In this document: one piece after another, positions 1-64,000 of the stretch
How the letters are laid out: every line of letters starts with the position of its first letter
Numbering within the stretch: the stretch's first letter is position 1
Origin: Myxococcales bacterium
Lineage (GTDB): Bacteria; Myxococcota; Myxococcia; Myxococcales; JAJYLH01
Assembly: GCA_021787845.1 (NCBI GenBank)
Contig: JAJYLH010000030.1
Coordinates: forward strand, 1-64,000
DNA: 64,000 nucleotides
Direction: 5' to 3'
Made by a program: the position numbers and the translations under genes
The notes under the pieces: model-generated
The model's input: only the letters and a program-made list of their open reading frames with translations
Databases searched by the model: none
What the model was told of the DNA's origin: nothing

Positions 1-76
1 CCGGGGGACCTCGAGTCGGGCTTCACCGTCGAGCCGCCCGCCCGGTCAGCGAGCGGCGGCGGCGCGAACCCGGCGG

Positions 77-427
77 TCAGCTCGAGCCCGGCCAGGTGAC
101 GAGCCCGTGCGCGCGCGGTGGGCGCGAGCGCTGCTGCCCCGGGTCGCTCGACGCGCCGCCGAAATCGGGACCGCACGTCGGCGTCGATGCCCGCCACGTC
201 CCGGAGGGCACAAGCCTGAGCGCATGGCGCTTGCCCAGCCGCTCGGCGAAGCGCGCGTTCGGCGCCGCCGCGAACGCTCGATCGGCGATCAGGAGCTGCG
301 CCTTCCGCCGGCAGGCCCGGCGACACGCGCGCAGGAGCCCGGCTCGCTCGCCCTCCGGCGGCGCTTCCAGGGTGTCCAGAATCAGCGGCGACTCGAGGCT
401 GCCCGCCCGCCGGGCTCGCCGCTCCAT
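77..427 (-). CDS. Possible small ORF, perhaps a methyltransferase C-terminal remnant
   Basis: A 116-residue reverse frame with an ATG preceded by a purine-rich GAGGAGC. Its first half (LESPLILDTLEAPPE, then R-rich helices and QLLIADRAF) resembles the C-terminal part of class I SAM methyltransferases, where a D-x-L-H/E-x-P strand is followed by two Arg-rich helices and an LLIAD strand. The SAM-binding N-terminal half is absent and the last 40 residues are low-complexity. It may be a remnant of a longer gene or a chance frame in GC-rich DNA. Apart from this frame I see nothing convincing in bases 1-576. Confidence 0.22.
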   Translation of the reverse strand: MERRARRAGSLESPLILDTLEAPPEGERAGLLRACRRACRRKAQLLIADRAFAAAPNARFAERLGKRHALRLVPSGTWRASTPTCGPDFGGASSDPGQQRSRPPRAHGLVTWPGSS

Positions 428-576
428 CGGCCGTGAGCTCCTCGTCGCCAGAGCCGGTCAAGGGGAGACCCCGAGGGGCGGCGCTCAGCGCTGTCCACTC
501 GGCCCGCGTGGCTCGCCAGGAGCCCGGCGAAAGTGGTTGAACCAGTCCAGCGTTCGGTGCTAAAGATACGCTCGCG

Positions 577-1500
577 ATGCGCCTCGGCATCGGCGTGATG
601 GTCTACAACGAAGCGGAGAACCTCGGGCGCCTGCTGGAGGCCCTCCGTCGCGTCGGCTCGCCGCGAGTCGACGTTGCCGCCATCGTCGTCGTCTCCAGCG
701 GCTGCACCGACTCGAGCATCACCGCGGCGCGGGAGGCGGCGCGGCGCGATCCGCGCATCCGCATCGTTGTCGACCCCGTTCGCCGCGGCAAGGCGACGGC
801 GGTCAACCAGTTCCTCGCGTCCGTCTCGGGCGAGGTGGACGTCTGCGTGCTCCTGGGCGGCGACCTCCTGCCGACCGACGGCGCTGTCGAAGAGCTCGCG
901 TGGGCGCTCGCCGACCCGGAGGTGGGCATGTGCGGCGGCCGGCCGGTGCCGACCAACCGCGGGCGCGGCCTCGTCGACCGCATCGTCGCGCTGCAATGGG
1001 ACCTGCACCACCGGGTCAGCCAGCGCGCTCCGAAAATGGGCGAGATGATCGCCTTTCGCGCGGACGTACCCCGGCTCGCGCCGGACACCGCGGTCGACGA
1101 GGCCTACCTCGAGTGGCTGATTCGCGAGCGCCACCAAGAAGTGGCCTACGTGCCCGACGCGGTGGTCTTGAACCACGGCCCGACCCGGTGGCGCGAGCTG
1201 TTCGAGCAGCGACGGCGCATCTGGATCGGCCACTGGCGGCTGCGCGCGACCACCGGCCACGCGCCGAGCACGATGTCCGCCCGCACGCTTGCCCACACCG
1301 CTCTCGCCTACCTTATCGACCGGCCGGTAGCCCTGCCGCTGCTCGTGACCGCTGCCGCCGTCGAGCTGAGCGCTCGCGCCGCCGGGACCTGGGATGCGGT
1401 GGTGAAGAAGAAGAACCCCTACGTCTGGCCGCGGCTCGCCTCGACCAAGCGCCCCGCCGCCGAGCCGCCGCCCGCTTCGATCCGCGCCTCCTCGGCGTAG
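577..1500 (+). CDS. Glycosyltransferase family 2 protein
   Basis: Transfers a sugar from a nucleotide-activated donor; the acceptor cannot be told from sequence. The 307-residue protein opens with the GT-A start (GIGVMVYNEAENLG, residues 4-17), followed by the VVVSSGCTDSS strand (37-47), GKATAVNQ (71-78) and an acidic GGD at 94-96 in the place of the DxD metal site. A catalytic-base-like DEAYLEW lies at 174-180. A hydrophobic stretch near 235-260 may be a membrane contact or a helix pair. It is convergent with a GT4 glycosyltransferase, and the two 3' ends overlap by 82 bp, so both probably belong to one polysaccharide or glycolipid locus. Confidence 0.85.
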   Translation: MRLGIGVMVYNEAENLGRLLEALRRVGSPRVDVAAIVVVSSGCTDSSITAAREAARRDPRIRIVVDPVRRGKATAVNQFLASVSGEVDVCVLLGGDLLPTDGAVEELAWALADPEVGMCGGRPVPTNRGRGLVDRIVALQWDLHHRVSQRAPKMGEMIAFRADVPRLAPDTAVDEAYLEWLIRERHQEVAYVPDAVVLNHGPTRWRELFEQRRRIWIGHWRLRATTGHAPSTMSARTLAHTALAYLIDRPVALPLLVTAAAVELSARAAGTWDAVVKKKNPYVWPRLASTKRPAAEPPPASIRASSA

Positions 1501-2870
1501 GCGAGGTGTGCCGCCGCGCAGTCCTCCCAGCGGTAGCCCGCTGCCGCCCGCACCGCCGCCTCGGAGCGCGCCTCCAGCTCTTCGGCGCTGGAGGTCGCGA
1601 AATCGCGGAGGGCATCCCGGAGCCGCTCGGCCCGCAGGCGCGCGTCGGCGAAGGGCACGATCGTCGCGAAGGGGGCAGAAGCGATGTCGGCCGGCCCATC
1701 GGCGTCGGAAGCGAGGATCGGGCAGCCCGCGGCCATCGCCTCGAGCAGAACCAGGCCGAACGGCTCGTAGACCGAGGGCAGGACGAAGAGGTCGGCCTCG
1801 CGGTACTGGCGGCGGACCTCGCTCGCGCTCAGGCGGCCGAGATCGACGGTGCGAACGTGGCAGAGGGACCGAAAGGCGCGCTGGACGCCGGGAGCGAAGT
1901 CGGTGTTCGGACCGCGCCAGGACGCCTGGGCGCCGACGATCCGCAGCTCGAGCCGGTCGGCGAGAGCGGGCTCGCGCGACTCGAGATCGCGGAGCGCGCG
2001 GGCGAGGTAGTCCCAGCCTTTTTGCGGCGTCGGGCGGCCGACGGCGAGCAGCCGCCGGCGCTCGCGCGGGCGATGCGCCCAACCGGCGGGCCGCGGGCTC
2101 GGTGGCGGCGCTCCCGCCTCACAGAACCGGATCCGCTCGGCGAAACGCGGATGATGCCCGGCGAGCGTCGCCGAGAAGCGGCGTCCGACCGCGACCACCC
2201 GGTGCGAGGCGGCGACGAGCGCGCGTTCTCGCGCGAGCTTGGTCAGTTGCAGCCGCACCACCTCAGGGAAGGGCAGCCGCTCGGCGGCAGCGGAGCCGAG
2301 GATCGCGCCACGCACGAGCGTTCGGCGCAGCCCGGGCGGCGTCCAGCGGGCGACCGCGCGCACCGCTGGCGGGAGCAGCCGCGCGCGCTCGGGGTCGCGA
2401 CCGGCGGCGAGCGCGTGCAGCGAGTCGTCCGCGACGCTGTAGTGCACCACGCTCACCACGAGGGAACCGTCCTCGCGCAAGGCTCGCGCGGCCGCCGCGG
2501 TCTCGTAGCCGTGACACCAGCCGACCACCGGCGCGCCCGTGGCCGCGAGCTCGCGCGCCCGCGCCCGCGCGCGCCTGGCGAGAGGCAGGAGCGCTTCCGG
2601 AAAGCATTCGGGCTCGTAGAGCGCGAAGACGTCCGGCACCGGCCGGCTCGGGGTCACCCGCTCGACCTCGAACCCCTCGCCCCGCTCGAATTCCGCCTCG
2701 TCGCCGATGCGCAGCGCGACGACCTGGAGCGGCCGCCCGACGAGCCGCGCCAGCGCCCGGGTCGCCTCGAGGACGTAGATCGACTGCCCGTCGGCCGCCC
2801 GCACGGGGCTCGGGAAGCTCGGGCTGACGACGAGCAGCTCCGGCGGATCGGGCCTGACGCTGTCCGCCAT
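1419..2870 (-). CDS. Glycosyltransferase family 4 (GT-B) protein
   Basis: A retaining GT-B glycosyltransferase of 483 residues, starting at MADSVRPDPPELL. The frame is open about 170 bp further upstream, but that part is repeat-derived and lacks family similarity. The N-terminal Rossmann half has PSFPSPVRAADGQSIY. The C-terminal GT4 domain has the typical GRPTPQKGWDYL turn and the E-x7-E motif within YEPFGLVLLEAMAAGCP, which binds the nucleotide-sugar. Its C-terminal codons overlap the end of the convergent GT2 gene by 82 bp. Donor and acceptor are unknown; a role in surface polysaccharide or glycolipid synthesis is inferred from family and neighbour. Confidence 0.88.
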   Translation of the reverse strand: MADSVRPDPPELLVVSPSFPSPVRAADGQSIYVLEATRALARLVGRPLQVVALRIGDEAEFERGEGFEVERVTPSRPVPDVFALYEPECFPEALLPLARRARARARELAATGAPVVGWCHGYETAAAARALREDGSLVVSVVHYSVADDSLHALAAGRDPERARLLPPAVRAVARWTPPGLRRTLVRGAILGSAAAERLPFPEVVRLQLTKLARERALVAASHRVVAVGRRFSATLAGHHPRFAERIRFCEAGAPPPSPRPAGWAHRPRERRRLLAVGRPTPQKGWDYLARALRDLESREPALADRLELRIVGAQASWRGPNTDFAPGVQRAFRSLCHVRTVDLGRLSASEVRRQYREADLFVLPSVYEPFGLVLLEAMAAGCPILASDADGPADIASAPFATIVPFADARLRAERLRDALRDFATSSAEELEARSEAAVRAAAGYRWEDCAAAHLAYAEEARIEAGGGSAAGRLVEASRGQT

Positions 2871-2935
2871 CGGTGCTGCCTCTCGCGTCCAAAGTAGCCG
2901 GAAAAGAATAACACGCGCCAGCGACGGAGCTGTGG

Positions 2936-3060
2936 ACCGCTCACCCGGAGCGGTCACCCTGAGCGCAGTCGAAGGACGAAGGGCGGGCGGTCCACCATGT
3001 TCCCGCCCGCTCTTCGACGAAGTTCGTCCTGAGCGTGCCAAAGGGCTCCGGATGAGCGGG
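2936..3060. repeat. Dispersed palindromic repeat, family A (REP-like)
   Basis: Holds a perfect hairpin GACCGCTC-N5-GAGCGGTC at 2936-2956 next to the core CCTGAGCGCAGTCGAAGGAC and a second, degenerate inverted core at about 3013-3032. The same core recurs at 6117-6203, 26772-26824, 33196-33321 and 47409-47495, always between genes. This core is widespread among high-GC bacteria as an intergenic REP-like palindrome. It may serve as a transcript 3'-end stabiliser or bidirectional terminator, or be a non-autonomous element. Confidence 0.7.
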
Positions 3061-3094
3061 AACGACCCCGCTACGCATCTGCTAGAAGGTCGCC

Positions 3095-3574
3095 ATGGCC
3101 GACCAGCGCTACCTGACGAAAGAGGGTTACGACCGGTTCTCGAAGGAGCACGACCAGCTCTGGAACGTGGAGCGACGCAAGGTCGTCGCCGAGGTGCAGG
3201 CGGCCGCGGCGCAAGGCGATCGGTCGGAGAATGCCGAGTACATCTACGGCAAGAAGCGGCTGCGGGAAATCGATCGCCGCCTCGAGTACCTGGAGAAGCT
3301 GCTCCGCGAAGCGGTGGTCGTCAGCCCTGCTGCTGACCGTCCGACCGATCGCGCGTTCTTCGGCGCGTTCGTCACCGTCGAGGACGAGGAGGGCAGCCGC
3401 TCGACGTACCAGCTCGTCGGCCCGGACGAGGTCGACGCCTCGCGGGGGCGCATCAGCATCGAGTCGCCGCTCGGGAAGGCGCTCCTGGGCAAGCGCCCTT
3501 TCGACGTGGTGCTCGTGCGGCGCCCGAAGGGCGATACCGAGCTGACCGTCCGTGCGGTCGCGGGGCAGCGCTAA
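3095..3574 (+). CDS. greB: Transcription elongation factor GreB
   Basis: Binds the RNA polymerase secondary channel and stimulates cleavage of backtracked RNA. At 159 residues it has the normal Gre length: an N-terminal antiparallel coiled coil with the acidic tip (GDRSENAEY, about residues 41-49) and a C-terminal FKBP-like domain ending in the VRRPKGDTELTV strand. The helix EYIYGKKRLREIDRR is the GreB rather than the GreA version. A GAAGG ribosome-binding site precedes the ATG. It stands alone; the next gene has its own promoter. Confidence 0.93.
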   Translation: MADQRYLTKEGYDRFSKEHDQLWNVERRKVVAEVQAAAAQGDRSENAEYIYGKKRLREIDRRLEYLEKLLREAVVVSPAADRPTDRAFFGAFVTVEDEEGSRSTYQLVGPDEVDASRGRISIESPLGKALLGKRPFDVVLVRRPKGDTELTVRAVAGQR

Positions 3575-3627
3575 AGGGGACTAGCCCCGGCCACCCGATG
3601 GTTATCGCCACGCTCGCCTTATCGCGC

Positions 3628-3656
3628 TTGACGCGAGGGGCGCACTTCCCTATGGT
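3628..3656 (+). promoter_or_regulatory. Sigma-70-type promoter for the TPR/BamB genes
   Basis: TTGACG at 3628-3633, a 17-nt spacer and TATGGT at 3651-3656. The -35 box matches the consensus at 5 of 6 positions, the spacing is ideal and the -10 box is good. A GAGG ribosome-binding site lies downstream at 3702-3705, followed after 6 nt by an in-frame TTG at 3712. The promoter therefore argues against the upstream ATG codons at 3598 and 3652. Confidence 0.6.
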
Positions 3657-3711
3657 TCGCGGCCTTTTCGCGTTCGCCTCGAAGGGTGAACGCTTTTTTG
3701 CGAGGCAAGCC

Positions 3712-4572
3712 TTGGCCCAAGTCAAGCGAGTGCGCAAGAAGGACATCCAGCAGGCGAAGCGGCCTGACGCCCTGCTGACGAAGGCGAACAGCCTCTTCGA
3801 CTGGTTGTGGGCGCGGCGCGTGGTGTCGCTTTCGGTGCTCGCCGGCGTTCTCGTGCTCGTCGCGGTCGTCACCGGCTTGCGGGCGTATGGGCAGGCGAGG
3901 GCGCACCGGGTCGGCGTCGAGCTGTCGAGCGCGGTCGGGCTCACGGCGCGCCCGGTGGGGCCGGCGGATTCGACGGGCGGCGCCAAGACGTTCCAGACCC
4001 AGGCCGACAAGCAGCAGGCGGTTTCGAGGGCGCTCGGCAAGTTGATCCAGGACCATCCCGGCACGGCGGGCGCGAGCGCTGCCGCCCTGCTCCGGGCCCG
4101 CGACGAGCTCGACCACGGGAAGACCGACGACGCGATTCGCGACTACCAGGCCTACTTGAAGAACGACGACGGCCGTCTAGCGCTCTTCGCCCACGAGGGG
4201 CTCGGCTACGCCTACGAGGCGAAGCACGACTGGGCGAAGGCGCTCGACGCGTTCGGGAAGCTCGCGGAGGACGGCGTGCCGGCGCGGGCGCTCTACCACG
4301 AGGCGCGCGTGCTCGCCGAGGAAGGCAAGAAGGACGAGGCGCGCAAGGACTTCGAGGAAGTGATCGCGAAGTACCAGACCGACGTGGTGGCGAGTGATGC
4401 GCGGGCCCGGCTCGACCTGCTCGACCTGCCGCCCGCGGGCGTGGGCGCACTTTCGGCGCCGAGCTCCGCGCCCGACGCTTCCGCGGTTCCCGAGCCGGCG
4501 AAGAAGGTCGCCAACCCGCACCATCCGCACCATCTTCGGGCGGGGACGGGCAAGAAGACCGCCCGGAAATGA
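3712..4572 (+). CDS. YfgM-like TPR membrane protein
   Basis: A predicted inner-membrane protein with a short cytoplasmic basic N-terminus (KRVRKKDIQQAKR), one transmembrane helix at about 36-56 and a periplasmic alpha-solenoid of TPR units. In the solenoid, repeats such as DAIRDYQAYLKN, WAKALDAFGKL and DEARKDFEEVIAKY are visible. This is the architecture of YfgM/TPR_21 proteins, which sit at the SecYEG translocon with periplasmic chaperones. The C-terminus is Pro/Ala/His/Lys-rich. The TTG start is chosen from its SD sequence and the promoter at 3628-3656; earlier ATGs exist at 3598 and 3652. A BamB-like gene follows, the same order as yfgM-bamB in enterobacteria, which supports an envelope-biogenesis role. 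Confidence 0.75.
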   Translation: MAQVKRVRKKDIQQAKRPDALLTKANSLFDWLWARRVVSLSVLAGVLVLVAVVTGLRAYGQARAHRVGVELSSAVGLTARPVGPADSTGGAKTFQTQADKQQAVSRALGKLIQDHPGTAGASAAALLRARDELDHGKTDDAIRDYQAYLKNDDGRLALFAHEGLGYAYEAKHDWAKALDAFGKLAEDGVPARALYHEARVLAEEGKKDEARKDFEEVIAKYQTDVVASDARARLDLLDLPPAGVGALSAPSSAPDASAVPEPAKKVANPHHPHHLRAGTGKKTARK

Positions 4573-4751
4573 GCATGCCTTTGGGGTTTCACGCGGCGGT
4601 CGGACGGGACAGCGTCTGGCGGATTCGCCCGCTCGCGGCTCCCCAGCGGCGCTGAGGCGTTCGGCTCGAGCGCTGTCTCTTCGGGCGTGAGCGACCGACC
4701 GGCACGGCGGCGGATCCGCGCGGATCGATCGCGCGAGCAAGGAGAGAAGGG

Positions 4752-5975
4752 ATGACGCGCGACCTCTCGCCTCGCCGGTCCAGGGCCGGTGCCGTGTGGA
4801 TCGCGCGCGCCGCGGGGCTTGCGCTCGCCGCTTGCGCTCTCGCTCCCCGTTCGGCCTGGGGCCAGGCCCGGCCGCGCTCGTTCGTTTCGCACGGATTCCT
4901 CACCGGCGGCGGGCAGGCGACCACCGGCGTTCCCGAGGCGCGACCCTACTTTCTCGGCTGGAACGCGCGGATCGATCCGCCCGAGGAGCTGGGCGCGTTC
5001 GAGACGCCGCTGGAGCCGGGGGGAGTAGCAGCGGACCCGAGGACCGGTTGGGTCTACGTTGCGACGCGACACGGGCGGGTGGTCTGCCTCGACGGAGGGA
5101 AGGTGCGCTGGAGCGTCGAGGTGGGCGCCTCGATTCTCGCGCCGCCGACCGTGTGGCAGGACTCGGTGGTGGTCGGCACCGGTCAAGGGGTGCTCGCGGT
5201 CCTGAACAAGGTCACCGGCGCGCGACGGGTGCGGGCGATCCTCGGCGACCAGCTCATCACGAAGCCGGTGGTGGTCGAGCAGCAGAACGGCCCGGCGATC
5301 GCGCTCGTCGGCTCGAGCCAGGACACGCTCTACGCGGTCGAGCTCCAGTACGCGCAGAAGCTGTGGACCGCGCATCGCGACCAGCCGGCGCCCTTCACCG
5401 TCTACGGCTTCGCGCGCCCCGTCGTGCTGCACGACAGCGTCTTCATCGGGTTCGCCGACGGCACCGTCGAGGCGCGCGACCTCACGACCGGCGCGCAGAA
5501 ATGGGCGCAGACCATCTCACCTTCGGGGTCCCTCGTCGACGTCGACGCGCTGGGCACCGACGGGCACCTCGTCTACGCCACCTCGTATTCGGGGGGGGTG
5601 TATGCGCTCCAGCCGGCCGACGGCGCTGCCCTCTGGCGGACGCCGATGAGCGGAGCGGCGCGGCTCCTGGTGGACGGCCCGCGAGTGATCGCGGTGGCGC
5701 CGGGCGTGATGCAGTCGCTGCGGGCGAGCGACGGCAAGGTCGAGTGGAGGTTCACCTTCGGGCACCGCATCGCCGAGACGCCGGCGGCGACGCAAGGGGT
5801 GGTCGTCCTCGCGCAGAACGGCGGGCCGGTGTATTTCGTCGACGAGCACACCGGCACCCCTCTCGGCCTGTTCATGAGCGGCTCCGGCACGGACTCGCCG
5901 CCGGCCATGAACGGGCAGATTCTCTTCGCCCTCACCAACGGCGGCCGGCTCTACTCGATGGCGGTGGTGCCGTGA
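4752..5975 (+). CDS. PQQ-type beta-propeller protein, BamB-like
   Basis: 407 residues with an N-terminal signal sequence (hydrophobic AAGLALAACALAP, cleavage probably after AWGQA). The mature protein is made of repeating blades of the PQQ/WD-like type, for example GWVYVATRHGRVVCLD, DSVVVGTGQGVLAVL, HLVYATSYSGGVYALQ and GPVYFVDEHTG. The fold and its place after a YfgM-like gene suggest a BamB-type outer-membrane-assembly scaffold. However, there is no Cys at a lipobox cleavage site after the signal (the LAAC at the core is possible but not ideal), so anchoring is uncertain. A GGAGAGAAGGG ribosome-binding site precedes the ATG. Confidence 0.78.
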   Translation: MTRDLSPRRSRAGAVWIARAAGLALAACALAPRSAWGQARPRSFVSHGFLTGGGQATTGVPEARPYFLGWNARIDPPEELGAFETPLEPGGVAADPRTGWVYVATRHGRVVCLDGGKVRWSVEVGASILAPPTVWQDSVVVGTGQGVLAVLNKVTGARRVRAILGDQLITKPVVVEQQNGPAIALVGSSQDTLYAVELQYAQKLWTAHRDQPAPFTVYGFARPVVLHDSVFIGFADGTVEARDLTTGAQKWAQTISPSGSLVDVDALGTDGHLVYATSYSGGVYALQPADGAALWRTPMSGAARLLVDGPRVIAVAPGVMQSLRASDGKVEWRFTFGHRIAETPAATQGVVVLAQNGGPVYFVDEHTGTPLGLFMSGSGTDSPPAMNGQILFALTNGGRLYSMAVVP

Positions 5976-6046
5976 GCGGGTGCGGCTGAGGCAGGGTGCG
6001 CTGGGATCGGCCGCACCCAACACCGGGCGCGCTCGTCGCCACGACC

Positions 6047-6084
6047 AGACCGATCGGTCCGATCCGACCGATCGGTCCTATCGG
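6047..6084. repeat. ACCGATCGGTCC repeat, family B
   Basis: Overlapping palindromes built on ACCGATCGGT, alternating with GATCCGACC. A second copy of the same design lies at 27809-27849. Both are between genes. They could form stable hairpins and may be a REP subtype. Confidence 0.65.
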
Positions 6085-6116
6085 CCAGGGCTTTCAAGGT
6101 GCGGCCTGAACCGGAG

Positions 6117-6203
6117 TTGCCGCTCATCCCTTTTGCGCAGTCGAGGAACGAGCGTCCTTCGTCCTTCGACTGGCGCTCAGGATGACCGCTCACGGCGAGC
6201 GGT
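6117..6203. repeat. Family A REP-like repeat between bamB and recJ
   Basis: Two degenerate inverted cores (GCGCAGTCGAGGAACGAG and GTCCTTCGACTGGCGCTCAG) flanked by CCGCTCAT and ATGACCGCTC, so the unit is itself an inverted repeat. It fills most of the 313-bp space between the convergent bamB-like and recJ genes together with the family B repeat; I see no gene there. Confidence 0.65.
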
Positions 6204-6288
6204 TCTTCGCTCGTTGGCACCTTGAATGCCCTGGTCCGATCGGCGCAACCCGGCCTGAGGTCCTCTCGGCGAGCGGGCGACCCCAGTT

Positions 6289-7989
6289 TCACGCGCGGGC
6301 TTCGATGGCCTTGACCCTGGCGCTCGCCCTAGTGCGACCGTTCCAGGTGTCGACGGTGAGCTGGAACGCGACTTGGGCGCGCTGGCGCAAGACGCCGAGC
6401 TTCTCGCCCATCCCGAAGGCGATGGCGTCCGCGGGGCCGAGGGCGAACTTGAGGTGGTCGGCGGGACCGCTCTTGGCGGGCAGCACCCGGGCTTCGAGCC
6501 CCTGGACCTCCGCCGCCAGGACCGGCTCCGGGTTGCCCATCCCGAACGGCGCGAGCCTCGCCAGCGCCTGCGCCAGCTCCAGCGTCGCGTCGGTCGCGTG
6601 GATGTCCGCGTCGATGCGCATCGAAGGCACCAGGTCTTCCGGCGAGAGCTGGCGTAGCGCCTCGTCCTCGAACGCGCGGGCGAACGCGGGAATCTCCTTC
6701 GCCTCCAAGTGCACCCCGGCCGCGTGGTGGTGGCCGCCGAACTTGACCAGGTGCTCGCGACAGCGCCCGAGGCCGGCGTACATGTCGAACGCCTCGATCG
6801 ACCGGCAGCTACCCTTGGCGGAAGCGCCGTCGACCCCCAGGACCACTGTCGGCCGGTGGTAGCGCTCCACGATGCGGCTCGCGACGATGCCGACGACGCC
6901 CGGATGCCAACCTTCGGCGTAGAGGACGAGCCCGCGCTTGCCGTCGAGGTGGCCCTTCGCCTGCAGGAGGGCCTGCTCGGTGATTTCCTGCTCGATTTCC
7001 CGGCGCTCCTGGTTCGCGCGGTCGAGCGTGGCCGCGAGCGAGCGCGCGCGCGAGGTGTCGGTCGCGAGCAACAGCTCGACCGCGGTGCCGGCGTCGTCGA
7101 GCCTTCCGGCGGCGTTGATGCGCGGCCCCAGCTTGAAGCCGACCTGGCCCGAGGTGACCGGCCCCTGCGCGATTTGCGCGACCTCCTTGAGCGCGCGCAC
7201 CCCCGGTCGCGCCGACTTCTCGAGCTCCTGGAGCCCGTGGGCGACGAGGATGCGATTCGCGCCGAGGAGCGGCACCACGTCGGCGATGGTGCCGAGCGCG
7301 ACGAGGTCGAGGTACGCGCGCAGGTTCGGCTCCGGCCTCGTGCGAAAGAGCCCCTCCTCGCGCAGGCGCTTGCGCAGCGCCATCAAGAGATGAAACGTGA
7401 CGCCGACCGCCGCCAGGTCCTTCGACGGGAAGGGACAACCCGGTTGGTGCGGGTTGAGCATCGCGACCGCGCGCGGCAGCTCGGCTGGCGCCTGGTGGTG
7501 ATCGACCACGACGACGTCGACGCCCGCTTGCGCCGCCCGATCGACCTCCTCGACCGCGGTGACGCCGCAGTCGACGGTGACGATGAGCTGGGTGCCCGCC
7601 TGCGCGAGCTTGTCGACAGCGCTCCCGTTGAGCCCATAGCCTTCGACCAGCCGGTGCGGGACGTAGTAGCCGACGTCGGCGCCGGTGGCCTCGAGGAACG
7701 AGACGAGGAGGCTGGTCGAGGTGACGCCGTCGACGTCGTAGTCGCCGTAGACCATCACCTTTTCGTGTTTGGCGATGGCGCGGGAGAGCCGTTCGACCGC
7801 TCGAAGCATGCCCTTCATCGAGAAGGGATCGGGCAAGTCCTGGATGCGAACCGAGAGGAAGCGCTCCGCCTCCTCGGGCGTCGAGATCCCGCGCGACGCG
7901 AGAATCCGCGCCGCGATCGGCGGCAACCCGAGCGCCGCCGCCAACGCGCCCGCCACCCGCTCGTCCGCCGCCTTTCGCATCCAACGCAT
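6289..7989 (-). CDS. recJ: Single-stranded-DNA-specific exonuclease RecJ
   Basis: A 5'-to-3' single-strand DNA exonuclease used in recombination and mismatch repair. The DHH phosphoesterase motifs are complete: YGDYDVDG at 81-88, TVDCG at 138-142 and VVDHHQ at 161-166. The GG-containing VKFGGHHHAAG motif of the DHHA1 domain lies further on, and the C-terminal OB fold ends near TVDTWNGRT. The 566-residue length is normal. It is convergent with the bamB-like gene and divergent from clpB. Confidence 0.95.
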   Translation of the reverse strand: MRWMRKAADERVAGALAAALGLPPIAARILASRGISTPEEAERFLSVRIQDLPDPFSMKGMLRAVERLSRAIAKHEKVMVYGDYDVDGVTSTSLLVSFLEATGADVGYYVPHRLVEGYGLNGSAVDKLAQAGTQLIVTVDCGVTAVEEVDRAAQAGVDVVVVDHHQAPAELPRAVAMLNPHQPGCPFPSKDLAAVGVTFHLLMALRKRLREEGLFRTRPEPNLRAYLDLVALGTIADVVPLLGANRILVAHGLQELEKSARPGVRALKEVAQIAQGPVTSGQVGFKLGPRINAAGRLDDAGTAVELLLATDTSRARSLAATLDRANQERREIEQEITEQALLQAKGHLDGKRGLVLYAEGWHPGVVGIVASRIVERYHRPTVVLGVDGASAKGSCRSIEAFDMYAGLGRCREHLVKFGGHHHAAGVHLEAKEIPAFARAFEDEALRQLSPEDLVPSMRIDADIHATDATLELAQALARLAPFGMGNPEPVLAAEVQGLEARVLPAKSGPADHLKFALGPADAIAFGMGEKLGVLRQRAQVAFQLTVDTWNGRTRASARVKAIEARA

Positions 7990-8111
7990 CGCCGCCTCGC
8001 TCGCTCTCCCACCCGGCGCGGGACTGTACCAGAGGGGTCGGACATGCCGCCGGATGGCTGGCGGTCAGGCTCGATGCTCTGCGGCTCGTCAGCGCGGCCT
8101 TCGTCGGTCCC

Positions 8112-8396
8112 ATGATTGGCAACCTGGCTGGGGGCTTCCCGAAGGAGCTCCGATTCGTGGCCGAGACTTTCGTATTGCTACAAGAGCAGCGTCATCGCGC
8201 GGATTACGATCGGTCGGCACCTTTGACCCGACAGGAGACATGCAAGTTCGTTGGACTGGCGGAGGAGGCTGCCCTGGCTTGGAATCAGATAAAGGCATCT
8301 GCCGCAGCCCGACTGTTCTTGATTCTACTGCTCGCTGGTGCCTCGCTGAAGCGGGGCAAGCGATCCCGGGCGCGGGAGAGTGCTTCCATCGCCTGA
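8112..8396 (+). pseudogene. C-terminal remnant of a HEPN-like hypothetical protein
   Basis: The 94-residue frame contains VLLQEQRHRADYDRSAPLT and a helical C-terminus. This matches the C-terminal pattern of a common HEPN-like family of hypothetical proteins, whose (L/F)QE-x-RH-x-ADYD core is followed by a helix with a conserved Trp. Full-length members have about 60-90 more residues. The frame stays open upstream toward the recJ start but has no good start codon or SD. It is the only coding signal in the 535-bp recJ-clpB spacer and is probably a decayed gene, though a short intact gene cannot be excluded. Confidence 0.4.
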
Positions 8397-8443
8397 CGAC
8401 GCGTGGAAGACAGACGGCCCGATCGACGGTCACCGCGGGTCTC

Positions 8444-8471
8444 TTGCCAGCCCCAATCGCTGTCTTACGTT
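8444..8471 (+). promoter_or_regulatory. Possible clpB promoter
   Basis: TTGCCA at 8444-8449, 16-nt spacer, TACGTT at 8466-8471, about 50 bp before the clpB ATG. The match to the sigma-70 consensus is moderate. I see no CIRCE inverted repeat and no clean sigma-32 promoter, so heat control is not evident from the sequence. Confidence 0.35.
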
Positions 8472-8524
8472 AGCGGGCGCTCGCGGCGTTCTTTAGAGCG
8501 CCGGACGCAAGGAGAGATGTCCTC

Positions 8525-11131
<2,607 letters not shown>

Positions 11132-11350
11132 CGGGCTACCCGGTTCGGCTAACCGAACGCAACAGATCCCACCCGCACAGCGAGGCGAGATTCTCGTCTC
11201 CGGTGCGAGGCCAGCGCGGCTCCGGAAGACCGGAGGGCGTTGAGGTGGAGTAGGATGCCGAGGAGCGCGACCGGGGCCTTTGCGAGCGCCGACGGGTTCT
11301 CATGGAAAGCATCACGGATTCCCGCATGATCGGAGCTTGGGCTCGTACAG

Positions 11351-11914
11351 TCAGTCAACGACGAAGGCCGTCGGGAATCCCGTCCACCGAACCGAACCGT
11401 CATCCTCGATGTGGGCTTCGCACGTCGCGATGGCATTGAGATCCTCTGGCCCGTATCGCCAGGAGATGAAGTGGATGCGCTGGTTACTCGATGCCAGCAG
11501 AGGCAGATCGACGGTCCTTGAAAGAACATATCGACCTGCGACGACGATATCTGCAAGAGAGAGGAGCTTGGTTGTGCCTCTAGAGCGGAGTTCGGCCAGC
11601 TCGTGTCCTGTGAAGATGAGCACCGAGAGTCCGCGCGAGCGAACGCCTTCGACGAACGGAACAAGGACCTCCGCTTGCGCGAATGGCTCACCACCCGAGA
11701 GTGTGATACCTTCGACGTCCCGGCTCTGATCCACCTCGTGAAGCAGAGCATCGACCGACATCATCCGTCGTGGCGCGAACGACCACGTGTCGGGGTTCCA
11801 GCATCCCTCGCAGCCGAGGCCGCATCCTTGTACCCAGAGCACGAACCGCTCGCCGGGGCCATTCGCGCGGCTGCGAGGAAGCCAGCGCGCTACGTTGATG
11901 AGGCGGCTGCGCAC
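11351..11914 (-). CDS. NrdG-like radical SAM protein (4Fe-4S single cluster)
   Basis: 187 residues with the radical SAM CX3CX2C motif at Cys31, Cys35 and Cys38, within VQGCGLGCEGCWNPDTW. This is the arrangement of NrdG/glycyl-radical-enzyme activases, and TLSGGEPFAQ is the SAM-binding GGE motif. No glycyl-radical enzyme is encoded anywhere in the window, so an ordinary NrdG role is unlikely. It starts with GTG immediately after the TGA of the DUF1257 gene and is the last gene of the seven-gene operon, so it is probably made together with the ATPases and DUF1257/DUF2997 proteins. The substrate is unknown; it may modify a partner protein or a nucleotide. Confidence 0.85.
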   Translation of the reverse strand: MRSRLINVARWLPRSRANGPGERFVLWVQGCGLGCEGCWNPDTWSFAPRRMMSVDALLHEVDQSRDVEGITLSGGEPFAQAEVLVPFVEGVRSRGLSVLIFTGHELAELRSRGTTKLLSLADIVVAGRYVLSRTVDLPLLASSNQRIHFISWRYGPEDLNAIATCEAHIEDDGSVRWTGFPTAFVVD

Positions 11915-12409
11915 TCAATAGGTCCTTCGCACGAGGACGAGCCGGACCTGCTCCTGGTTGCGCTCTACCTTGACCGAGTAGCCGAGCTTCTTCGCCTTGG
12001 TCTCAATTGCCGACCGCTGGGCCTCGACGAGTTGGCGCTTCCGCTCGCGCTCGCGTTCGAGCTCTTCGGCACGCAGGCGCGCGTCGCGCTCGGCCTCCCG
12101 TGCCCGATAGCGCTCGGCGACGCTCGACAGCCAGGCGCCGCCGAAGCGCGGCCGATCGTAGTCGCTCACGATCAGGCGGTACCCGGTAGGGGTGCTAAGG
12201 AAACCCAGATCGTTCGACGCGGCCGACAGGTGCTGACGACGCAGGATGATGTTCGCCACCTGAACCCGCGTGTCACCCTGGTATCCGACGAGCGGAAGTG
12301 GCTCCTCGCTCACCACTACCCGTTCCTCCACGAACCCGACGTCCGCCAGAGCCTGCAGGAGCAGGTCCCTGTCGATCATCGGGGTGGTAACGGTGATGTA
12401 CGCGCTCAT
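11915..12409 (-). CDS. DUF1257 (Ycf35-like) protein
   Basis: 164 residues beginning MSAYITVTTPMIDRDLL, the typical DUF1257 opening. The family is known from the plastid and cyanobacterial ORF ycf35 and has no established biochemical function. The first about 100 residues form the family domain (FGGAWLSSVAERY near its end). Next comes a strongly charged, probably coiled helix with R/E runs, then a C-terminal YSVKVERNQEQVRLVLVRR hairpin. Its ATG overlaps the DUF2997 stop by 4 nt (ATGA), and its TGA abuts the GTG of the radical SAM gene. DUF1257 and DUF2997 commonly occur together, so they likely work as a pair. Confidence 0.85.
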   Translation of the reverse strand: MSAYITVTTPMIDRDLLLQALADVGFVEERVVVSEEPLPLVGYQGDTRVQVANIILRRQHLSAASNDLGFLSTPTGYRLIVSDYDRPRFGGAWLSSVAERYRAREAERDARLRAEELERERERKRQLVEAQRSAIETKAKKLGYSVKVERNQEQVRLVLVRRTY

Positions 12410-12612
12410 TTCTTCCCCCCAATCTGCTGGGTTCGGCGGATGGTTTGCTGGGGAGGCGTCGCGGCCTTCCGGGTGACCGTCTGCGGCGCAGATGCGAGTC
12501 CTTCCAGAAGGGACTCGATCTGGCGTAGACACGCATCCCCTTCGAAGCCGCTCGCCTCGACCGACAACGCGCCGTCCTCGGCAATGTCCACCACAATTCG
12601 AGTCTCTTTCAT
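12406..12612 (-). CDS. DUF2997 small protein
   Basis: 68 residues, starting MKETRIVVDIAEDGALSVEASGF and holding a conserved-looking GDACLRQIESLLEGL helix. This is the beta-beta-helix plan of DUF2997 proteins, which are small partners of DUF1257. The C-terminal tail (RRTQQIGGKK) is basic and probably flexible. It overlaps both neighbours by 4 nt (ATGA at each end), so translation is coupled to the coiled-coil protein and to DUF1257. No biochemical role is established for the family. Confidence 0.82.
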   Translation of the reverse strand: MKETRIVVDIAEDGALSVEASGFEGDACLRQIESLLEGLASAPQTVTRKAATPPQQTIRRTQQIGGKK

Positions 12613-14585
12613 TTTCCCTCCGCCGGCCCAACGAGGCGTGCATGGAGCCGGTTTGCTTCACGTTCTCCGTCTGGCACCTCTTCCCAGGTCTCGATGGCGA
12701 GCATCCGCTCCGCGCCCACCTCGATCAACTCGCCCACGGCCGGCAGATCCTCGTCGGGCACTGGAGGCGCAGAGGCAGCCTGGGTCGGCACAAAGAGCGG
12801 TCCCGACTTCTTTTTCGACAGCAATGGGCTCGGCTCCTCCTGGAAGGTGAACACTGCGTTCGCCTGCTGCTCGCGGTCATCGATTCGCCGTTGGACGGCG
12901 GAGAGCCTCTGCTCCGTCTGGTGCCGGTCGGCGCGGAGCTTCTTCACGGCAGCCTTCGCATCGGCATCCTTCGCACCGCTCGAGTTGTCGGCAGGCTTCT
13001 CCGCGTCGGACAACCGCTCACGAATCTTCGCGAGATCGGCCTCCAGCGTTGCCTTCCGGGACAGCTCCTCGTCGAGGGCCGCCCGCGCCTCTTGGACGCG
13101 CTTGTCATGCGCCGCGCGCTCGGCGCGCTCTTGTTCGTTACGCCGCGTCTGGACTTTCCCATCCGCGAGCCGAGCCACCTCACCCGCGAGACGTCCGAGC
13201 TCATCGCTGACTTCAAGCGCATGGAGTCTCCCCGCCCCTGACGGCGTGTCCTTCGCCATTGCCGACAGACTCTGGCGAAGCGTCTCCGTTGTGCGCGAGG
13301 CTCCGAGGAAGAAGGACCGGAACCCCTCGAACGTCTTTTCGAGGGCTCCGCGATCGGCCTCGACCGCCTCGAGGTCCTGTTCGATCTTCTTGCGGCGGGA
13401 GTGGAACCACGTATCGAAGCCCTTCCAGGCGTCGACGAGCTTCGCGGCGCTGGCCTTGGCCGGGCGGGCGGGTGGCAGCACCTTCCATCGCCAGCGCACC
13501 TGGCGCGCGAGCGGATCGACCGGAGGAAAGCTCGTCGGTGAAGCGGACTCGATCTCAGCGAAGGATTTCGCCCGAACGACACCGGCGTCGATTGGAACTT
13601 CGGCGAGCGGCGTCCGGAAGGACGCGTCTTCGAGCAGCACATCGCCGTCTGCACCGCGGACCGTGGCGTCCGCTTCGAAGCGGGTCCGCGCCGCGTCGGC
13701 GAGCCCGGCAAGGGCTTTCGCCGTTGCAGGAGACGGCTCGGGAAGTTCGAGCCTCAGTGGCCGTGCCATCTCACCCTGACCGATCACCATCGACAAGAAC
13801 CCCTCGCCCGCTGCCAGCGCTGGTAGACGGAGATCGTCGTCGAAACGCAAGCGCTCGGCGCGCTGAGCGACCGCCCGAACGAGGGCGAACGACGCCGTCG
13901 CCGGCGTGAAGAGGCAGGCTGTCTTCGAGACGCCGAGAGCTTCCAGGTCGACAGCACTGTCGACGACCGCGACCGCAGCTTCCTTTGCCACGGGAGACGC
14001 GCTGAAAAACCGGGCAGGCGCCTCTGGAACTTCGAAAGGCGCGTCCAGTGACGGCTTGAACGTCGCACCATCGAGCGCCTCGTAGGGGGCCGCCCAGAAC
14101 GCGCGAAGAAAGACCTGGAAGGCGGCGGCCGACACGTCGCCAGACAGGCGCATCCAGCCGATGTCGACCGCGCTCGGAGCGTGAAGCACCAGGAGCGCGG
14201 ACTTGCCGCGCCCGCCGATGACCAGATCGCAGTCGAGCCAGCCGCCAGTACGGGCGAGCAACTGCTTCGTCTTCCCGAGGAGCTTCCGATCATCTTCGGA
14301 CGAACCGAACGTCGGTGCGTGCAGATAGGTACGAACGCCGTGCTCCAGACAGCCACCCAGGAGCCGCCGGGCCAGCGTCGATGGCCTCGACGAGAGCGCC
14401 ACACAAGCGAAGTCGTTGCCTTCCAGAACCTCGCCGAGAACGCCAGCGGTCAGCAAGGCGGGGGGGTCGAAGACCCTCGGAGGCCGCTCGCCTTCGCGAC
14501 GAATCCAACACGGAGGCAGCTTCTCGTCGAGCCGCGATTGCACGCGCTCGCGTTCGACCGGTCCGATTCTCCCGGTGCGCGTCAC
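12609..14585 (-). CDS. Coiled-coil protein of unknown function in the Ycf46-helicase operon
   Basis: 658 residues, GTG start overlapping the preceding stop as GTGA. I do not recognise the family. About residues 1-200 look globular, with alternating hydrophobic strands (FACVALSSRP, CDLVIGGRGKSALLVLH) and an SDVS-containing helix region that might be a degenerate nuclease or PLD-like fold. The middle is a mixed domain with APARFFSASPVAKEAAVAV. From about 385 to 590 it is a long coiled coil rich in E/R/K/Q with LEADLAKIRERL-type heptads. The tail is Pro/acidic. A scaffolding or SMC-like bridging part beside a helicase and an AAA+ ATPase is possible but unproven. Confidence 0.75.
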   Translation of the reverse strand: MTRTGRIGPVERERVQSRLDEKLPPCWIRREGERPPRVFDPPALLTAGVLGEVLEGNDFACVALSSRPSTLARRLLGGCLEHGVRTYLHAPTFGSSEDDRKLLGKTKQLLARTGGWLDCDLVIGGRGKSALLVLHAPSAVDIGWMRLSGDVSAAAFQVFLRAFWAAPYEALDGATFKPSLDAPFEVPEAPARFFSASPVAKEAAVAVVDSAVDLEALGVSKTACLFTPATASFALVRAVAQRAERLRFDDDLRLPALAAGEGFLSMVIGQGEMARPLRLELPEPSPATAKALAGLADAARTRFEADATVRGADGDVLLEDASFRTPLAEVPIDAGVVRAKSFAEIESASPTSFPPVDPLARQVRWRWKVLPPARPAKASAAKLVDAWKGFDTWFHSRRKKIEQDLEAVEADRGALEKTFEGFRSFFLGASRTTETLRQSLSAMAKDTPSGAGRLHALEVSDELGRLAGEVARLADGKVQTRRNEQERAERAAHDKRVQEARAALDEELSRKATLEADLAKIRERLSDAEKPADNSSGAKDADAKAAVKKLRADRHQTEQRLSAVQRRIDDREQQANAVFTFQEEPSPLLSKKKSGPLFVPTQAASAPPVPDEDLPAVGELIEVGAERMLAIETWEEVPDGEREANRLHARLVGPAEGK

Positions 14586-16261
14586 GACAGCTTCTCCCAG
14601 GCAGTTCGCAGCTGGTCAGGCGTCTTGGACTGCAGCGTGAAGTTCACGTCGTTCCAGATCAGCGGTGTCTTGAGATCGATGGTGTCGATGCTCACGCCCG
14701 GCTCGGGCCGCGCATGCACGAGGCTGTGTGTAGCGTGGATCGTCGACGGCGAGCGGCCCTCACCGTAGAGGATATACCGGCCGTGAAGCTCGGGACCTGT
14801 TGACAGCTTTCGGATGTCAAGGGGCTCCGACCCGACGAGCTGTCGCAGCTCCTTGCCAAGAGCGTTGCCCGCGGGGTCGTTCGCGACACGCGTGACGATG
14901 CCGATATGGAGGTCGGCGGAGTCGGCACGAAGCGCCTCCACCAACGCCCGAAGGACAGGCAGGGTACGATGGTCGATGTGCTTGTCATAGATGACGCACT
15001 TCTTGGCGCCGGCCACGCTCAGCGCTCGTACGAGCCACGCCATAGAGCGGCGCTCCTTGGGGGCTATCGTCAGCAACACCGCGTTGGTCCCTTCGTTCAC
15101 CGGTGGCGGTTGCTTGAGCGACACCCGCGACAGCCATTCGGTAGGCTCCGCGCTCGGATGCAAATCGACAGCCGCCCGCAGTCGCCAAGCCAGGGCCTGA
15201 TCTTTGTCCTTCGAAGCCTCGCGGACGAGGTCCTCGTGCGAAGGCAACACAGGCTCGAACTCCTCGAGCGGCGTGTCGATGATGAGGTCGTAGAGCCGAT
15301 GGAGCAGGTCGCTGCGCGAGACGTAAGCCGTAGCTTCGGCTCGAACCGCGTCGAGGAGCATCCAAATGGCCCATTTCTGCGCCTCGGCACCGTCGAGCGG
15401 CGCGATGGGCATTCCTGTCACCGTGCATGCCGCAAAGCGGTCAAGGCTGGGCACGTCCACGTTTACGAGGGTTAGCGTCATGTGAAATCGCGTGCGTGCG
15501 TCTTGGTCGAGCTTCTCGGGGTCGAATTCGACCCGGAGCGTCCGCGTCTCCGGATCCCAACGCCCGAACTTCGCGGCGACCTGAAACCAGCTCTCGAACA
15601 GGGACCACGCGTCCAACTTCGGCCCTTGTTCCGGCCGTTCAGGCACATCGTGCTCACCCGTATTAGACCGAAACCGTTCCGAGAGCTGCCAGTCGGAATG
15701 GTCTGCTCGATGGGGATCGATGTGCAGGACAAGCTGAATTCGCCGGTTGTCGATCAGGTGAGCCTTCGCCGCCTCGCCGCGCGGCGCGACCAGTCGGCGG
15801 AGCATCCACGTCTGGTCGTCTTCCCACGAAGGAAAACGAACATCTGTTGGCAGGCCATACAAAGGCTGCGCCGTCGGCGCCGGTCCACCCGCCGCCTGGG
15901 CCTCCAAGCGCACGACGTTGAAGATCCGGGTTCCGAAGATCGGATCGGTGCCGAGAACGAGCTCGTACAGCCCGGACTCGGGAATCGGCACGAGGCCCGA
16001 TTCGGCTGCGTCGCGACCCTGCGAGGTGAGCGCGCCGCTGTCGTCGATCAGCTCCAGCCGGCGCAGATGGTCTTCCAGCCCTCGAGCGCCGCCAGGCCCC
16101 AGCCCCGGCAGCACGGCCTCGATCACCTCGAGCCCGAGGCGGCCGCGCTCTTGCGCCTTGCTAAAGAGCAGTTGCAGCTCGGGGCGCTTCTCGAAGGTCG
16201 CGAGCTCGCCGATGACCTGCCACCGCTGGAGAAGAACGTCCCTCCGCAGCTCGATTTGCAT
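14582..16261 (-). CDS. Winged-helix protein with PLD-like C-terminus, unknown function
   Basis: 559 residues starting MQIELRRDVLLQRW; the ATG lies 2 nt after the helicase stop, and a frame open 45 bp upstream overlaps that gene. The N-terminal about 95 residues look like a winged-helix module (HLRRLELIDDSGALTSQGRDAA). A large middle domain carries aromatic-rich strands. The last about 150 residues hold KKCVIYDKHIDH, then LHIGIVTRV and LHGRYILYGEG. The last resembles the HxR-Y variant of the phospholipase-D HxK motif seen in bacterial defence proteins, but the Lys is missing, so catalysis is doubtful. It could be a nucleic-acid-binding or nuclease subunit for the adjacent helicase. The family is not recognised with certainty. 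Confidence 0.72.
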   Translation of the reverse strand: MQIELRRDVLLQRWQVIGELATFEKRPELQLLFSKAQERGRLGLEVIEAVLPGLGPGGARGLEDHLRRLELIDDSGALTSQGRDAAESGLVPIPESGLYELVLGTDPIFGTRIFNVVRLEAQAAGGPAPTAQPLYGLPTDVRFPSWEDDQTWMLRRLVAPRGEAAKAHLIDNRRIQLVLHIDPHRADHSDWQLSERFRSNTGEHDVPERPEQGPKLDAWSLFESWFQVAAKFGRWDPETRTLRVEFDPEKLDQDARTRFHMTLTLVNVDVPSLDRFAACTVTGMPIAPLDGAEAQKWAIWMLLDAVRAEATAYVSRSDLLHRLYDLIIDTPLEEFEPVLPSHEDLVREASKDKDQALAWRLRAAVDLHPSAEPTEWLSRVSLKQPPPVNEGTNAVLLTIAPKERRSMAWLVRALSVAGAKKCVIYDKHIDHRTLPVLRALVEALRADSADLHIGIVTRVANDPAGNALGKELRQLVGSEPLDIRKLSTGPELHGRYILYGEGRSPSTIHATHSLVHARPEPGVSIDTIDLKTPLIWNDVNFTLQSKTPDQLRTAWEKLS

Positions 16262-16263
16262 GC

Positions 16264-19200
16264 TCAACGTAAACCTCCTCTCCGGTTCGTGGGCGCGGAC
16301 CGCCACTCGGGCTGTCCGCCCAGCGCGGTAAGCTCCTCGACCCGGTGCCGTTCAGATTTCCAGTACTCCCGCTTGCCCACGAGCACGAGCTGCTGTCTCG
16401 CGCGCGTGATGCCGACGTTCAGGCGGTTGAGGCTGTCGAGAAAACCCTTGCGACCGGTGTTACGAAAGCTCAGAAAAACCAGATCGGCCTCGCGTCCCTG
16501 GAAGCGATCGACGGTCCCGCAGACCAGGTCGACGTTGGGCATCTCGAACCGCAGTCTCTTGGTACTCCCCGTCACGTTCTTCATCATGCCGGCGAGTGCC
16601 TCCTGCTGGCCGAGGTAGAAACTCAGGATTGCCACCTGCCACCGGGGCTCGTCCGGTCGGGCCGGCGGAAACTTCTCTGCCCAGGCGAGGAATTCCAGCA
16701 GCTTCACTCGGATGGCCTCGACTTCGGCGAGGTTGCGTCCGCGGTCCTCGCGCCCATCGACGTTCAGCCAGCAGGAGCGGGCCGGAGGAGGCACGGTCCA
16801 CCTCGGGGCCCATCCGAGTTTCTCGTCGCGACACTCGATGGTGTTCGCGTCCTGGAGGCGTGTCCCCTCATAGAACCGCTCGCGTGGGAAGGCGGCGATG
16901 TCCGGGTGCATCCTGTGTTGAAAGGTCAGCGGCTCGAACCGTTCCTGCCAGGCATGTTTCACGCGCTCGGTCGCCTCCTTCGAGTCGAAGCCCACTCCGA
17001 GCAGACTGTCACGTCGTGCGAGCGAACTGCGAACGCCTTCCTGCAAGCTCTCGATGATGCTCGGGAGCGCAATCTGCTGGACCGACTCGATGGCCTGACC
17101 TATGCGGACCGTCGCCGGCTCCAACTGAGCGATCTCTCGGACGAGGTAGTCCCCTTTCGTCGGCCGAGCCTTCAGCTCATGCTGCCGGATGAGCCTCCAG
17201 GCGAGCTCGCCTGCCCAGGTCTTCTCAGCAAAGGCCTTGGCAACGTGCCTTTCCAGTTCCGGCAAGTCGCTCACCGGCTTGCCGTGCGTGCCACGTGGTT
17301 GCACCTTGAGCGGGCCCTTCAAGAGCGCCGCGTGGCGAAACTCGAAGGGCACGGGCAACCTCTTGGGCCGCGGTACGACACACGCTTCCGGCGGGAGGTG
17401 GCGCCAGACCCGAGGGAGCAGCGGCCCTGGAACGAGTACGACGTTGGCGGCGGACACCGCGAGCGCACGCGGATCGCCGCCCTCCAGATCGGCCACCTCG
17501 ACCTGGCGAAGCCGGGGACCATCCCTCCGCCCATTGGCTCGCTCGACGATGCGAACGACAAGCCCCTCCGGTCCGCGGCGAAGAAGCTCGTACCGCTCCG
17601 CCGCAGTGGACTCCGCGTCCGTCGCTCTCTTGGGCGTCGTGAACTCGTCCCAGAGCGCCTGAATGACGGGGTCGGACTCGACGACGACCCACTTCGCGCC
17701 GCAATGATCGAGCTGACCGAGCTCGAAGAGCACGTGGCAGGCCCGCTGCAGGTTCTCTGGAATTCGCTTGTGGTCTTGCTGCGAGTGGTTCGAGTCCTCG
17801 TCGAGCTGGGCCTGCGTGAGATTGGCCACGAGCTCGGCGCGGTCGGCGAACGGCGCGAGCTGCCGCTTGTCGCCGACGATGATCCACCTCCGGGCAAAGG
17901 CCGCGGGCACCAGGAACTCAGGAATGGTCGTCTTGCTCGCTTCGTCGACAATGAGAACATCGAACAGCGGCTGGCCGAGTCGCTGGTGTTTGCGCAGCTC
18001 CGCGTCGCTCAGCTTTAGCCACGGATGCGACAGGATCCCGGTCGTCGTGCTGCACACGAGGTTCGCCGCGTCGAGCACGAGCTTCCTTGCTGCGTCGGCT
18101 ACGTCCACGCCGGCAGGGAGGGTCTTCCCGGCGCGTAGGCTCTGCTCGAGCTTCTCGACCCTGGCCTCGTAGCGAAACCGTTCCAGCTTCTCATCGACTC
18201 GCTCAGCCCGGCCGATGCGGAGCGCGAAAACCTCCGGATACTTCTCCTCATCGGCCAATCGCTCCAAGACGTTGTCGATGGCATAGTTGGTCGTGGCACA
18301 AAGCAGAACCCGCTGATGTCGCTCGATGCACTGGAGGACCAACTCGCAGATGGCAGTGGTCTTCCCGGAGCCCGGCGGGCCTTCCAACACCGCGAGGTCC
18401 GGGGTACCCAGCGCCTTGCGCACGAATTGCCGCTGCTGGTCGGTCCCGCTACGTTCGGGATCACATAAGACCCGCCATTCCGGCTCGGGGGCGGGGGTCG
18501 CGGACGGCAAGTAGACCTTGTCCCGGGCCTCGAATAGCCGTAGCAACGGGCGATGGTGCTCGAGCGGCGCCTCCTGCAGTCGGTAGACCACGGCCTGCCG
18601 CATCCGCAACTGGCGCGTGTCGAGCGGCAGGCACAGGAACGGCTGGTCATCCGGCGGCATCTCTTTGACGCGAAGCTCGAACAGCTCACGGTCGCGGTCC
18701 TTCACCGTGAGGATGTTATCGGCCATCTTCGGCTTGCGAATAGTGTACCGCCCGATCTGTTCGCGTTTGATCGCCCAGACCTCGTTCTCGTCTGTGTCGA
18801 AGAAGGCCATGCGCGGGTCGACCCCGCTATCGCGGTCCGCTTCTTCGTCGAGCTCGAGACGTATCCAGCCTTTCCGGCCTCCGGAGTTGTCTTCATCGCA
18901 TTTGAACACACACTGCTGGTCGTCGCGCACACTGCCGGCGGGCTTGCCCCGGTCCGACGTGATGACGCCACCCTCGTGCAACTCGTAGCGCTTGCCCTTC
19001 TCGTCGGTAACGTGTCGGCCTACCGGCTGCGACGGCTGCACCGTGCGAATGCGCCAGCCATCCGGGACAACCACTTCGCCCTCCCGGCATAGGACTTTGA
19101 CACGTAGGCACGCGATGTTCTCATCGTCTTCGTCCGACGGGACTGGCGAGACCGGCTGCGGGCGCCCCTGGATGACGAGCGACGCCGGCACGGCACTAGG

Positions 19201-19632
19201 ATCGGCCTCCCGAAGCGTGACCACAAACCCTTTCCACTTCAGGCGGCCCGCCAAGATCGGAGCGTCGTCACCGAAGACGACTCGAAACTGCTCGCCGTGC
19301 CGCTCGATCCGCTCCGGACGAAAGTATCGCCTGTCGGCCGGGCGATAGAACTCCTCGTCGGAATCGATCGGCTCCTCGGGCGGAAGTCCATCGACAATCC
19401 ATCCGGCTTCACGCGCCAATTCGACATCGGTCGTCGTCGCCTTCAGCCGGAACCGGCGCGCCGTCGCCGGGCTCCACGCGACGACTGCGCTGACTTGGTG
19501 CTTTTCGGCTCCCTTGAGCGCCTGCTCCAGGAAAACCCGATAGGGCCGGAAGGCCGACGCGACCTGTTGCTGCACCGCGCGTGCTCGAATTTCGGGCTCG
19601 AGCGCCAGAAAATGAAGGTCGCTCGCTCCCAT
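16264..19632 (-). CDS. Upf1-like superfamily 1B helicase
   Basis: 1122 residues. The first about 390 have no recognised domain and include an acidic, beta-rich region. The helicase core then shows motif I LEGPPGSGKTT (about 416-426), Ia LLCATTNYAIDNVLERL, II VLIVDEAS, III IIVGDKRQLAPF, V GTVDRFQGREADLVFLSF and VI LNVGITRARQQLVLVG. This order and the DEAS box place it in the SF1B Upf1/DNA2/AAA_11-AAA_12 group, which moves 5' to 3' on RNA or DNA. A roughly 300-residue insertion separates motif III from IV (GPEGLVVRIVER to about KATERVKHAW). It starts 3 nt after the AAA+ gene and is followed after 2 nt by the PLD-like gene. Confidence 0.88.
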   Translation of the reverse strand: MGASDLHFLALEPEIRARAVQQQVASAFRPYRVFLEQALKGAEKHQVSAVVAWSPATARRFRLKATTTDVELAREAGWIVDGLPPEEPIDSDEEFYRPADRRYFRPERIERHGEQFRVVFGDDAPILAGRLKWKGFVVTLREADPSAVPASLVIQGRPQPVSPVPSDEDDENIACLRVKVLCREGEVVVPDGWRIRTVQPSQPVGRHVTDEKGKRYELHEGGVITSDRGKPAGSVRDDQQCVFKCDEDNSGGRKGWIRLELDEEADRDSGVDPRMAFFDTDENEVWAIKREQIGRYTIRKPKMADNILTVKDRDRELFELRVKEMPPDDQPFLCLPLDTRQLRMRQAVVYRLQEAPLEHHRPLLRLFEARDKVYLPSATPAPEPEWRVLCDPERSGTDQQRQFVRKALGTPDLAVLEGPPGSGKTTAICELVLQCIERHQRVLLCATTNYAIDNVLERLADEEKYPEVFALRIGRAERVDEKLERFRYEARVEKLEQSLRAGKTLPAGVDVADAARKLVLDAANLVCSTTTGILSHPWLKLSDAELRKHQRLGQPLFDVLIVDEASKTTIPEFLVPAAFARRWIIVGDKRQLAPFADRAELVANLTQAQLDEDSNHSQQDHKRIPENLQRACHVLFELGQLDHCGAKWVVVESDPVIQALWDEFTTPKRATDAESTAAERYELLRRGPEGLVVRIVERANGRRDGPRLRQVEVADLEGGDPRALAVSAANVVLVPGPLLPRVWRHLPPEACVVPRPKRLPVPFEFRHAALLKGPLKVQPRGTHGKPVSDLPELERHVAKAFAEKTWAGELAWRLIRQHELKARPTKGDYLVREIAQLEPATVRIGQAIESVQQIALPSIIESLQEGVRSSLARRDSLLGVGFDSKEATERVKHAWQERFEPLTFQHRMHPDIAAFPRERFYEGTRLQDANTIECRDEKLGWAPRWTVPPPARSCWLNVDGREDRGRNLAEVEAIRVKLLEFLAWAEKFPPARPDEPRWQVAILSFYLGQQEALAGMMKNVTGSTKRLRFEMPNVDLVCGTVDRFQGREADLVFLSFRNTGRKGFLDSLNRLNVGITRARQQLVLVGKREYWKSERHRVEELTALGGQPEWRSAPTNRRGGLR

Positions 19633-19635
19633 CGG

Positions 19636-21216
19636 CTACTTGCCCTCGGACGCCGGCACGAAGGGATTGTGCCACTCCTGCCTGAGGCGGGGAGTGGACT
19701 TGTCCGCTTCCGGCAACGCCTCGGCCTCGTCCGCGGACGCCGACCGGGCCCGCACCCGCGCCCACTTGCGCAGCGCCTCGATCTCCTCGCGCATGGTTCG
19801 CGAGAGCGGATAGGTGTCCTTCAGCGCCGACTCGATGTGCTCATCCTTTACCTCGACGCTCTCGGCGAAGGCCCGGAAGAGTCCCTCCCGGACGGCCTCC
19901 TCGAGCTCGGCGCCCGAGTAGCCGAGCGAGGCAGAGGCGAGCCGAGCAAGGTCGAAATCCTCTGGCTTGCGTCCCTTTCGTTTGAGGTGGATTCCGAGGA
20001 TGGCCTCACGGGCGTTGCGCGACGGGAGGTCGACGAAGAAGATTTCATCGAAGCGGCCTTTGCGCATGAGCTCTGGCGGGAGTTGATCGACACGGTTCGC
20101 CGTGGCCACGACGAACACTGGCGCCGAGCGCTCCTGCATCCAAGTGAGGAGACTCCCCACGACTCGGGCCGAGGTCCCGCCGTCCGTCTGTCCGGAGCTA
20201 CCGAGCCCCGACAGTCCCTTCTCGATTTCGTCGATCCACAGGACGCAGGGGGCGATAGCTTCGGTGACCTTCAGCGCTTCACGCATCGAAGCCTCGGATT
20301 GTCCGATGAGGCTCCCGTAGACCTTGCCGACGTCAAACCGCAGCAACGGAAACTGCCAGGTACTGGCGATGGACTTCGCGATGAGGCTCTTGCCGCAGCC
20401 CTGCACACCGAGGAGCAGCACGCCCTTGGGGGTGTCGAGGCCGTACTCGCGAGCACCCGGTGTGTACGCACGCCCGCGCTGCTCGAGCCATTGCTTCAGT
20501 CGATCGAGGCCACCGACATCTTCGAGCGTCCGATCCGGTTCGAAATACTCCAGCACCTCGCTCTGACGGATGACCCGCTTCTTCTCCCGTGCCACAAAAC
20601 CCACCGCGCTGGCGTCGAGCCGTCCCAACTCGACCGCCGCCTGCCCGAAAGCGAGGTCCGCCTCCATCACCGTGAGCCCGCGAGCAGCATCGAGGAGCGC
20701 CGGGACGGGCTGGGCCTTCTTGCCGAGCCGATGCCCGACGCGTTGGCACACCTGCTCCAGGTCCTCCGGACCGGGAAGCGGCAGCTCGACCTCGGGAATT
20801 TCCTTGCGCAGCTCGATCGGGAGTCCCGGTATCGGCGTCGAGAGCAGCAGCAGGAGGCGCGGAGTGCGCCCCGGACGCGCAAGTTCCCGCAGCCGCCGGA
20901 TTTGCTCGTCGTTTCCCCGATCCGGCGCGAGAAACGGATGGAAGTCCTCCATCACCACCAACGCCTCGTCCTCCCGGCCCTCGAGCCAGCGCAACAACTC
21001 CAGCGGATCGTTGAGCCCATCCTCGCGCAACTGCTCCTCTTTCAGCTTCCAGAGCCCCCGCGGGCGGCTCCACACCTCGACCGGGAAGCTCAGATCTTGG
21101 CCGATTTGGATTGCAAGTCCCTGGATCCGCTCCCACTCGTGGCTCGTCACCTGGATCACCGCCGCGCCGGTGCGGGCGAGACGAAGAAGTTCCTCGTAAG
21201 CGGTCTGCCGCGGCAT
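19636..21216 (-). CDS. Ycf46-like AAA+ ATPase
   Basis: 526 residues. A Ycf46-type N-terminal domain (about 1-225: [35 protein letters not shown]) precedes an AAA+ module. The module has Walker A GVQGCGKS (270-277), Walker [11 protein letters not shown] (325-334), sensor 1 VVATANRV and the [10 protein letters not shown] second-region-of-homology arginine. This is the plan of chloroplast/cyanobacterial Ycf46 proteins, related to FtsH/classical AAA ATPases but without transmembrane segments or a protease site. It is the first gene of the seven-gene reverse operon; the SD GGAGG lies 6 nt before its ATG. Likely an oligomeric remodeller that serves the operon's other products. Confidence 0.88.
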
Positions 21217-21310
21217 CAGTAACCTCCATCAATCTGTGCGAACTCGTTTGACCCTCTGGCATCCACTGCCACGCGCAAGCCAAGTCGAGCACGGCTGCGG
21301 TCCCCGCTTA

Positions 21311-22348
21311 CTAGAGATGTCCGTGCTGAATCACGAGCCAGGTCGATCCGTAGCTCTGATTGCGCTGACCGGCGAGCACGATGGCCACGACGCCCGCGAC
21401 GACCGCCGCGGTCCCGACGGCGCCGCCGGCGATCACCCACGCCTTCCGATTGCTCCGGTTTGGAAGCACGCTGGTCTCGATCCGAGCCCACAGGCCCGGT
21501 GGCTCGATCTCCGTTGAGGTCGCCGGCGTCGTGACGACTGCCGACTTGGCGACCGCAGCAGGCTTCTTGACGGCCACCGGCTTCACCACCGGCTCCGTTC
21601 TGGTGATGGCCGGCCGCGCCGCCTCGACTGGCAACCGCAAGGGCTTCGACTCCGAGCCCGCGTGCGCCGGACCGTTGCCCGCGGTGTCGTAGACGTCGAT
21701 GAAGTACTCCACGTCGCCGGTCACCTTCAGGCTTGCCGAGATGCGATCACCCGACTGGCTCATCTCGATCGCTTCGTACTTCTTTGCGCCGGCCTTTCGC
21801 CAGTAGAGGGTCGGCCCAAAGAGGCCGCTCGGATCTTCCGCCGTGGCGGCGAACGTCACCGTCGCCCCCGGGTGGGCACCTTGAGGCGGCGTGAACTGGA
21901 GCGTCGGAGGCGTCTTGTCCTCTTCCAGCCTCGTTTTCGCCTCTCGCGCGGCCTTGCGTCGAGTCCATCGTCGCGGCGCCTTCGGACCACCAGAGCGGGT
22001 CGGGCCGTTGCCGAAGATGTCGTAGGCCTCGATCCAATAGTCGACGCGGTCGTGCAACGGAACGGACGCCTGATAACGACCGCCGTGCAGCGTCATCGAC
22101 ACGCTGTCGAAATGGCCGTGAGATCGTTTCCGATAGTACAGCGTCGGCGCGAAGACCCCGCTCTCGTCGACGATGTGCGCCGAGACGACGAGCTGGTCGC
22201 CCTGCGCCGCCGCCTTGACCTCGTCGATGGTCGGCGGCGTCGTATCCGCCGCCAGCGCGACCCGACCGAACGCCAAGAGCGCCGCGAGTACGACCGCGCT
22301 CCGCCATGGCGGCGCTCGCCCGCGAGCCCTCGACCGGAGTCGGTTCAC
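21311..22348 (-). CDS. Exported protein with two Ig-like repeats and a C-terminal membrane helix
   Basis: 345 residues from a GTG that overlaps the upstream stop as GTGA; an ATG 78 bp earlier lies inside the preceding gene. A signal sequence (SAVVLAALLAFGRVALAA) is followed by two similar beta-sandwich repeats. Each starts at D-T/K-TPPT and contains an APTLYYRK or GPTLYWRK strand and a YDIFGNGP or YDTAGNGP strand, a layout common in myxobacterial surface proteins. A Pro/Ala/Lys linker then leads to one transmembrane helix (WVIAGGAVGTAAVVAGVVAIVL) and a short tail. It is translationally coupled to the lipoprotein gene before it. Function unknown; probably an envelope or peptidoglycan-spanning protein. 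Confidence 0.75.
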   Translation of the reverse strand: MNRLRSRARGRAPPWRSAVVLAALLAFGRVALAADTTPPTIDEVKAAAQGDQLVVSAHIVDESGVFAPTLYYRKRSHGHFDSVSMTLHGGRYQASVPLHDRVDYWIEAYDIFGNGPTRSGGPKAPRRWTRRKAAREAKTRLEEDKTPPTLQFTPPQGAHPGATVTFAATAEDPSGLFGPTLYWRKAGAKKYEAIEMSQSGDRISASLKVTGDVEYFIDVYDTAGNGPAHAGSESKPLRLPVEAARPAITRTEPVVKPVAVKKPAAVAKSAVVTTPATSTEIEPPGLWARIETSVLPNRSNRKAWVIAGGAVGTAAVVAGVVAIVLAGQRNQSYGSTWLVIQHGHL

Positions 22349-23955
22349 GAACCGTTCCCGGAGCTCGGCGGCAGAAGCGGCGTCCAGCTCGGCACGAGCA
22401 GGTCGGTGGTGATCGGTACCGCCCACGCGGTCTGGTAGATGTCGCTCGTGCGCTGCGCGAGATCACTGAACTTCACGGTGAGCTGAATCTTGCTCGGGTC
22501 GAGCGCCTCGCAAGGTCCGTTGGTCGCTCCGCAGCTCTGGGGGTACACGAACGAGTAACGCGTGGTCCAGCCGGACATGGTCAGCGGGAACACCGGAGTC
22601 GCCGGCGGAACCGTGGTCGGGATCGGCGCCGTAGGCTCGGCCGGCTGCAACGGGAAGCCACGCCCGGTACTGTTGCCCACCTCGCCGACCGTGTCGCCTC
22701 CCACCTTCCCGTCGAGGTTGATGTCGTTGTTGAAGAAGACCTCGACCGGGGTCTCCGAGCTCGTCTCCGCAATCACCTGGTTGAACTGGACGTAGACCAC
22801 GTCGCCGGGCTGCAAGAGATACGGGGGCGGGTTCGCCGCCTCGTCGGCCGTCACTTGATAGAGGCCCTGGTTGATCCCGATCGCGACCGGCTGGGCCGGA
22901 TCGCCGGCGAAGAAGAACCCCGTCTTCGAGAACGTCTCCCCGGTCAACGCCGACACCCGCAGCCGCAGGTTGTACTCCTGCCCCGGCGTCGTCGCCTTGT
23001 TCGGCGCGATCTCCAGAATGGTGCCCCCACCCGTCACCGTCACCGTGTTCTCGAGCAGGGCGTCGCCATTCTCGTCGGTGAGCTGCGCGAGCACGCTCTG
23101 CGCGCGCAAAGGCTTGTTGAACACCAGCCGCACCGGGTCGCTCGGCGGGATGAGGTTCGAGTTGGGCGCGGTGGAGCCGAACATCGAGCCCGCATTCCCC
23201 GCGACGACGTTCAGGCCGCTGCCGCTGCCGGCGATGGTCGGCGTCAGCGTCACCACCCTGGGCGAGCTGTCCGCGACCAGGGTCGACGCCTGGAACTGCT
23301 GCTGGTAGCCGCCCAGGTCGGGCACGCCGTCGCCGTTGGTGTCGACCGGGCCGATCGACAGGGTGTAGGTCCCCTGGAAGCGCGACAGCTCGACCGGCGA
23401 CGGAACCCCCGCGAAATCGAGGCTGCCATCGTTCCCGACGCTGGCCGTCACCGACACCGCGCTCAAGACCGTGCCGTCGAAGACCTTCGCCGTCGGGCTC
23501 GCGTCGAGCACCGCCGGAGCGCCGGTCACCGGCCGGCCGGTCGAGTCGATGACCAGAAACGACACCTTCCCGTCGAGCTTCGCGAGCTCGACCGGGCCGA
23601 CCCGCGCGTTGCCGTGCGCGAGGGGAAACTGGCCCGCCGCGTCGGGCACGGTGACGTCGGTGCGCGCCTGCGCGTAGCCGCCCTTCTTCAGCGTCAGAAG
23701 CCCCTCGGCGCCCGCCGGAACGCTCGCGAAGGTGAACGAGCCGTCGGCGCCGCTCGTGGCGCTCATCGCCTTGGATCCTGCCAAGAGCTCGACGTCGACC
23801 CCGCTCAGGGGAGTGAGAGCGCTGTCGAGCACCGCGCCGGAAACCGTTCCCTCCGGGCTGACCGGCGACATCGCCTCGGCCGCGGTGAGCTGCTGGGGGT
23901 TCGAGCCACAGGCGGCCAAGAGCGCGGAAGCGACCAGTGCGGCGAGCGGTCTCAT
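22345..23955 (-). CDS. Large surface lipoprotein with carboxypeptidase-regulatory-like and Big-type domains
   Basis: 536 residues with a clear lipoprotein signal (MRPLAALVASALLAACGS; lipobox LLAAC, Cys16). After the Cys comes a carboxypeptidase-regulatory/CNA-B-like domain (TVSGAVLDSALTPLSGVDVELL). A second beta domain follows with a calcium-loop-like DTNGDGVPDLGGY, then a Big_5-like domain typified by DPVRLVFNKPLRAQSV and GDVVYVQFNQVI, with a further DINLDGKVGGD loop. Likely a calcium-stabilised outer-membrane surface lipoprotein of unknown ligand. The long open frame upstream of the ATG (to 25881) is antisense-type shadow of the acyl-CoA synthetase. The stop overlaps the GTG start of the next gene by 4 nt. 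Confidence 0.8.
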   Translation of the reverse strand: MRPLAALVASALLAACGSNPQQLTAAEAMSPVSPEGTVSGAVLDSALTPLSGVDVELLAGSKAMSATSGADGSFTFASVPAGAEGLLTLKKGGYAQARTDVTVPDAAGQFPLAHGNARVGPVELAKLDGKVSFLVIDSTGRPVTGAPAVLDASPTAKVFDGTVLSAVSVTASVGNDGSLDFAGVPSPVELSRFQGTYTLSIGPVDTNGDGVPDLGGYQQQFQASTLVADSSPRVVTLTPTIAGSGSGLNVVAGNAGSMFGSTAPNSNLIPPSDPVRLVFNKPLRAQSVLAQLTDENGDALLENTVTVTGGGTILEIAPNKATTPGQEYNLRLRVSALTGETFSKTGFFFAGDPAQPVAIGINQGLYQVTADEAANPPPYLLQPGDVVYVQFNQVIAETSSETPVEVFFNNDINLDGKVGGDTVGEVGNSTGRGFPLQPAEPTAPIPTTVPPATPVFPLTMSGWTTRYSFVYPQSCGATNGPCEALDPSKIQLTVKFSDLAQRTSDIYQTAWAVPITTDLLVPSWTPLLPPSSGNGS

Positions 23956-24254
23956 CGAAGTCCTGCCTCCTCGTTCGACGCGAAGCGGAGTTCGAAGCCC
24001 TCCGCCGATGGGAAAACGAAGCCGCCCCGCGCTCGGGGCGTCGCCGGCGCGCGGTCGGGTGGAATCCGCGGCCGTAGGCTCGCGTCGCCGGCGTGACCGA
24101 TGCTGAGCACCCTTGCCCGAGCGAGTCAAGCGCGTTTCGACGGCCGGCCGAGGCTTTGTCTCGGTGGCTCCGGGGAAGGCCCGGCCGGCAAGGCTCCTCG
24201 CCGGCGCCGTCAAGCTCGGGCCTCCCTCGGCGCTCCTCGGCCAATGGACCCGGC

Positions 24255-26081
24255 TCACCGGTCGGCGCTCGCCACGTTCTCCACTTCCGCTCCCGCTGGG
24301 TTCGCGTAGAGCGCTTCGATTTCGGCGCCCAGGCGCTCCTCGACGGCCCTCCGGCGCACCTTGAGCGTCGGCGTCAGCTCTCCTCGAGCGATGCTGAGCT
24401 CCGTCGGGAGGATCAGGTAGCGGCGGACGCGTTCGAACCGCGCCAGGTTCGAGTTCGCCCGCTCGATGGCCTGGCGGACGCGCTCGCGGATCGCCCCGTG
24501 GCGGGCGAGGACGTCGACGGGCGCATCTGGCAGCCCGGCAGCGCTCCTGGCTTCCTCGAGGTCGAGCGCGATCAGCGCGGTGATGTACGGCCGCCCCTCC
24601 CCGACGACCAGCGTCGCCGCGACCGCCGGCTCGGTCGCGACCAAGGTCTCGATCGCCGCCGGGGCGACCTTCTTCCCGCCCGCGGTGACGATGAGGTTCT
24701 TCTTCCGGTCGGTGATGGTGAGAAAGCCGTCGCGATCGATCTCGCCCACGTCGCCCGTGTGCAGCCAGGCGCCGGCGTCGAGCGCCTCCTTCGTCGCCTC
24801 GGGCAGGTTCAAGTACCCTTGGAAGACGTTGTCGCCGTGGACCAGCACCTCGCCGTCGGACGCGAGCCGGACCTCGACGCCGGGTAGCGGCAGTCCTACC
24901 GTGCCGAAGCGGAACCGCTCGGCGCTGTTCGCGGTGCAGACCCCCGTGCACTCGGTCTGGCCGTAGACCTCCAGCACCAGCATCCCGGCGGCGTGGAAGA
25001 ACTCCAGGATTTCCGGCTCGATGCGGGCGGCGCCGCTGATGAACAGCTTCACCCGCCCGCCGAACGCCTGGCGCACCCGCTTGAGGACCAGCTTGTCGGC
25101 GACAAAGCGCTGCGCGAGAAGCGGCAGCGGTGCCGGTTGGCCTTCCCGCGCCGAGCGGGAGACCTGCCGCCCCACCCGCTCCGCCCAGCCGAAGACGGCC
25201 CGCTTTGCGGGGCTCGCCTCGGCCACCCGGGAGCGCACGGTCGCGTAGGCCTTCTCGAAGATGCGCGGGACGCTGCCGAACATCGTCGGCCGCGACTTCG
25301 CCAGCGCCGCCAGCACCTTCTCGCTCGCGAGCGAGCCGACGTAGCGGGTCCCGGTCCCGGTGCTGATGCGGCCGTAGTGGCTGATCACGTGCTCGGCGAC
25401 GTGCGCCATCGGCAGGAAGGAGACCGTCTCTTCGCGCTCCATTCCTGGGGGCAGGAGCGGTGTCGCTGACCGCACCTCGAAGACGCAGTTCCAGTGCGAG
25501 AGCATCGCCCCTTTGGGGACCCCCGTGGTGCCGGAGGTGTAGATGACGAGCGCCACGTCGTCCGGTCCCCGGCTCTTCTTCAGGCGCTCCAGCTTGTCCG
25601 GATGGGCGCTCTCGAGCACTCGGCCACGGTCGAGCAGCGTCGAATAATCGAGCACCTGGGAGCCCAAATGCTCGGCGGTTCCCCAGCCGATGAGCGTCTC
25701 GAGCCTCGGGCACTCGCGCTTCGCCTCGACGAGGACGGCGAGCTCTTCCTGGGAGCCCGCGAAGGCGACCTTGGCGCCCGAGTCGTTCACGAGGTGCGCG
25801 ACCTGCTTCGGGGTGAGGTTCGGGTAGACGCCGACGCTGACGCCGCCGGCGCAGAGGATGCCGAGATCCGCGAGGGCCCACTCGCCCGTGGTCTGGCCCA
25901 TGACGGCGGCGCTGTCGCCTGGCGAGAGCCCCACCTCCGTCAGGCCCATCGCGAGCGCGCCCGCGCGGTCGGAGAGCTCGCGCCAGGTCACCCGTTCGCG
26001 GTCGCTCGCGAAGGCGAGGCGATTCGGGGTCAGTCGGGCCCGCTCGTCGAGCAGCGCTGGCAACGTGCGCACTTCGGTCAT
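24255..26081 (-). CDS. Long-chain acyl-CoA synthetase (AMP-binding)
   Basis: Activates fatty acids to acyl-CoA through acyl-adenylate; peripheral membrane or cytoplasmic. The 608-residue protein has the P-loop YTSGTTGVPKGAM near 185, the FLPMAHVAEH linker-gate region, the YGQTECTGV adenine/AMP site, TGDVGEID with the ribose-binding Asp, and the hinge DRKKNLIVTAGGKKVAP. The large insert between about 260 and 330 and the KLFISGAARIEPE strand are of the FadD15/long-chain type. It lies divergently from the START-like gene and near propionyl-CoA carboxylase genes, consistent with lipid degradation or remodelling. Confidence 0.92.
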   Translation of the reverse strand: MTEVRTLPALLDERARLTPNRLAFASDRERVTWRELSDRAGALAMGLTEVGLSPGDSAAVMGQTTGEWALADLGILCAGGVSVGVYPNLTPKQVAHLVNDSGAKVAFAGSQEELAVLVEAKRECPRLETLIGWGTAEHLGSQVLDYSTLLDRGRVLESAHPDKLERLKKSRGPDDVALVIYTSGTTGVPKGAMLSHWNCVFEVRSATPLLPPGMEREETVSFLPMAHVAEHVISHYGRISTGTGTRYVGSLASEKVLAALAKSRPTMFGSVPRIFEKAYATVRSRVAEASPAKRAVFGWAERVGRQVSRSAREGQPAPLPLLAQRFVADKLVLKRVRQAFGGRVKLFISGAARIEPEILEFFHAAGMLVLEVYGQTECTGVCTANSAERFRFGTVGLPLPGVEVRLASDGEVLVHGDNVFQGYLNLPEATKEALDAGAWLHTGDVGEIDRDGFLTITDRKKNLIVTAGGKKVAPAAIETLVATEPAVAATLVVGEGRPYITALIALDLEEARSAAGLPDAPVDVLARHGAIRERVRQAIERANSNLARFERVRRYLILPTELSIARGELTPTLKVRRRAVEERLGAEIEALYANPAGAEVENVASADR

Positions 26082-26195
26082 CGAAGGCCCCTCTCTCGCC
26101 GCCTCGGGCCGACGGCAGGCTGCCCCTCTCCCGCGTTCTCGGCTAGAATCGCGCGTTCTCGTTCGCTAGCGCTCGGCCAGGAGGAGGCCCGTCCC

Positions 26196-26768
26196 ATGCG
26201 CACTCCCGCGGCCCTCGCCGCCGTCCTTCTCGCCACCACCGCCAAGGCCCAGGACCTCTCCCAGCTTCTCAAGGCGGGCCCGGTGGTTTCGGTGACCGTG
26301 AACCAGAAGGGCCGGTTCCAGGCGGCCACCGCGGTGATCGAGGTCGCGCGCCCTCCGGCGGCGGTCTGGGCGATCGCGACCGATTTCGCTCAGTACACGA
26401 AGTTCATGCCCAAGGTCGAGGAGAGCAAGGTCGTGCGCAAGGGTCCGAACCAGCTCCAGGTGACGATGGAGCTCGACGTGCCCGGCCCCGACCCGGAGTA
26501 TACCTACCGCTACGACCTCCACCCGGCGACGTTCACCATGAGCGGCCGCTGGATCGGAGGGGACCTCAAGGACAGCTACGTCGAGTGGCGCATCGAGCCC
26601 TTGGGCAAGGCGGGATCGCTCTTGTACTACACCACCTCTTCCCTGCACTTCAGCTCGATTCTGCAGGCGTTGGAGGACAGCCAGCAGACGATCACCGTCG
26701 GCGTCAACGTGGCGGCCGCGCTGGCGGTGGTGAAGGCCATCAAGCGCCGCGCCGAGGCGAAGCCCTGA
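26196..26768 (+). CDS. Exported SRPBCC (START-like) protein
   Basis: 190 residues. A short signal peptide (MRTPAALAAVLLATTAKAQ) precedes a polyketide-cyclase/START-like domain. Its hallmarks are AVIEVARPPAAVWAIATDFAQY, FMPKVEESKVV, the LDVPGPDPEYTYRYDL strand and a long C-terminal helix (ALEDSQQTITVGVNVAAAL). The fold makes a hydrophobic ligand cavity. Being periplasmic and beside an acyl-CoA synthetase, it may bind a lipid, but the ligand is unknown. The SD GGAGGAGG lies 7 nt before the ATG; longer upstream frames are shadows of the synthetase. Confidence 0.8.
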   Translation: MRTPAALAAVLLATTAKAQDLSQLLKAGPVVSVTVNQKGRFQAATAVIEVARPPAAVWAIATDFAQYTKFMPKVEESKVVRKGPNQLQVTMELDVPGPDPEYTYRYDLHPATFTMSGRWIGGDLKDSYVEWRIEPLGKAGSLLYYTTSSLHFSSILQALEDSQQTITVGVNVAAALAVVKAIKRRAEAKP

Positions 26769-26771
26769 CGC

Positions 26772-26824
26772 TCGCCCTTCGCCTTCGACTGGCGCTCGGG
26801 AGGACCGCTCCGGGTGAGCGCGAG
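26772..26824. repeat. Family A REP-like repeat
   Basis: GCCTTCGACTGGCGCTCGGG next to GGACCGCTCC-GGGTGAGCG: a degenerate copy of the core and hairpin seen at 2936-3060, located directly behind the START-like gene. Confidence 0.5.
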
Positions 26825-26904
26825 CCACGCGGCCGTACTGGTCCGGCGATCGCCACGGGTGCAAGATGGGATTGTGACGCGTTCGCCGCGTCGAAGGAGC
26901 GAAG

Positions 26905-27765
26905 ATGAGCCTCAGCGACAAGGTCATCGTTTCGTGCGCGCTGACCGGCGCGGTCACCACCAAGAAGCACTGTCCCGGGATTCCGTACACGCCGGCGGAA
27001 ATCGCCGAGGAGGCGAAGCGCGCCTACGACGCCGGCGCCGCCATCGTCCACATCCACGCGCGGACCGACGACGGCTTCCCCTCCTGGGAGGTGGAGACGT
27101 TCCGGCGGATTCACGCCGAGCTGAAGCGGCGCTGCCCAGAGGTGCTCGTCAACTGGTCCACCGGCGGCGCGGGCGCGATGGAAGACCGGGTCCAGCACGT
27201 CCTGCAGGTTCCGCCGGACATCGCCGCGCTCAACATGGGCTCGATGAACTACGCGAAGTGGCGGCCGGAGCGAAAGTCCTTCGCGTTCAACTTCGTCTTC
27301 GCCAACAGCTTCGACGACATCATCGCCTTCGCGACCGCGATCCGGAAATCGGGCGCCAAGCCGGAGATGGAGTGCTTCGACACCGGCCACGTCGCCTCGG
27401 CAGAGGTGCTCCAAGACCTGGGGCTGGTCGACGCGCCGCACCACTACTCGTTCATCATGGGCGTGTTGGGCGGCATCCCGGCGACGGCGCGGCACCTCGC
27501 CTTCCAGGCGCAGAACATCCCAGCCGGCTCGCGGTGGAAGGTCATCGGCATCTCCCGCGAGCAGTGGTCGCTCTGCATGGCAGCGCTCTCGCTGGGCGGC
27601 GACATCCGGGTGGGGCTGGAGGACAACTTCTACCTCCCGAACGGCGACATGGCGCCCTCCAATGGCGCTCTCGTGGAGCAGGCGGTGAAGCTGGTGGGGC
27701 TCAGCGGCCGCGGGGTCGCGACGGTGGACGAGGCGAAGCAGATTCTGTGGCCCGGCGGGAAGTGA
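26905..27765 (+). CDS. BKACE-family beta-keto acid cleavage enzyme (DUF849)
   Basis: 286 residues with the full TIM-barrel of BKACE/Kce enzymes, which condense a beta-keto acid with acetyl-CoA to give acetoacetate and a new CoA ester. Visible are the zinc-site AAIVHIHAR (His-x-His), the start [24 protein letters not shown], the MECFDTGHV strand and the C-terminal [13 protein letters not shown] with its active-site Glu-Asp. The ketoacid substrate varies between subfamilies and cannot be fixed here. It sits 105 bp before an acyl-CoA carboxylase gene, suggesting a catabolic route into CoA esters. Confidence 0.9.
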
Positions 27766-27808
27766 CGGCAGGTGGAACGTTCGCCGTAAGTGTTGCTTGG
27801 GAAGCGTC

Positions 27809-27849
27809 GATCAGACCGATCGGACCGATCCGACCGATCGGTCTGATCC
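27809..27849. repeat. ACCGATCGG repeat, family B (second copy)
   Basis: GATCAGACCGATCGGACC followed by GATCCGACCGATCGGTCT and GATC: nested palindromes like those at 6047-6084, placed between the BKACE stop and the carboxylase SD. Confidence 0.65.
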
Positions 27850-27870
27850 GCTCCCGGCCAAGGAGACGTG

Positions 27871-29433
27871 GTGGCAACGATGCGTGAGCGAGTCGAAGAG
27901 CTGGAGCGCCGCCGCCAAGCGGCACGGCAGATGGGCGGCGAGGCGAAGATCGCCAAGCAGCATTCGCGGGGGAAGCTGACCGCGCGGGAGCGGCTGGCGA
28001 AGTTCTTCGACGGCGGCGCCTATTTCGAAATCGGCCTCCAGGGCACCCAGATGGGCGGCGACGAGTCGGAGAAGCCGCCGGCGGACGCCGTGGTCTGCGG
28101 CTGGGGCAAGGTCGACGGCCGGCTGGTCGCCGCCGCGGCTTACGACTTCACGGTCAAGGGCGGCTCCATCGGGCAGACCGGCGAGACCAAGGTGACGAGG
28201 CTGCGCGAGCTGAGCTTGCGCTCCCGGATGCCCATGGTCTGGTTCATCGACTCGGCCGGCGCCCGCATCGACCCGTCGAGCGTCATCCACGGCGATTTCG
28301 TCAGCCTCTTCGCCGGCACCGGCTACCTCTTTCGCGAGGAGGTGGTCATGAGCGGTGTCGTCCCCCTGGTGTCGGCGATGGTCGGCCCCGGCGCGGCGGG
28401 CACCGCCTACATCCCGGGGCTCGCGGACTTCGTCCCGATGGTGAAGAGCATCGGCTCGATGGCGTTGGGCGGTCCGCCGCTCGTCAAGGCGGTAACCGGG
28501 CAGGAGGTCACCGAGCAGGACCTCGGCGGCTCGAAGATCCACTGCGAGAAGAGCGGCGTCGGCGACCTCGAGGTGCCCGACGACGACGCCTGCATCGCGG
28601 TGATCAAGGACTACCTCTCGTTCTTCCCGTCGCACTGCGAAGAGAAGCCGCCGGTCGTCCCCACGAGCGATCCGATCGACCGGCGCGACGAGGCGCTCCT
28701 CGACGTCGTTCCCGACCTCCAGCGGCAGCCGTACGACATGTACGAGGTGATTTCGCACGTCGTCGACGACGGAAAGATCCTCGACATCAAGCCGCGCTGG
28801 GCCCGGTCGGTCATCACCTGCCTCGCCCGGTTCGGCGGGCGGCCGGTCGGCATCGTCGCCAACAACCCGAAGCAGATGGGCGGCGTCCTCACCAACGACT
28901 CGTCGGACAAGGCCGCGCACTTCATCCAGATCTGCGACGCCTTCGGGCTCCCCCTCGTCTTCCTGATGGACGTGCCGGGCTTCATGGTCGGCGCCCAGGT
29001 CGAACAGGCGGGCATCATCCGCCACGGCGCGAAGATGCTCCACGCGATGGCGAGCGCGACCGTGCCTAAGCTAACCGTGGTGGTGCGCAAGGGTTACGGC
29101 GCCGGCTACTACGTGATGGCGGGGAGGGCCTACGAGCCCGACCTGTTGGTCGCTTGGCCGGGCGCGGAAATCAGCGTGATGGGGGCCGAGGGCATGGTCG
29201 GCATCGCGGCGAAGAAGCTCTTCGGCGGCGCCGAGCCCGACCCCGAAACCAAGAAACAGGTGGTGGAGACGATTCAGCAGCTCATCGACATCAACAAGGT
29301 CGCCGGCTGGGGTCTCGTGGACGACGTGATCGACCCGCGCGAGACGCGGCCGGTCCTCTGCCGCGCGGTGGAGATGAGCTGGAATCGCCGGGTGGAGAGA
29401 CCTTGGCGCAAGCACGGCATCATGCCGGTCTAG
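27871..29433 (+). CDS. Acyl-CoA (propionyl-CoA-type) carboxylase, carboxyltransferase subunit
   Basis: Transfers CO2 from carboxybiotin to an acyl-CoA, probably propionyl-CoA. About 520 residues carrying both crotonase-like halves. The N half has KLTARERLAKFFDGG, WFIDSAGARIDPSS and SAMVGPGAAGTAYIPG (oxyanion glycines). The C half has GRPVGIVANNPKQMGG, FLMDVPGFMVGAQVEQ and KGYGAGYYVMAGRAYEP. GTG codons occur at 27868 and 27871; the AAGGAG at 27860-27865 fits the second best. The matching biotin carboxylase and BCCP genes lie 4 kb away on the other strand, so the complex is split across two transcripts. A branched or geranyl-type substrate remains possible. Confidence 0.9.
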   Translation: MATMRERVEELERRRQAARQMGGEAKIAKQHSRGKLTARERLAKFFDGGAYFEIGLQGTQMGGDESEKPPADAVVCGWGKVDGRLVAAAAYDFTVKGGSIGQTGETKVTRLRELSLRSRMPMVWFIDSAGARIDPSSVIHGDFVSLFAGTGYLFREEVVMSGVVPLVSAMVGPGAAGTAYIPGLADFVPMVKSIGSMALGGPPLVKAVTGQEVTEQDLGGSKIHCEKSGVGDLEVPDDDACIAVIKDYLSFFPSHCEEKPPVVPTSDPIDRRDEALLDVVPDLQRQPYDMYEVISHVVDDGKILDIKPRWARSVITCLARFGGRPVGIVANNPKQMGGVLTNDSSDKAAHFIQICDAFGLPLVFLMDVPGFMVGAQVEQAGIIRHGAKMLHAMASATVPKLTVVVRKGYGAGYYVMAGRAYEPDLLVAWPGAEISVMGAEGMVGIAAKKLFGGAEPDPETKKQVVETIQQLIDINKVAGWGLVDDVIDPRETRPVLCRAVEMSWNRRVERPWRKHGIMPV

Positions 29434-29435
29434 AG

Positions 29436-30488
29436 GTGCCGCTGGGGAGCGGCAGCGCCGTCGCCGAGCAGGTGGTCGACGGCGACCAGTGGGTGCTGGT
29501 CGAGAAGGAAAGGATAGCGGCACCGCTCCCGCATGGCGGCTCGGTCCTGGTCACCCGCAAGCGGCCGCTGTCGGGCTCCATCCGAGGGGCAGTGCTCCTG
29601 CTCCACGGCTTCGCTTGCACTAGGTACGCCTGGCACCTGTCGCGCCGCTCGTTCTCGGCCTATCTCGCTTCCCGCGGCTACGACGTGTGGAACCTCGAGC
29701 TGCGCGGCCACGGCCTGAGCCGCGCCTACGGGTCGAGGCTGCCCAAGCGGTTCGAGGACTACGTCAACGAGGACGTGCCGGCGGTGGCGAAGGCCTTGGC
29801 GGAAGCCGGCCACCGGCGGTTCTTCCTCCTCGGCCACTCGATGGGCGGCGCCCTCGCCTACGCCGCCGCGCCGGACCTGGGCTTGCGGGCGCGCGGCGTG
29901 GTCACCCTCTCGGGCGTCTTTCGCTGGGGAGGAGGGGCGCTGCTCATCCGCGCCGCTACCCCCCTGCTACACGCCGTCGAGCGCCTCCACCGCGCGGTCG
30001 GCGCCGGCGCCGGGCTTCCCCTCTACGCGAACCTGGTCGGAGAGGTGGTGGCGCTGAACCTGTGGGCGATCGAGGCGGGAATCGTGAAGATCCCGGCCGA
30101 GGGCTGGGCCCCGCATTCGATCGAGCAGCCGGTGCTGCGCGAATGGCTCAAGCGCGCGCTCGACCGCACGAGCGCCGCCATCCTCGCCACGATGGGCCGC
30201 TGGGCCTGGACGGGAGAGTTCACTGACAGCGAGTCGCGCTGCGACTACGCGGCGCGCTGGGCGCGGTGCGGGGTGCCGTCGCTCGTCATCGCGGGCGACC
30301 GGGACCGGCTCGCGGACGCCGAGGCCGACGTCCGGCCGGCGTTCGAGGCCGCCACCGGCGACCGCTCGTTCCGGATGTTCGGGCGGTGCCGGGACGGAGT
30401 CGAGTTCGGCCACGTCGACCTGGTCATCGGGAGAGCAGCACCGAAGCTGGTCTGGCCGACCATCGGCGACTGGCTGGACGGGCACTGA
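29436..30488 (+). CDS. Alpha/beta hydrolase
   Basis: 350 residues from a GTG just after the carboxylase stop (a later start is possible, since no strong SD is seen). The fold is typical: the oxyanion strand AVLLLHGFACTRYAW, the nucleophile elbow LLGHSMGGALAY (Ser in GHSMG), the acid strand LVIAGDRDRLAD and the terminal His in FGHVDLVIG. This makes a complete Ser-Asp-His triad. The segment DVWNLELRGHGLS is as in lysophospholipase- or PHA-synthase-type hydrolases. It follows the carboxyltransferase with a 2-nt gap, so the two are probably co-transcribed. Substrate not determinable. Confidence 0.82.
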   Translation: MPLGSGSAVAEQVVDGDQWVLVEKERIAAPLPHGGSVLVTRKRPLSGSIRGAVLLLHGFACTRYAWHLSRRSFSAYLASRGYDVWNLELRGHGLSRAYGSRLPKRFEDYVNEDVPAVAKALAEAGHRRFFLLGHSMGGALAYAAAPDLGLRARGVVTLSGVFRWGGGALLIRAATPLLHAVERLHRAVGAGAGLPLYANLVGEVVALNLWAIEAGIVKIPAEGWAPHSIEQPVLREWLKRALDRTSAAILATMGRWAWTGEFTDSESRCDYAARWARCGVPSLVIAGDRDRLADAEADVRPAFEAATGDRSFRMFGRCRDGVEFGHVDLVIGRAAPKLVWPTIGDWLDGH

Positions 30489-30619
30489 TGCGTCGAGCGG
30501 CAGCGCTCCTCTGTAGCTCGCCTTCCGCGCCTGGCACGATGCGCGAAACAAGCATCGATCCGGCGGTCGTGGCCTTTCGCCGGCTTGACCGGCGCCGAAA
30601 AGCTCGGCACCATCACCGC

Positions 30620-31000
30620 ATGGACGCCTCAGCCGAACAAACCGAGCTCCTGCGCAACATCTGGAACGAGATGAAGGCCCTGAATGGGCGCATCGACACC
30701 GTGCGCACGGAGCTTTCTGGTCGGCTTGACGCGGTGCGCACTGATCTCTCGGAGCGCATCGACCAGACCAACGCCCGCCTCGACCAGACCAACGTGCGCG
30801 TCGATACGCTTCGGACCGAGCTCAAGGGCGAGATGATTCGCTTGCGCACCGACGTTACGGAGATGCGCCGCGATATTCACGTGCTCGGAGGTCGAATCGA
30901 CAACCTGCTCACGGGCGAGCACCGGGCCGAACACGGCGAGCTGCGCCAGCGCGTCGAGCGCATCGAGAAGCACCTGGGGCTCGAGTCGGAATCGCACTGA
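30620..31000 (+). CDS. Coiled-coil hypothetical protein
   Basis: 126 residues, almost entirely helical heptads. A repeated pattern RxELxGRLDAVRTDL / SERIDQTNARLDQTN / VRVDTLRTEL runs from about 22 to 75, and another helix ends with LRQRVERIEKHLGL. The beginning, MDASAEQTELLRNIWNEMKALNGR, resembles a family of short coiled-coil proteins of unknown function. Likely cytoplasmic and oligomeric. The upstream frame to 30266 lies in the hydrolase gene and is not coding. No functional assignment. Confidence 0.65.
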   Translation: MDASAEQTELLRNIWNEMKALNGRIDTVRTELSGRLDAVRTDLSERIDQTNARLDQTNVRVDTLRTELKGEMIRLRTDVTEMRRDIHVLGGRIDNLLTGEHRAEHGELRQRVERIEKHLGLESESH

Positions 31001-31184
31001 GCGAAAGCGGTTCTACCGAGCCTTCGACAATCTCTTCACCTCGACCGTATCGCTCGTCGCAAGAGCGCTCGCATCGTCACCAGGAGTGCCGCTGCTTTCG
31101 GAACGATCAATGCCGCGCCGAGCGCGCGCCACGAGGCTTGGCGCGACCCGCCGCCGGACCGCAGCGTGTTGTAGAGGTTCAGCG

Positions 31185-31460
31185 ATGGATACGCGCGGCG
31201 TTCGCCGAGGCCAGACGCTCTTCAGCTCGGACGGCCACCGGATGGGCCGCGTCGTTCGCTGCGCGCCGGAGGTGTTCGAGGTCGAGCACGGCTTCTTCTT
31301 TCCGCGCGATTTCCTCGTCCGCTACGAAGAGGTGCTCGAAGTCGCCGACGACCGGGTGTTCGCGCGCGAGCCGAAGTCGGAGCTCCTGCAGGAATGGCGG
31401 CGCTCCTATCTCCAAGGCGACCGCGACGAGCCCAGGCCGCCCGCCGACCAGCAGCCCTGA
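31185..31460 (+). CDS. Small PRC-barrel/DUF2171-like protein
   Basis: 91 residues; VRRGQTLFSSDGHRMGRVVRC and GFFFPRDFLVRYEEVLEVADDRVF show the six-strand PRC-barrel-like pattern with the DGxxxGxV turn used by DUF2171 and related proteins. The tail is acidic and Pro-rich. It ends 6 bp before the convergent mutase stop. Function unknown; such proteins are often stress-linked, but nothing here shows that. Confidence 0.6.
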   Translation: MDTRGVRRGQTLFSSDGHRMGRVVRCAPEVFEVEHGFFFPRDFLVRYEEVLEVADDRVFAREPKSELLQEWRRSYLQGDRDEPRPPADQQP

Positions 31461-31466
31461 CGCCTC

Positions 31467-33122
31467 TCATACGGCCGCACGGTATTCGCCGAACACGTCG
31501 CGCAAGGCATCCGCGATTTCGCCCAGCGTCGCGCTCGCCTTCACCGCGTCGACGATCCGCGGCATCAGGTTCGCCGAGCCTTTCGCGCCCTCGCGCACCG
31601 CGTCCAGCGCGCGCCGCGCCGCTTCCGAGTCGCGCGTCGCTCGGTAGGAGCGCACCCGCTCGGCTTGTTGGGCCTCGAGCTCCGGATCGACCCGCATCGT
31701 CTCGAACGGCGCCTCCGATGGGGCGACGAACTCGTTGACGCCGACGATGACCTGCCGCTTGTCCTCCAGAGCCCGCTGGGCGAGGAAGGCGGCCTCCTCG
31801 ATCTCCCGCTGCGGATAGCCGCGCGAAATCGCCTCGACCATCCCGCCCATCTGGTCGATGCGGTCGAGGTAGGCTTGAGCCCTCTCCTCCAGCTCGTCGG
31901 TCAGCTTCTCCAAGGCGAAGGCGCCGCCGAACGGATCGACGACGTCGGTGACGCCGCTTTCGTGCGCGATGATCTGCTGCGTGCGCAAAGCGAGAATCGC
32001 GCTCGCCTCGGTGGGCAGGCTCAGCGCTTCGTCGCGGCCGTTCGTGTGCAGGGACTGGCAGCCGCCCAGGACCGCCGCCAGCGCCTGGAGGGTGACCCGG
32101 ACCACGTTGTTGTCCGGCTGCTGCGCGGTCAGGGTCGACCCGGCGGTCTGGGCGTGGAACCTGAGCGCCATCGACCGCGGGTCCTTCGCGCCGAACCGGT
32201 CCTTCATCAGCCGCGCCCACATCCGCCGGGCCGCCCGGAACTTGGCGACCTCCTCGAGGAAATGGTTGTGGACGTTGAAGAAGAACGACAGCCGGCCGGC
32301 GAAACGGTCGACCTCGAGGCCGCGCGCGCGCACCTGGTCGACGTAGGCGATGCCGTCGGCGAGGGTGAAGGCGATTTCCTGCGCCGCGGTGGAGCCGGCC
32401 TCGCGCACGTGGTAGCCGCTGATCGAAATCGGGTTGAACCGCGGAAGACGCTCGGCCGCGTATACGATGGTGTCCGCGATGAGCCTCAGCGCCGGCGCCG
32501 GAGGGTAGATGTACGTCCCGCGCGCCATGTACTCCTTGAGCACGTCGTTCTGCACGGTCCCCGAGAGCGCTTTCGCTGGCACGCCGTGCCGCTCGCCGAC
32601 CGCCTGATACAGCGCGAGCACGGTCGCCGCCGTCGAGTTGATGGTCATCGACGTCGAGACCCGGTCGAGCGGAATCCCCTGGAAGAGCCGCTCCATGTCG
32701 TCCAAGGTGTCGATGGCGACGCCGACCCGACCGACCTCGCCCAAGGCGCGCGGGTGGTCGGAATCGCGGCCCATCTGCGTCGGTAGGTCGAACGCGGTGG
32801 ACAAGCCCATCTGCCCGGCGGCGAGGAGGCGGTGGAAGCGCGCGTTCGTCTCCTCGGCGGTGCCGAAGCCGGCGTACTGGCGCATGGTCCAGAAGCGGCC
32901 GCGGTACATCGTCGGTTGGACGCCGCGGGTGAACGGGTACTCGCCCGGAAGTCCGAGCTTCTCGAGAGCGCTGCCGCCATCCGGACCGTAGGTCGGCCTC
33001 AGCCGGACGCCGCTCGAGGTCGTGAACCGCGCGTCGTCGAGGCCGCCCTTCCTCGCCTGCGGCGCGTAGGCGTCGTGCTCCCACCGCGCGAGCGCCTCGG
33101 CGTAGCGCTGGATGTCGGTCAC
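31467..33122 (-). CDS. Methylmalonyl-CoA mutase, catalytic (large) subunit
   Basis: Interconverts methylmalonyl-CoA and succinyl-CoA using adenosylcobalamin. The 551 residues cover the acyl-CoA-binding TIM barrel only; the DxHxxG cobalamin domain is missing, as in two-subunit mutases whose B12 subunit is a separate gene. [13 protein letters not shown] carries the Tyr, and [11 protein letters not shown] the Arg, that mark methylmalonyl- rather than isobutyryl-CoA mutases (which have Phe and Gln). [19 protein letters not shown] and the [18 protein letters not shown] core are intact. It lies downstream of the BCCP and biotin carboxylase genes on the same strand, completing propionate assimilation. 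The small B12-binding subunit is not in this window. Confidence 0.92.
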
Positions 33123-33195
33123 AGTCGGTCTCCTGATCGGTCTGCGCTGGACGTCGCTGTAGGGAGCACGGTCGAGGCCACTTCCGGCTGAGCGA

Positions 33196-33321
33196 ATAAC
33201 CGCTCGTCCTGAGCGCAGTCGAAGGGCGAGCGATTGTTCGCCGTGCGCTCGAGATTAGCCATCGCGGTGCCCGGCCTGAGCCGCTCGTCCCTCGACTGCG
33301 CTCGAGATGAGCGGTTCAGGC
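33196..33321. repeat. Family A REP-like repeats, two facing copies
   Basis: GCTCGTCCTGAGCGCAGTCG at about 33211 and TCGTCCCTCGACTGCGCTCG at about 33287 face each other, flanked by CCGCTC and GAGCGG. The pair fills most of the 259-bp gap between the mutase and BCCP genes; I see no gene there. Confidence 0.65.
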
Positions 33322-33381
33322 CTACACCGTGCATCGGGCGCGCGCGACATTCCGTGGCGGTGTTGGAAAGCAAGAGTGCTC

Positions 33382-33888
33382 CTACTCCACGCTCACCAGC
33401 TCCGCTCTCCCCTCCACCGTCTGGCCTTCCTGGACGAAGACGCCGGTCACCTTTCCCGCGCGGGGCGAGAAGAGCTCGTTCTCCATCTTCATCGCTTCGA
33501 TGACGATGAGGCCCTGGTGCTCGGCGACAGCGCTGCCGGGCTGCACAAGCACTTTCACCACCTTGCCCGGCATCGGGGCGCGCACCACCACCTTGCCCTC
33601 GACGGTGAACTTTCCGCGCGCGGCGAGAAGCCGCTTCTTGCGCTCGTCGATCATCTCCAGGTGGAACAGCTCGTCCTCGACGAGCAGGGCGAGAGCGTCG
33701 CCGTCCGGCTCCAGGTCGATTTCGTGGCTCTTCCCGTCGACGAGGAGGTGGACGACGTGGCCATCGAGCCGCTCGGCGTCGACGACGCGCGCCTCGCCGC
33801 CGTCGATGCGGAGTCGAAACCGCGAGCCCTCCAGCTTCTCGACGTCGATCACCCGTTCCTGGCCGTGCAAGCTCGCGTAGTAGCGCAT
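33382..33888 (-). CDS. Biotin carboxyl carrier protein
   Basis: 168 residues. The C-terminal biotinyl domain has the canonical EAMKMEN motif with the biotinylated Lys, followed by GKVTGVFVQEGQTVEG. The N-terminal about 90 residues form a beta-rich region (FRLRIDGGEARVVDAERL) like the BT/linker region of acyl-CoA carboxylase alpha subunits. So the usually fused BC-BT-BCCP chain is here split in two genes, separated by only 17 bp. It carries CO2 from the biotin carboxylase to the carboxyltransferase encoded at 27871-29433. Confidence 0.9.
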   Translation of the reverse strand: MRYYASLHGQERVIDVEKLEGSRFRLRIDGGEARVVDAERLDGHVVHLLVDGKSHEIDLEPDGDALALLVEDELFHLEMIDERKKRLLAARGKFTVEGKVVVRAPMPGKVVKVLVQPGSAVAEHQGLIVIEAMKMENELFSPRAGKVTGVFVQEGQTVEGRAELVSVE

Positions 33889-33905
33889 CGATAGAGCGCT
33901 CCTCT

Positions 33906-35426
33906 TCAGAGTCCCCCGCGCCTGAGCGCCGCTTGCCGCCCGAGCTCGCGCCACGGCGAACGCTCGCCCGACGCTGACGCACCCGACAGCGCCACCTGAC
34001 GCGAGCGCTGCTCGTCCTGCCGGAGCTGGAATATCGCCGCCGCCGCGAGCGCCAGCTCGTCGAGCCCGTCGCCCGGCGGCCGGGTGAGCTGCTCGTGGTT
34101 TCGCGCCAGAAGCGACGTGTCGTAATCGCCCGCGCGAAACTCCGGCAGGTCCAGCACCCGCTTCAGGTACGTCACGTTCGTCGTGATGCCCTTGACCACG
34201 TATTCGCTGAGCGCGTAGCGCAGCCGCCGAATCGCCAGCTCGCGCGTCTCGTGCCAGGCGCACAGCTTGGAGATCATCGGGTCATAGAAAATCGGCACCG
34301 TGAAGCCCTGCGCGACACCGGAATCGTTGCGGACGCCGGGACCGCCGGGCAGGCGCAGGTGCTCGATGCGGCCCGGCGCGGGCAGGAAGTTTCTCGTCGG
34401 GTCCTCGGCGTAGACACGCGCTTCGATGGCGTGCCCGCGCCGGACGATCTGCTCCTGCTCGGCAGGAAGGCTCTCGCCCTGCGCGACGAGGAGCTGCCAG
34501 CGCACGAGGTCCAGGCCGGTGACGAGCTCGGTCACCGGGTGCTCGACCTGGAGCCTCGTGTTCATCTCGAGGAAGTAGAAGTTGCGGTCGGCGTCGACCA
34601 GGCACTCGACGGTCCCCGCGCCGACGTAGCCGACCGCGAGCGCCGCCCGAACCGCCATCTGGCCCATCTTCCGGCGCATCGGCTCGTCGACGAGCGCGCT
34701 CGGGCTCTCCTCGATCACCTTCTGTTGCCGCCGCTGGACCGAGCACTCGCGCTCGCCGAGATAGACGCAGTGGCCGTGCGCGTCGGCGAAGATCTGAATC
34801 TCGATGTGCCGCGGCTTGGTGACGAACTTCTCCAGGTAGACCCGATCGTCGCCGAAAGCGGACAAGCTCTCCCGCTTCGCTGCCGCAAAGGCGCCAGGGA
34901 AGTCCTCCTCGCGCTCGATCCGCTTCATCCCCTTGCCGCCGCCGCCGGCCGCCGCCTTGAGCATCACCGGAAAGCCGATGCCCCGCGCGACCTCGAGCGC
35001 CTCCACCGCGTCGGCGATCGGCTCCTGCGTGCCCGGCACCACCGGCACTCCCGCCCTCTCCATCCGCTGCCGCGCGCTCGTCTTGACGCCCATCGCCTCC
35101 ATCGAGCTCGCGGGCGGCCCGATGAAGATGAGCCTCGCGTCCTCGCACGCGCGCGCGAAGTCCGGCCGCTCGGAGAGAAATCCGTAACCCGGATGCACCG
35201 CGTCCGCGCCGGACTTCTTCGCGACGTCGAGGATCTTGTCGATGCGCAGGTAGCTGTCGCGGCTAGGCGAAGGGCCGAGGGGATAGGCCTCGTCGGCCAG
35301 GCGCACGTGCGGCGCGGCGCGGTCGGCCTCGCTGTAGACGGCGACCGTCTCGAGCCCTGCCTCCCGGCAGGTGCGGGTCACCCGGACGGCAATCTCTCCG
35401 CGGTTCGCGATGAGCACCTTGCGCAT
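33906..35426 (-). CDS. Biotin carboxylase subunit of acyl-CoA carboxylase
   Basis: ATP-grasp enzyme that carboxylates BCCP-biotin. 506 residues from MRKVLIANRGEIAVRVTRT; the frame is open upstream but lacks similarity. Seen are the biotin-carboxylase start DAVHPGYGFLSERPDFA, the ATP loop KAAAGGGGKGMK, ERECSVQRRQQKVIEESPS, the metal site FLEMNTRLQVEHPVTE and GHAIEARVYAEDP. The about 50-residue C-terminus beyond the core is Arg/Ala-rich and has no known motif. The gene leads a reverse-strand group BC, BCCP, mutase. Confidence 0.92.
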   Translation of the reverse strand: MRKVLIANRGEIAVRVTRTCREAGLETVAVYSEADRAAPHVRLADEAYPLGPSPSRDSYLRIDKILDVAKKSGADAVHPGYGFLSERPDFARACEDARLIFIGPPASSMEAMGVKTSARQRMERAGVPVVPGTQEPIADAVEALEVARGIGFPVMLKAAAGGGGKGMKRIEREEDFPGAFAAAKRESLSAFGDDRVYLEKFVTKPRHIEIQIFADAHGHCVYLGERECSVQRRQQKVIEESPSALVDEPMRRKMGQMAVRAALAVGYVGAGTVECLVDADRNFYFLEMNTRLQVEHPVTELVTGLDLVRWQLLVAQGESLPAEQEQIVRRGHAIEARVYAEDPTRNFLPAPGRIEHLRLPGGPGVRNDSGVAQGFTVPIFYDPMISKLCAWHETRELAIRRLRYALSEYVVKGITTNVTYLKRVLDLPEFRAGDYDTSLLARNHEQLTRPPGDGLDELALAAAAIFQLRQDEQRSRQVALSGASASGERSPWRELGRQAALRRGGL

Positions 35427-35611
35427 GGCCAAGCGTCGCCTCTCCAAGCCGGACCCGAAGCCCCGGGGCGCGCGAGAGTAGGTGCCAACAGACCAGAGCG
35501 TCAACGCGTCGGTTCGCTGCGCCGGAGCGTGAGACGGGGCCAGCTCGGAAGGCCAGCGCCGCAGCCGCCGGATCGTTGATTCGCGTCGTTCGATCGTGCT
35601 AGCTCAACGAC

Positions 35612-36508
35612 ATGCGGACATGCGCTTTCTTCGCTGCTCTTCTCCTCGCCGCCTGCGGCGCGCCCACCCCGACCGACGCGGGCGGCCCCGGCACGACCGA
35701 CGCGGGCGCTTCTGGCTCCGACGCCAGCCAGGAGGAGGGCGACGCGGGCCCCGCCGACGCCGGCGGGTCCGATGCGGGATGGACCGACGCAGGCTCATCG
35801 GACGCCGGCTCGGTCGACCAGGGCATGCCCGACGCCGGGCCGGGGGACGCCAGCTCGCCCGATGCCGGCAATGGCCAGGTGACCTGCGAGTCCGCCGGCG
35901 GCACCTGCGTCGGCTTGAACCCCTCCGCCTGCCCCGCGCCGTCCACCGTCGGCGACGCGAGCCAGTATTCTTGCGGTGGAGGTCTGGGCGTCGAGTGCTG
36001 CCTGCCGCCGCCAGCGCCCGTGACCTGCCAGTCCGCCGGCGGCACCTGCGTCGGCTTGAACCCCTCCGCCTGCCCCGCGCCGTCCACCGTCGGCGACGCC
36101 CGGCAATATTCTTGTGGTGGAGGTATGGGCGTCGAGTGCTGCCTGCCGCCGCCAGCGCCCGTGACCTGCCAGTCCGCCGGCGGCACCTGCGTCGCGCTGA
36201 CGCCCACGAGCTGCCCATCGCCGTCGGTCGTGGGCGACGCCGCCCGCTACACCTGCGGCGAAGGGCTCGGCCTCGAATGTTGCCTGCCCGGCTCGGCCCT
36301 GACGCCCTCCTGCCAACAGCAGGGAACGGCGACCGAGGGCTGGTACACCAGCGACGGCACGCTCCTGTGCGACGCCTCCTGCGCGGGCCTTTCGGCGCCC
36401 AAGTGCGAATACGTCGGAGGGTCCGCGCAGGGCTGGTACACCTCGTCCGGACACGGTTGCCCGCCCTACTCGCGGCTCATCGTCCACGACAGCTCGTGCC
36501 TGCCGTGA
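35612..36508 (+). CDS. Lipoprotein with Asp-Ala-Gly linker and three Cys-rich repeats
   Basis: 298 residues. A lipobox signal (MRTCAFFAALLLAACGA, Cys15) is followed by about 70 residues of D/A/G/S low complexity, then three almost identical 47-residue units. Each unit has six Cys (TCxSAGGTCV, PSACP, YSCGGGLGVECCLP); the first two are nearly identical even in DNA, which points to recent duplication or gene conversion. The C-terminal part has further paired Cys within two WYTS repeats. The disulfide-rich design and linker are typical of myxobacterial outer-surface proteins. Function unknown. Confidence 0.78.
   Translation: MRTCAFFAALLLAACGAPTPTDAGGPGTTDAGASGSDASQEEGDAGPADAGGSDAGWTDAGSSDAGSVDQGMPDAGPGDASSPDAGNGQVTCESAGGTCVGLNPSACPAPSTVGDASQYSCGGGLGVECCLPPPAPVTCQSAGGTCVGLNPSACPAPSTVGDARQYSCGGGMGVECCLPPPAPVTCQSAGGTCVALTPTSCPSPSVVGDAARYTCGEGLGLECCLPGSALTPSCQQQGTATEGWYTSDGTLLCDASCAGLSAPKCEYVGGSAQGWYTSSGHGCPPYSRLIVHDSSCLP
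35879..36300 (+). repeat. 141-bp tandem repeat, three units, inside the lipoprotein gene
   Basis: Units begin at 35879, 36020 and 36161. Units 1 and 2 differ at only a few bases; unit 3 diverges after its first about 30 bases. Each encodes one 47-residue six-Cys module. Confidence 0.85.
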
Positions 36509-36533
36509 AGCCCCAAGCCGTCCGGACGCCCCG

Positions 36534-38276
36534 TCACTTCCGCCGCAGGATGCGAGCCTGTACGAAAGCGCCGTTGGGGGACAGCACCGCATCCGTCTGG
36601 CGGTAGTGCTGCTCCAGCCATCGCATCAACGCCTCGCCGCTCGCGGGCTCGGTGCCGAACGCGCCCAGACCGAACTGCGCGTAGTTCGCGCCGACCAGGA
36701 CGACCAGCTCCGGGGGGCGCGCGGCGAACGCCCCGACGATTCGGCGTTGGCCAAAGCAAGCGATCTCGCTCGGAGCGAGAGAGACGTACGGCGTCGGGTT
36801 GAGGCGGCGGAGCAGGAAGTTCACCGCCGCGCCGGCTGGCAGGACCGCAAGCGTGTCACTGGAGCGCATCCGGTGGGCCAGCTCGTGCTCCAGGGCCAGC
36901 GCCACCCTCCCCCGCGCGGGCTCGACCAGCCAGGCGTCACCGCCCTCGGCGAGCTGCACCGTGTGCGTCGCCAAGACACGCGCGGTCTGGCGCGCACCGA
37001 TGATGCAGAGGGCCGCTGTCATCGTCCACGTGCACCACCGCACGAGCGGCCCGGCGCCCCGGGTCGAGAGCCGGGCCGGGACCGTGTGGGCGAGCGTCGC
37101 GACGACCAGCATGAGCGCGAGCGGCGTCAGCACGAAGCCGTAGAACGCGAGCCCGGTGTGCAGCGGAATCTTCGCGAGCATCGCGAGCGCCGCGAGCGCG
37201 ACCACCATTCGCGGGCGATCGCGCTGGCGAAAGGCGTCGGCGCCGCTCGCGAGCACGACGAGCGGCAAGGCCCGGCTCCAGCCGTCGAAGGCGTAGCGGG
37301 CGGTGACGAAGGCGCCGAAGAGCGCCGCGACCGAGACGGCGACGACCGGGTCCAGGAGCTTCCTGCGGCCGGACCGCGCGAGCTTCAGGTCGACCCACGC
37401 GACGGCGCCGAACGCGGCGACGACCTCGACGGTCGCGAAGACGAGCCGCAGGAGGTTCGGCCCGGGGGCGTCCAGACCCGCGACGTGCGCGTAGAAGGGC
37501 TGCCCGACCGCGGGAGCCTTCAGGGAGCCGAGGGCACCCAACGAGGTCGCCAGGGCCGAGGATAGGGGGAGCGTCCGGGCGAGCAGCCCGACCGAGACCA
37601 GCACCGGAACGACCGCACCCGCCGCCGCGAGGACGAGAGCGCGCCAGCGGCGGGTCCGATCGGTGAGCGCGACCGCGAGACCCAGGGCGAGAGCGCCGGC
37701 GAAGAGCGTCTCGGGCTTGATCAGGACGAGAACGCCGAGCGCCAGACCGGCCATCGCCGCCCACCGGTCGCGCGAGGTCTGGAGCCATCGCTCCAGCGCG
37801 AAGAGGAGGGCGACGAGGACGATGAACCCGTGGGTCGCCGACGTGGCGTAGGGCGTCAGGAAGTTGTAGTTCGAAACCGGGCCCACGTCGGCGAAGGCGG
37901 AAAGCGAGAGAAAAGCGGCGGTCGCGAGAAAGGCGCTCCCGCGGTCGAACAGGCGCGAGAAGAGCGCGAACAGCATCCAGGTCGCGGCGGCGGCGAGCAG
38001 GGCGTTGGTCCAGAGCATCGTCCCGAGCGACGACCCGAAGACGCGAAAGACGAGCCCGTTGAACGCCGCCGACCAGGGTCCGAAGAGCGTGACGACGTCG
38101 CGTCCGATGAGCCCGCCGCGCGCGACCCGCCATGCCTCGTAGAGCTCCCGGCCGAAATCGATCAGCGGGTCGCCGGTGCGCCGCCAGTCTCGCGCGACGA
38201 GCCACACGAAGAGCGCCGCGAGCCCGATCGGCCCCGCCCAGCGGCTCAGGCGTTCGGCTCGTCGCGGGCCCGGCAT
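36534..38276 (-). CDS. Multi-pass membrane protein, probable GT39/ArnT-like glycosyltransferase
   Basis: 580 residues with about eleven predicted transmembrane helices (for example IGLAALFVWLVA, MLWTNALLAAAATWMLFALF, GLALGVLVLIKPETLFAGALALGLAVAL and LTPLALMLVVATLAH). Two acidic loops after the first helix (GDPLIDFGRELYEA) resemble the catalytic Asp loop of GT-C enzymes that use polyprenyl-phosphate sugars. A C-terminal soluble portion of about 120 residues ends ILRRK. The ATG after GGAG is chosen; a TTG 36 bp earlier also fits. Likely decorates lipids or proteins at the periplasmic face; the acceptor is unknown. Confidence 0.72.
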   Translation of the reverse strand: MPGPRRAERLSRWAGPIGLAALFVWLVARDWRRTGDPLIDFGRELYEAWRVARGGLIGRDVVTLFGPWSAAFNGLVFRVFGSSLGTMLWTNALLAAAATWMLFALFSRLFDRGSAFLATAAFLSLSAFADVGPVSNYNFLTPYATSATHGFIVLVALLFALERWLQTSRDRWAAMAGLALGVLVLIKPETLFAGALALGLAVALTDRTRRWRALVLAAAGAVVPVLVSVGLLARTLPLSSALATSLGALGSLKAPAVGQPFYAHVAGLDAPGPNLLRLVFATVEVVAAFGAVAWVDLKLARSGRRKLLDPVVAVSVAALFGAFVTARYAFDGWSRALPLVVLASGADAFRQRDRPRMVVALAALAMLAKIPLHTGLAFYGFVLTPLALMLVVATLAHTVPARLSTRGAGPLVRWCTWTMTAALCIIGARQTARVLATHTVQLAEGGDAWLVEPARGRVALALEHELAHRMRSSDTLAVLPAGAAVNFLLRRLNPTPYVSLAPSEIACFGQRRIVGAFAARPPELVVLVGANYAQFGLGAFGTEPASGEALMRWLEQHYRQTDAVLSPNGAFVQARILRRK

Positions 38277-38439
38277 CGACTCCACCGGAACATGGACCCC
38301 CGCGAGGGTCAAGCTCGCGTTGGCCGCGTCAGGCGATGGGAGGGAGGTGGCGCGCTTGGAGGCGCTCGACCACTCCCGGGCAGGAGCGCATCAGGCCGGG
38401 CTTCAGGGTTCGGCGCTGCCTGGCAGGAGAGTCGAGTTG

Positions 38440-38586
38440 GAGCCGGACACGCCGGTGTCCGAGTGCCGGCAATGCCCTCGACAGATTCCCGATGGTGCGG
38501 GGCGCTGGCTGGGCGCCGGGCCAGCGGCCCAGCACCACCGACGGCGTTCCACGCCGTGCATGAGCCCGGACACCGACGTGTCCGGC
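38440..38586. repeat. Dispersed palindrome GGAGCCGGACAC / GTGTCCGG, family D
   Basis: Two copies facing each other inside the 416-bp spacer between the GT39-like and sialidase-like genes; the right one reads CCGGACACCGACGTGTCCGG. The same palindrome occurs at 41102-41182, 44402-44472 and, perfectly, at 63118-63145. I see no gene in 38277-38692. Confidence 0.7.
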
Positions 38587-38692
38587 TCCTACGCTCGCGA
38601 AGGTTCGAGCGGATCACGAAGGCACTGTCGGCTCTGCGCCGCGCCAGCAGCGAAGAGCCAGTTGCTATCGAGAAGCCTCGATGTCTCGATCC

Positions 38693-40144
38693 TCACCCCT
38701 GCCGGCACGAGAGATAGATCGCCGACTTGCCGTCGCGGGTGTCGGTCCAGACCGCGCACGTCTTGCCATCGCCGATCGCCACTGCGTTGAAGTCGCCCAG
38801 CCACTTGGTCTGGCTCGAGTCTTCGACGAAGGTCTTGTCGCTCACCCGGGTCAGCTCGAAGCTCTTGCCCCCGTCGGTCGAGCGCGCGCCCACCACCATC
38901 CACTCGCCGGTGTGGTTGTCGATGAAGATCAGATTGAGCGCCCCGGTGCTCGGATCGATCGAAAGCCACGGCATCGCCTCGGTCGCGGCCCCCGGAAGAC
39001 GGTCGACGTCGACCGGCGGCGAAAAGGTCGCCCCCCCGTCGGTCGAGGTGACCACCGACAGGTCGATGTTCCGGCTCACCGCGTTCAGGTAGGCGAGATA
39101 GACGTTCTGGTTCGGCGCCACCGCCGGCACCGCCATCGCGTCGACCGTCAGAGTCCGCGGGTCATAGAAGATCTTGGCGATGCGCGCGCGGTCGTAGTTG
39201 TTGAAGTCGGTCGTCCGATAGACGTCGAGGTACATGTCGGGCGTCCCCTGCATCACGTTCTCGTACGTCAGCCGCGGAATCAGGTAGCCGTTCTTGCTCC
39301 GGGCGGTCGGGAACTGGCCGTCGGTATAGATATTCTGCTGATATAGTGTCTTTTCGACGTCGCCCAGGAACTGCCAGTCGGCGCCCTGGTCGGTCGAGTC
39401 GAACACCGAGAACCCGTAGAGCGAGGCGTTGGAACCGTTGTCCTGGTAGGTGAAGGAGACGACCATCTCCCCGTTCGGCCCCTGGGCGAGCCAGGGCCGG
39501 TCGCAGAAGTAGTTGCCGTTGTCCTGGTTCACCTTGACGCCGGTGAAGGTCTGGCCGTGGTCGTCGCTCACCTGGACCCAGATGTCGCCCGGCGGGTACT
39601 GGCCCTGCGAGCTCGAGCTCGCGTAGTCGATGTAGGCGAAGTAGACGTTGTCGGAGGCGTCGACGGCCACCGAGACGTCGCCGGTGAAGCCTCCGTCGTG
39701 TTTGCTCTGCTCGCTCAGGGCCGTCTTCCAGGTCTTGCCGCCGTCGTCGCTCTCGTCGAGCGTCGCGACCACCGCCGAGACGGCCGAGTCCGCCTGGTAC
39801 ATCGCGGCGACGAAGAGGCGCCCCTCCCGATCGACCGCCATCGAGGGCTCGGCGGCCCAGACGCCGGACGGGCTCACCCGCACGTTCTGGCTCCAGGGGG
39901 TGGGCGACTCGTCGAACGCCGCGGCCTCGGAGACGCAGGCGTGCTGGGCTTCGGAGAGGACGGTGCCGGCCCCGCAGACGTCGGGAGCGAGAACGCACTT
40001 GCCCCCCGACAGCGCCGTCCCGGGGCCGCAGGACGCCACGCACTTGCCGTTCTGGTCGACGGTTCCGCTCCCGCAGGGGTTCCCGCAACCGCTGGAGCCC
40101 ACCGCCACGACCATCGCCACGACCATCCCGACCGACCTCTGCAT
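38693..40144 (-). CDS. Lipoprotein with sialidase-like (BNR) beta-propeller
   Basis: 483 residues. A signal with lipobox-like GSSGC (Cys20) is followed by Cys-containing 'G-x-G-x-V' repeats (CGSGTVDQNGKCVASCGPG and similar), a motif group used as a linker in myxobacterial surface proteins. The main part is a six-bladed propeller with Asp-box turns such as SDDGGKTW, SDDHGQTF, STDQGADW, STDGGATF and STDGGKSF. The catalytic Arg triad and Tyr of true sialidases cannot be confirmed by eye, so binding or hydrolysis of a glycan is only a possibility. Confidence 0.78.
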   Translation of the reverse strand: MQRSVGMVVAMVVAVGSSGCGNPCGSGTVDQNGKCVASCGPGTALSGGKCVLAPDVCGAGTVLSEAQHACVSEAAAFDESPTPWSQNVRVSPSGVWAAEPSMAVDREGRLFVAAMYQADSAVSAVVATLDESDDGGKTWKTALSEQSKHDGGFTGDVSVAVDASDNVYFAYIDYASSSSQGQYPPGDIWVQVSDDHGQTFTGVKVNQDNGNYFCDRPWLAQGPNGEMVVSFTYQDNGSNASLYGFSVFDSTDQGADWQFLGDVEKTLYQQNIYTDGQFPTARSKNGYLIPRLTYENVMQGTPDMYLDVYRTTDFNNYDRARIAKIFYDPRTLTVDAMAVPAVAPNQNVYLAYLNAVSRNIDLSVVTSTDGGATFSPPVDVDRLPGAATEAMPWLSIDPSTGALNLIFIDNHTGEWMVVGARSTDGGKSFELTRVSDKTFVEDSSQTKWLGDFNAVAIGDGKTCAVWTDTRDGKSAIYLSCRQG

Positions 40145-40250
40145 GATGCCTCCGCCCGAAAACGGGCGCGGCAGGATAGTCGGAACGAGGGCTTCGAAGC
40201 CACCCGCTGCTCGGCCTCACAGCTTAAGATCGGCCGGCGGGGAGACGCGG

Positions 40251-41042
40251 TTGATCGACTCGCACTGCCATCTCGACGACCCGCGGCTCGCGGCCGACCG
40301 CGCGCAGGTGCTCTGGCGGGCGCGCGCCCGCGGGGTGACCGACATCGTCGTCCCGGCGGTCGACCGCGCGTCGTGGGCGCGCCTGCGCGAGCTTTGCGCG
40401 ACCGGGGCGCCGTGGTGCCACCCGGCCGTCGGCGTCCATCCGGTCGCCCTCGTCGATGCGCCGGGCGGGAGCGATGAAGCCCTGCTCGACGCGCTCGACA
40501 CCGAGGCCCGGCGGCCCGGGACGGTCGGCATCGGCGAGTGCGGGCTCGACACCACCGTCGACCTTGGCCGCGCCCCTCTCGCCCGGCAGGAGCGGATCCT
40601 CTCGGCGCAGCTCGACCTCGCGCGCGCGCTCGGTCTGCCGCTGGTCCTGCACGCCCGTGGACCGGGCTGCTACGTCAGGCTGCTCGACTTCCTTGAGGCG
40701 CGCCCGATCGGCCCGGCGGGAGGGGTCCTCCATTCCTACGGCGGCGGAGCCGAGCTGTTGCGGCGCTACCTGGAGCTTCCGCTCTCGTTCGGCTTCGCCG
40801 GTCCCGCGACCTACGTCACCGCCCACAAGGTGCGCTCGAGCATCCGGATGGTCCCTGCGGCGCTGCTGCTTGCCGAGACCGATGCCCCCGACCAGACGCC
40901 CGAGCCGCATCGGCCGGGCCGCAACGAGCCGGCCTTCGTCGCCGAGGTGATCGCCGGCCTCGCCGCCGCTCGCGGGGAGGACCCGGTGGGGGTCGCCCAG
41001 GTGACCGCCCAGAACGCCCGGAGGCTCTTTCGCCTGGGCTAG
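40251..41042 (+). CDS. TatD-family metal-dependent hydrolase
   Basis: 263 residues from a TTG preceded by GGGGAG 6 nt upstream. The frame starts LIDSHCHLDDPRL, which gives the first metal His-x-His pair. It continues with VGIGECGLD (metal Glu), PLVLHARG (His) and the AETDAPDQTPEPHRPG acid loop. This is the TatD DNase/deoxyribonuclease-like amidohydrolase plan. Exact activity is unsettled for the family, though 3'-to-5' nuclease activity is known in E. coli TatD. Not part of an obvious operon. The open frame extending upstream to 39648 is antisense to the sialidase-like gene. Confidence 0.88.
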   Translation: MIDSHCHLDDPRLAADRAQVLWRARARGVTDIVVPAVDRASWARLRELCATGAPWCHPAVGVHPVALVDAPGGSDEALLDALDTEARRPGTVGIGECGLDTTVDLGRAPLARQERILSAQLDLARALGLPLVLHARGPGCYVRLLDFLEARPIGPAGGVLHSYGGGAELLRRYLELPLSFGFAGPATYVTAHKVRSSIRMVPAALLLAETDAPDQTPEPHRPGRNEPAFVAEVIAGLAAARGEDPVGVAQVTAQNARRLFRLG

Positions 41043-41070
41043 CAACGGAGAAGCGGGCTCGCCTTCGTTC

Positions 41071-41213
41071 CATGCCTATCCGGTTGACGCACTTGGAATT
41101 GGACCTGGAGCCGGACACGTGAGTGTCCGGGTTTTCCCGGGACGTCGTGCCCGACCCGGACCCTTGCGTGTCCGGCTCCGACATCGGGCCAGCGCGTCGA
41201 CCGGATGGGCATG
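41071..41213. repeat. MITE-like element of family D with terminal inverted repeats
   Basis: Begins CATGCCTATCCGGTTGACGC and ends GCGCGTCGACCGGATGGGCA-TG, near-perfect inverted ends. The centre carries the facing GGAGCCGGACAC palindromes. A second full copy with the same ends lies at 44378-44540. No coding capacity. Together with the family C repeat at 41311-41389 it accounts for the 454-bp gap before tcdA. Confidence 0.7.
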
Positions 41214-41310
41214 CTTCGTTCCGCTGGCGGGGATATCGCCGCGCGCCCTGATCCGGCGAGCCGCGAAAGACTTGCGCCGCGCACCGATTCTCGACCCGGT
41301 GCGCCTACTC

Positions 41311-41389
41311 GTAGGATGGGTGGAACGGAAGCGAAACCATCATCGCGGCGCAAAGCCGGTGGGTTCCGCTCCGCTTCACCGATCCTACG
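41311..41389. repeat. GTAGGATGGGTGGA inverted repeat, family C
   Basis: GTAGGATGGGTGGAACGGAA facing TTCCGCTCCGCTTCACC-GATCCTAC across a short loop. The same hairpin element recurs at 47562-47638 and 49366-49469. This class of GTAGGATGGGT hairpin is very widespread in proteobacterial intergenic DNA. Confidence 0.75.
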
Positions 41390-41496
41390 GTCTGGGTTGC
41401 GGGCGTCAGCCCGCGCCGTGCTCAAGCGAGGAGCGAGCGCGCTTCGTTAGAATATGGATGGCGCGGATTTCTGCGATGCTCCCGCGAGGAGGTCGG

Positions 41497-42357
41497 ATGC
41501 TCGAAATTGTCGACGTCCTGGTGCCCGGCGGCCGGCGTGCTCCCGCTGGGGTCGAGAGCGCTCTCCCCCTCCAACGCCGCTTCGACCGTGCGGCGAGGCT
41601 CTTCGGCGAGGAGGCGATGGCCCGCCTCTGGCGCGCGCACGTCGCCGTCTTCGGCCTCGGGGGCGTCGGCTCCTTCGCCGCCGAAGGGCTCCTGCGCAGC
41701 GGCATCGGCCGCCTGACGCTCGTCGACTTCGACTCGGTCTGCGTCACCAACGTCAACCGCCAGCTCCACGCGATGAAAGGCACCATCGGCAAGCCGAAAG
41801 CCGAGCTCGTGGCCGAGCGCTGCCGGCTCATCAGCCCCGAGGCGCGGGTCGAGGCGCGGGTCCGGTTCTACGACGCCGAGTCGAGCGCCGAGCTGCTCTC
41901 CGAGAGCGCTCCCCCCGACTTCGTGGTCGACGCCATCGACAACGTCAAGGCGAAGCTCCACCTGCTCGCGACCTGCGTCGCCCGCCGCCTCCCGGTGATC
42001 AGCTCGATGGGCGCCGGCGGCCGCCTCGACCCGACCCGGGTGCGCCTGGCCGAGCTGTGCGAGACCTTCAACGACCCCTTCGCCAAGGACGTCCGCAAGC
42101 TCCTGCGCCTCAAGCACGGCATCGACACCTCGCGCCCCTGCGGCGTGCGCGTCGTCTTCTCCCCGGAACGGCGGACGGATCCGCACCCGCTCTCCTACGA
42201 CACCCCCGACGGCGCCGCTTGCGTCTGCCCCGGCAAGCAGAACGACTTCCATACCTGCGACAAGCGCGCGCGCATCGACGGCACCGCCGGGTTCGTCACC
42301 GGCGTCTTCGGCCTCGCCGCCGCCAGCGAGGTGGTCCGCCGCCTCGCCGGCCGCTGA
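41497..42357 (+). CDS. tcdA: tRNA threonylcarbamoyladenosine dehydratase
   Basis: An E1-like ThiF/MoeB fold enzyme that uses ATP to cyclise t6A37 of tRNA to ct6A. 286 residues from MLEIVDVL; the SD AGGAGG is 5 nt upstream. The family core is plain: RRFDRAARLFGEEAMARL, the nucleotide loop VFGLGGVGSFAAEGLLRSG, TLVDFDSVCVTNVNRQ, VVDAIDNVKAKLHLL, and the Cys-containing VCPGKQNDFHTCDKRARIDGT near the C-terminus. Upstream in-frame sequence belongs to repeats. A strong intrinsic terminator follows. Confidence 0.9.
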   Translation: MLEIVDVLVPGGRRAPAGVESALPLQRRFDRAARLFGEEAMARLWRAHVAVFGLGGVGSFAAEGLLRSGIGRLTLVDFDSVCVTNVNRQLHAMKGTIGKPKAELVAERCRLISPEARVEARVRFYDAESSAELLSESAPPDFVVDAIDNVKAKLHLLATCVARRLPVISSMGAGGRLDPTRVRLAELCETFNDPFAKDVRKLLRLKHGIDTSRPCGVRVVFSPERRTDPHPLSYDTPDGAACVCPGKQNDFHTCDKRARIDGTAGFVTGVFGLAAASEVVRRLAGR

Positions 42358-42372
42358 CCGACCACCACCGTC

Positions 42373-42394
42373 GAGCCCCCCGGGGGCTCTTTTT
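42373..42394 (+). terminator. Rho-independent terminator of tcdA
   Basis: GAGCCCCC at 42373-42380 pairs with GGGGGCTC at 42382-42389, followed by TTTTT at 42390-42394, 16 bp after the tcdA stop. Confidence 0.85.
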
Positions 42395-42411
42395 CGAACC
42401 GGATTTCACGA

Positions 42412-42688
42412 GTCGCACTTTACTGCATGGTCGGCCCCCGCCACGCCGCAACCGGCAGTATACTGCCACCCGCGAATCAGCGGCGAAGAGGGCTCCCCCG
42501 GGGTGTCGCAGTTTACTGCGTGATCGGCACGGGCTCCGCCAGGACTCGCAGTATACTGCCTCCCGCGAATCAGCGCTCGAAGAGGGCTCCCTGGGGGTCG
42601 CAGTTTACTGCATGATCGGCACGAGCTCCGCGTTGACTTGCAGCATACTGCCACCCGCGAATCAGCGCCCGAAAAGGGCTCCCCCTGG
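42412..42688. repeat. Tandem triple repeat of about 93 bp with GCAGTATACTGC palindromes
   Basis: Units start at 42412, 42505 and 42597 (93 and 92 bp). Each begins GTCGCA-C/G-TTTACTGC, has a second GCAGTATACTGC (GCAGCATACTGC in unit 3) about 45 bp later, then CCGCGAATCAGCG and AGGGCTCCC. Two perfect 12-bp palindromes are spaced regularly, so the array looks like repeated protein-binding sites or a transcribed hairpin series. Unit 3 runs into the 3' end of the hemerythrin gene and encodes its last residues. It fills the 304-bp space between tcdA and that gene. Confidence 0.85.
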
Positions 42689-43351
42689 CCGGAAGCGGGG
42701 TGCGAGCAGGTGGTTCTCCAGGTGCACGTGCTGAAGCGTCTCGGACACGAGCTCGGCGGACTTGCGGTAGGTGAGCTCGAGGCTGGAGCAGGCCCAGTCG
42801 GGCGCGGAGAAGTCGTCGGTCAGCGCGCGCAGCATCTCGAGGAGCGGAGCCAGCGCGAGGTGGTCGGCGACCATGTTCCGCAGGCGTTCTTCGACGTCGA
42901 GGGAGTCGGGGCTCGCCGAGAGCAGGAGGGGGAACAGGCCGTTCTCCTCTTCGGCGAGATGGGGGATGAGCTGGTCGGCGGCGCGGTCGATCAACCGCGC
43001 GACCTGGCGCAGCCTCGGATCGTGGTCGGCGTGAACCTCGGCGACCTTGTTCGAGAGCCCTGGAAGCAGCCCGAGGAGCTTTCGCAAGGGCTTGTGAAAC
43101 CGGTCGATGATCAGCGCGACGAGCGCCTCGTTGTCGAGCGCGCGCGGATCGGTCTTGGCGCGGGGAGCCTGACCGATGGCCCGCGAGAGCTCGTCCTGCA
43201 CGACGCCGGGATCGATCCCGCGGGCGCGCACCGCCTCGTCGAGCGGAACGTCGCCGTGGCAGCAGAAGTCGATGTGGTGCCGCTGGAACACCTCCGCCAG
43301 CTCGGGGTGGTCGAGCACGATCTCGGCGACGGTCCGGGTCGATTCGAGCAT
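42662..43351 (-). CDS. Di-iron Fe-S cluster repair protein, RIC/ScdA type
   Basis: 229 residues. The N-terminal ScdA_N/DUF542 domain has HHIDFCCHGDVPLDEA (the Cys-Cys-His motif, about 25-40). The hemerythrin-like domain has the di-iron ligands HADHDPRLRQV, HLAEEENGLFP and HLALAPLLEMLR. RIC/YtfE proteins repair Fe-S clusters damaged by nitric oxide or peroxide. The start MLESTRTVAEIV is chosen because upstream residues lack similarity. It is divergent from the DUF2249-hemerythrin operon. The final about nine codons come from the 93-bp repeat, so the C-terminus may be altered. Confidence 0.88.
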   Translation of the reverse strand: MLESTRTVAEIVLDHPELAEVFQRHHIDFCCHGDVPLDEAVRARGIDPGVVQDELSRAIGQAPRAKTDPRALDNEALVALIIDRFHKPLRKLLGLLPGLSNKVAEVHADHDPRLRQVARLIDRAADQLIPHLAEEENGLFPLLLSASPDSLDVEERLRNMVADHLALAPLLEMLRALTDDFSAPDWACSSLELTYRKSAELVSETLQHVHLENHLLAPRFRPGGALFGR

Positions 43352-43548
43352 CGTGGCGTCCCTCCCGCCTGTCTCGCGATGCAGCGCGCGTGCCGGTCTT
43401 CGCGCCCGGCCGAGGCGGCGCCGCGCGGCACCCGGCGAGGACCGCGGCTGTTCCATTTCGGATCCCATGGAGCACATGCCGGACGCTCGCCGCGTCGCCG
43501 GGGGCTCGGTCAGCACCGACGCCCGATGCGCCTCGAGGGCCGTCATGG

Positions 43549-43565
43549 TTGGCACGGGGGATGCT
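43549..43565 (+). promoter_or_regulatory. Sigma-54 (-24/-12) promoter of the hemerythrin operon
   Basis: TTGGCACG at 43549-43556, GGGG, then ATGCT at 43561-43565. It matches the RpoN consensus TGGCACG-N4-TTGC except for one T-to-A change, and the GG-GC spacing of 10 nt is exact. It lies 50 bp before the ATG at 43615. An ATG at 43561 falls in the -12 box and cannot be the start. An enhancer-binding activator such as a NorR-type protein would be needed; no such gene is in the window. Confidence 0.75.
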
Positions 43566-43614
43566 CAAGACCTTTGCGCAGGCGGCGACGGTTGATCCGC
43601 CGGAGGAGGTTCTG

Positions 43615-44298
43615 ATGACCGAGTTCGCCCGAGAGATGGACGTGCGACCGCTGGCCCCGCCGCAGCGCCATGCGGAGGTCTTTCGAATGTTCGACGCGCT
43701 CCTGCCCGGCCAAGCGATGCTCCTCGTGAACGACCACGAGCCCAAGCCCTTGCTCAAGCACTTCCAGACGCAGCGCTCCGACCTGTTCGACTGGAGCGTC
43801 CTCGAGCGGGGACCGGAACGGTTTCGGGTCGCGATCCGGCGGCGGGCGCAGGACGGCACGCGCAACGTGACCGAGTACCTCGAAGGCGATCACCAGCGGC
43901 TGGACGCGCTGCTCGACCGGGTCCAGCAGTCGTCCGAGGCCGGGGCGTTCGCCGAGGCGAGCGAGAGCTTCTCGGAATTCGCCTGCGGGCTCGACTGGCA
44001 CATCGGCGCCGAGGAGCACGTCTTGTTTCCGGCGTTCGAGAAAGCGAGCCACATGATCGGCGGACCGACGATGGTGATGCGCGGCGAGCACATCGAAATC
44101 CGCCGGCGGATGGAGGGAATCTCGCGGGCGCTGGCGGAGGGCCGGGCGGACGAAATCGGACCGGCGATCGACGAGCTGCGGGAGGTCCTGGCGGCGCACA
44201 ACATGAAGGAAGAGCACATGCTCTACCCGATGGCGGACGAAGCGATGGGCTCGCCGGGCGAGCAGGACGAGCTGGTCCGGCGCATCCAGGCGTTCTGA
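43615..44298 (+). CDS. DUF2249-hemerythrin fusion protein
   Basis: 227 residues. An N-terminal DUF2249 domain (MDVRPLAPPQRHAEVFRMFD, about 9-75, with LLVNDHEPKPLL and HFQ) is joined to a hemerythrin HHE domain. The iron ligands of the latter are seen in LEGDHQRLDALL, DWHIGAEEHVLFPAFE, RGEHIEIRRRME and HNMKEEHMLYPMAD. The combination occurs in oxygen- or NO-responsive proteins of denitrifiers. It has a GGAGGAGG SD and the sigma-54 promoter 50 bp upstream. The next three genes on the strand may be co-regulated. Confidence 0.85.
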   Translation: MTEFAREMDVRPLAPPQRHAEVFRMFDALLPGQAMLLVNDHEPKPLLKHFQTQRSDLFDWSVLERGPERFRVAIRRRAQDGTRNVTEYLEGDHQRLDALLDRVQQSSEAGAFAEASESFSEFACGLDWHIGAEEHVLFPAFEKASHMIGGPTMVMRGEHIEIRRRMEGISRALAEGRADEIGPAIDELREVLAAHNMKEEHMLYPMADEAMGSPGEQDELVRRIQAF

Positions 44299-44377
44299 AG
44301 GTCAGAGGCCTGGCGGTCCGGTCGACGCGCGGGCCGAGACCGGCAACCGGACAAGTCCGGGTACGGCCAATGGGAAC

Positions 44378-44540
44378 CATGCCTATCCGGTTGACACACT
44401 TGGAGCCGGACACGTCAGTGTCCGGGTTTTCCGGGGCCGTAGCAGAACCCGGACACTGACGTGTCCGGCTCCATGGACCGTTCGCGGCGCGCGAACCGGA
44501 TAGGCAGGGATGAAAGGAGCGCGTCAACCGGATCGGCATG
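44378..44540. repeat. MITE-like element of family D (second full copy)
   Basis: Ends CATGCCTATCCGGTTGACAC at the left and GCGTCAACCGGATCGGCATG at the right, as at 41071-41213. The inside has CCGGACACGTCAGTGTCCGG and its partner CCGGACACTGACGTGTCCGG. Sits in the 297-bp space before the YwiC-like gene. Confidence 0.72.
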
Positions 44541-44595
44541 GCTCGGTGCGCGGCCGCCAGCATCGGCTCTGGTGTGTTATCGAGGATGGTCGCCC

Positions 44596-45408
44596 ATGTC
44601 TCTTCTCGCGATGACCCATCCCACTCCGGCGCGCGCGCCCGCGCGGTCGCTCGTGCCGCACGAGCATGGCGCGTACGGGCAGCTCTTCGTGCCTCTGGCG
44701 GCGGGGCTGGTGCTCGCCCGGTTCTCGCCGCTCGCCCTGACCGTCGCGGCGTCGGCGTCGGCGCTCTTCTTCGCGCACGAGCCGGCGCTCGTCCTGCTCG
44801 GCCATCGCGGCGCGCGGGCCCTCGCCGAGAACCGCTCGCGCGCCTGGCGCCGGTTCACGCTCCTGGGCGCGCTCGGTCTCGCGGCCGGAGCGGCGGCGGT
44901 CCTGCTGGGTTCGCGGCCTCTGAGGGAGGCTCTCCTCGCGCCGGTCGCGCTGGGCGCGCCCGTCGTCGTCTTGCTTTTGCGGCGCCAGGAGAAGACGACC
45001 GCCGGAGAGATCCTCGCCGCTTCGGCGCTCGCGGCTTGGGCGTGGCCCATCAGCGTCGCGGGTGGCCTCGCCTCCGCCTCGGGGGCGCTGGTCGCGGCGG
45101 TCTTTGCGGCGGCCTTCGCCTCCGCGACCCTGGCGGTGCGCGTGGTGATCGCCCGGGCGAAGCGCCGGCCGGCGGGAGCGCTGCGGCTCGCCTCGCTGGC
45201 GGTCTTCGTCGGCGGGGCGGCGGCCCTGGCCTTCTCGCCTCGCCCGCTCGCGGCGCTGGCGCTGGTGCCCGCCGGCCTCTTGAGCGTCACGGTCGCGCTG
45301 GCGCATCCGCGGCCGCAGCGGCTGCGCGAGATCGGCTGGAGCGTGGTCGCCGCGAGCCTCGTCACGGCGGTTGTGGTGTCCGTCATCTTCTTTGGAGCCG
45401 TCGCATGA
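44596..45408 (+). CDS. YwiC-like multi-pass membrane protein
   Basis: 270 residues, opening (after about 20) with the family hallmark VPHEHGAYGQLFVPLAAGL and containing about seven to eight transmembrane helices. YwiC proteins are often encoded near fnr/nar or NO-responsive genes, and their function is not established. The ATG at 44596, followed by MSLLAMTHPT, has a weak GAGG upstream; the earlier open frame is repeat DNA. It overlaps the next hemerythrin gene by 4 nt (ATGA), so the two are coupled. Confidence 0.8.
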   Translation: MSLLAMTHPTPARAPARSLVPHEHGAYGQLFVPLAAGLVLARFSPLALTVAASASALFFAHEPALVLLGHRGARALAENRSRAWRRFTLLGALGLAAGAAAVLLGSRPLREALLAPVALGAPVVVLLLRRQEKTTAGEILAASALAAWAWPISVAGGLASASGALVAAVFAAAFASATLAVRVVIARAKRRPAGALRLASLAVFVGGAAALAFSPRPLAALALVPAGLLSVTVALAHPRPQRLREIGWSVVAASLVTAVVVSVIFFGAVA

Positions 45409-45944
45409 TCGCGCTTCGAGGCAGCATGGCCGCGGCTGCCCGCGAGGACGATCCGATCGCCGCGCTGCTCGACTGCCACGCGCGCATCCGCCACTTCAGC
45501 GCGATGGCGCGGCGGCTCGTCGAGCTCCCGGACGCGCCCGCCGCGGATCGCGCCGACGCGGCGACCCGGGTGCACCGGTACTTCGCGGTCGGGCTCGGCC
45601 TGCACGTCGACGACGAAGACGATTCCCTGAGCCCGCGCCTCGCGCCGCGAGCCGACGCGAACCTGCGCAGGACCCTGGACGACCTCACGCGGCAGCACCG
45701 GTCGATGGAACCGATCGTCGCGCGGCTGTTGCCCGGGTGGAAGGCTCTCGGCACGCCGATCGAGGCGCGTCCGATTCTCGAATCGATGGGCCGGGACACC
45801 TTGACCCTGGAATCGATGCTCCTCGCGCATCTGGCGCAGGAAGAGGAAGCGGTGTTCCCCCAAATGCCGAGGCTGCTGTCGCGCGAGACCTTGGGGGAAA
45901 TCCGCGCCGAGATGCGTGCCCGACGCGGCCCGGAGTCGGACTGA
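45405..45944 (+). CDS. Hemerythrin-domain protein
   Basis: 179 residues forming one HHE four-helix bundle. Probable ligands lie in LDCHARIRHF, GLHVDDEDDSLSP, LTRQHRSMEPIV and LLAHLAQEEEAVFP. It starts with an ATG inside the YwiC stop (ATGA). With the RIC and DUF2249-hemerythrin genes this makes three different hemerythrin-like proteins within 3.3 kb. The family binds O2 or NO at the di-iron site; the specific function is not known. Confidence 0.82.
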   Translation: MIALRGSMAAAAREDDPIAALLDCHARIRHFSAMARRLVELPDAPAADRADAATRVHRYFAVGLGLHVDDEDDSLSPRLAPRADANLRRTLDDLTRQHRSMEPIVARLLPGWKALGTPIEARPILESMGRDTLTLESMLLAHLAQEEEAVFPQMPRLLSRETLGEIRAEMRARRGPESD

Positions 45945-46172
45945 AGCATCGCTCCGACGAGGCGGTGCGGTTCCAGTCATCCGGAGCGATCGCTCTCGGA
46001 CGGACGGCCCGCCGGCCACGAAGAGCCGCGCTCGACGAGACTGTCCGTCCGACTGGCTGATGGCCCGGATGCTGGCGCCGGCAGGATGGCAGGCGAGCGC
46101 GCAGAAGCGTTGGCAGATTCCTCCGAGGCGGGCACGGGCTCGTGAAGACGAGACCCGGCGGAGCGAAGAGAT

Positions 46173-46622
46173 ATGACGAGACCTCGCATCGCCATCGCGT
46201 CCGACCACGCCGGGGTCCGGCTGAAGGAGGCTCTCGGCCGCCACCTGGCCGCGAAGGGCTACCCGGTCGAGGACCTGGGGACCGATTCCGGCGCGCCGGT
46301 GGACTATCCGCTCGTCATCCGGCCGGCGGCAGAGGCGGTGGCCGAGGGGCGCTGCGATCTCGGCATCGTCCTGGGCGGTTCGGGCAACGGAGAGGCGATC
46401 GTCGCGAACAAGGTGCGCTCCATCCGCTGTGCCGTCTGTTGGAGCGTCGAGTCGGCCGCGCTCGCGAAGGCGCACAACGACGCGAACGTCATCGCCCTCG
46501 GCGCGCGGATGGTGTCCGAGGAGGCGGCCACCGCCATCGTCGATGCCTGGCTCGAGGCCGAGTTCGAGGGCGGTCGCCATCGGCGGCGCATCGAGCAGAT
46601 CGCCGAGCAGGAGCGACGCTGA
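46173..46622 (+). CDS. rpiB: Ribose-5-phosphate isomerase B
   Basis: Interconverts ribose-5-phosphate and ribulose-5-phosphate. 149 residues starting PRIAIASDHAGVRLKEAL with the Asp-His phosphate/substrate motif. VLGGSGNGEAIVANKV lacks the catalytic Cys of E. coli RpiB (CGTGIG); it is the mycobacterial-type variant, which uses a Glu (here GEA) as base. HNDANVIALGARM carries the phosphate-binding Asn/Arg. Stand-alone gene, 228 bp after the hemerythrin gene; that gap shows no feature. Confidence 0.9.
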   Translation: MTRPRIAIASDHAGVRLKEALGRHLAAKGYPVEDLGTDSGAPVDYPLVIRPAAEAVAEGRCDLGIVLGGSGNGEAIVANKVRSIRCAVCWSVESAALAKAHNDANVIALGARMVSEEAATAIVDAWLEAEFEGGRHRRRIEQIAEQERR

Positions 46623-46755
46623 TTCCCGCTTGACGCCCGGAGCGGATCGGGTCCATCGTGGCGCTGAGCGTCGACCGGCCATCCTTTTCGACGCGACAGC
46701 GCCTCCCGGGCGGGTGGGCGCGCTCGACCCGGATGGCCGTGGCTCGGAGGTTCCG

Positions 46756-47334
46756 ATGCGGGCTTTGGTCGCGCTGGTCCTCGTCGCCTTCACCCTGCCG
46801 CTCGCCGGTTGCGGCCGCGATGCCGGTCCCAACGACGACGAGATCGGCCAGGAAATCGTCTGGCAGATCATCCCCAGCCGCCGCACCTCCCATCTGTGCT
46901 CCAGCTCCGCCGCGATGGCGAACTACGAGCCTCAGATGCCGACCTTCGACGACACCGGCATCGTCTACTACGTCATCTACGCCGCCGACCCGGGCAAGAA
47001 GACGGCCACCGACTCCGACTGCCCGGAGCCGATGACCGACTGGAACCAGTGCCGGCCGGGTACGGGGAAGCTTCCGATCTCGGGCCACACGATCACCCTG
47101 TCCGATCAGTCCGGCGCGGGGGTCGTCGGCGACGATTGCCAGATGACCTGGAGAGACGTCTACACGGTCACCGACCACGGTGAGGACGGGACCTTGCAGG
47201 AGTCGCTGTCCTACAAGCTCGCGGACGACGCCGCCTGCCAGGCGTTCGAGGCATCGGCCGACGGCAAGGGAATCGACGGCTGCACGTCGACGATCCAGGT
47301 GGGCCTCATCTTCGTCCTGACGAAGAGCTGGTAG
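46756..47334 (+). CDS. Lipoprotein of unknown function
   Basis: 192 residues. MRALVALVLVAFTLPLAGCGR is a lipoprotein signal (lipobox LAGC, Cys19). The mature part has six further Cys, many Asp and the aromatic segments TGIVYYVIYAADPGKK and MTWRDVYTVTDHGEDG. No family recognised. The ATG at 46756 has CGGAGG 5 nt upstream. Confidence 0.7.
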   Translation: MRALVALVLVAFTLPLAGCGRDAGPNDDEIGQEIVWQIIPSRRTSHLCSSSAAMANYEPQMPTFDDTGIVYYVIYAADPGKKTATDSDCPEPMTDWNQCRPGTGKLPISGHTITLSDQSGAGVVGDDCQMTWRDVYTVTDHGEDGTLQESLSYKLADDAACQAFEASADGKGIDGCTSTIQVGLIFVLTKSW

Positions 47335-47365
47335 CGCTTGGCGAACGGTGTCGCGCCGGCTCTTC

Positions 47366-47541
47366 CGATGCCTACTGCTTATCGGGTTCACCACAATGCC
47401 ACGGGGGCAATGCCGCTCATCCCGAGCGCAGTCGAGGGACGAGCGCGGTGAAGCCGAAACCGCCCGTCCTTCGACTGCGCTCAGGACGAGCGGCCGGGAA
47501 TTCGAGGGAGGTGGGGTCAACCCGATAAGCAAGCCGATGCC
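47366..47541. repeat. MITE-like element with TIRs, nesting two family A repeats
   Basis: Left end CGATGCCTACTGCTTATCGGGTTCACC and right end GGGTCAACCCGATAAGCAAGCCGATGCC (inverted). The inside carries two facing cores of family A (CCCGAGCGCAGTCGAGGGAC and CGTCCTTCGACTGCGCTCAG at 47409-47495). The plan is the same as family D elements: TIRs with GGTTGACC outside and palindromes inside. Confidence 0.7.
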
Positions 47542-47561
47542 TTTCCAGCGTGCGGCGACGT

Positions 47562-47638
47562 GTAGGATGGGTGAAGCGGAGCGTAGCCCATCTGTGGCCG
47601 TCGTCGATGGGCTCCGCGGTCGCTCCACCCATCCTACC
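47562..47638. repeat. GTAGGATGGGTGAAGC inverted repeat, family C
   Basis: GTAGGATGGGTGAAGCGGAG facing GCTCCGCGGTCGCTCCACCC-ATCCTACC. With the element at 47366-47541 it fills part of the 670-bp lipoprotein-gdhA gap. The remaining about 360 bp (47639-48004) show no gene; the SD AAAGGAGG lies just before gdhA. Confidence 0.75.
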
Positions 47639-48004
47639 GGTTGCCACCGCTCTCCCCGAGGGGCCCCGAGGGGAACCGGAAGGCGCATCCGCCGCCGGTG
47701 AGCGGCACCCCTCCCGGTGACCAGGCCGGGCCGAGGTCGGGATGGGAGCAGGAGCGCACTCGATCAACGATGACGCCGCCGTGAGGCCAGCGGCGGTGTC
47801 GATGCGGGACCGACCCGGCCGAGCGCATGGCCGCCGGGCGCGCGAAACGCTTTGATTTTTCGGCGCCCCGCGCTTCGGCCGACGCGGGCCGTGCGTCGCT
47901 TGATTCCGCCAGTGAACCGTGCCTAGGTTCCCGCCCGCCGCGGGCGCCCCCGCCCGCGAAGGCGTGCGACAGACGCCGAGAACGGCGCCCTAAAGGAGGT
48001 CGTC

Positions 48005-49345
48005 ATGAGCTCGATCGTCGAGACGTTGCTGGCGAACGTGAAAGCCAAGAACCCGAACGAACCGGAGTTCCATCAGGCGGTGCAGGAGTTCACCGAGTCG
48101 GTCGAGGTCGTCCTCGAACGACACCCGGAGTACCGCGAGGCCCGCATCCTCGACCGGCTGGTCGAGCCGGAGCGGGTGGTGATGTTCCGCGTTCCCTGGC
48201 AGGACGACCAGGGGCGCATCCAGATCAACCGCGGCTTCCGCATCGAGATGAACAGCGCCATCGGGCCCTACAAGGGCGGCCTGCGCTTCCACCCGTCGGT
48301 GAACTTGGGCATCCTGAAGTTCCTCGCTTTCGAGCAGGTCTTCAAGAACAGCCTGACCACGCTCCCGATGGGCGGCGGCAAGGGCGGCAGCGACTTCGAC
48401 CCGAAGGGCAAGAGCGACAACGAGGTGATGCGCTTCTGCCAGAGCTTCATGACCGAGCTGTCCCGCCACATCGGCCCCGACACCGACGTGCCGGCGGGCG
48501 ACATCGGGGTTGGCGGGCGGGAAATCGGGTTCCTCTTCGGCCAGTACAAGCGGCTGAAGAACGAGTTCACCGGCGTCCTGACCGGCAAGGGCTTGAACTG
48601 GGGCGGCTCGCTCGTCCGGCCGGAGGCCACCGGCTACGGCGCGGTGTACTTCGCCGAGGAGATGCTGCGGACCAAGAAAAAGACCATCGAGGGGATGAAG
48701 GTCGCGATCTCCGGTTTCGGGAACGTCGCCTGGGGCGCCGCGCTCAAGGTCACCCAGATCGGCGGCAAGGTGGTCACGCTCTCCGGGCCGGACGGGTTCA
48801 TCTACGACGAGAACGGTGTCAAGGGCGAGCGGATCGAGTACATGCTGAAGCTGCGCGCGAGCAACCGGGACGTGGTCGAGCCCTACGCGCGCGAGTTCAA
48901 CGTGCCGTTCTACGCGGGGATGCGGCCGTGGGGAACGCCGGTCGACGTGGCGATGCCCTGCGCCACCCAGAACGAGCTCGACGAGGCGGACGCGCGGGCG
49001 CTGGTGAAGAACGGCTGCACCTGTGTCGTCGAGGGCGCGAACATGCCGACCACCCTCGCGGGATACAAGGTCTTCCGCGACGCGGGCATCCTCTACGCGC
49101 CGGGCAAGGCCTCGAACGCCGGCGGGGTGGCGACGAGCGGTCTCGAGATGAGCCAGAACAGCATGCGCCTGTCGTGGGGCACCGAGGAGGTCGATCGGCG
49201 GCTGCACGAGATCATGAAGCGCATCCACGACAACTGCATGCAGACGGCGGAACGGTTCGGGACGCCCGGCAACTACGTCAACGGAGCCAACATCGCCGGC
49301 TTCCTCAAGGTCGCCGACGCGATGCTCGACCAGGGCCTCGTCTAG
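48005..49345 (+). CDS. gdhA: NADP-type glutamate dehydrogenase
   Basis: Makes glutamate from 2-oxoglutarate and ammonia in the cytoplasm. 446 residues, the length of the hexameric NADP-dependent type (GdhA). Seen are QINRGFRIEMNSAIGPYKGGLRFHP (catalytic region), PMGGGKGGSDFDPKGKSD (catalytic Lys of GGGKGG), the Rossmann VAISGFGNVAWGAAL, and the C-terminal TSGLEMSQNSMRLSW. A perfect AAAGGAGGTCGTC SD precedes the ATG. Monocistronic by position. Confidence 0.95.
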   Translation: MSSIVETLLANVKAKNPNEPEFHQAVQEFTESVEVVLERHPEYREARILDRLVEPERVVMFRVPWQDDQGRIQINRGFRIEMNSAIGPYKGGLRFHPSVNLGILKFLAFEQVFKNSLTTLPMGGGKGGSDFDPKGKSDNEVMRFCQSFMTELSRHIGPDTDVPAGDIGVGGREIGFLFGQYKRLKNEFTGVLTGKGLNWGGSLVRPEATGYGAVYFAEEMLRTKKKTIEGMKVAISGFGNVAWGAALKVTQIGGKVVTLSGPDGFIYDENGVKGERIEYMLKLRASNRDVVEPYAREFNVPFYAGMRPWGTPVDVAMPCATQNELDEADARALVKNGCTCVVEGANMPTTLAGYKVFRDAGILYAPGKASNAGGVATSGLEMSQNSMRLSWGTEEVDRRLHEIMKRIHDNCMQTAERFGTPGNYVNGANIAGFLKVADAMLDQGLV

Positions 49346-49365
49346 CGCTCGCTTCTTCTCGACCC

Positions 49366-49469
49366 GTAGGATGGGTGGAGCCGGTAGGATGGGTGGAGCG
49401 AAAGCGCAGCCCATCGTGCGCAGCGGCCGCCGAGAATGATGGGCTCCGCTTTCGCTTCACCCATCCTGC
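49366..49469. repeat. GTAGGATGGGTGGAGC inverted repeat, family C
   Basis: Twenty bases after the gdhA stop; GTAGGATGGGTGGAGC occurs twice in tandem on the left and faces GCTCCGCTTTCGCTTCACCCATCC on the right. It may be the end of the gdhA transcript. Confidence 0.75.
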
Positions 49470-49668
49470 ACTGCTTCTTCTCGAACGTGAGTGCTGGGCG
49501 GCGGGAGGCGCGAAAGTCAGTAGGATGGACAGTCCGGTCGCGTCTTGAACGCGTACAGTAGCAAGGGGCTCGCGCGACCGGCTGTCCGTCGTTCCAGAGC
49601 GATCGCTGGGGAAGCGTCGTGATGCGCGAGCGCTCTGGAATGTCGGACGGCCGCCCGCGGCGCCTATC

Positions 49669-50015
49669 GGCGCACGGCCGGACCGTCCAACCTACTGGCG
49701 CACGGCCGGACCGTCCAACCTACTGGCGCACGGCCGGACCGTCCAACCTACTGGCGCACGGCCGGACCGTCCAACCTACTGGCGCTCGGCCGGGCCGTCC
49801 AACCTACTGGCGCTCGGCCGGACCGTCCAACCTACTGGCGCACGGCCGGACCGTCCAACCTACTGGCGCACGGCCGGACCGTCCAACCTACTGGCGCACG
49901 GCCGGACCGTCGGTACGGCCAGGCGCTGGAATGTCGGACGCCGCCCGCGACGCCTGACGGCGCACGGCCGGACCGTCCAACCTACTGGCGTACGGCCGGG
50001 CCGTCGGTACTGGCC
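49669..50015. repeat. 28-bp tandem repeat array
   Basis: Unit GGCGCACGGCCGGACC followed by GTCCAACCTACT, nine perfect or near-perfect head-to-tail copies from 49669 to 49914. A 44-bp degenerate spacer follows, then two more units at 49959 and 49987. Each unit has an imperfect ACGGCCGGACCGT palindrome. There are no unique spacers, so it is not CRISPR. It ends 25 bp before the receiver-PPDK gene and, with the family C copy, fills the 693-bp gap after gdhA. Confidence 0.92.
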
Positions 50016-50038
50016 ATGCGCACGGAGCTTCTGACGCC

Positions 50039-53014
50039 ATGCCTCAACCCGAACCCACGCGCGCGGCGCATCCTGGCCCCCATCGGCCGGAGGATTTCCA
50101 GGACCTGATGCGCTTCCAGGTCCAGAACATCCTCCTCGTGTGCAGTCCGTACGACTTCTTCATGCTCGAGGAGGACGGCCGGGTCACCGAGCGGATGGTG
50201 GGGACCTACCTCGACCTGAACCTGCGTCAGACGCCGCTCTTGACCCATGTGACGACCGGCGAAGAGGCGGTGGCGCGGGTGGCGCGCGATTCTCGGGTGC
50301 AGCTCGTCATCAGCTCGATGCACGTCGGCCAGATGCCCTTCGCCGAGATGGCCCGGCGCCTGCGCAGCCTGCGACCGAAGCTGCCGATCGTCCTGCTCGC
50401 CTACGACGAAATCGAGCTCGAGACCTTCTTTCGGCGCAACGCCGCCTCCATCGACGGGGCGTTCGTCTGGCAGGGCGATTTCCGCATCCTCCTCGGCGTC
50501 GTCAAGATCGTCGAGGACCAGGTCAACGCGCCCTACGATTGCGCGGTCCGCGGGGTGCCGCTGGTGCTCCTCGTCGAGGACTCGGTCCGCTACATGTCCT
50601 CTTTCTTGCCGGTGATCTACGCCGAGCTGATGGAGCATTCGCAGCGGCTCCTGTGGGAGGAGGTGAACCGCTCGGCGAAGATCCTCAGGATGCGGGCGCG
50701 GCCCAAGCTCCTGCTCGCGCGCACCTACGAGCAAGCATGGGAGGTCTGTACCGCGTACCACGACGTGATGCTGGGGGTGCTCTCGGATTTCGAGTTTCCA
50801 CACGCGGGCGCGCTCGACCCGCGGGCTGGCATCGAGCTCGTGCGCGCGGTGCGAACGCTGTCCCCGGACCTGCCGATCGTCCTGCAATCCTCGCGGGAGC
50901 GTAACCGCGCCGTCGCCCAGGCGGAGGGCGCGCCGTTCGTCTTGAAGGGGTCGGACACGCTCCTGCACGACCTGCGGCGGCTGATGCTCGAGTTCTTCGG
51001 CTTTGGCGACTTCGTCTTCCGCGTGCCCGACGGCCGCGAGGTCGGGCGCGCCTCGGACATGCAATCGCTCGAGGCGACCTTGCGCAAGGTGCCGGCCGAG
51101 TCGATCGCCTATCACGCCGAGCGCAACCATTTCTCCAAGTGGCTCAAGGCGCGCGCCGAGTTCGCCTTGGCGCACGAGCTCAGACCGCGGCAGATCTCCG
51201 ATTATCCGAACATCGAAGCGCTGCGGCATGACCTCATCGGGTCCATCGCCCGGCAGCGCGAGGAGCGCAAGGCCGGCGTGGTGGTCGACTTCGATCGCGC
51301 GCGTTTCGACGGCTCGCCCGGCTTCTATCGGCTCGGCGGCGGGTCGCTCGGCGGCAAGGCCAGAGGGCTCGCGTTCGCCGGCCGGCTCTTCGCGGAGCAC
51401 GCGCTCGAGGACGCTTTCGACGGCGTGCGGGTGACCGTCCCGTCGGCTCTGGTCATCGGCACCGACGTCTTCGATCAGTTCCTCGATGACAACGGCCTGC
51501 GGGAGCTGGCGCTGGGCGAGACCGATTTCGCGACCATCCAGCGCCGGTTCGCGCAGGCGAAGTTCCCGGAGGAGGCCCGGCGCGACCTCGAAGCCTTCGT
51601 GAAACAGGTGCGTTGTCCCCTCGCGGCGCGCTCGTCGAGCCTCTTGGAGGACGCGCAGAACCAGCCCTTCAGCGGCGTCTACGAAACATTCATGCTCGCG
51701 AACCACCACCCCGATCCGGCGGTGCGGCTCGCGCAGCTCCTGACGGCGGTCAAGGCGGTCTACGCTTCGACCTTCTCCGAACAGGCCAAAGGCTACATCC
51801 GCGGCACCCGCTATCGCCTCGAAGAAGAGAAGATGGCGGTCGTCATCCAGCACATCGTCGGGACCGCGCACGGCCACCGGTTCTATCCGGACTTTTCCGG
51901 CGTCGCGCGGACGTGGAACTACTATCCGACGCCGCCGGCGCAGTCCGAGGATGGCATCGTCGCGGTGGCGCTGGGGCTCGGGCGGATGGTCGTCGAAGGC
52001 GGCCGGTGCGTGCGGTTCTGTCCGAAGTACCCGCAGCATCCGGTGCAGTTCTCGACCGTCGCGGAGAAGCTCGACCATTCGCAGAACGCCTTCTGGGCGC
52101 TCGACCTGGAGGCGGCCGCCCAGGCGGACCTTGCGGCCTCGGCGATGCGCGAGAGCGAGTATGATCTCGCGGACGCCGCAGCCGATGGGACGCTCGCCCA
52201 ACTCGGTTCCACCTACGTCGCCGAGAACGATGCGGTCTACGACGGCCTGTCGCGTCCGGGCGTGCGGCTCGTCAGCTTCGCGTCGGTCTTGAAGTACGGA
52301 ACGTTCCCGCTGACGCAGATCCTGGAGCGGCTGATGATCATTGGCCGCGAAGGCATGGGCGGGCCGGTGGAAATCGAGTTCGCGGTCAACCTGTCGCCGT
52401 CGAAGGAGGCGCCGTCGGAGTTCGGGTTTCTGCAGTTGCGTCCGCTGGCGGTCGGCCGGGAAGCCGAGGCGCTGGCGCTGGACGAGGTCGACCCGGCGTC
52501 GGTGATCTGCCGGTCGACCAAGGTACTGGGGAACGGCCGCATCGAGGACCTGCGCGATGTCGTGATGGTCGACCCGGAGCGGTTCGATCGCGCGCACGCG
52601 GCGGAGGCGGCGCTCGAGGTGGCGCAGCTCAACGCGGCGCTCGTCGCCGAGTCGCGGCCGTACCTGCTCGTCGGCGTCGGGCGCTGGGGCTCGGCGGACC
52701 CGTGGCTCGGCATTCCGGTGCGCTGGGATCAAATCGCCGGCGCGCGGGTGATCGTCGAGGCCGGCTTTCGCGACCTCGACGTCGAGCCGTCGCAGGGAAG
52801 CCACTTCTTCCAGAACCTCACCTCGTCCGAAGTGGGTTACTTCACCGTCCGCGCGCGCGATGAGCAAACGTTCATCGACTGGCCCTGGCTGCGGGCGCAG
52901 ACCGCCAACGACGACAAGCGCTTCGCCCGGCACCTCCGCCTCGACCGGCCCCTGACCGCCCTGATGAACGGACACACCCGCGAGGGCGTGATTCTCAGGG
53001 ACGACGGCACGTAA
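50039..53014 (+). CDS. Receiver-like and PEP/pyruvate (PPDK N-terminal) domain protein
   Basis: 991 residues. Two receiver-like domains cover about 28-165 (NILLVCSPYDFFMLEEDGR, VQLVISSMHVGQMPF, IVLLAYDEIELETFF) and about 170-310 (LVLLVEDSVRYMSSF, MLGVLSDFEFPHAG). Next comes the ATP-grasp PPDK N-terminal domain from about 433 (GGGSLGGKARGLAFAGRLF, RCPLAARSSSLLEDAQNQPFSG). The C-terminus is specific to this family (GVGRWGSADPWLGIPV). The swivelling phospho-His domain and the PEP-utiliser TIM barrel of PEP synthase are absent. A signalling or regulatory phosphotransfer role is inferred. It lies just after the 28-bp tandem array. Confidence 0.82.
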   Translation: MPQPEPTRAAHPGPHRPEDFQDLMRFQVQNILLVCSPYDFFMLEEDGRVTERMVGTYLDLNLRQTPLLTHVTTGEEAVARVARDSRVQLVISSMHVGQMPFAEMARRLRSLRPKLPIVLLAYDEIELETFFRRNAASIDGAFVWQGDFRILLGVVKIVEDQVNAPYDCAVRGVPLVLLVEDSVRYMSSFLPVIYAELMEHSQRLLWEEVNRSAKILRMRARPKLLLARTYEQAWEVCTAYHDVMLGVLSDFEFPHAGALDPRAGIELVRAVRTLSPDLPIVLQSSRERNRAVAQAEGAPFVLKGSDTLLHDLRRLMLEFFGFGDFVFRVPDGREVGRASDMQSLEATLRKVPAESIAYHAERNHFSKWLKARAEFALAHELRPRQISDYPNIEALRHDLIGSIARQREERKAGVVVDFDRARFDGSPGFYRLGGGSLGGKARGLAFAGRLFAEHALEDAFDGVRVTVPSALVIGTDVFDQFLDDNGLRELALGETDFATIQRRFAQAKFPEEARRDLEAFVKQVRCPLAARSSSLLEDAQNQPFSGVYETFMLANHHPDPAVRLAQLLTAVKAVYASTFSEQAKGYIRGTRYRLEEEKMAVVIQHIVGTAHGHRFYPDFSGVARTWNYYPTPPAQSEDGIVAVALGLGRMVVEGGRCVRFCPKYPQHPVQFSTVAEKLDHSQNAFWALDLEAAAQADLAASAMRESEYDLADAAADGTLAQLGSTYVAENDAVYDGLSRPGVRLVSFASVLKYGTFPLTQILERLMIIGREGMGGPVEIEFAVNLSPSKEAPSEFGFLQLRPLAVGREAEALALDEVDPASVICRSTKVLGNGRIEDLRDVVMVDPERFDRAHAAEAALEVAQLNAALVAESRPYLLVGVGRWGSADPWLGIPVRWDQIAGARVIVEAGFRDLDVEPSQGSHFFQNLTSSEVGYFTVRARDEQTFIDWPWLRAQTANDDKRFARHLRLDRPLTALMNGHTREGVILRDDGT

Positions 53015-53185
53015 GACCACCGCAGAGGCCGTCCAGCCCGACGCACCATCCGAGTCCGGCACCAACCCATCCGAGCACTCTGCCGGACCATCCGAGCCCG
53101 TTGCCGGACCCGTAACAGACTCTGCCGGATCCGTCACAGCCTCTGCCGGACCGCCAGAACCTCTGCTTGACCGCCGGCACGAACC
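53015..53185. repeat. Short degenerate repeats before hsdM
   Basis: The spacer is made of repeating GCCGGACC / CATCCGAG / CTCTGCCGGA units of about 20 bp, irregularly arranged. No promoter is obvious within it. Confidence 0.45.
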
Positions 53186-55342
53186 ATGCCTAGGCTCGCG
53201 CCCGATGAAAACCCTGGCCTGTGGAGACCGGCCTTGCCCCGTCCGTCGTCCAAGCGAGACCCGAAATCTCCTGCTCAGCCCGATGTTCCGGCCCCTGCCA
53301 GAGCCGACGCCGCGACCACCCGCGCGACGCCCCCATCGGCGCCGCGCACGTTCGGCAGCTTCTCGGAGATCGCGAACTTTCTCTGGTCGGTCGCGGACCT
53401 CCTGCGCGACTACAAGCAGGCCGACTACGGGAAGGTCATCCTGCCGCTGACCGTGCTCCGCCGGCTCGACTGCGTGCTCGCGGACACCAAGGCGAAGGTG
53501 CTCGCGCGGAAGGAGGCACTGAAAGGCCAGTCGCCGGAGATCATCGACGCCGCGCTGAACAAGGTGACCGGCGTTCCCTTCCACAACACGTCGCGGCTCG
53601 ACTTCGCCTCGATGCTGGGAGACCCCAGCCACCTCGGCGCGAACCTGACGAGCTACATCAAGGCGTTCTCCAAGGAGGCCCGCGACATCTTCATCGAACA
53701 CTTCAAGTTCGTGGACCACATCAGCCGGCTCGACAGCGCGGACCTGCTCTACCTCGTGCTGCAGAAGTTCGCGGCGGTGGACCTGCATCCGAACGCGGTG
53801 CCGAACCACGTGATGGGCCTGGTCTTCGAGGAGCTGATTCGGCGCTTCGCCGAGCAGTCGAACGAAACCGCCGGAGAGCACTTCACGCCGCGCGAGGTCA
53901 TCCGGCTGATGGTCGACCTTCTCTTCGACGACGACGGGGACGCGCTGCGCCGGCCGGGCATCGTCCGGTCGCTCTACGATCCGGCCTGCGGCACCGGCGG
54001 GATGCTCTCGGTCGCCGAGGAATACCTGCGCGAGCTGAACCCCGACGCCCGACTCGCGGTGTTCGGGCAGGAGCTGAACCCGGAGTCGTACGCCATCTGC
54101 AAGTCGGACATGATGCTCAAGGGCCAGAACCCCTCGAACATCGCCTTCGGCAACAGCTTCAGCGACGACGGCCACATCGGGCAGAAATTCGACTACCTCC
54201 TCTCCAATCCGCCGTTCGGGGTCGAGTGGAAAAAAGTCGAGAAGGTCATCCGCGACGAGCACGAGCAGCAGGGCCATTCGGGCCGGTTCGGCCCCGGGCT
54301 GCCGCGCATCAGCGACGGGTCGCTCCTGTTCCTGCTCCACAAGATCGCCAAGATGAAGCCGGTCGCGCGCGACGGGACCGGCGGCAGCCGACTCGCCATC
54401 GTCTTCAACGGCTCACCGCTCTTCAGCGGCGACGCCGGCTCGGGCGAGAGCGAAATTCGCCGATGGGTCATCGAGAACGACTGGCTGGAGGCGATCATCG
54501 GGCTGCCGGACCAGCTCTTCTACAACACCGGCATCAGCACCTACATCTGGGTCCTCACCAACCGCAAGCCCGCCAAGCGGAGAGGCAAGGTGCAGTTGAT
54601 CAACGCCGTCGACCTCTTCGTCAAGATGCGCAAGTCCCTCGGCAACAAGCGCAACGAGCTGTCGCCCGAGAACATCGTCGAGATCGTCCGGCTCTTCGGC
54701 GACTTCGCGGCCGGCGACAACTCGAAAATTTTCGACAACGAGGACTTTGGCTTCCGGCGCATCGTGGTCGAGCGTCCGCTGCGGCTGAACTTCTCCCTCG
54801 CGCCCGAGCGCATTGAGCGGCTGAAGGAGAGCAAAGCCTGGCTGACGCCGAAGAGGTGGAACGAGGACGATTGGGGAAACGTCCAGCGTCAGTTCCTGAC
54901 CGAGGCTTCGAAGGTCGAGTCCGGCGGCATCTGGAAGAACCGAGACGAGTTCCGAAGCTTCCTGCGAGACGGCATCTTCGGACAGGACGAGTACGCTCCG
55001 CCGGCAGCGACGGTCGATGCCTTCGTCGACGCCCTCGGCGAGCGCGACGAGAGGGCCGAGGTCTGCCTCGACGCCAAGGGCCAGCCTGAGCCCGACTCCG
55101 ACCTGCGCGACTACGAGAATGTTCCGCTCAAAGAGGACATCCACACCTACGTCGAGCGCGAGGTCCTGCCGCACGTCCCCGACGCGCGGATCGATGAAAC
55201 CAAGACCAAGATCGGCTACGAGATTCCGTTCACGCGGCACTTCTACAAGTACAAGCCTCTCCGCCCGCTCGCCGAGATCGAGGCCGACATCCACACGCTT
55301 GAGCAGCAGATTCAGGGGATGCTGGGCGAGGTGCTGGGATGA
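53186..55342 (+). CDS. hsdM: Type I restriction-modification methyltransferase subunit HsdM
   Basis: N6-adenine methyltransferase subunit of a type I R-M enzyme. 718 residues; the N-terminal about 55 are disordered Pro/Ala. The HsdM_N helical domain follows (FLWSVADLLRDYKQADYGKVILPLTVLRRLD), then the SAM motif I YDPACGTGGML (about 264-274) and the catalytic NPPF in LLSNPPFGVEWKK (about 339-351). HTYVEREVLPHVPDARID and a C-terminal coiled helix are typical of the longer subtype. It overlaps hsdS by 4 nt (ATGA). First gene of the R-M operon. Confidence 0.94.
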   Translation: MPRLAPDENPGLWRPALPRPSSKRDPKSPAQPDVPAPARADAATTRATPPSAPRTFGSFSEIANFLWSVADLLRDYKQADYGKVILPLTVLRRLDCVLADTKAKVLARKEALKGQSPEIIDAALNKVTGVPFHNTSRLDFASMLGDPSHLGANLTSYIKAFSKEARDIFIEHFKFVDHISRLDSADLLYLVLQKFAAVDLHPNAVPNHVMGLVFEELIRRFAEQSNETAGEHFTPREVIRLMVDLLFDDDGDALRRPGIVRSLYDPACGTGGMLSVAEEYLRELNPDARLAVFGQELNPESYAICKSDMMLKGQNPSNIAFGNSFSDDGHIGQKFDYLLSNPPFGVEWKKVEKVIRDEHEQQGHSGRFGPGLPRISDGSLLFLLHKIAKMKPVARDGTGGSRLAIVFNGSPLFSGDAGSGESEIRRWVIENDWLEAIIGLPDQLFYNTGISTYIWVLTNRKPAKRRGKVQLINAVDLFVKMRKSLGNKRNELSPENIVEIVRLFGDFAAGDNSKIFDNEDFGFRRIVVERPLRLNFSLAPERIERLKESKAWLTPKRWNEDDWGNVQRQFLTEASKVESGGIWKNRDEFRSFLRDGIFGQDEYAPPAATVDAFVDALGERDERAEVCLDAKGQPEPDSDLRDYENVPLKEDIHTYVEREVLPHVPDARIDETKTKIGYEIPFTRHFYKYKPLRPLAEIEADIHTLEQQIQGMLGEVLG

Positions 55343-55992
55343 GCGCCGACTGGGTCGAACGACGGCTCATCGCAGACTGCCGTGTCATCCGCACGCAAGT
55401 CGATCCTCGCTCACTGGCGGCCGCCGAGGTCGTCCACTACGACATCCCGACGATACAGACGTTCCAGAGACCGTCTGTGCAAGCACCGGAAGAGATACAG
55501 TCGAACAAGTTCGTGGTCGCAGAAGGAGACTGGCTTGTCTCGAAGTTCAACCCACGCAAGGGCTGTCAGGCAATCGTTGGCGCGGACCCGCGCCCCAAGA
55601 TCTGTTCTACAGAGTTTGTCGTCCTCAGGCCGAGGAAATGGGATGTTCGGTTCATCTCGTACCTCATTGAGTCTCCGGCTGTGCGTGACCGCCTGTCCGC
55701 GGTCGTTCAGTCAGTCACCAAGAGCCACCAGCGCGCCAACCCATCCGACATCTACAACCTCGTCCTTTCGGTCCCTGGAATCCGCACGCAGCACGCCAAC
55801 GCGGACTTCCTCGACCGCAAGACCGCCGCCATCGACGCGCTCATCGGGAAGATGTCTGGAGGCGACGCCAATGTCGGTGCGATCGGACAAAGCGGTGGCG
55901 TTCTCGGCTTGCTTCGTGAGTACCGCCAGGCAGTCATCACGGCCGCGGTCACCGGGAAGCTCGATGTAGCCACGGCACAGGAGGCAGCATGA
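55339..55992 (+). CDS. hsdS: Half-length type I specificity subunit HsdS (single TRD)
   Basis: 217 residues, about half of the usual about 400. It contains one target-recognition domain (about 25-175: IPTIQTFQRPSVQAPEE, FVVAEGDWLVSKFN, VVLRPRKWDVRFISYLIES) and one conserved C-terminal region ending EYRQAVITAAVTGKLDV, the normal HsdS C-terminus. A half-S works as a dimer and would recognise an inverted-repeat target. Base composition is visibly less GC-rich than its neighbours. It is followed by repeat DNA rather than directly by hsdR. Confidence 0.88.
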   Translation: MSADWVERRLIADCRVIRTQVDPRSLAAAEVVHYDIPTIQTFQRPSVQAPEEIQSNKFVVAEGDWLVSKFNPRKGCQAIVGADPRPKICSTEFVVLRPRKWDVRFISYLIESPAVRDRLSAVVQSVTKSHQRANPSDIYNLVLSVPGIRTQHANADFLDRKTAAIDALIGKMSGGDANVGAIGQSGGVLGLLREYRQAVITAAVTGKLDVATAQEAA

Positions 55993-56031
55993 GGCGCTTC
56001 AGCGCGGCCGACGATGCGCTCGCCCTTCGAG

Positions 56032-56257
56032 GCCCGCGCATGGAGTCTGCGCTCGAACCGATGCCCGGTGGGCGCGGGCACCTCAGGGTGAGCGGGTCCG
56101 GGATCCGTGGCAGTGCCAGTTCGAAAATCGGCTTCGAGATCGTGCGACCGAGACCCCCGGCTTCGTCACGGGCCCAGTCTCCGCTCGCCCTGAGGTGGCC
56201 GCGCTCTCGGGCTTGGCTCTTTGGCAGTGCCATGTGCGCGGCCCTCGAAGGGCCGGT
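56032..56257. repeat. Composite repeat left of the GIY-YIG gene
   Basis: Contains CACCTCAGGGTGAGCGGGTC, GATCGTGCGACCGAGACC, CGCTCGCCCTGAGGTGGCCG and the end GCCATGTGCGCGGCCCTCGA-AGGGCC. A direct copy lies at 56634-56850, and its modules also make up the insertion in hsdR. The region 55993-56261 holds no gene on the + strand. Confidence 0.75.
56229..56256. repeat. Left inverted end bracketing the GIY-YIG gene
   Basis: GCCATGTGCGCGGCCCTCGAAGGGCCGG; the inverted partner CCGGCCCTTCGAGGGCCACGCACCATGGC is at 56605-56633. Two mismatches/indels over 28 bp. Confidence 0.75.
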
Positions 56258-56261
56258 TGCA

Positions 56262-56555
56262 TCAAGCAGAGCGCCCGCCGCGGCGGCTGGCGAGGCGCCG
56301 GAGAGCGTTCCAGTCTCCGTTGATCAGCGCTTCTTTCTTCGCGCGGCTCCAGCCCTTTATTCGCTGCTCGGCGCCGAAGGCTTCTTCGCGCGTGGGGAAA
56401 TCGGAGCTGTAGACGAGTTCGACGGGAAGCCGTTTCGAAGTATAGCCGCCGAGCTCCCCGGACTGATGCTGCGCGAAGCGCCGGTCCAGATCATCCGTGT
56501 GATCGACGTAGTAGGTGGAATCCACGCAGCGAAGGATGTATACGTAAAACGCCAT
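56262..56555 (-). CDS. GIY-YIG nuclease-domain protein, repeat-bracketed
   Basis: 97 residues (YhbQ/UPF0213-like). The GIY motif is at YVYILRC (4-10). The second motif, normally YVG, reads YYVDHTDDLDRRF (15-27) with Asp in place of the conserved Gly. The Arg, Glu (EQRIKGW, about 63) and surrounding helices are kept. Substitution of the Gly may impair DNA cleavage. The gene runs opposite to the hsd operon, is bracketed by 28-bp inverted repeats and lies between two direct copies of a larger repeat, which looks like a mobile or repeat-propagating cassette. The SD is weak (GAGGAGAG 5-12 nt upstream). Confidence 0.78.
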   Translation of the reverse strand: MAFYVYILRCVDSTYYVDHTDDLDRRFAQHQSGELGGYTSKRLPVELVYSSDFPTREEAFGAEQRIKGWSRAKKEALINGDWNALRRLASRRGGRSA

Positions 56556-56604
56556 GGCTCTCTCCTCGCGCGCTCCGCAACGAGCCGCCGGTGCCATATA
56601 CTAC

Positions 56605-56850
56605 CGGCCCTTCGAGGGCCACGCACCATGGCCCGTCAAAGAGAAACGGCGGAGGGCGTGGCCTCCTCAGGGCGAGCAGGTTTGCGGATTGGCGGCAGCG
56701 CCAATTCGGAAACCGGATTGGAGATTATGCGACCGAGACATCGCGCTTCGTCACAGGTCCGGACCCCGCTCGCCCTGAGGTGGCCGCGCCCTCGGACAGG
56801 ACTCTTTGGCAGTGCCTTGTGCGCGGCCCTCGAAGGGCGAGCGAGGCGGG
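56605..56850. repeat. Right inverted end (56605-56633) and composite repeat copy
   Basis: Starts with the inverted copy of 56229-56256. The direct copy of the left composite repeat follows: CCTCAGGGCGAGCAGG, GATTATGCGACCGAGACATC, CGCTCGCCCTGAGGTGGCCG, then CTTTGGCAGTGCCTTGTGCG. No gene lies in 56556-56914 apart from the ATPase start region. Confidence 0.75.
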
Positions 56851-56914
56851 ACCCCGTGGCGCTGTCCATCTTCCGCTACGTCGGCGAGCGCTGGAGCCGA
56901 CCGGAGGCAGGAAC

Positions 56915-58123
56915 ATGACTGAGAACAGAGATGGGAAGGCGGCACCAGTAGGCTCGGCTGTCGTGCATCGGGTGGTCCTGCGCAACTACCGGAGCATCGC
57001 CGCATGCGATGTCACGCTGGGACCAATGACGTACCTCGTCGGTCCGAACGGGTCCGGGAAGAGCAACTTCCTCGATGCGCTGCGTCTGGTTACCGATGCC
57101 CTGAGGACCTCGCTCGACCATGCCCTTCGCGAACGCGGCGGCATCAACGAGGTGCGCCGGCGTTCGAGCGGCCATCCGATGGACTTCGGGATTCGAGTGG
57201 AGTTCCAGATCGGAAGCGAAACCGGGCATCTCGCGTTCGACGTCGGGGCCCGCGCCGGTGGGGACTTCGTGGTCAAGCGCGAAGAGTGCATGCTTGGCAA
57301 CGCGCGTTACATCGTGTTGGAAGGTCAAGCCGTCGCGACGGTCGGGGTTGCTCCCCCGGCAGCCGACGATCGACTTTATCTCGTCAACGCGGCGGGACTT
57401 CCTGAATTCCGGCCGGTCTTCGATCTGCTTTCGAGCCTCGGCTTCTACAACATCAGCCCCGCCGCCATCCGCGAGTTGCAGCCCCCTGACAAGGGCGACC
57501 TGCTCGCGCGCGATGGCAGGAATCTCGCAAGCGTCCTGGAGCGCCTCGCCAAGAGCGCTCCCAATGCAAGAAAGCGTATCGAGGAGTATCTCGGTCGCAT
57601 TGTGCCCGGCATCGAAGGGGTCGACCGAAAGGATGTTGGTCACATGGAGACGCTGGAATTCAGGCAGCGCGTGCAGGGAGCGGCGCATCCCTGGCGGTTC
57701 CCGGCGATCAACATGTCGGACGGAACCCTGCGAGCGCTGGCGATATTGGTCGCAGTTTTCCAGTCTCGCGGCGAGCGTCGGGTTCGCCTCATCGGAATCG
57801 AGGAGCCGGAAATTGCGCTCCATCCGGCGGCCGAGGCGTACCTGCGCGATGCGCTCCGCGACGGCGCGCGGCAGATGCAGGTCATCCTGACCAGCCACAG
57901 CCCTGAGCTGCTGGACGATCCGCGAATCAACGAGGCCGAGATCCTTTCGGTGACCGCCCGCGATGGGACGACCGCTATCGCCCCGCTCGACGAGCCGACG
58001 CGTTCGATTCTGCGAGACCAGCTCTACACGCCGGGCGAGCTTCTGCGGACCGACCAGCTTGGAGCCGACCTCGGCTCCATCCCGGATGCCGCTCAGTTGC
58101 GGCTCTTCGACGTGGTGCCCTAA
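56915..58123 (+). CDS. RecF/OLD-like AAA-type (ABC) ATPase
   Basis: 402 residues from an ATG preceded by GGAGGCAG. The N-terminal RNYRSIAACDVTLGPMTYLV lead and the Walker A VGPNGSGKSNFLDAL (about 42-56) are of the SMC/RecF/OLD ABC type. The ABC signature lies near INMSDGTLRALAIL (about 265-278), Walker B/catalytic Glu in LIGIEEPEIALHP (about 291-303), and the H-loop in VILTSHSPELLDD. No Toprim domain follows in the same chain; instead the next gene, overlapping by 1 nt (TAATG), supplies a DUF4276 protein. This split ATPase-Toprim-like arrangement resembles class-3/4 OLD and PARIS-type immune modules. Confidence 0.85.
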   Translation: MTENRDGKAAPVGSAVVHRVVLRNYRSIAACDVTLGPMTYLVGPNGSGKSNFLDALRLVTDALRTSLDHALRERGGINEVRRRSSGHPMDFGIRVEFQIGSETGHLAFDVGARAGGDFVVKREECMLGNARYIVLEGQAVATVGVAPPAADDRLYLVNAAGLPEFRPVFDLLSSLGFYNISPAAIRELQPPDKGDLLARDGRNLASVLERLAKSAPNARKRIEEYLGRIVPGIEGVDRKDVGHMETLEFRQRVQGAAHPWRFPAINMSDGTLRALAILVAVFQSRGERRVRLIGIEEPEIALHPAAEAYLRDALRDGARQMQVILTSHSPELLDDPRINEAEILSVTARDGTTAIAPLDEPTRSILRDQLYTPGELLRTDQLGADLGSIPDAAQLRLFDVVP

Positions 58124-58746
58124 TGAAGCTGGGAATCATCGTCGAAGGCCACGGAGAGGTCAGCGCCGCACCAGTTCTCGTGCGCCGCATCATCACCGAG
58201 TTGATCGATCCAAACCTGTGGGTCGACATCCTGAAGCCCGATCGCAAGAAGCGCAACCTCCTCGTGAAGGAGGAGGAATTCGAACGGGCACTGGAGGCGA
58301 TGGCCCGGCGCGTCGGGTCCGATGGTGGTGTGCTGGTCATCCTGGATGCCGACGACGATGCACCGTGCTTGCTTGGTCCGAAGCTTCTCGGCTGGGCTCG
58401 CTCGAAGCGGCCAGACCGGAGACACGGTGTCGTCGTTGCCCAGCGCGAATGGGAAGGATGGTACCTGGAAGCGGTCGAGTCGCTGCGTGGGAAGCGTGGG
58501 CTGCTCGATGATGTCGAGCGGCCGCCAAATCCTGAGAGTCTGCGCGATGCCAAGGGTTGGTTCGATGCCCGCATGGCCGAAGGGTATGCGGAGACCCTCG
58601 ACCAAGCCGCGTTCGCAGCCGAGCTCGACCTGTCCGCGGCCCGTCGCTCGGACTCCTTCGACAAGCTGGTACGCGATGTCGCGCAGCTCCTGGGGAGGAC
58701 GGCTGCCCTTCGGCCAGACCCGGCAGATCTCCAGGGATCCGAATGA
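58123..58746 (+). CDS. DUF4276 (Toprim-like) protein
   Basis: 207 residues starting LGIIVEGHGEVSAAPVL. The VEGHGE strand-turn with Glu8, and the LVILDADDDAP acidic strand (about 71-81), match the Toprim-like Glu and DxD metal sites expected of DUF4276. GVVVAQREWEGWYLEA is a further conserved motif of the family. It is encoded with the upstream ATPase (stop/start overlap TAATG) and overlaps hsdR by 4 nt (ATGA), so all are one transcript. A metal-dependent nuclease effector controlled by the ATPase is the likeliest role; this is inference from related systems. Confidence 0.82.
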   Translation: MKLGIIVEGHGEVSAAPVLVRRIITELIDPNLWVDILKPDRKKRNLLVKEEEFERALEAMARRVGSDGGVLVILDADDDAPCLLGPKLLGWARSKRPDRRHGVVVAQREWEGWYLEAVESLRGKRGLLDDVERPPNPESLRDAKGWFDARMAEGYAETLDQAAFAAELDLSAARRSDSFDKLVRDVAQLLGRTAALRPDPADLQGSE

Positions 58747-61700
58747 GCACCTACAACGAATTCGCGTTCGAGGCCGCCATCGAGGCCCATCTTCTCGCGA
58801 ACGGGTGGGAGCGGGAGCTGTCGGAGCGCTTCAACCGCTCGCTTGCGATCTTCCCGCGTCAGGTCTTGGAGTACATCGCCGAGACACAGCCGGAGTTGTG
58901 GGCGGAGCTCGGCCGGCAGCACCGGGCGACGCTGGAGCCGGCAGTCCTCGACGCGTTGACCAAGGCGCTCGACTCCTTCGGGACTCTCCACGTCCTGCGG
59001 CGGGGTTTCAAGTTCTTCGGGAGGCAGCTTCGGGTCGCGACCTTCAAGCCGGCGCACGATCTGAACCCCGACGTGCTCAAGAGCTACGAAAGGAACCGGC
59101 TGATCATCACCCGTCACTGGGTATCCAGACACCTCAGGTGTCTTGGTCCCCGATCCGCTCACCCTGAGGTGCCCGCGCCCACGGAGCATGAATGGAGCAC
59201 GGCAAGCATGCGCGGGCCTCGAAGGGCGAGCGCGAGGGTGGCACAGGCTGTGCCGAGCCCTCACGGCCCTTCGAGGGCCGGGCACGAGGGCGGTGGCAAC
59301 GAGCGAGGTCCGTGGGCCCGGCCGCCTCAGGGCGAGCGGGAACGACAACCTGAGATGTCTGGATACCCAGCCACCCGTCAGGTCCGGTTCGATCCGCACA
59401 GCGAGCAGTCGGTCGACACGGTGCTCTCGCTCAACGGGCTACCGGTCGCGACGGTCGAGCTGAAGAACCCGCTGACCGGTCAGAACGTCCAGCATGCGAT
59501 TACCCAGTACAAGGACCGAGATCCCAACGCGCCGCTCTTGCGGTTCAAGGAGCGCGCGCTGGTCCACTTCGCGGTCGATCCCGACGTCGCCTACATGACG
59601 ACGCGGCTCGCCGGAAAGGACACGGTATTCCTGCCGTTCAACCGCGGCCATGCGAACGGCGCCGGCAACCCCGAACATCCGAGCGGCTATCGCACCGGCT
59701 ACCTCTGGCAGGAGGTCTGGCAGCGCGACAGCTTCCTCGACATCCTCGGGCGGTTCATGCACGTGGCCGTCGAGGAGAAGCAGGTCGCCGGGAAGAAGGT
59801 GATTAAGGAGACCGTCATCTTCCCGCGCTACCACCAGCTCGACTCGGTGCGCAAGCTGGAGGCCGCCGCGCGCGAAGAGGGTCCGGGAGCGAGCTACCTC
59901 ATCCAACACAGCGCCGGGTCCGGGAAGTCGAACAGCATCGCGTGGCTCGCCTACCGGCTGAGCGAGCTGCACCGTGACGACAAGAAGGTCTTCCACTCGG
60001 TCGTCGTCGTCACCGACCGAACCGTGCTGGACAACCAGCTACAGAAGACCATCTACCAGTTCGACCACAAAACCGGCGTCGTCGCGCGCATCGATGAAGA
60101 CTCGAACCAGCTTGCCGAGGCGCTGACGAACGGCACGCCGATCATCATCACCACGTTGCAGAAGTTCCCCTTCGTCGCCAAGAAGGTGGGCGAGCTTCCC
60201 AACCGCGCCTACGCGGTCATCGTGGACGAGGCGCATTCGTCGCAAGGCGGCGAGGCTTCCACCAAGATGAAGGAGATCCTCCGGGCCAAGGATCTCGTCG
60301 CCGCCGCCACCGAGGACGCGGACGACACCGGCGAGGACGCCGAGGACGAGCTACGAAAAGTGATGGAGTCGCGCGGCCGGCAGCCGAACCTGAGCTTCTT
60401 CGCATTCACCGCGACGCCCAAGGCGAAGACGCTTGAGGTCTTCGGCCGGCGGGGACCCGACGGAAAGCCGTATCCGTTTCATCTCTACTCGATGCGGCAG
60501 GCGATCGAGGAGCACTTCATCCTCGACGTCCTGAAGAACTACACGACGTACAAGACCTACTGGCGGCTCGTCAACGCCACCACCGATGATCCCATTGTTC
60601 CGAAGAAGCAGGCGGCGGTGCAGCTCGCCAGGTTTGTATCCCTCCATCCGCACAACATCGCGCAGAAGACCGAGGTGATGATCGAGCACTTCCGGACCAA
60701 GGTGAAACACAAGCTGGGCGGACGCGCCAAGGCGATGGTGGTCACCAGCTCGCGCCTCCACGCGATCCGATACAAGCAAGCGTTCGAGAAGTACCTCGCC
60801 GAGAAGGGGTATCAGGATATCGGGGTCCTCGTCGCGTTCTCGGGCGAGGTCGAGGATCCGGAGATTCCCGGCTTTCTCTACACCGAAGTCGGGATGAACC
60901 AGCGCATGAACCAGCGCATCGGCGAGAAGGAGCTGCCGGACAAGTTCGACACCGACGCCTACCGGCTGCTCCTTGTCGCCAACAAGTACCAGACGGGCTT
61001 CGACCAGCCGGCGCTGCACACGATGTACGTCGACAAGCGGCTCTCCGGCGTGCGGGCGGTTCAGACGCTCTCCGGTTTGAATCGGACCGCGCCCGGCAAG
61101 GATGATACGTTCGTACTCGACTTCGTGAACGAGGCGGAGGAGATCCGCCGGTCGTTCCAGCCCTACTACGAGCAGACCACTGTGGCGGAGACCGCGGACC
61201 CGAACCAGCTCTACGAGCTGGAGCACCAGCTCGATGCGGCGCAGGTCTATTCCCAGAGCGAGGTCGAGGCGTTCTGCAAGGTCTTCTTCGCCCCCAAGCA
61301 GAAGCGGACCGTGGCCGACAACGCCGAGATGTACCGGCACCTCGCGCCCGCGGTCGACAGGTTCAAGGCGCTGAGCCTCGACAAGCAGGAAGAGTTCCGG
61401 GAGCGCCTGTCGGCGTTCGACAGGCTCTACTCGTTTCTCGCCCAGGTGATGCCCTTCACCGATCCGGATCTCGAGAAGCTCTACACCTTCGGGCGATTCC
61501 TCGAGCTGAAGCGCCCGCAGGATCCCCGGCGAGCACCGCTGAAGCTCGATGACGACGTGGCGCTGGCGTTCTACCGGCTGGACAAGATTTCCGAAGGGCG
61601 CATCGACTTGGAGCCGGGCGATGCCGCGGGCGTGAAGGGGCCGAGCGACCTCGGCACACGCAAGGCCGAAGAGAAACAGGTCAAGCTGTCGGAGATCATC

Positions 61701-62027
61701 GACCTGCTCAACGAGCGCTTCGGGACCGAGTTCACCAAGGCCGACGCGCTGTTCTTCGAGTCGGTGATCGAGCAGGCGAAGGCCGACGAGGAGGTTCAGA
61801 AGCGTGCCGCGGCGAACGCTTTTGACAACTTCGCCCTAGCGATGAAGGACAAGCTGCGCGACGCGTTCATCGAGCGCATCGACACCAACGCCGAGATCGT
61901 CGCGAAGTACATGCATGAGGCGGCCTTCCAGCGCGTCGCGTTCGAAGCGCTGGTCCGGCGGATCTATGACGAGCTCCGCCCCGGACCGGCCCCCGGGTCC
62001 CGCGAAGAGGCGCTGCGAAGGGCGTAG
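58743..62027 (+). CDS. hsdR: Type I restriction endonuclease HsdR with in-frame insertion
   Basis: 1094 residues. It has an N-terminal PD-(D/E)xK nuclease domain (SVDTVLSLNG, then ATVELKNPLTG with the ExK), a helicase motor with Walker A HSAGSGKSNS (about 391-400), DEAH-type VIVDEAHSS (about 492-500) and FAFTATPK, and C-terminal motifs ANKYQTGFDQPAL and LSGLNRTAPG. Residues about 125-212 are foreign: a 255-bp repeat element plus 9-bp target duplication sits in frame between ERNRLIITR and TRQVRFDPHS. All of these 88 extra codons are open, so a full-length protein is possible, but the insertion lies just before the nuclease active site. The start overlaps DUF4276. Confidence 0.92.
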   Translation: MSTYNEFAFEAAIEAHLLANGWERELSERFNRSLAIFPRQVLEYIAETQPELWAELGRQHRATLEPAVLDALTKALDSFGTLHVLRRGFKFFGRQLRVATFKPAHDLNPDVLKSYERNRLIITRHWVSRHLRCLGPRSAHPEVPAPTEHEWSTASMRGPRRASARVAQAVPSPHGPSRAGHEGGGNERGPWARPPQGERERQPEMSGYPATRQVRFDPHSEQSVDTVLSLNGLPVATVELKNPLTGQNVQHAITQYKDRDPNAPLLRFKERALVHFAVDPDVAYMTTRLAGKDTVFLPFNRGHANGAGNPEHPSGYRTGYLWQEVWQRDSFLDILGRFMHVAVEEKQVAGKKVIKETVIFPRYHQLDSVRKLEAAAREEGPGASYLIQHSAGSGKSNSIAWLAYRLSELHRDDKKVFHSVVVVTDRTVLDNQLQKTIYQFDHKTGVVARIDEDSNQLAEALTNGTPIIITTLQKFPFVAKKVGELPNRAYAVIVDEAHSSQGGEASTKMKEILRAKDLVAAATEDADDTGEDAEDELRKVMESRGRQPNLSFFAFTATPKAKTLEVFGRRGPDGKPYPFHLYSMRQAIEEHFILDVLKNYTTYKTYWRLVNATTDDPIVPKKQAAVQLARFVSLHPHNIAQKTEVMIEHFRTKVKHKLGGRAKAMVVTSSRLHAIRYKQAFEKYLAEKGYQDIGVLVAFSGEVEDPEIPGFLYTEVGMNQRMNQRIGEKELPDKFDTDAYRLLLVANKYQTGFDQPALHTMYVDKRLSGVRAVQTLSGLNRTAPGKDDTFVLDFVNEAEEIRRSFQPYYEQTTVAETADPNQLYELEHQLDAAQVYSQSEVEAFCKVFFAPKQKRTVADNAEMYRHLAPAVDRFKALSLDKQEEFRERLSAFDRLYSFLAQVMPFTDPDLEKLYTFGRFLELKRPQDPRRAPLKLDDDVALAFYRLDKISEGRIDLEPGDAAGVKGPSDLGTRKAEEKQVKLSEIIDLLNERFGTEFTKADALFFESVIEQAKADEEVQKRAAANAFDNFALAMKDKLRDAFIERIDTNAEIVAKYMHEAAFQRVAFEALVRRIYDELRPGPAPGSREEALRRA
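59117..59371. mobile_element. MITE-like insertion in hsdR (TIRs and 9-bp target duplication)
   Basis: Ends CTGGGTATCCAGACACCTCA-GGT and, inverted, CTGGGTATCCAGACATCTCA-GGT (one mismatch in 23). CACCCGTCA is present directly on each side (59108-59116 and 59372-59380). Length 255 bp; with the duplication 264 bp, a multiple of three, so the frame is kept. The inside has the modules CGCTCACCCTGAGGTGCCCG, GGGCCTCGAAGGGCGAGCG and CCTCAGGGCGAGCGGG shared with the repeats around the GIY-YIG gene. No transposase is encoded. Confidence 0.85.
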
Positions 62028-62111
62028 CGCCCTCTCCCTCCCTTCGGTCGCGCATCGCGGGCACGCTCAAAGCCACTTCGGTCGCGCCCCCGGGTCGTCG
62101 CGGAGGACTTC

Positions 62112-62303
62112 ATGGGCAAGACGTCTCAGCTCGGCGCGATCATGTTGGCGCTGGCGGCCTGCGCCACGACCGGTACGGCTCATCGCCCTGGCGCTCCGTC
62201 CGCACTGATCGCGAACTCTCGCGGACCTACCCGTTCTCCTTCGAGACCGAGTGATTCCGCGCGCGATCGCCGGTCCCCGCCAATTCGTCGACCATCCTCC
62301 TGA
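62112..62303 (+). CDS. Possible truncated lipoprotein gene
   Basis: 63 codons with a GGAGGACTTC SD. MGKTSQLGAIMLALAACATT looks like a good lipoprotein signal (lipobox LAAC, Cys17), but after about 35 residues the frame turns into Arg/Ser-rich sequence overlapping the 3' end of the convergent YiiX-like gene. It may be a short secreted peptide or a broken gene whose 3' part was lost. No family recognised. Confidence 0.3.
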   Translation: MGKTSQLGAIMLALAACATTGTAHRPGAPSALIANSRGPTRSPSRPSDSARDRRSPPIRRPSS

Positions 62304-62955
62304 GGTGTGGCGAGCGGGTGAGATCGGCCGGCGAGGTGAGCGGCGTCTGTTCGGTGAGCTTGTCCTGGGTCATGCGCGCGATGATGGCCGCGTGGCGCCC
62401 GAAGCTCCCTGGTCCCATCGGGTGCGGCGCAAAGAGCGCCACCCCTGCCCCGCGCTCGACCGCCTTCTCCACCAGCTCGCTGCAGTAGATGCGGTCGTCG
62501 TCCCACTGGTAGTCGGCGTCGTAGGGCTTGCCGCGCAGGGCGCGCACCTGCGCCGCGATGGCCGGCAGCTTGGCCAAGAGAGCGGGCTCGAGCCGGTAGA
62601 CGGCCACCCGCCGGCCGCAGCCGCGCTCGACCCAGTCGGCGAGCGGCACGGGCCCGACCGCGTTGTACGCCTCCCAGACCATCCGCCGGCCCTTCGCGTC
62701 GGCGAGCACGATGCCCACGTGCGTGTACGGGCTGCGCGTCAGGTCGCGAATGAGGTCACAGCGCAGACCACAGTCGAGGTCCTGGAAGACGATGTCGCCG
62801 GGCTCGATGCGAACGTGCCAGGCGGCCTCGCGATGCCGGAGCGAACGCGCGGGCTGGGTCTTCACCAGCCAGAGCATCGCCGCGCCGACGACGAGGAACG
62901 CGACGAGCAAGGCGTGAAAGAGGCCGGGCCTCGGACGGTGGGCGTTGGGGGCCAT
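62227..62955 (-). CDS. YiiX-like permuted papain-fold (NlpC/P60) protein
   Basis: 242 residues. An N-terminal membrane anchor (FHALLVAFLVVGAAMLWLV) leads to an extracytoplasmic YiiX/YebB-type domain. The His of SPYTHVGIVLADAKGRR and the Cys of WDDDRIYCSELVEKA form the permuted Cys-His pair; RIEPGDIVFQDLDCGLRCDLI starts the fold. These proteins are predicted peptidases, amidases or acyltransferases acting on the cell wall or lipids. The C-terminal about 40 residues are charged and probably disordered. Confidence 0.82.
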   Translation of the reverse strand: MAPNAHRPRPGLFHALLVAFLVVGAAMLWLVKTQPARSLRHREAAWHVRIEPGDIVFQDLDCGLRCDLIRDLTRSPYTHVGIVLADAKGRRMVWEAYNAVGPVPLADWVERGCGRRVAVYRLEPALLAKLPAIAAQVRALRGKPYDADYQWDDDRIYCSELVEKAVERGAGVALFAPHPMGPGSFGRHAAIIARMTQDKLTEQTPLTSPADLTRSPHLRRMVDELAGTGDRARNHSVSKENG

Positions 62956-63117
62956 GTCTACATCCGCTCGAGCGGGTAAGAAGTGGTTCTGCGCTGCTTC
63001 GTGTCGGTGTGGACGAACGCAAGAATCGAAAGCCGGAGGATTGGGCTCTGCGCCGTTTCGCGTGGGTGGCGGGGAACGAGATGACGTTCATGATCATGCT
63101 CTTTCTCGGCCGAAATT

Positions 63118-63145
63118 GGAGCCGGACACTGGCGTGTCCGGCTCC
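63118..63145. repeat. Perfect family D palindrome
   Basis: GGAGCCGGACAC-TGGC-GTGTCCGGCTCC, a 12-bp perfect stem with a 4-nt loop, in the 316-bp spacer between the YiiX-like gene and the oxidoreductase. The rest of 62956-63271 shows no gene. Confidence 0.75.
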
Positions 63146-63271
63146 AACTCCAATTCCGATTCCCATTTGAAACAGCGCGGAGCCGAAGTTCCATCGGGTG
63201 CGAGCCGAGGGACAGGCCGGGCCGCGTTCAAGGGGATGGATGGAACCCGTGCGGCCGCGTGCCATGGACAT

Positions 63272-64000
63272 TCAGTCGCCGCCGACCGTCAGCACGAGCT
63301 TGCCATGGACGTGCCCGCCGCGGCTCTGCGCAACGGCATCGCTCGCTTCCGCAAGCGGGAGCTCCCCTTCGATCGTCGGGCGGAGCTCGCCTTGGGCGAC
63401 GAGCTTGGCGAGATAGGCGAGATCGGCGCTTTCGGGCTGGACGCTGGCGAGCACGACCTGCCGTCCTCCAGCGGCACCGAGCCGGGCAAGAGCACTCCAA
63501 GCGAGATTCGACCCTCCCGGGAGCGTTGTGATGTACGTGCCCTTGGGCGCGAGGCACGGGCGACACTGCGCGAAGGTGCGGCTCGCGACCGCATCGAGGA
63601 TGACGTCGTACTGGTCCGGCGAGCGCGTGAAGTCCTCGCGGGTGTAGTCGACGACCCGCTCTGCGCCCAGGCGCTTGACGAGGTCGGCGTTGGGGCCGCT
63701 CGTCACCGCGGTCACGTGCGCGCCCAGGATGCGCCCGAGCTGCACCGCGAAAGTGCCGACGCCGCCCGAGGCGCCATTGACGAGAAGCCGCGCGCCCGCC
63801 GCGAGCCCCGCGCGATTTCGCAACGCTTGCAGCGCGGTCAGGCCCGCCACCGGCATCGCCGCCGCCTCGACGAAGCCCACCTCGTCCGGGAGCCGAGCGG
63901 CCCGCGAGCGCGCGACGACCACCAGCTCGGCCCAGGCGCCGCCGCGGTTGGCGAAGCCGACGATGCGCATGCCGGAGGCGAACGCGTTGGCATCGTCCGG
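63272..64000 (-). CDS. Zinc-independent quinone oxidoreductase-like MDR dehydrogenase (5' end outside window)
   Basis: Partial: the frame continues past base 64000, and at least 243 codons are present. The MDR Rossmann part is clear: LPDEVGFVEAAAMPVAGLTALQAL, the nucleotide loop NGASGGVGTFAVQLGRILGA, TSGPNADLVKRLGAERVVDY and DQYDVILDAVA. The C-terminus closes with RGGHVHGKLVLTVGGD, as in NAD(P)H:quinone oxidoreductases. The zinc-binding Cys of alcohol dehydrogenases are absent in the visible part. The internal Met at 63970 is probably not the start. Confidence 0.85.
   Translation of the reverse strand, partial: PDDANAFASGMRIVGFANRGGAWAELVVVARSRAARLPDEVGFVEAAAMPVAGLTALQALRNRAGLAAGARLLVNGASGGVGTFAVQLGRILGAHVTAVTSGPNADLVKRLGAERVVDYTREDFTRSPDQYDVILDAVASRTFAQCRPCLAPKGTYITTLPGGSNLAWSALARLGAAGGRQVVLASVQPESADLAYLAKLVAQGELRPTIEGELPLAEASDAVAQSRGGHVHGKLVLTVGGD

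Follow-up and report, generated by a model that had tools for sequence, protein, structure and literature searches.

What does a compact set of seven genes do in a myxobacterial genome, and do these genes act as one system? The genes lie at positions 11351-21216 of a 64,000-nucleotide stretch of DNA from a Myxococcales bacterium (contig JAJYLH010000030.1; hereafter, the window). The original prediction described them as a coupled operon on an acquired island, and proposed an undescribed NTP-driven system for defence or nucleic-acid repair.

The seven genes are tightly coupled. All are encoded on the minus strand in the order A-B-C-D-E-F-G, and every predicted open reading frame and junction is confirmed, each junction being either an overlap or a gap of no more than 3 nt. 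A and B are separated by 3 nt and B and C by 2 nt; C/D overlap by GTGA, D/E and E/F each by ATGA, and the F/G gap is 0. The operon comprises the following features:

Gene A, 21216-19636, minus strand: 526-aa AAA+ ATPase of the Ycf46/CDC48-like class (Pfam AAA, 1.9e-29)
Gene B, 19632-16264, minus strand: 1122-aa UPF1/SMUBP-2/DNA2-like superfamily 1 helicase with a long N-terminal extension (Pfam AAA_11, 2.3e-33; AAA_12, 1.1e-29)
Gene C, 16261-14582, minus strand: 559-aa protein with an N-terminal helix-and-long-strand domain and a C-terminal PLD-fold domain
PLD-fold domain of C, 14585..15079, minus strand: approximately residues 395-559, with an HxR motif at 493-495
Gene D, 14585-12609, minus strand: 658-aa protein with a PLD-superfamily fold (~1-380), a coiled coil (~382-575) and a small conserved C-terminal domain (~619-658)
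Gene E, 12612-12406, minus strand: 68-aa DUF2997 protein (Pfam, 25.7 bits; cut-off 24.1)
Gene F, 12409-11915, minus strand: 164-aa DUF1257 (Ycf35-like) protein (Pfam, 22.8 bits; cut-off 22.2)
Gene G, 11914-11351, minus strand: 187-aa NrdG-like radical SAM protein (Fer4_12, 1.1e-30; Radical_SAM, 2.2e-7)

C and D belong to no significant Pfam family. In the window, the operon is flanked by clpB on one side and envelope genes on the other. A scan for promoters and terminators returned none exceeding the shuffled background.

The seven-gene set is conserved and co-inherited. Searching one genome per species with a helicase profile gave 80 loci. The complete set, hereafter type I, occurs in 15 loci from Myxococcota, Pseudomonadota (Pseudomonas), Planctomycetota (Phycisphaerae; Kuenenia), and Desulfobacterota (Desulfobacterales). 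These are the window, L012, L008, L013 (Pseudomonas sp. A-1), L014, L015 (contig ends), L016, L017 (Paraliomyxa), L018, L019 and L021 (Phycisphaerae), L020, L024, L025 (Desulfobacterales), and L034 (Kuenenia); the locus of genome G014, present as both L007 and L012, enters the count once. Searches of Myxococcota genomes recovered two complete sets besides that of the window, in G014 (with 60-86% identity) and in G084 (32-60%), while a match from the first search of this phylum (G083/L011) was rejected as a chance match in a GC-rich open reading frame. The starts of a few E, F, and G genes were set by hand before later comparisons.

Gene order is the same across type I loci, with mostly 4-nt overlaps. 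The exceptions are L025, where G lies ahead of F; L034, where the reading frame of B is broken; and L008 and L017, where C is short. In L020, otherwise complete, the downstream flank contains no G. Since L020 has no G nearby, and L008 and L017 lack the PLD-fold part of C, neither of these components is indispensable everywhere. The original prediction depended on the genes being kept together in other genomes, and this they are; their recurrence in 15 loci in the same order is more than would be expected by chance. We also show that pairwise distances correlate for all 21 gene pairs (r 0.75-0.985), with 0 of 999 permutations reaching the observed value. This strong correlation indicates that all seven genes are co-inherited.

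The ATPase and helicase match known families. The N-terminal half of A is degenerate, while its C-terminal AAA domain looks active: Walker A and Walker B are unchanged across the 14 full-length homologues from type I, and the RKGRFDE motif is found in 13. Homologues of A are 47-84% identical across type I loci. In PADLOC and NCBIfam searches, A scores to IetA-like AAA proteins over the ATPase core only. B is a UPF1-like SF1 helicase resembling the CnuH of CoCoNuT type II/III and CnuHE-type operons; an hmmsearch of its profile against the PDB retrieves structures of UPF1 (1.9e-40) and SMUBP-2 (4.9e-36).

C and D both contain PLD folds. Structure prediction, proposed at the outset as a check, resolves these two previously unrecognised proteins. 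AlphaFold2 models built from alignments of 33 sequences (C) and 16 sequences (D) have a mean pLDDT of 89.8 and 86.8, respectively. The initial labels, "PLD-like" for C and "coiled-coil" for D, were right as far as they went, but missed the N-terminal domain of C and the inactivated PLD fold that precedes the coiled coil of D.

Foldseek matches the C-terminal part of C to MITD1 (PLD-like C-terminal domain; target TM-score up to 0.67, probability 1.0), SauUSI, BfiI, and Tdp1. H493 and R495 are invariant in 13 of the 13 type I proteins that have the PLD-fold part. This H-x-R is a variant of the HxK motif, and catalysis by it is only putative; to our knowledge, MITD1, the best structural match, is not an enzyme. 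The PLD-fold tail is confined to type I and is absent from the short C proteins of L008 and L017, as it is from the two related operon types described below. The N-terminal domain of C, on the other hand, is common to all three operon types, where it follows the helicase. It is modelled as helical and long-stranded, and a few members weakly match Pfam families that we take to be winged-helix families. From its position and published descriptions, this domain is probably the elongated wHTH of CnuE-type proteins.

D aligns with the active DrmC-like PLD proteins of the related type III operons (hhalign probability 99.6, E 2e-24). Foldseek matches D to NucT, Zucchini, Nuc, and PPK1 at a probability of 0.96-1.0, yet with no E-value <1e-3. 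The His of both HKD motifs has been lost in all 16 D sequences, whereas the HKD residues are invariant in all 18 type III PLD proteins. Because both His residues are gone and a coiled coil is present instead, D is most likely a non-catalytic PLD scaffold that has gained a coiled coil. A PLD nuclease seems to have been converted into a coiled-coil subunit without catalysis, and the adjacent subunit carries a second PLD-fold domain.

The B-C-D core is found with three alternative regulators. In type I, these are the AAA, DUF2997, DUF1257, and radical SAM proteins. In type II (L009, L022, and L023), B-C-D is followed by vWA and PP2C genes, and a Ser/Thr kinase was identified in L009. Type III (approximately 35 loci, including Corallococcus L010/L079, Pseudomonas, Marinobacter, and the plasmid NZ_CP049815.1) comprises B-C, a DrmC-like PLD protein with two HKD motifs, and an RtcR-like CARF-AAA-HTH regulator (PADLOC RtcR_PspF1, 1.7e-148). 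The helicase, C, and PLD/D genes of type III are homologous to those of the window operon and occur in the same order. However, type III has an active two-HKD PLD protein where the window has the inactivated D, a transcriptional CARF sigma54 activator where the window has the AAA/DUF2997/DUF1257/radical SAM set, and a C that lacks the PLD-fold tail.

The helicase tree unites types I and II and places type II beside L008 (UFBoot 100). The AU test rejects type I monophyly when L025 is included (p = 3e-6), but not when this divergent locus is set aside (p = 0.109). The C and D trees do not resolve the matter. An origin of type II inside type I is therefore not demonstrated, and a cassette swap from type I to type II is not proven. 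Nevertheless, a switch of the regulatory cassette between operon types is the best reading, although not the only one.

The core is probably of a described kind, but the regulatory set apparently is not. The original prediction of an undescribed system stands in so far as PADLOC, NCBIfam, and Pfam contain no model that names the seven-gene operon. It does not stand as an isolated system, since the B-C(-D) core probably falls within a large group of operons, pairing a UPF1-like helicase with a wHTH-effector protein, that Bell et al. had noted in 2024 (PMC11090510). These authors report that a UPF1-like helicase is usually followed by an elongated wHTH to which an effector, as a rule a nuclease, is fused, and infer RNA targeting (PMC11090510). 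Their CnuH/CnuE-type and CoCoNuT systems share with the window operon this helicase and coiled coils and, probably, the conserved domain that follows the helicase in combination with a variable nuclease-type effector. They are also linked to vWA/PP2C/kinase triads and RtcR/CARF regulators, as are the sister operons here, and one extended subtype has a CDC48-like AAA ATPase, comparable to gene A (PMC11090510). The combination of AAA, DUF2997, DUF1257, and radical SAM proteins is not described there, and the terms radical SAM and DUF2997 are absent from the text (PMC11090510). We found no DUF2997 in a defence context in the literature searched, which misses most subscription papers. The A/E/F/G set thus apparently has no earlier description, and with this operon the UPF1-like helicase operons gain what seems to be a seven-gene member not described before.

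The operon is neither CoCoNuT nor DISARM. None of the seven genes encodes a McrB GTPase, and the genome of the window has no match to McrC (PF10117). McrC does occur in 3 of the 15 carrier genomes; in L020, it belongs to a separate McrBC pair immediately upstream of the operon. DISARM had been set aside for the missing DUF1998 protein and methylase, and rightly so: the seven proteins give no Pfam, NCBIfam, or PADLOC match to DrmB/DUF1998, the methylase, or the DrmA-type helicase. The likeness to DISARM is limited to the DrmC-like PLD protein of the type III sister operon.

The operon moves horizontally. In two Phycisphaerae loci, L019 and L021, a sequence identity of 79% spans the operon (8372-17928 in both) and stops there, the flanks being unrelated. 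L019 also shares a 91% identical 13-kb block with L121, a contig filed as viral; this block extends from just upstream of A through a serine integrase (phrog_95, 6.9e-124). In all, two near-identical IMG/VR contigs filed as viral carry the operon. However, ten neighbouring open reading frames include an integrase only and no phage structural genes, and the viral label is therefore unsupported in the flanks tested. The G014 copy has neither clpB nor the window's upstream envelope gene beside it, and homologues of D are sporadic: of 193 Myxococcota genomes, 6 have one, and two of these matches are weak or partial. A plasmid search with C gave no match, while a search with B found three replicons; the one examined, the conjugative plasmid NZ_CP049815.1, carries a type III operon.

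The block identity between loci, the integrase-linked block, and the differing neighbours together indicate that the operon travels. This comparison of homologues bears out the predicted acquired island as a horizontally moving unit, but the base composition first offered in its favour is a poor argument. The operon is less GC-rich than its surroundings only by a small difference (0.653 against 0.688 for the rest of the window); the adjacent clpB is nearly as low (0.661), and 10 of 109 same-size windows are as low or lower.

Some copies of the operon adjoin defence-type genes. In L008, a SAVED gene overlaps A and a caspase-like gene lies nearby. SAVED-CHAT and kinase-TPR genes sit beside the operon in L017, McrB, McrC, and an SF1 helicase adjoin it in L020, and ZacB-like and SNF2/DISARM-like genes do so in L034. 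Other copies, including that of the window, have no such genes in the parts examined. As an uncontrolled observation at a minority of loci, the defence-type neighbours are only suggestive of a conflict role.

E, F, and G have conserved residues, and their families recur outside the operon. Cys28 of E is invariant in all 15 type I loci and is present in every stand-alone DUF2997 examined. F has a conserved C-terminal Arg-x-Tyr end (R162 and Y164, invariant in 14 of 14). The CxxxCxxC and GGEP motifs of G are intact and invariant in 13 of 13, but G scores 96.1 bits against the NrdG model TIGR02491, below its cut-off of 126.1, and no NrdD gene is present among the seven. A glycyl-radical site in F or E, as the target of an NrdG-like activase, is not claimed because the widely conserved G-[YF] of F is missing in L008.

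In the operon, E and F both pass their curated Pfam cut-offs and lie alongside a Ycf46-like AAA protein. Stand-alone modules of a Ycf46-like AAA protein, DUF1257, and DUF2997, without a helicase, are found in Myxococcota, including on contig C21 of the genome from which the window comes, which suggests that this trio has some other, general role too. Their AAA proteins are 41-50% identical to those of type I over most of their length, and radical SAM genes adjoin some of these modules (L115 and L119). In cyanobacteria, DUF2997 and DUF1257 (Ycf35) sit with the ferredoxin Fed7 (PMC4284462). The cyanobacterial and plastid cluster resembles the operon in placing DUF2997 beside DUF1257 and an Fe-S protein, with the Ycf46-like AAA protein found in the stand-alone bacterial modules. 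It differs in having no helicase or PLD proteins, and a ferredoxin where the operon has a radical SAM enzyme. The thread common to these settings is an AAA protein with DUF2997, DUF1257, and often an Fe-S protein.

How these genes act together can be read in several ways. We favour, with moderate confidence, a single mobile conflict system, probably anti-phage or abortive-response, whose substrate is RNA or single-stranded nucleic acid and in which A/E/F/G form an interchangeable regulatory cassette. Judged from sequence, a conflict function is likely. B would load onto the target nucleic acid and pass it on to C, and D would serve as a scaffold or clamp the nucleic acid. A could use ATP to drive remodelling, and E-F-G would contribute chemistry of the Fe-S/radical-SAM kind, for which the invariant Cys of E may be the target or the route. 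Together, A and E-F-G might form a switch that arms or releases the B-C-D core. We read A/E/F/G as an interchangeable cassette because related operons carry vWA/PP2C/kinase or an RtcR/CARF sigma54 regulator instead; its role as a switch we infer from its position and these alternatives in the sister operons.

A role in nucleic-acid repair or stress recovery seems rather unlikely, but accounts for part of the evidence. Here, once oxidative or antibiotic stress has struck, the helicase and PLD-fold proteins would process damaged RNA or stalled ribosome/RNA complexes, and the Fe-S/radical SAM and AAA proteins would carry out remodelling in response to redox state. UPF1 relatives work in RNA surveillance. 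The RtcR/CARF-like activator of type III is in keeping with such a role, as RtcR responds to damaged RNA (PMC7790460, PMC9650030), and so is the cyanobacterial pairing of DUF2997 and DUF1257 with ferredoxin. The sporadic profile, integrase-linked transfer, and defence-type neighbours nevertheless fit a conflict system better. It is more doubtful still that the operon serves peptide modification, with the 68-aa E as a substrate of G at its invariant Cys, acting as an effector or signal peptide, and the helicase and PLD proteins as partners or targets. A small protein beside a radical SAM gene, with an invariant Cys28, would suit this arrangement, as would the radical SAM proteins that adjoin stand-alone DUF2997 modules. 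However, the operon encodes neither an exporter nor a protease, and it has no leader-like repeat; G is closer to NrdG-type activases than to SPASM/sactionine enzymes, and L020 has no G nearby.

That the operon is a variant of Mokosh, with its kinase and PLD parts split or lost, is highly improbable. The original prediction had excluded Mokosh for its missing kinase. The operon is indeed not Mokosh by gene content, but the missing kinase alone cannot establish this, since sister operons with the same core carry a kinase. The two share a COG1112-type helicase, and B has its best PADLOC score to MkoA (5.1e-79); PLD and kinase proteins also occur in the wider family, with a kinase or an active PLD protein in sister operons. 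Against this, the best MkoA stretch covers the helicase region only (profile 510-873 of 1112). The operon has neither the kinase domain that accompanies the helicase in type I Mokosh nor the fused active PLD of type II, and D lacks a catalytic PLD motif. We know of no Mokosh counterpart for the four extra genes, A, E, F, and G.

Within the favoured conflict system, the regulatory cassette could have its own mode of action. We tentatively suggest, as a possibility that may well prove wrong, that Ycf46-DUF2997-DUF1257 is an AAA-driven Fe-S/radical-SAM switch on a partner machine, here replacing the kinase/phosphatase triad or the RtcR/CARF activator. If so, this would be a new way to arm prokaryotic immunity, and an initial clue to what ycf35 and ycf46 do in plastids. 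One core with three regulators allows the role of each regulator to be tested by exchange. We know of no function for DUF2997, DUF1257/Ycf35, or Ycf46, which are kept from bacteria to plastids, and the operon provides a setting in which their role can be assayed. In the plastids of freshwater red algae, ycf35 and ycf46 tend to be lost jointly (PMC5940233).

Defence-type genes lie beside several type I (A-G) operon copies, L008 and L020 among them. The G084 copy (L008) has its gene A overlapped by a SAVED-domain gene, with a Ser/Thr kinase gene upstream and a caspase-like gene downstream. Directly upstream of the operon at L020 are McrB-like, McrC and SF1 helicase genes, the last showing weak similarity to NERD+UvrD. 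In the Kuenenia copy (L034), helicase gene B is split by an apparent frame change, which may be either real or an assembly error.

L008 1908-3005 and 13916-17600: SAVED-domain, caspase-like and Ser/Thr kinase genes
L020 759-8363, same direction as the type I operon: McrB-like, McrC and SF1 helicase genes
L034 9950-13260: helicase gene B, split by frame change
L010 13033-15009, divergent to the type III operon: GmrSD restriction gene
L112 (contig C21 of the window's genome), 3.6-6.0 kb of the locus: stand-alone AAA/DUF1257/DUF2997 module
L010, L027-L033, L035-L065, L079, L122: four-gene sister operon (type III)

The sister operon is widespread and encodes a UPF1-like helicase, a C-type protein, a DrmC-like PLD protein with both HKD motifs intact, and an RtcR-like CARF-sigma54 regulator. 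Its archaeal relatives (L050, L056 and L061) have the helicase, C and PLD; no match to the regulator was found in these three loci. The GmrSD gene adjoins the operon of Corallococcus carmarthensis.

The window's own genome carries a second Ycf46-like AAA/DUF1257/DUF2997 module, which stands alone without a helicase. Stand-alone modules at L115 and L119 comprise AAA, a small zinc-ribbon-like membrane protein, DUF1257 and DUF2997, and are adjoined by a radical SAM gene in differing orientations.
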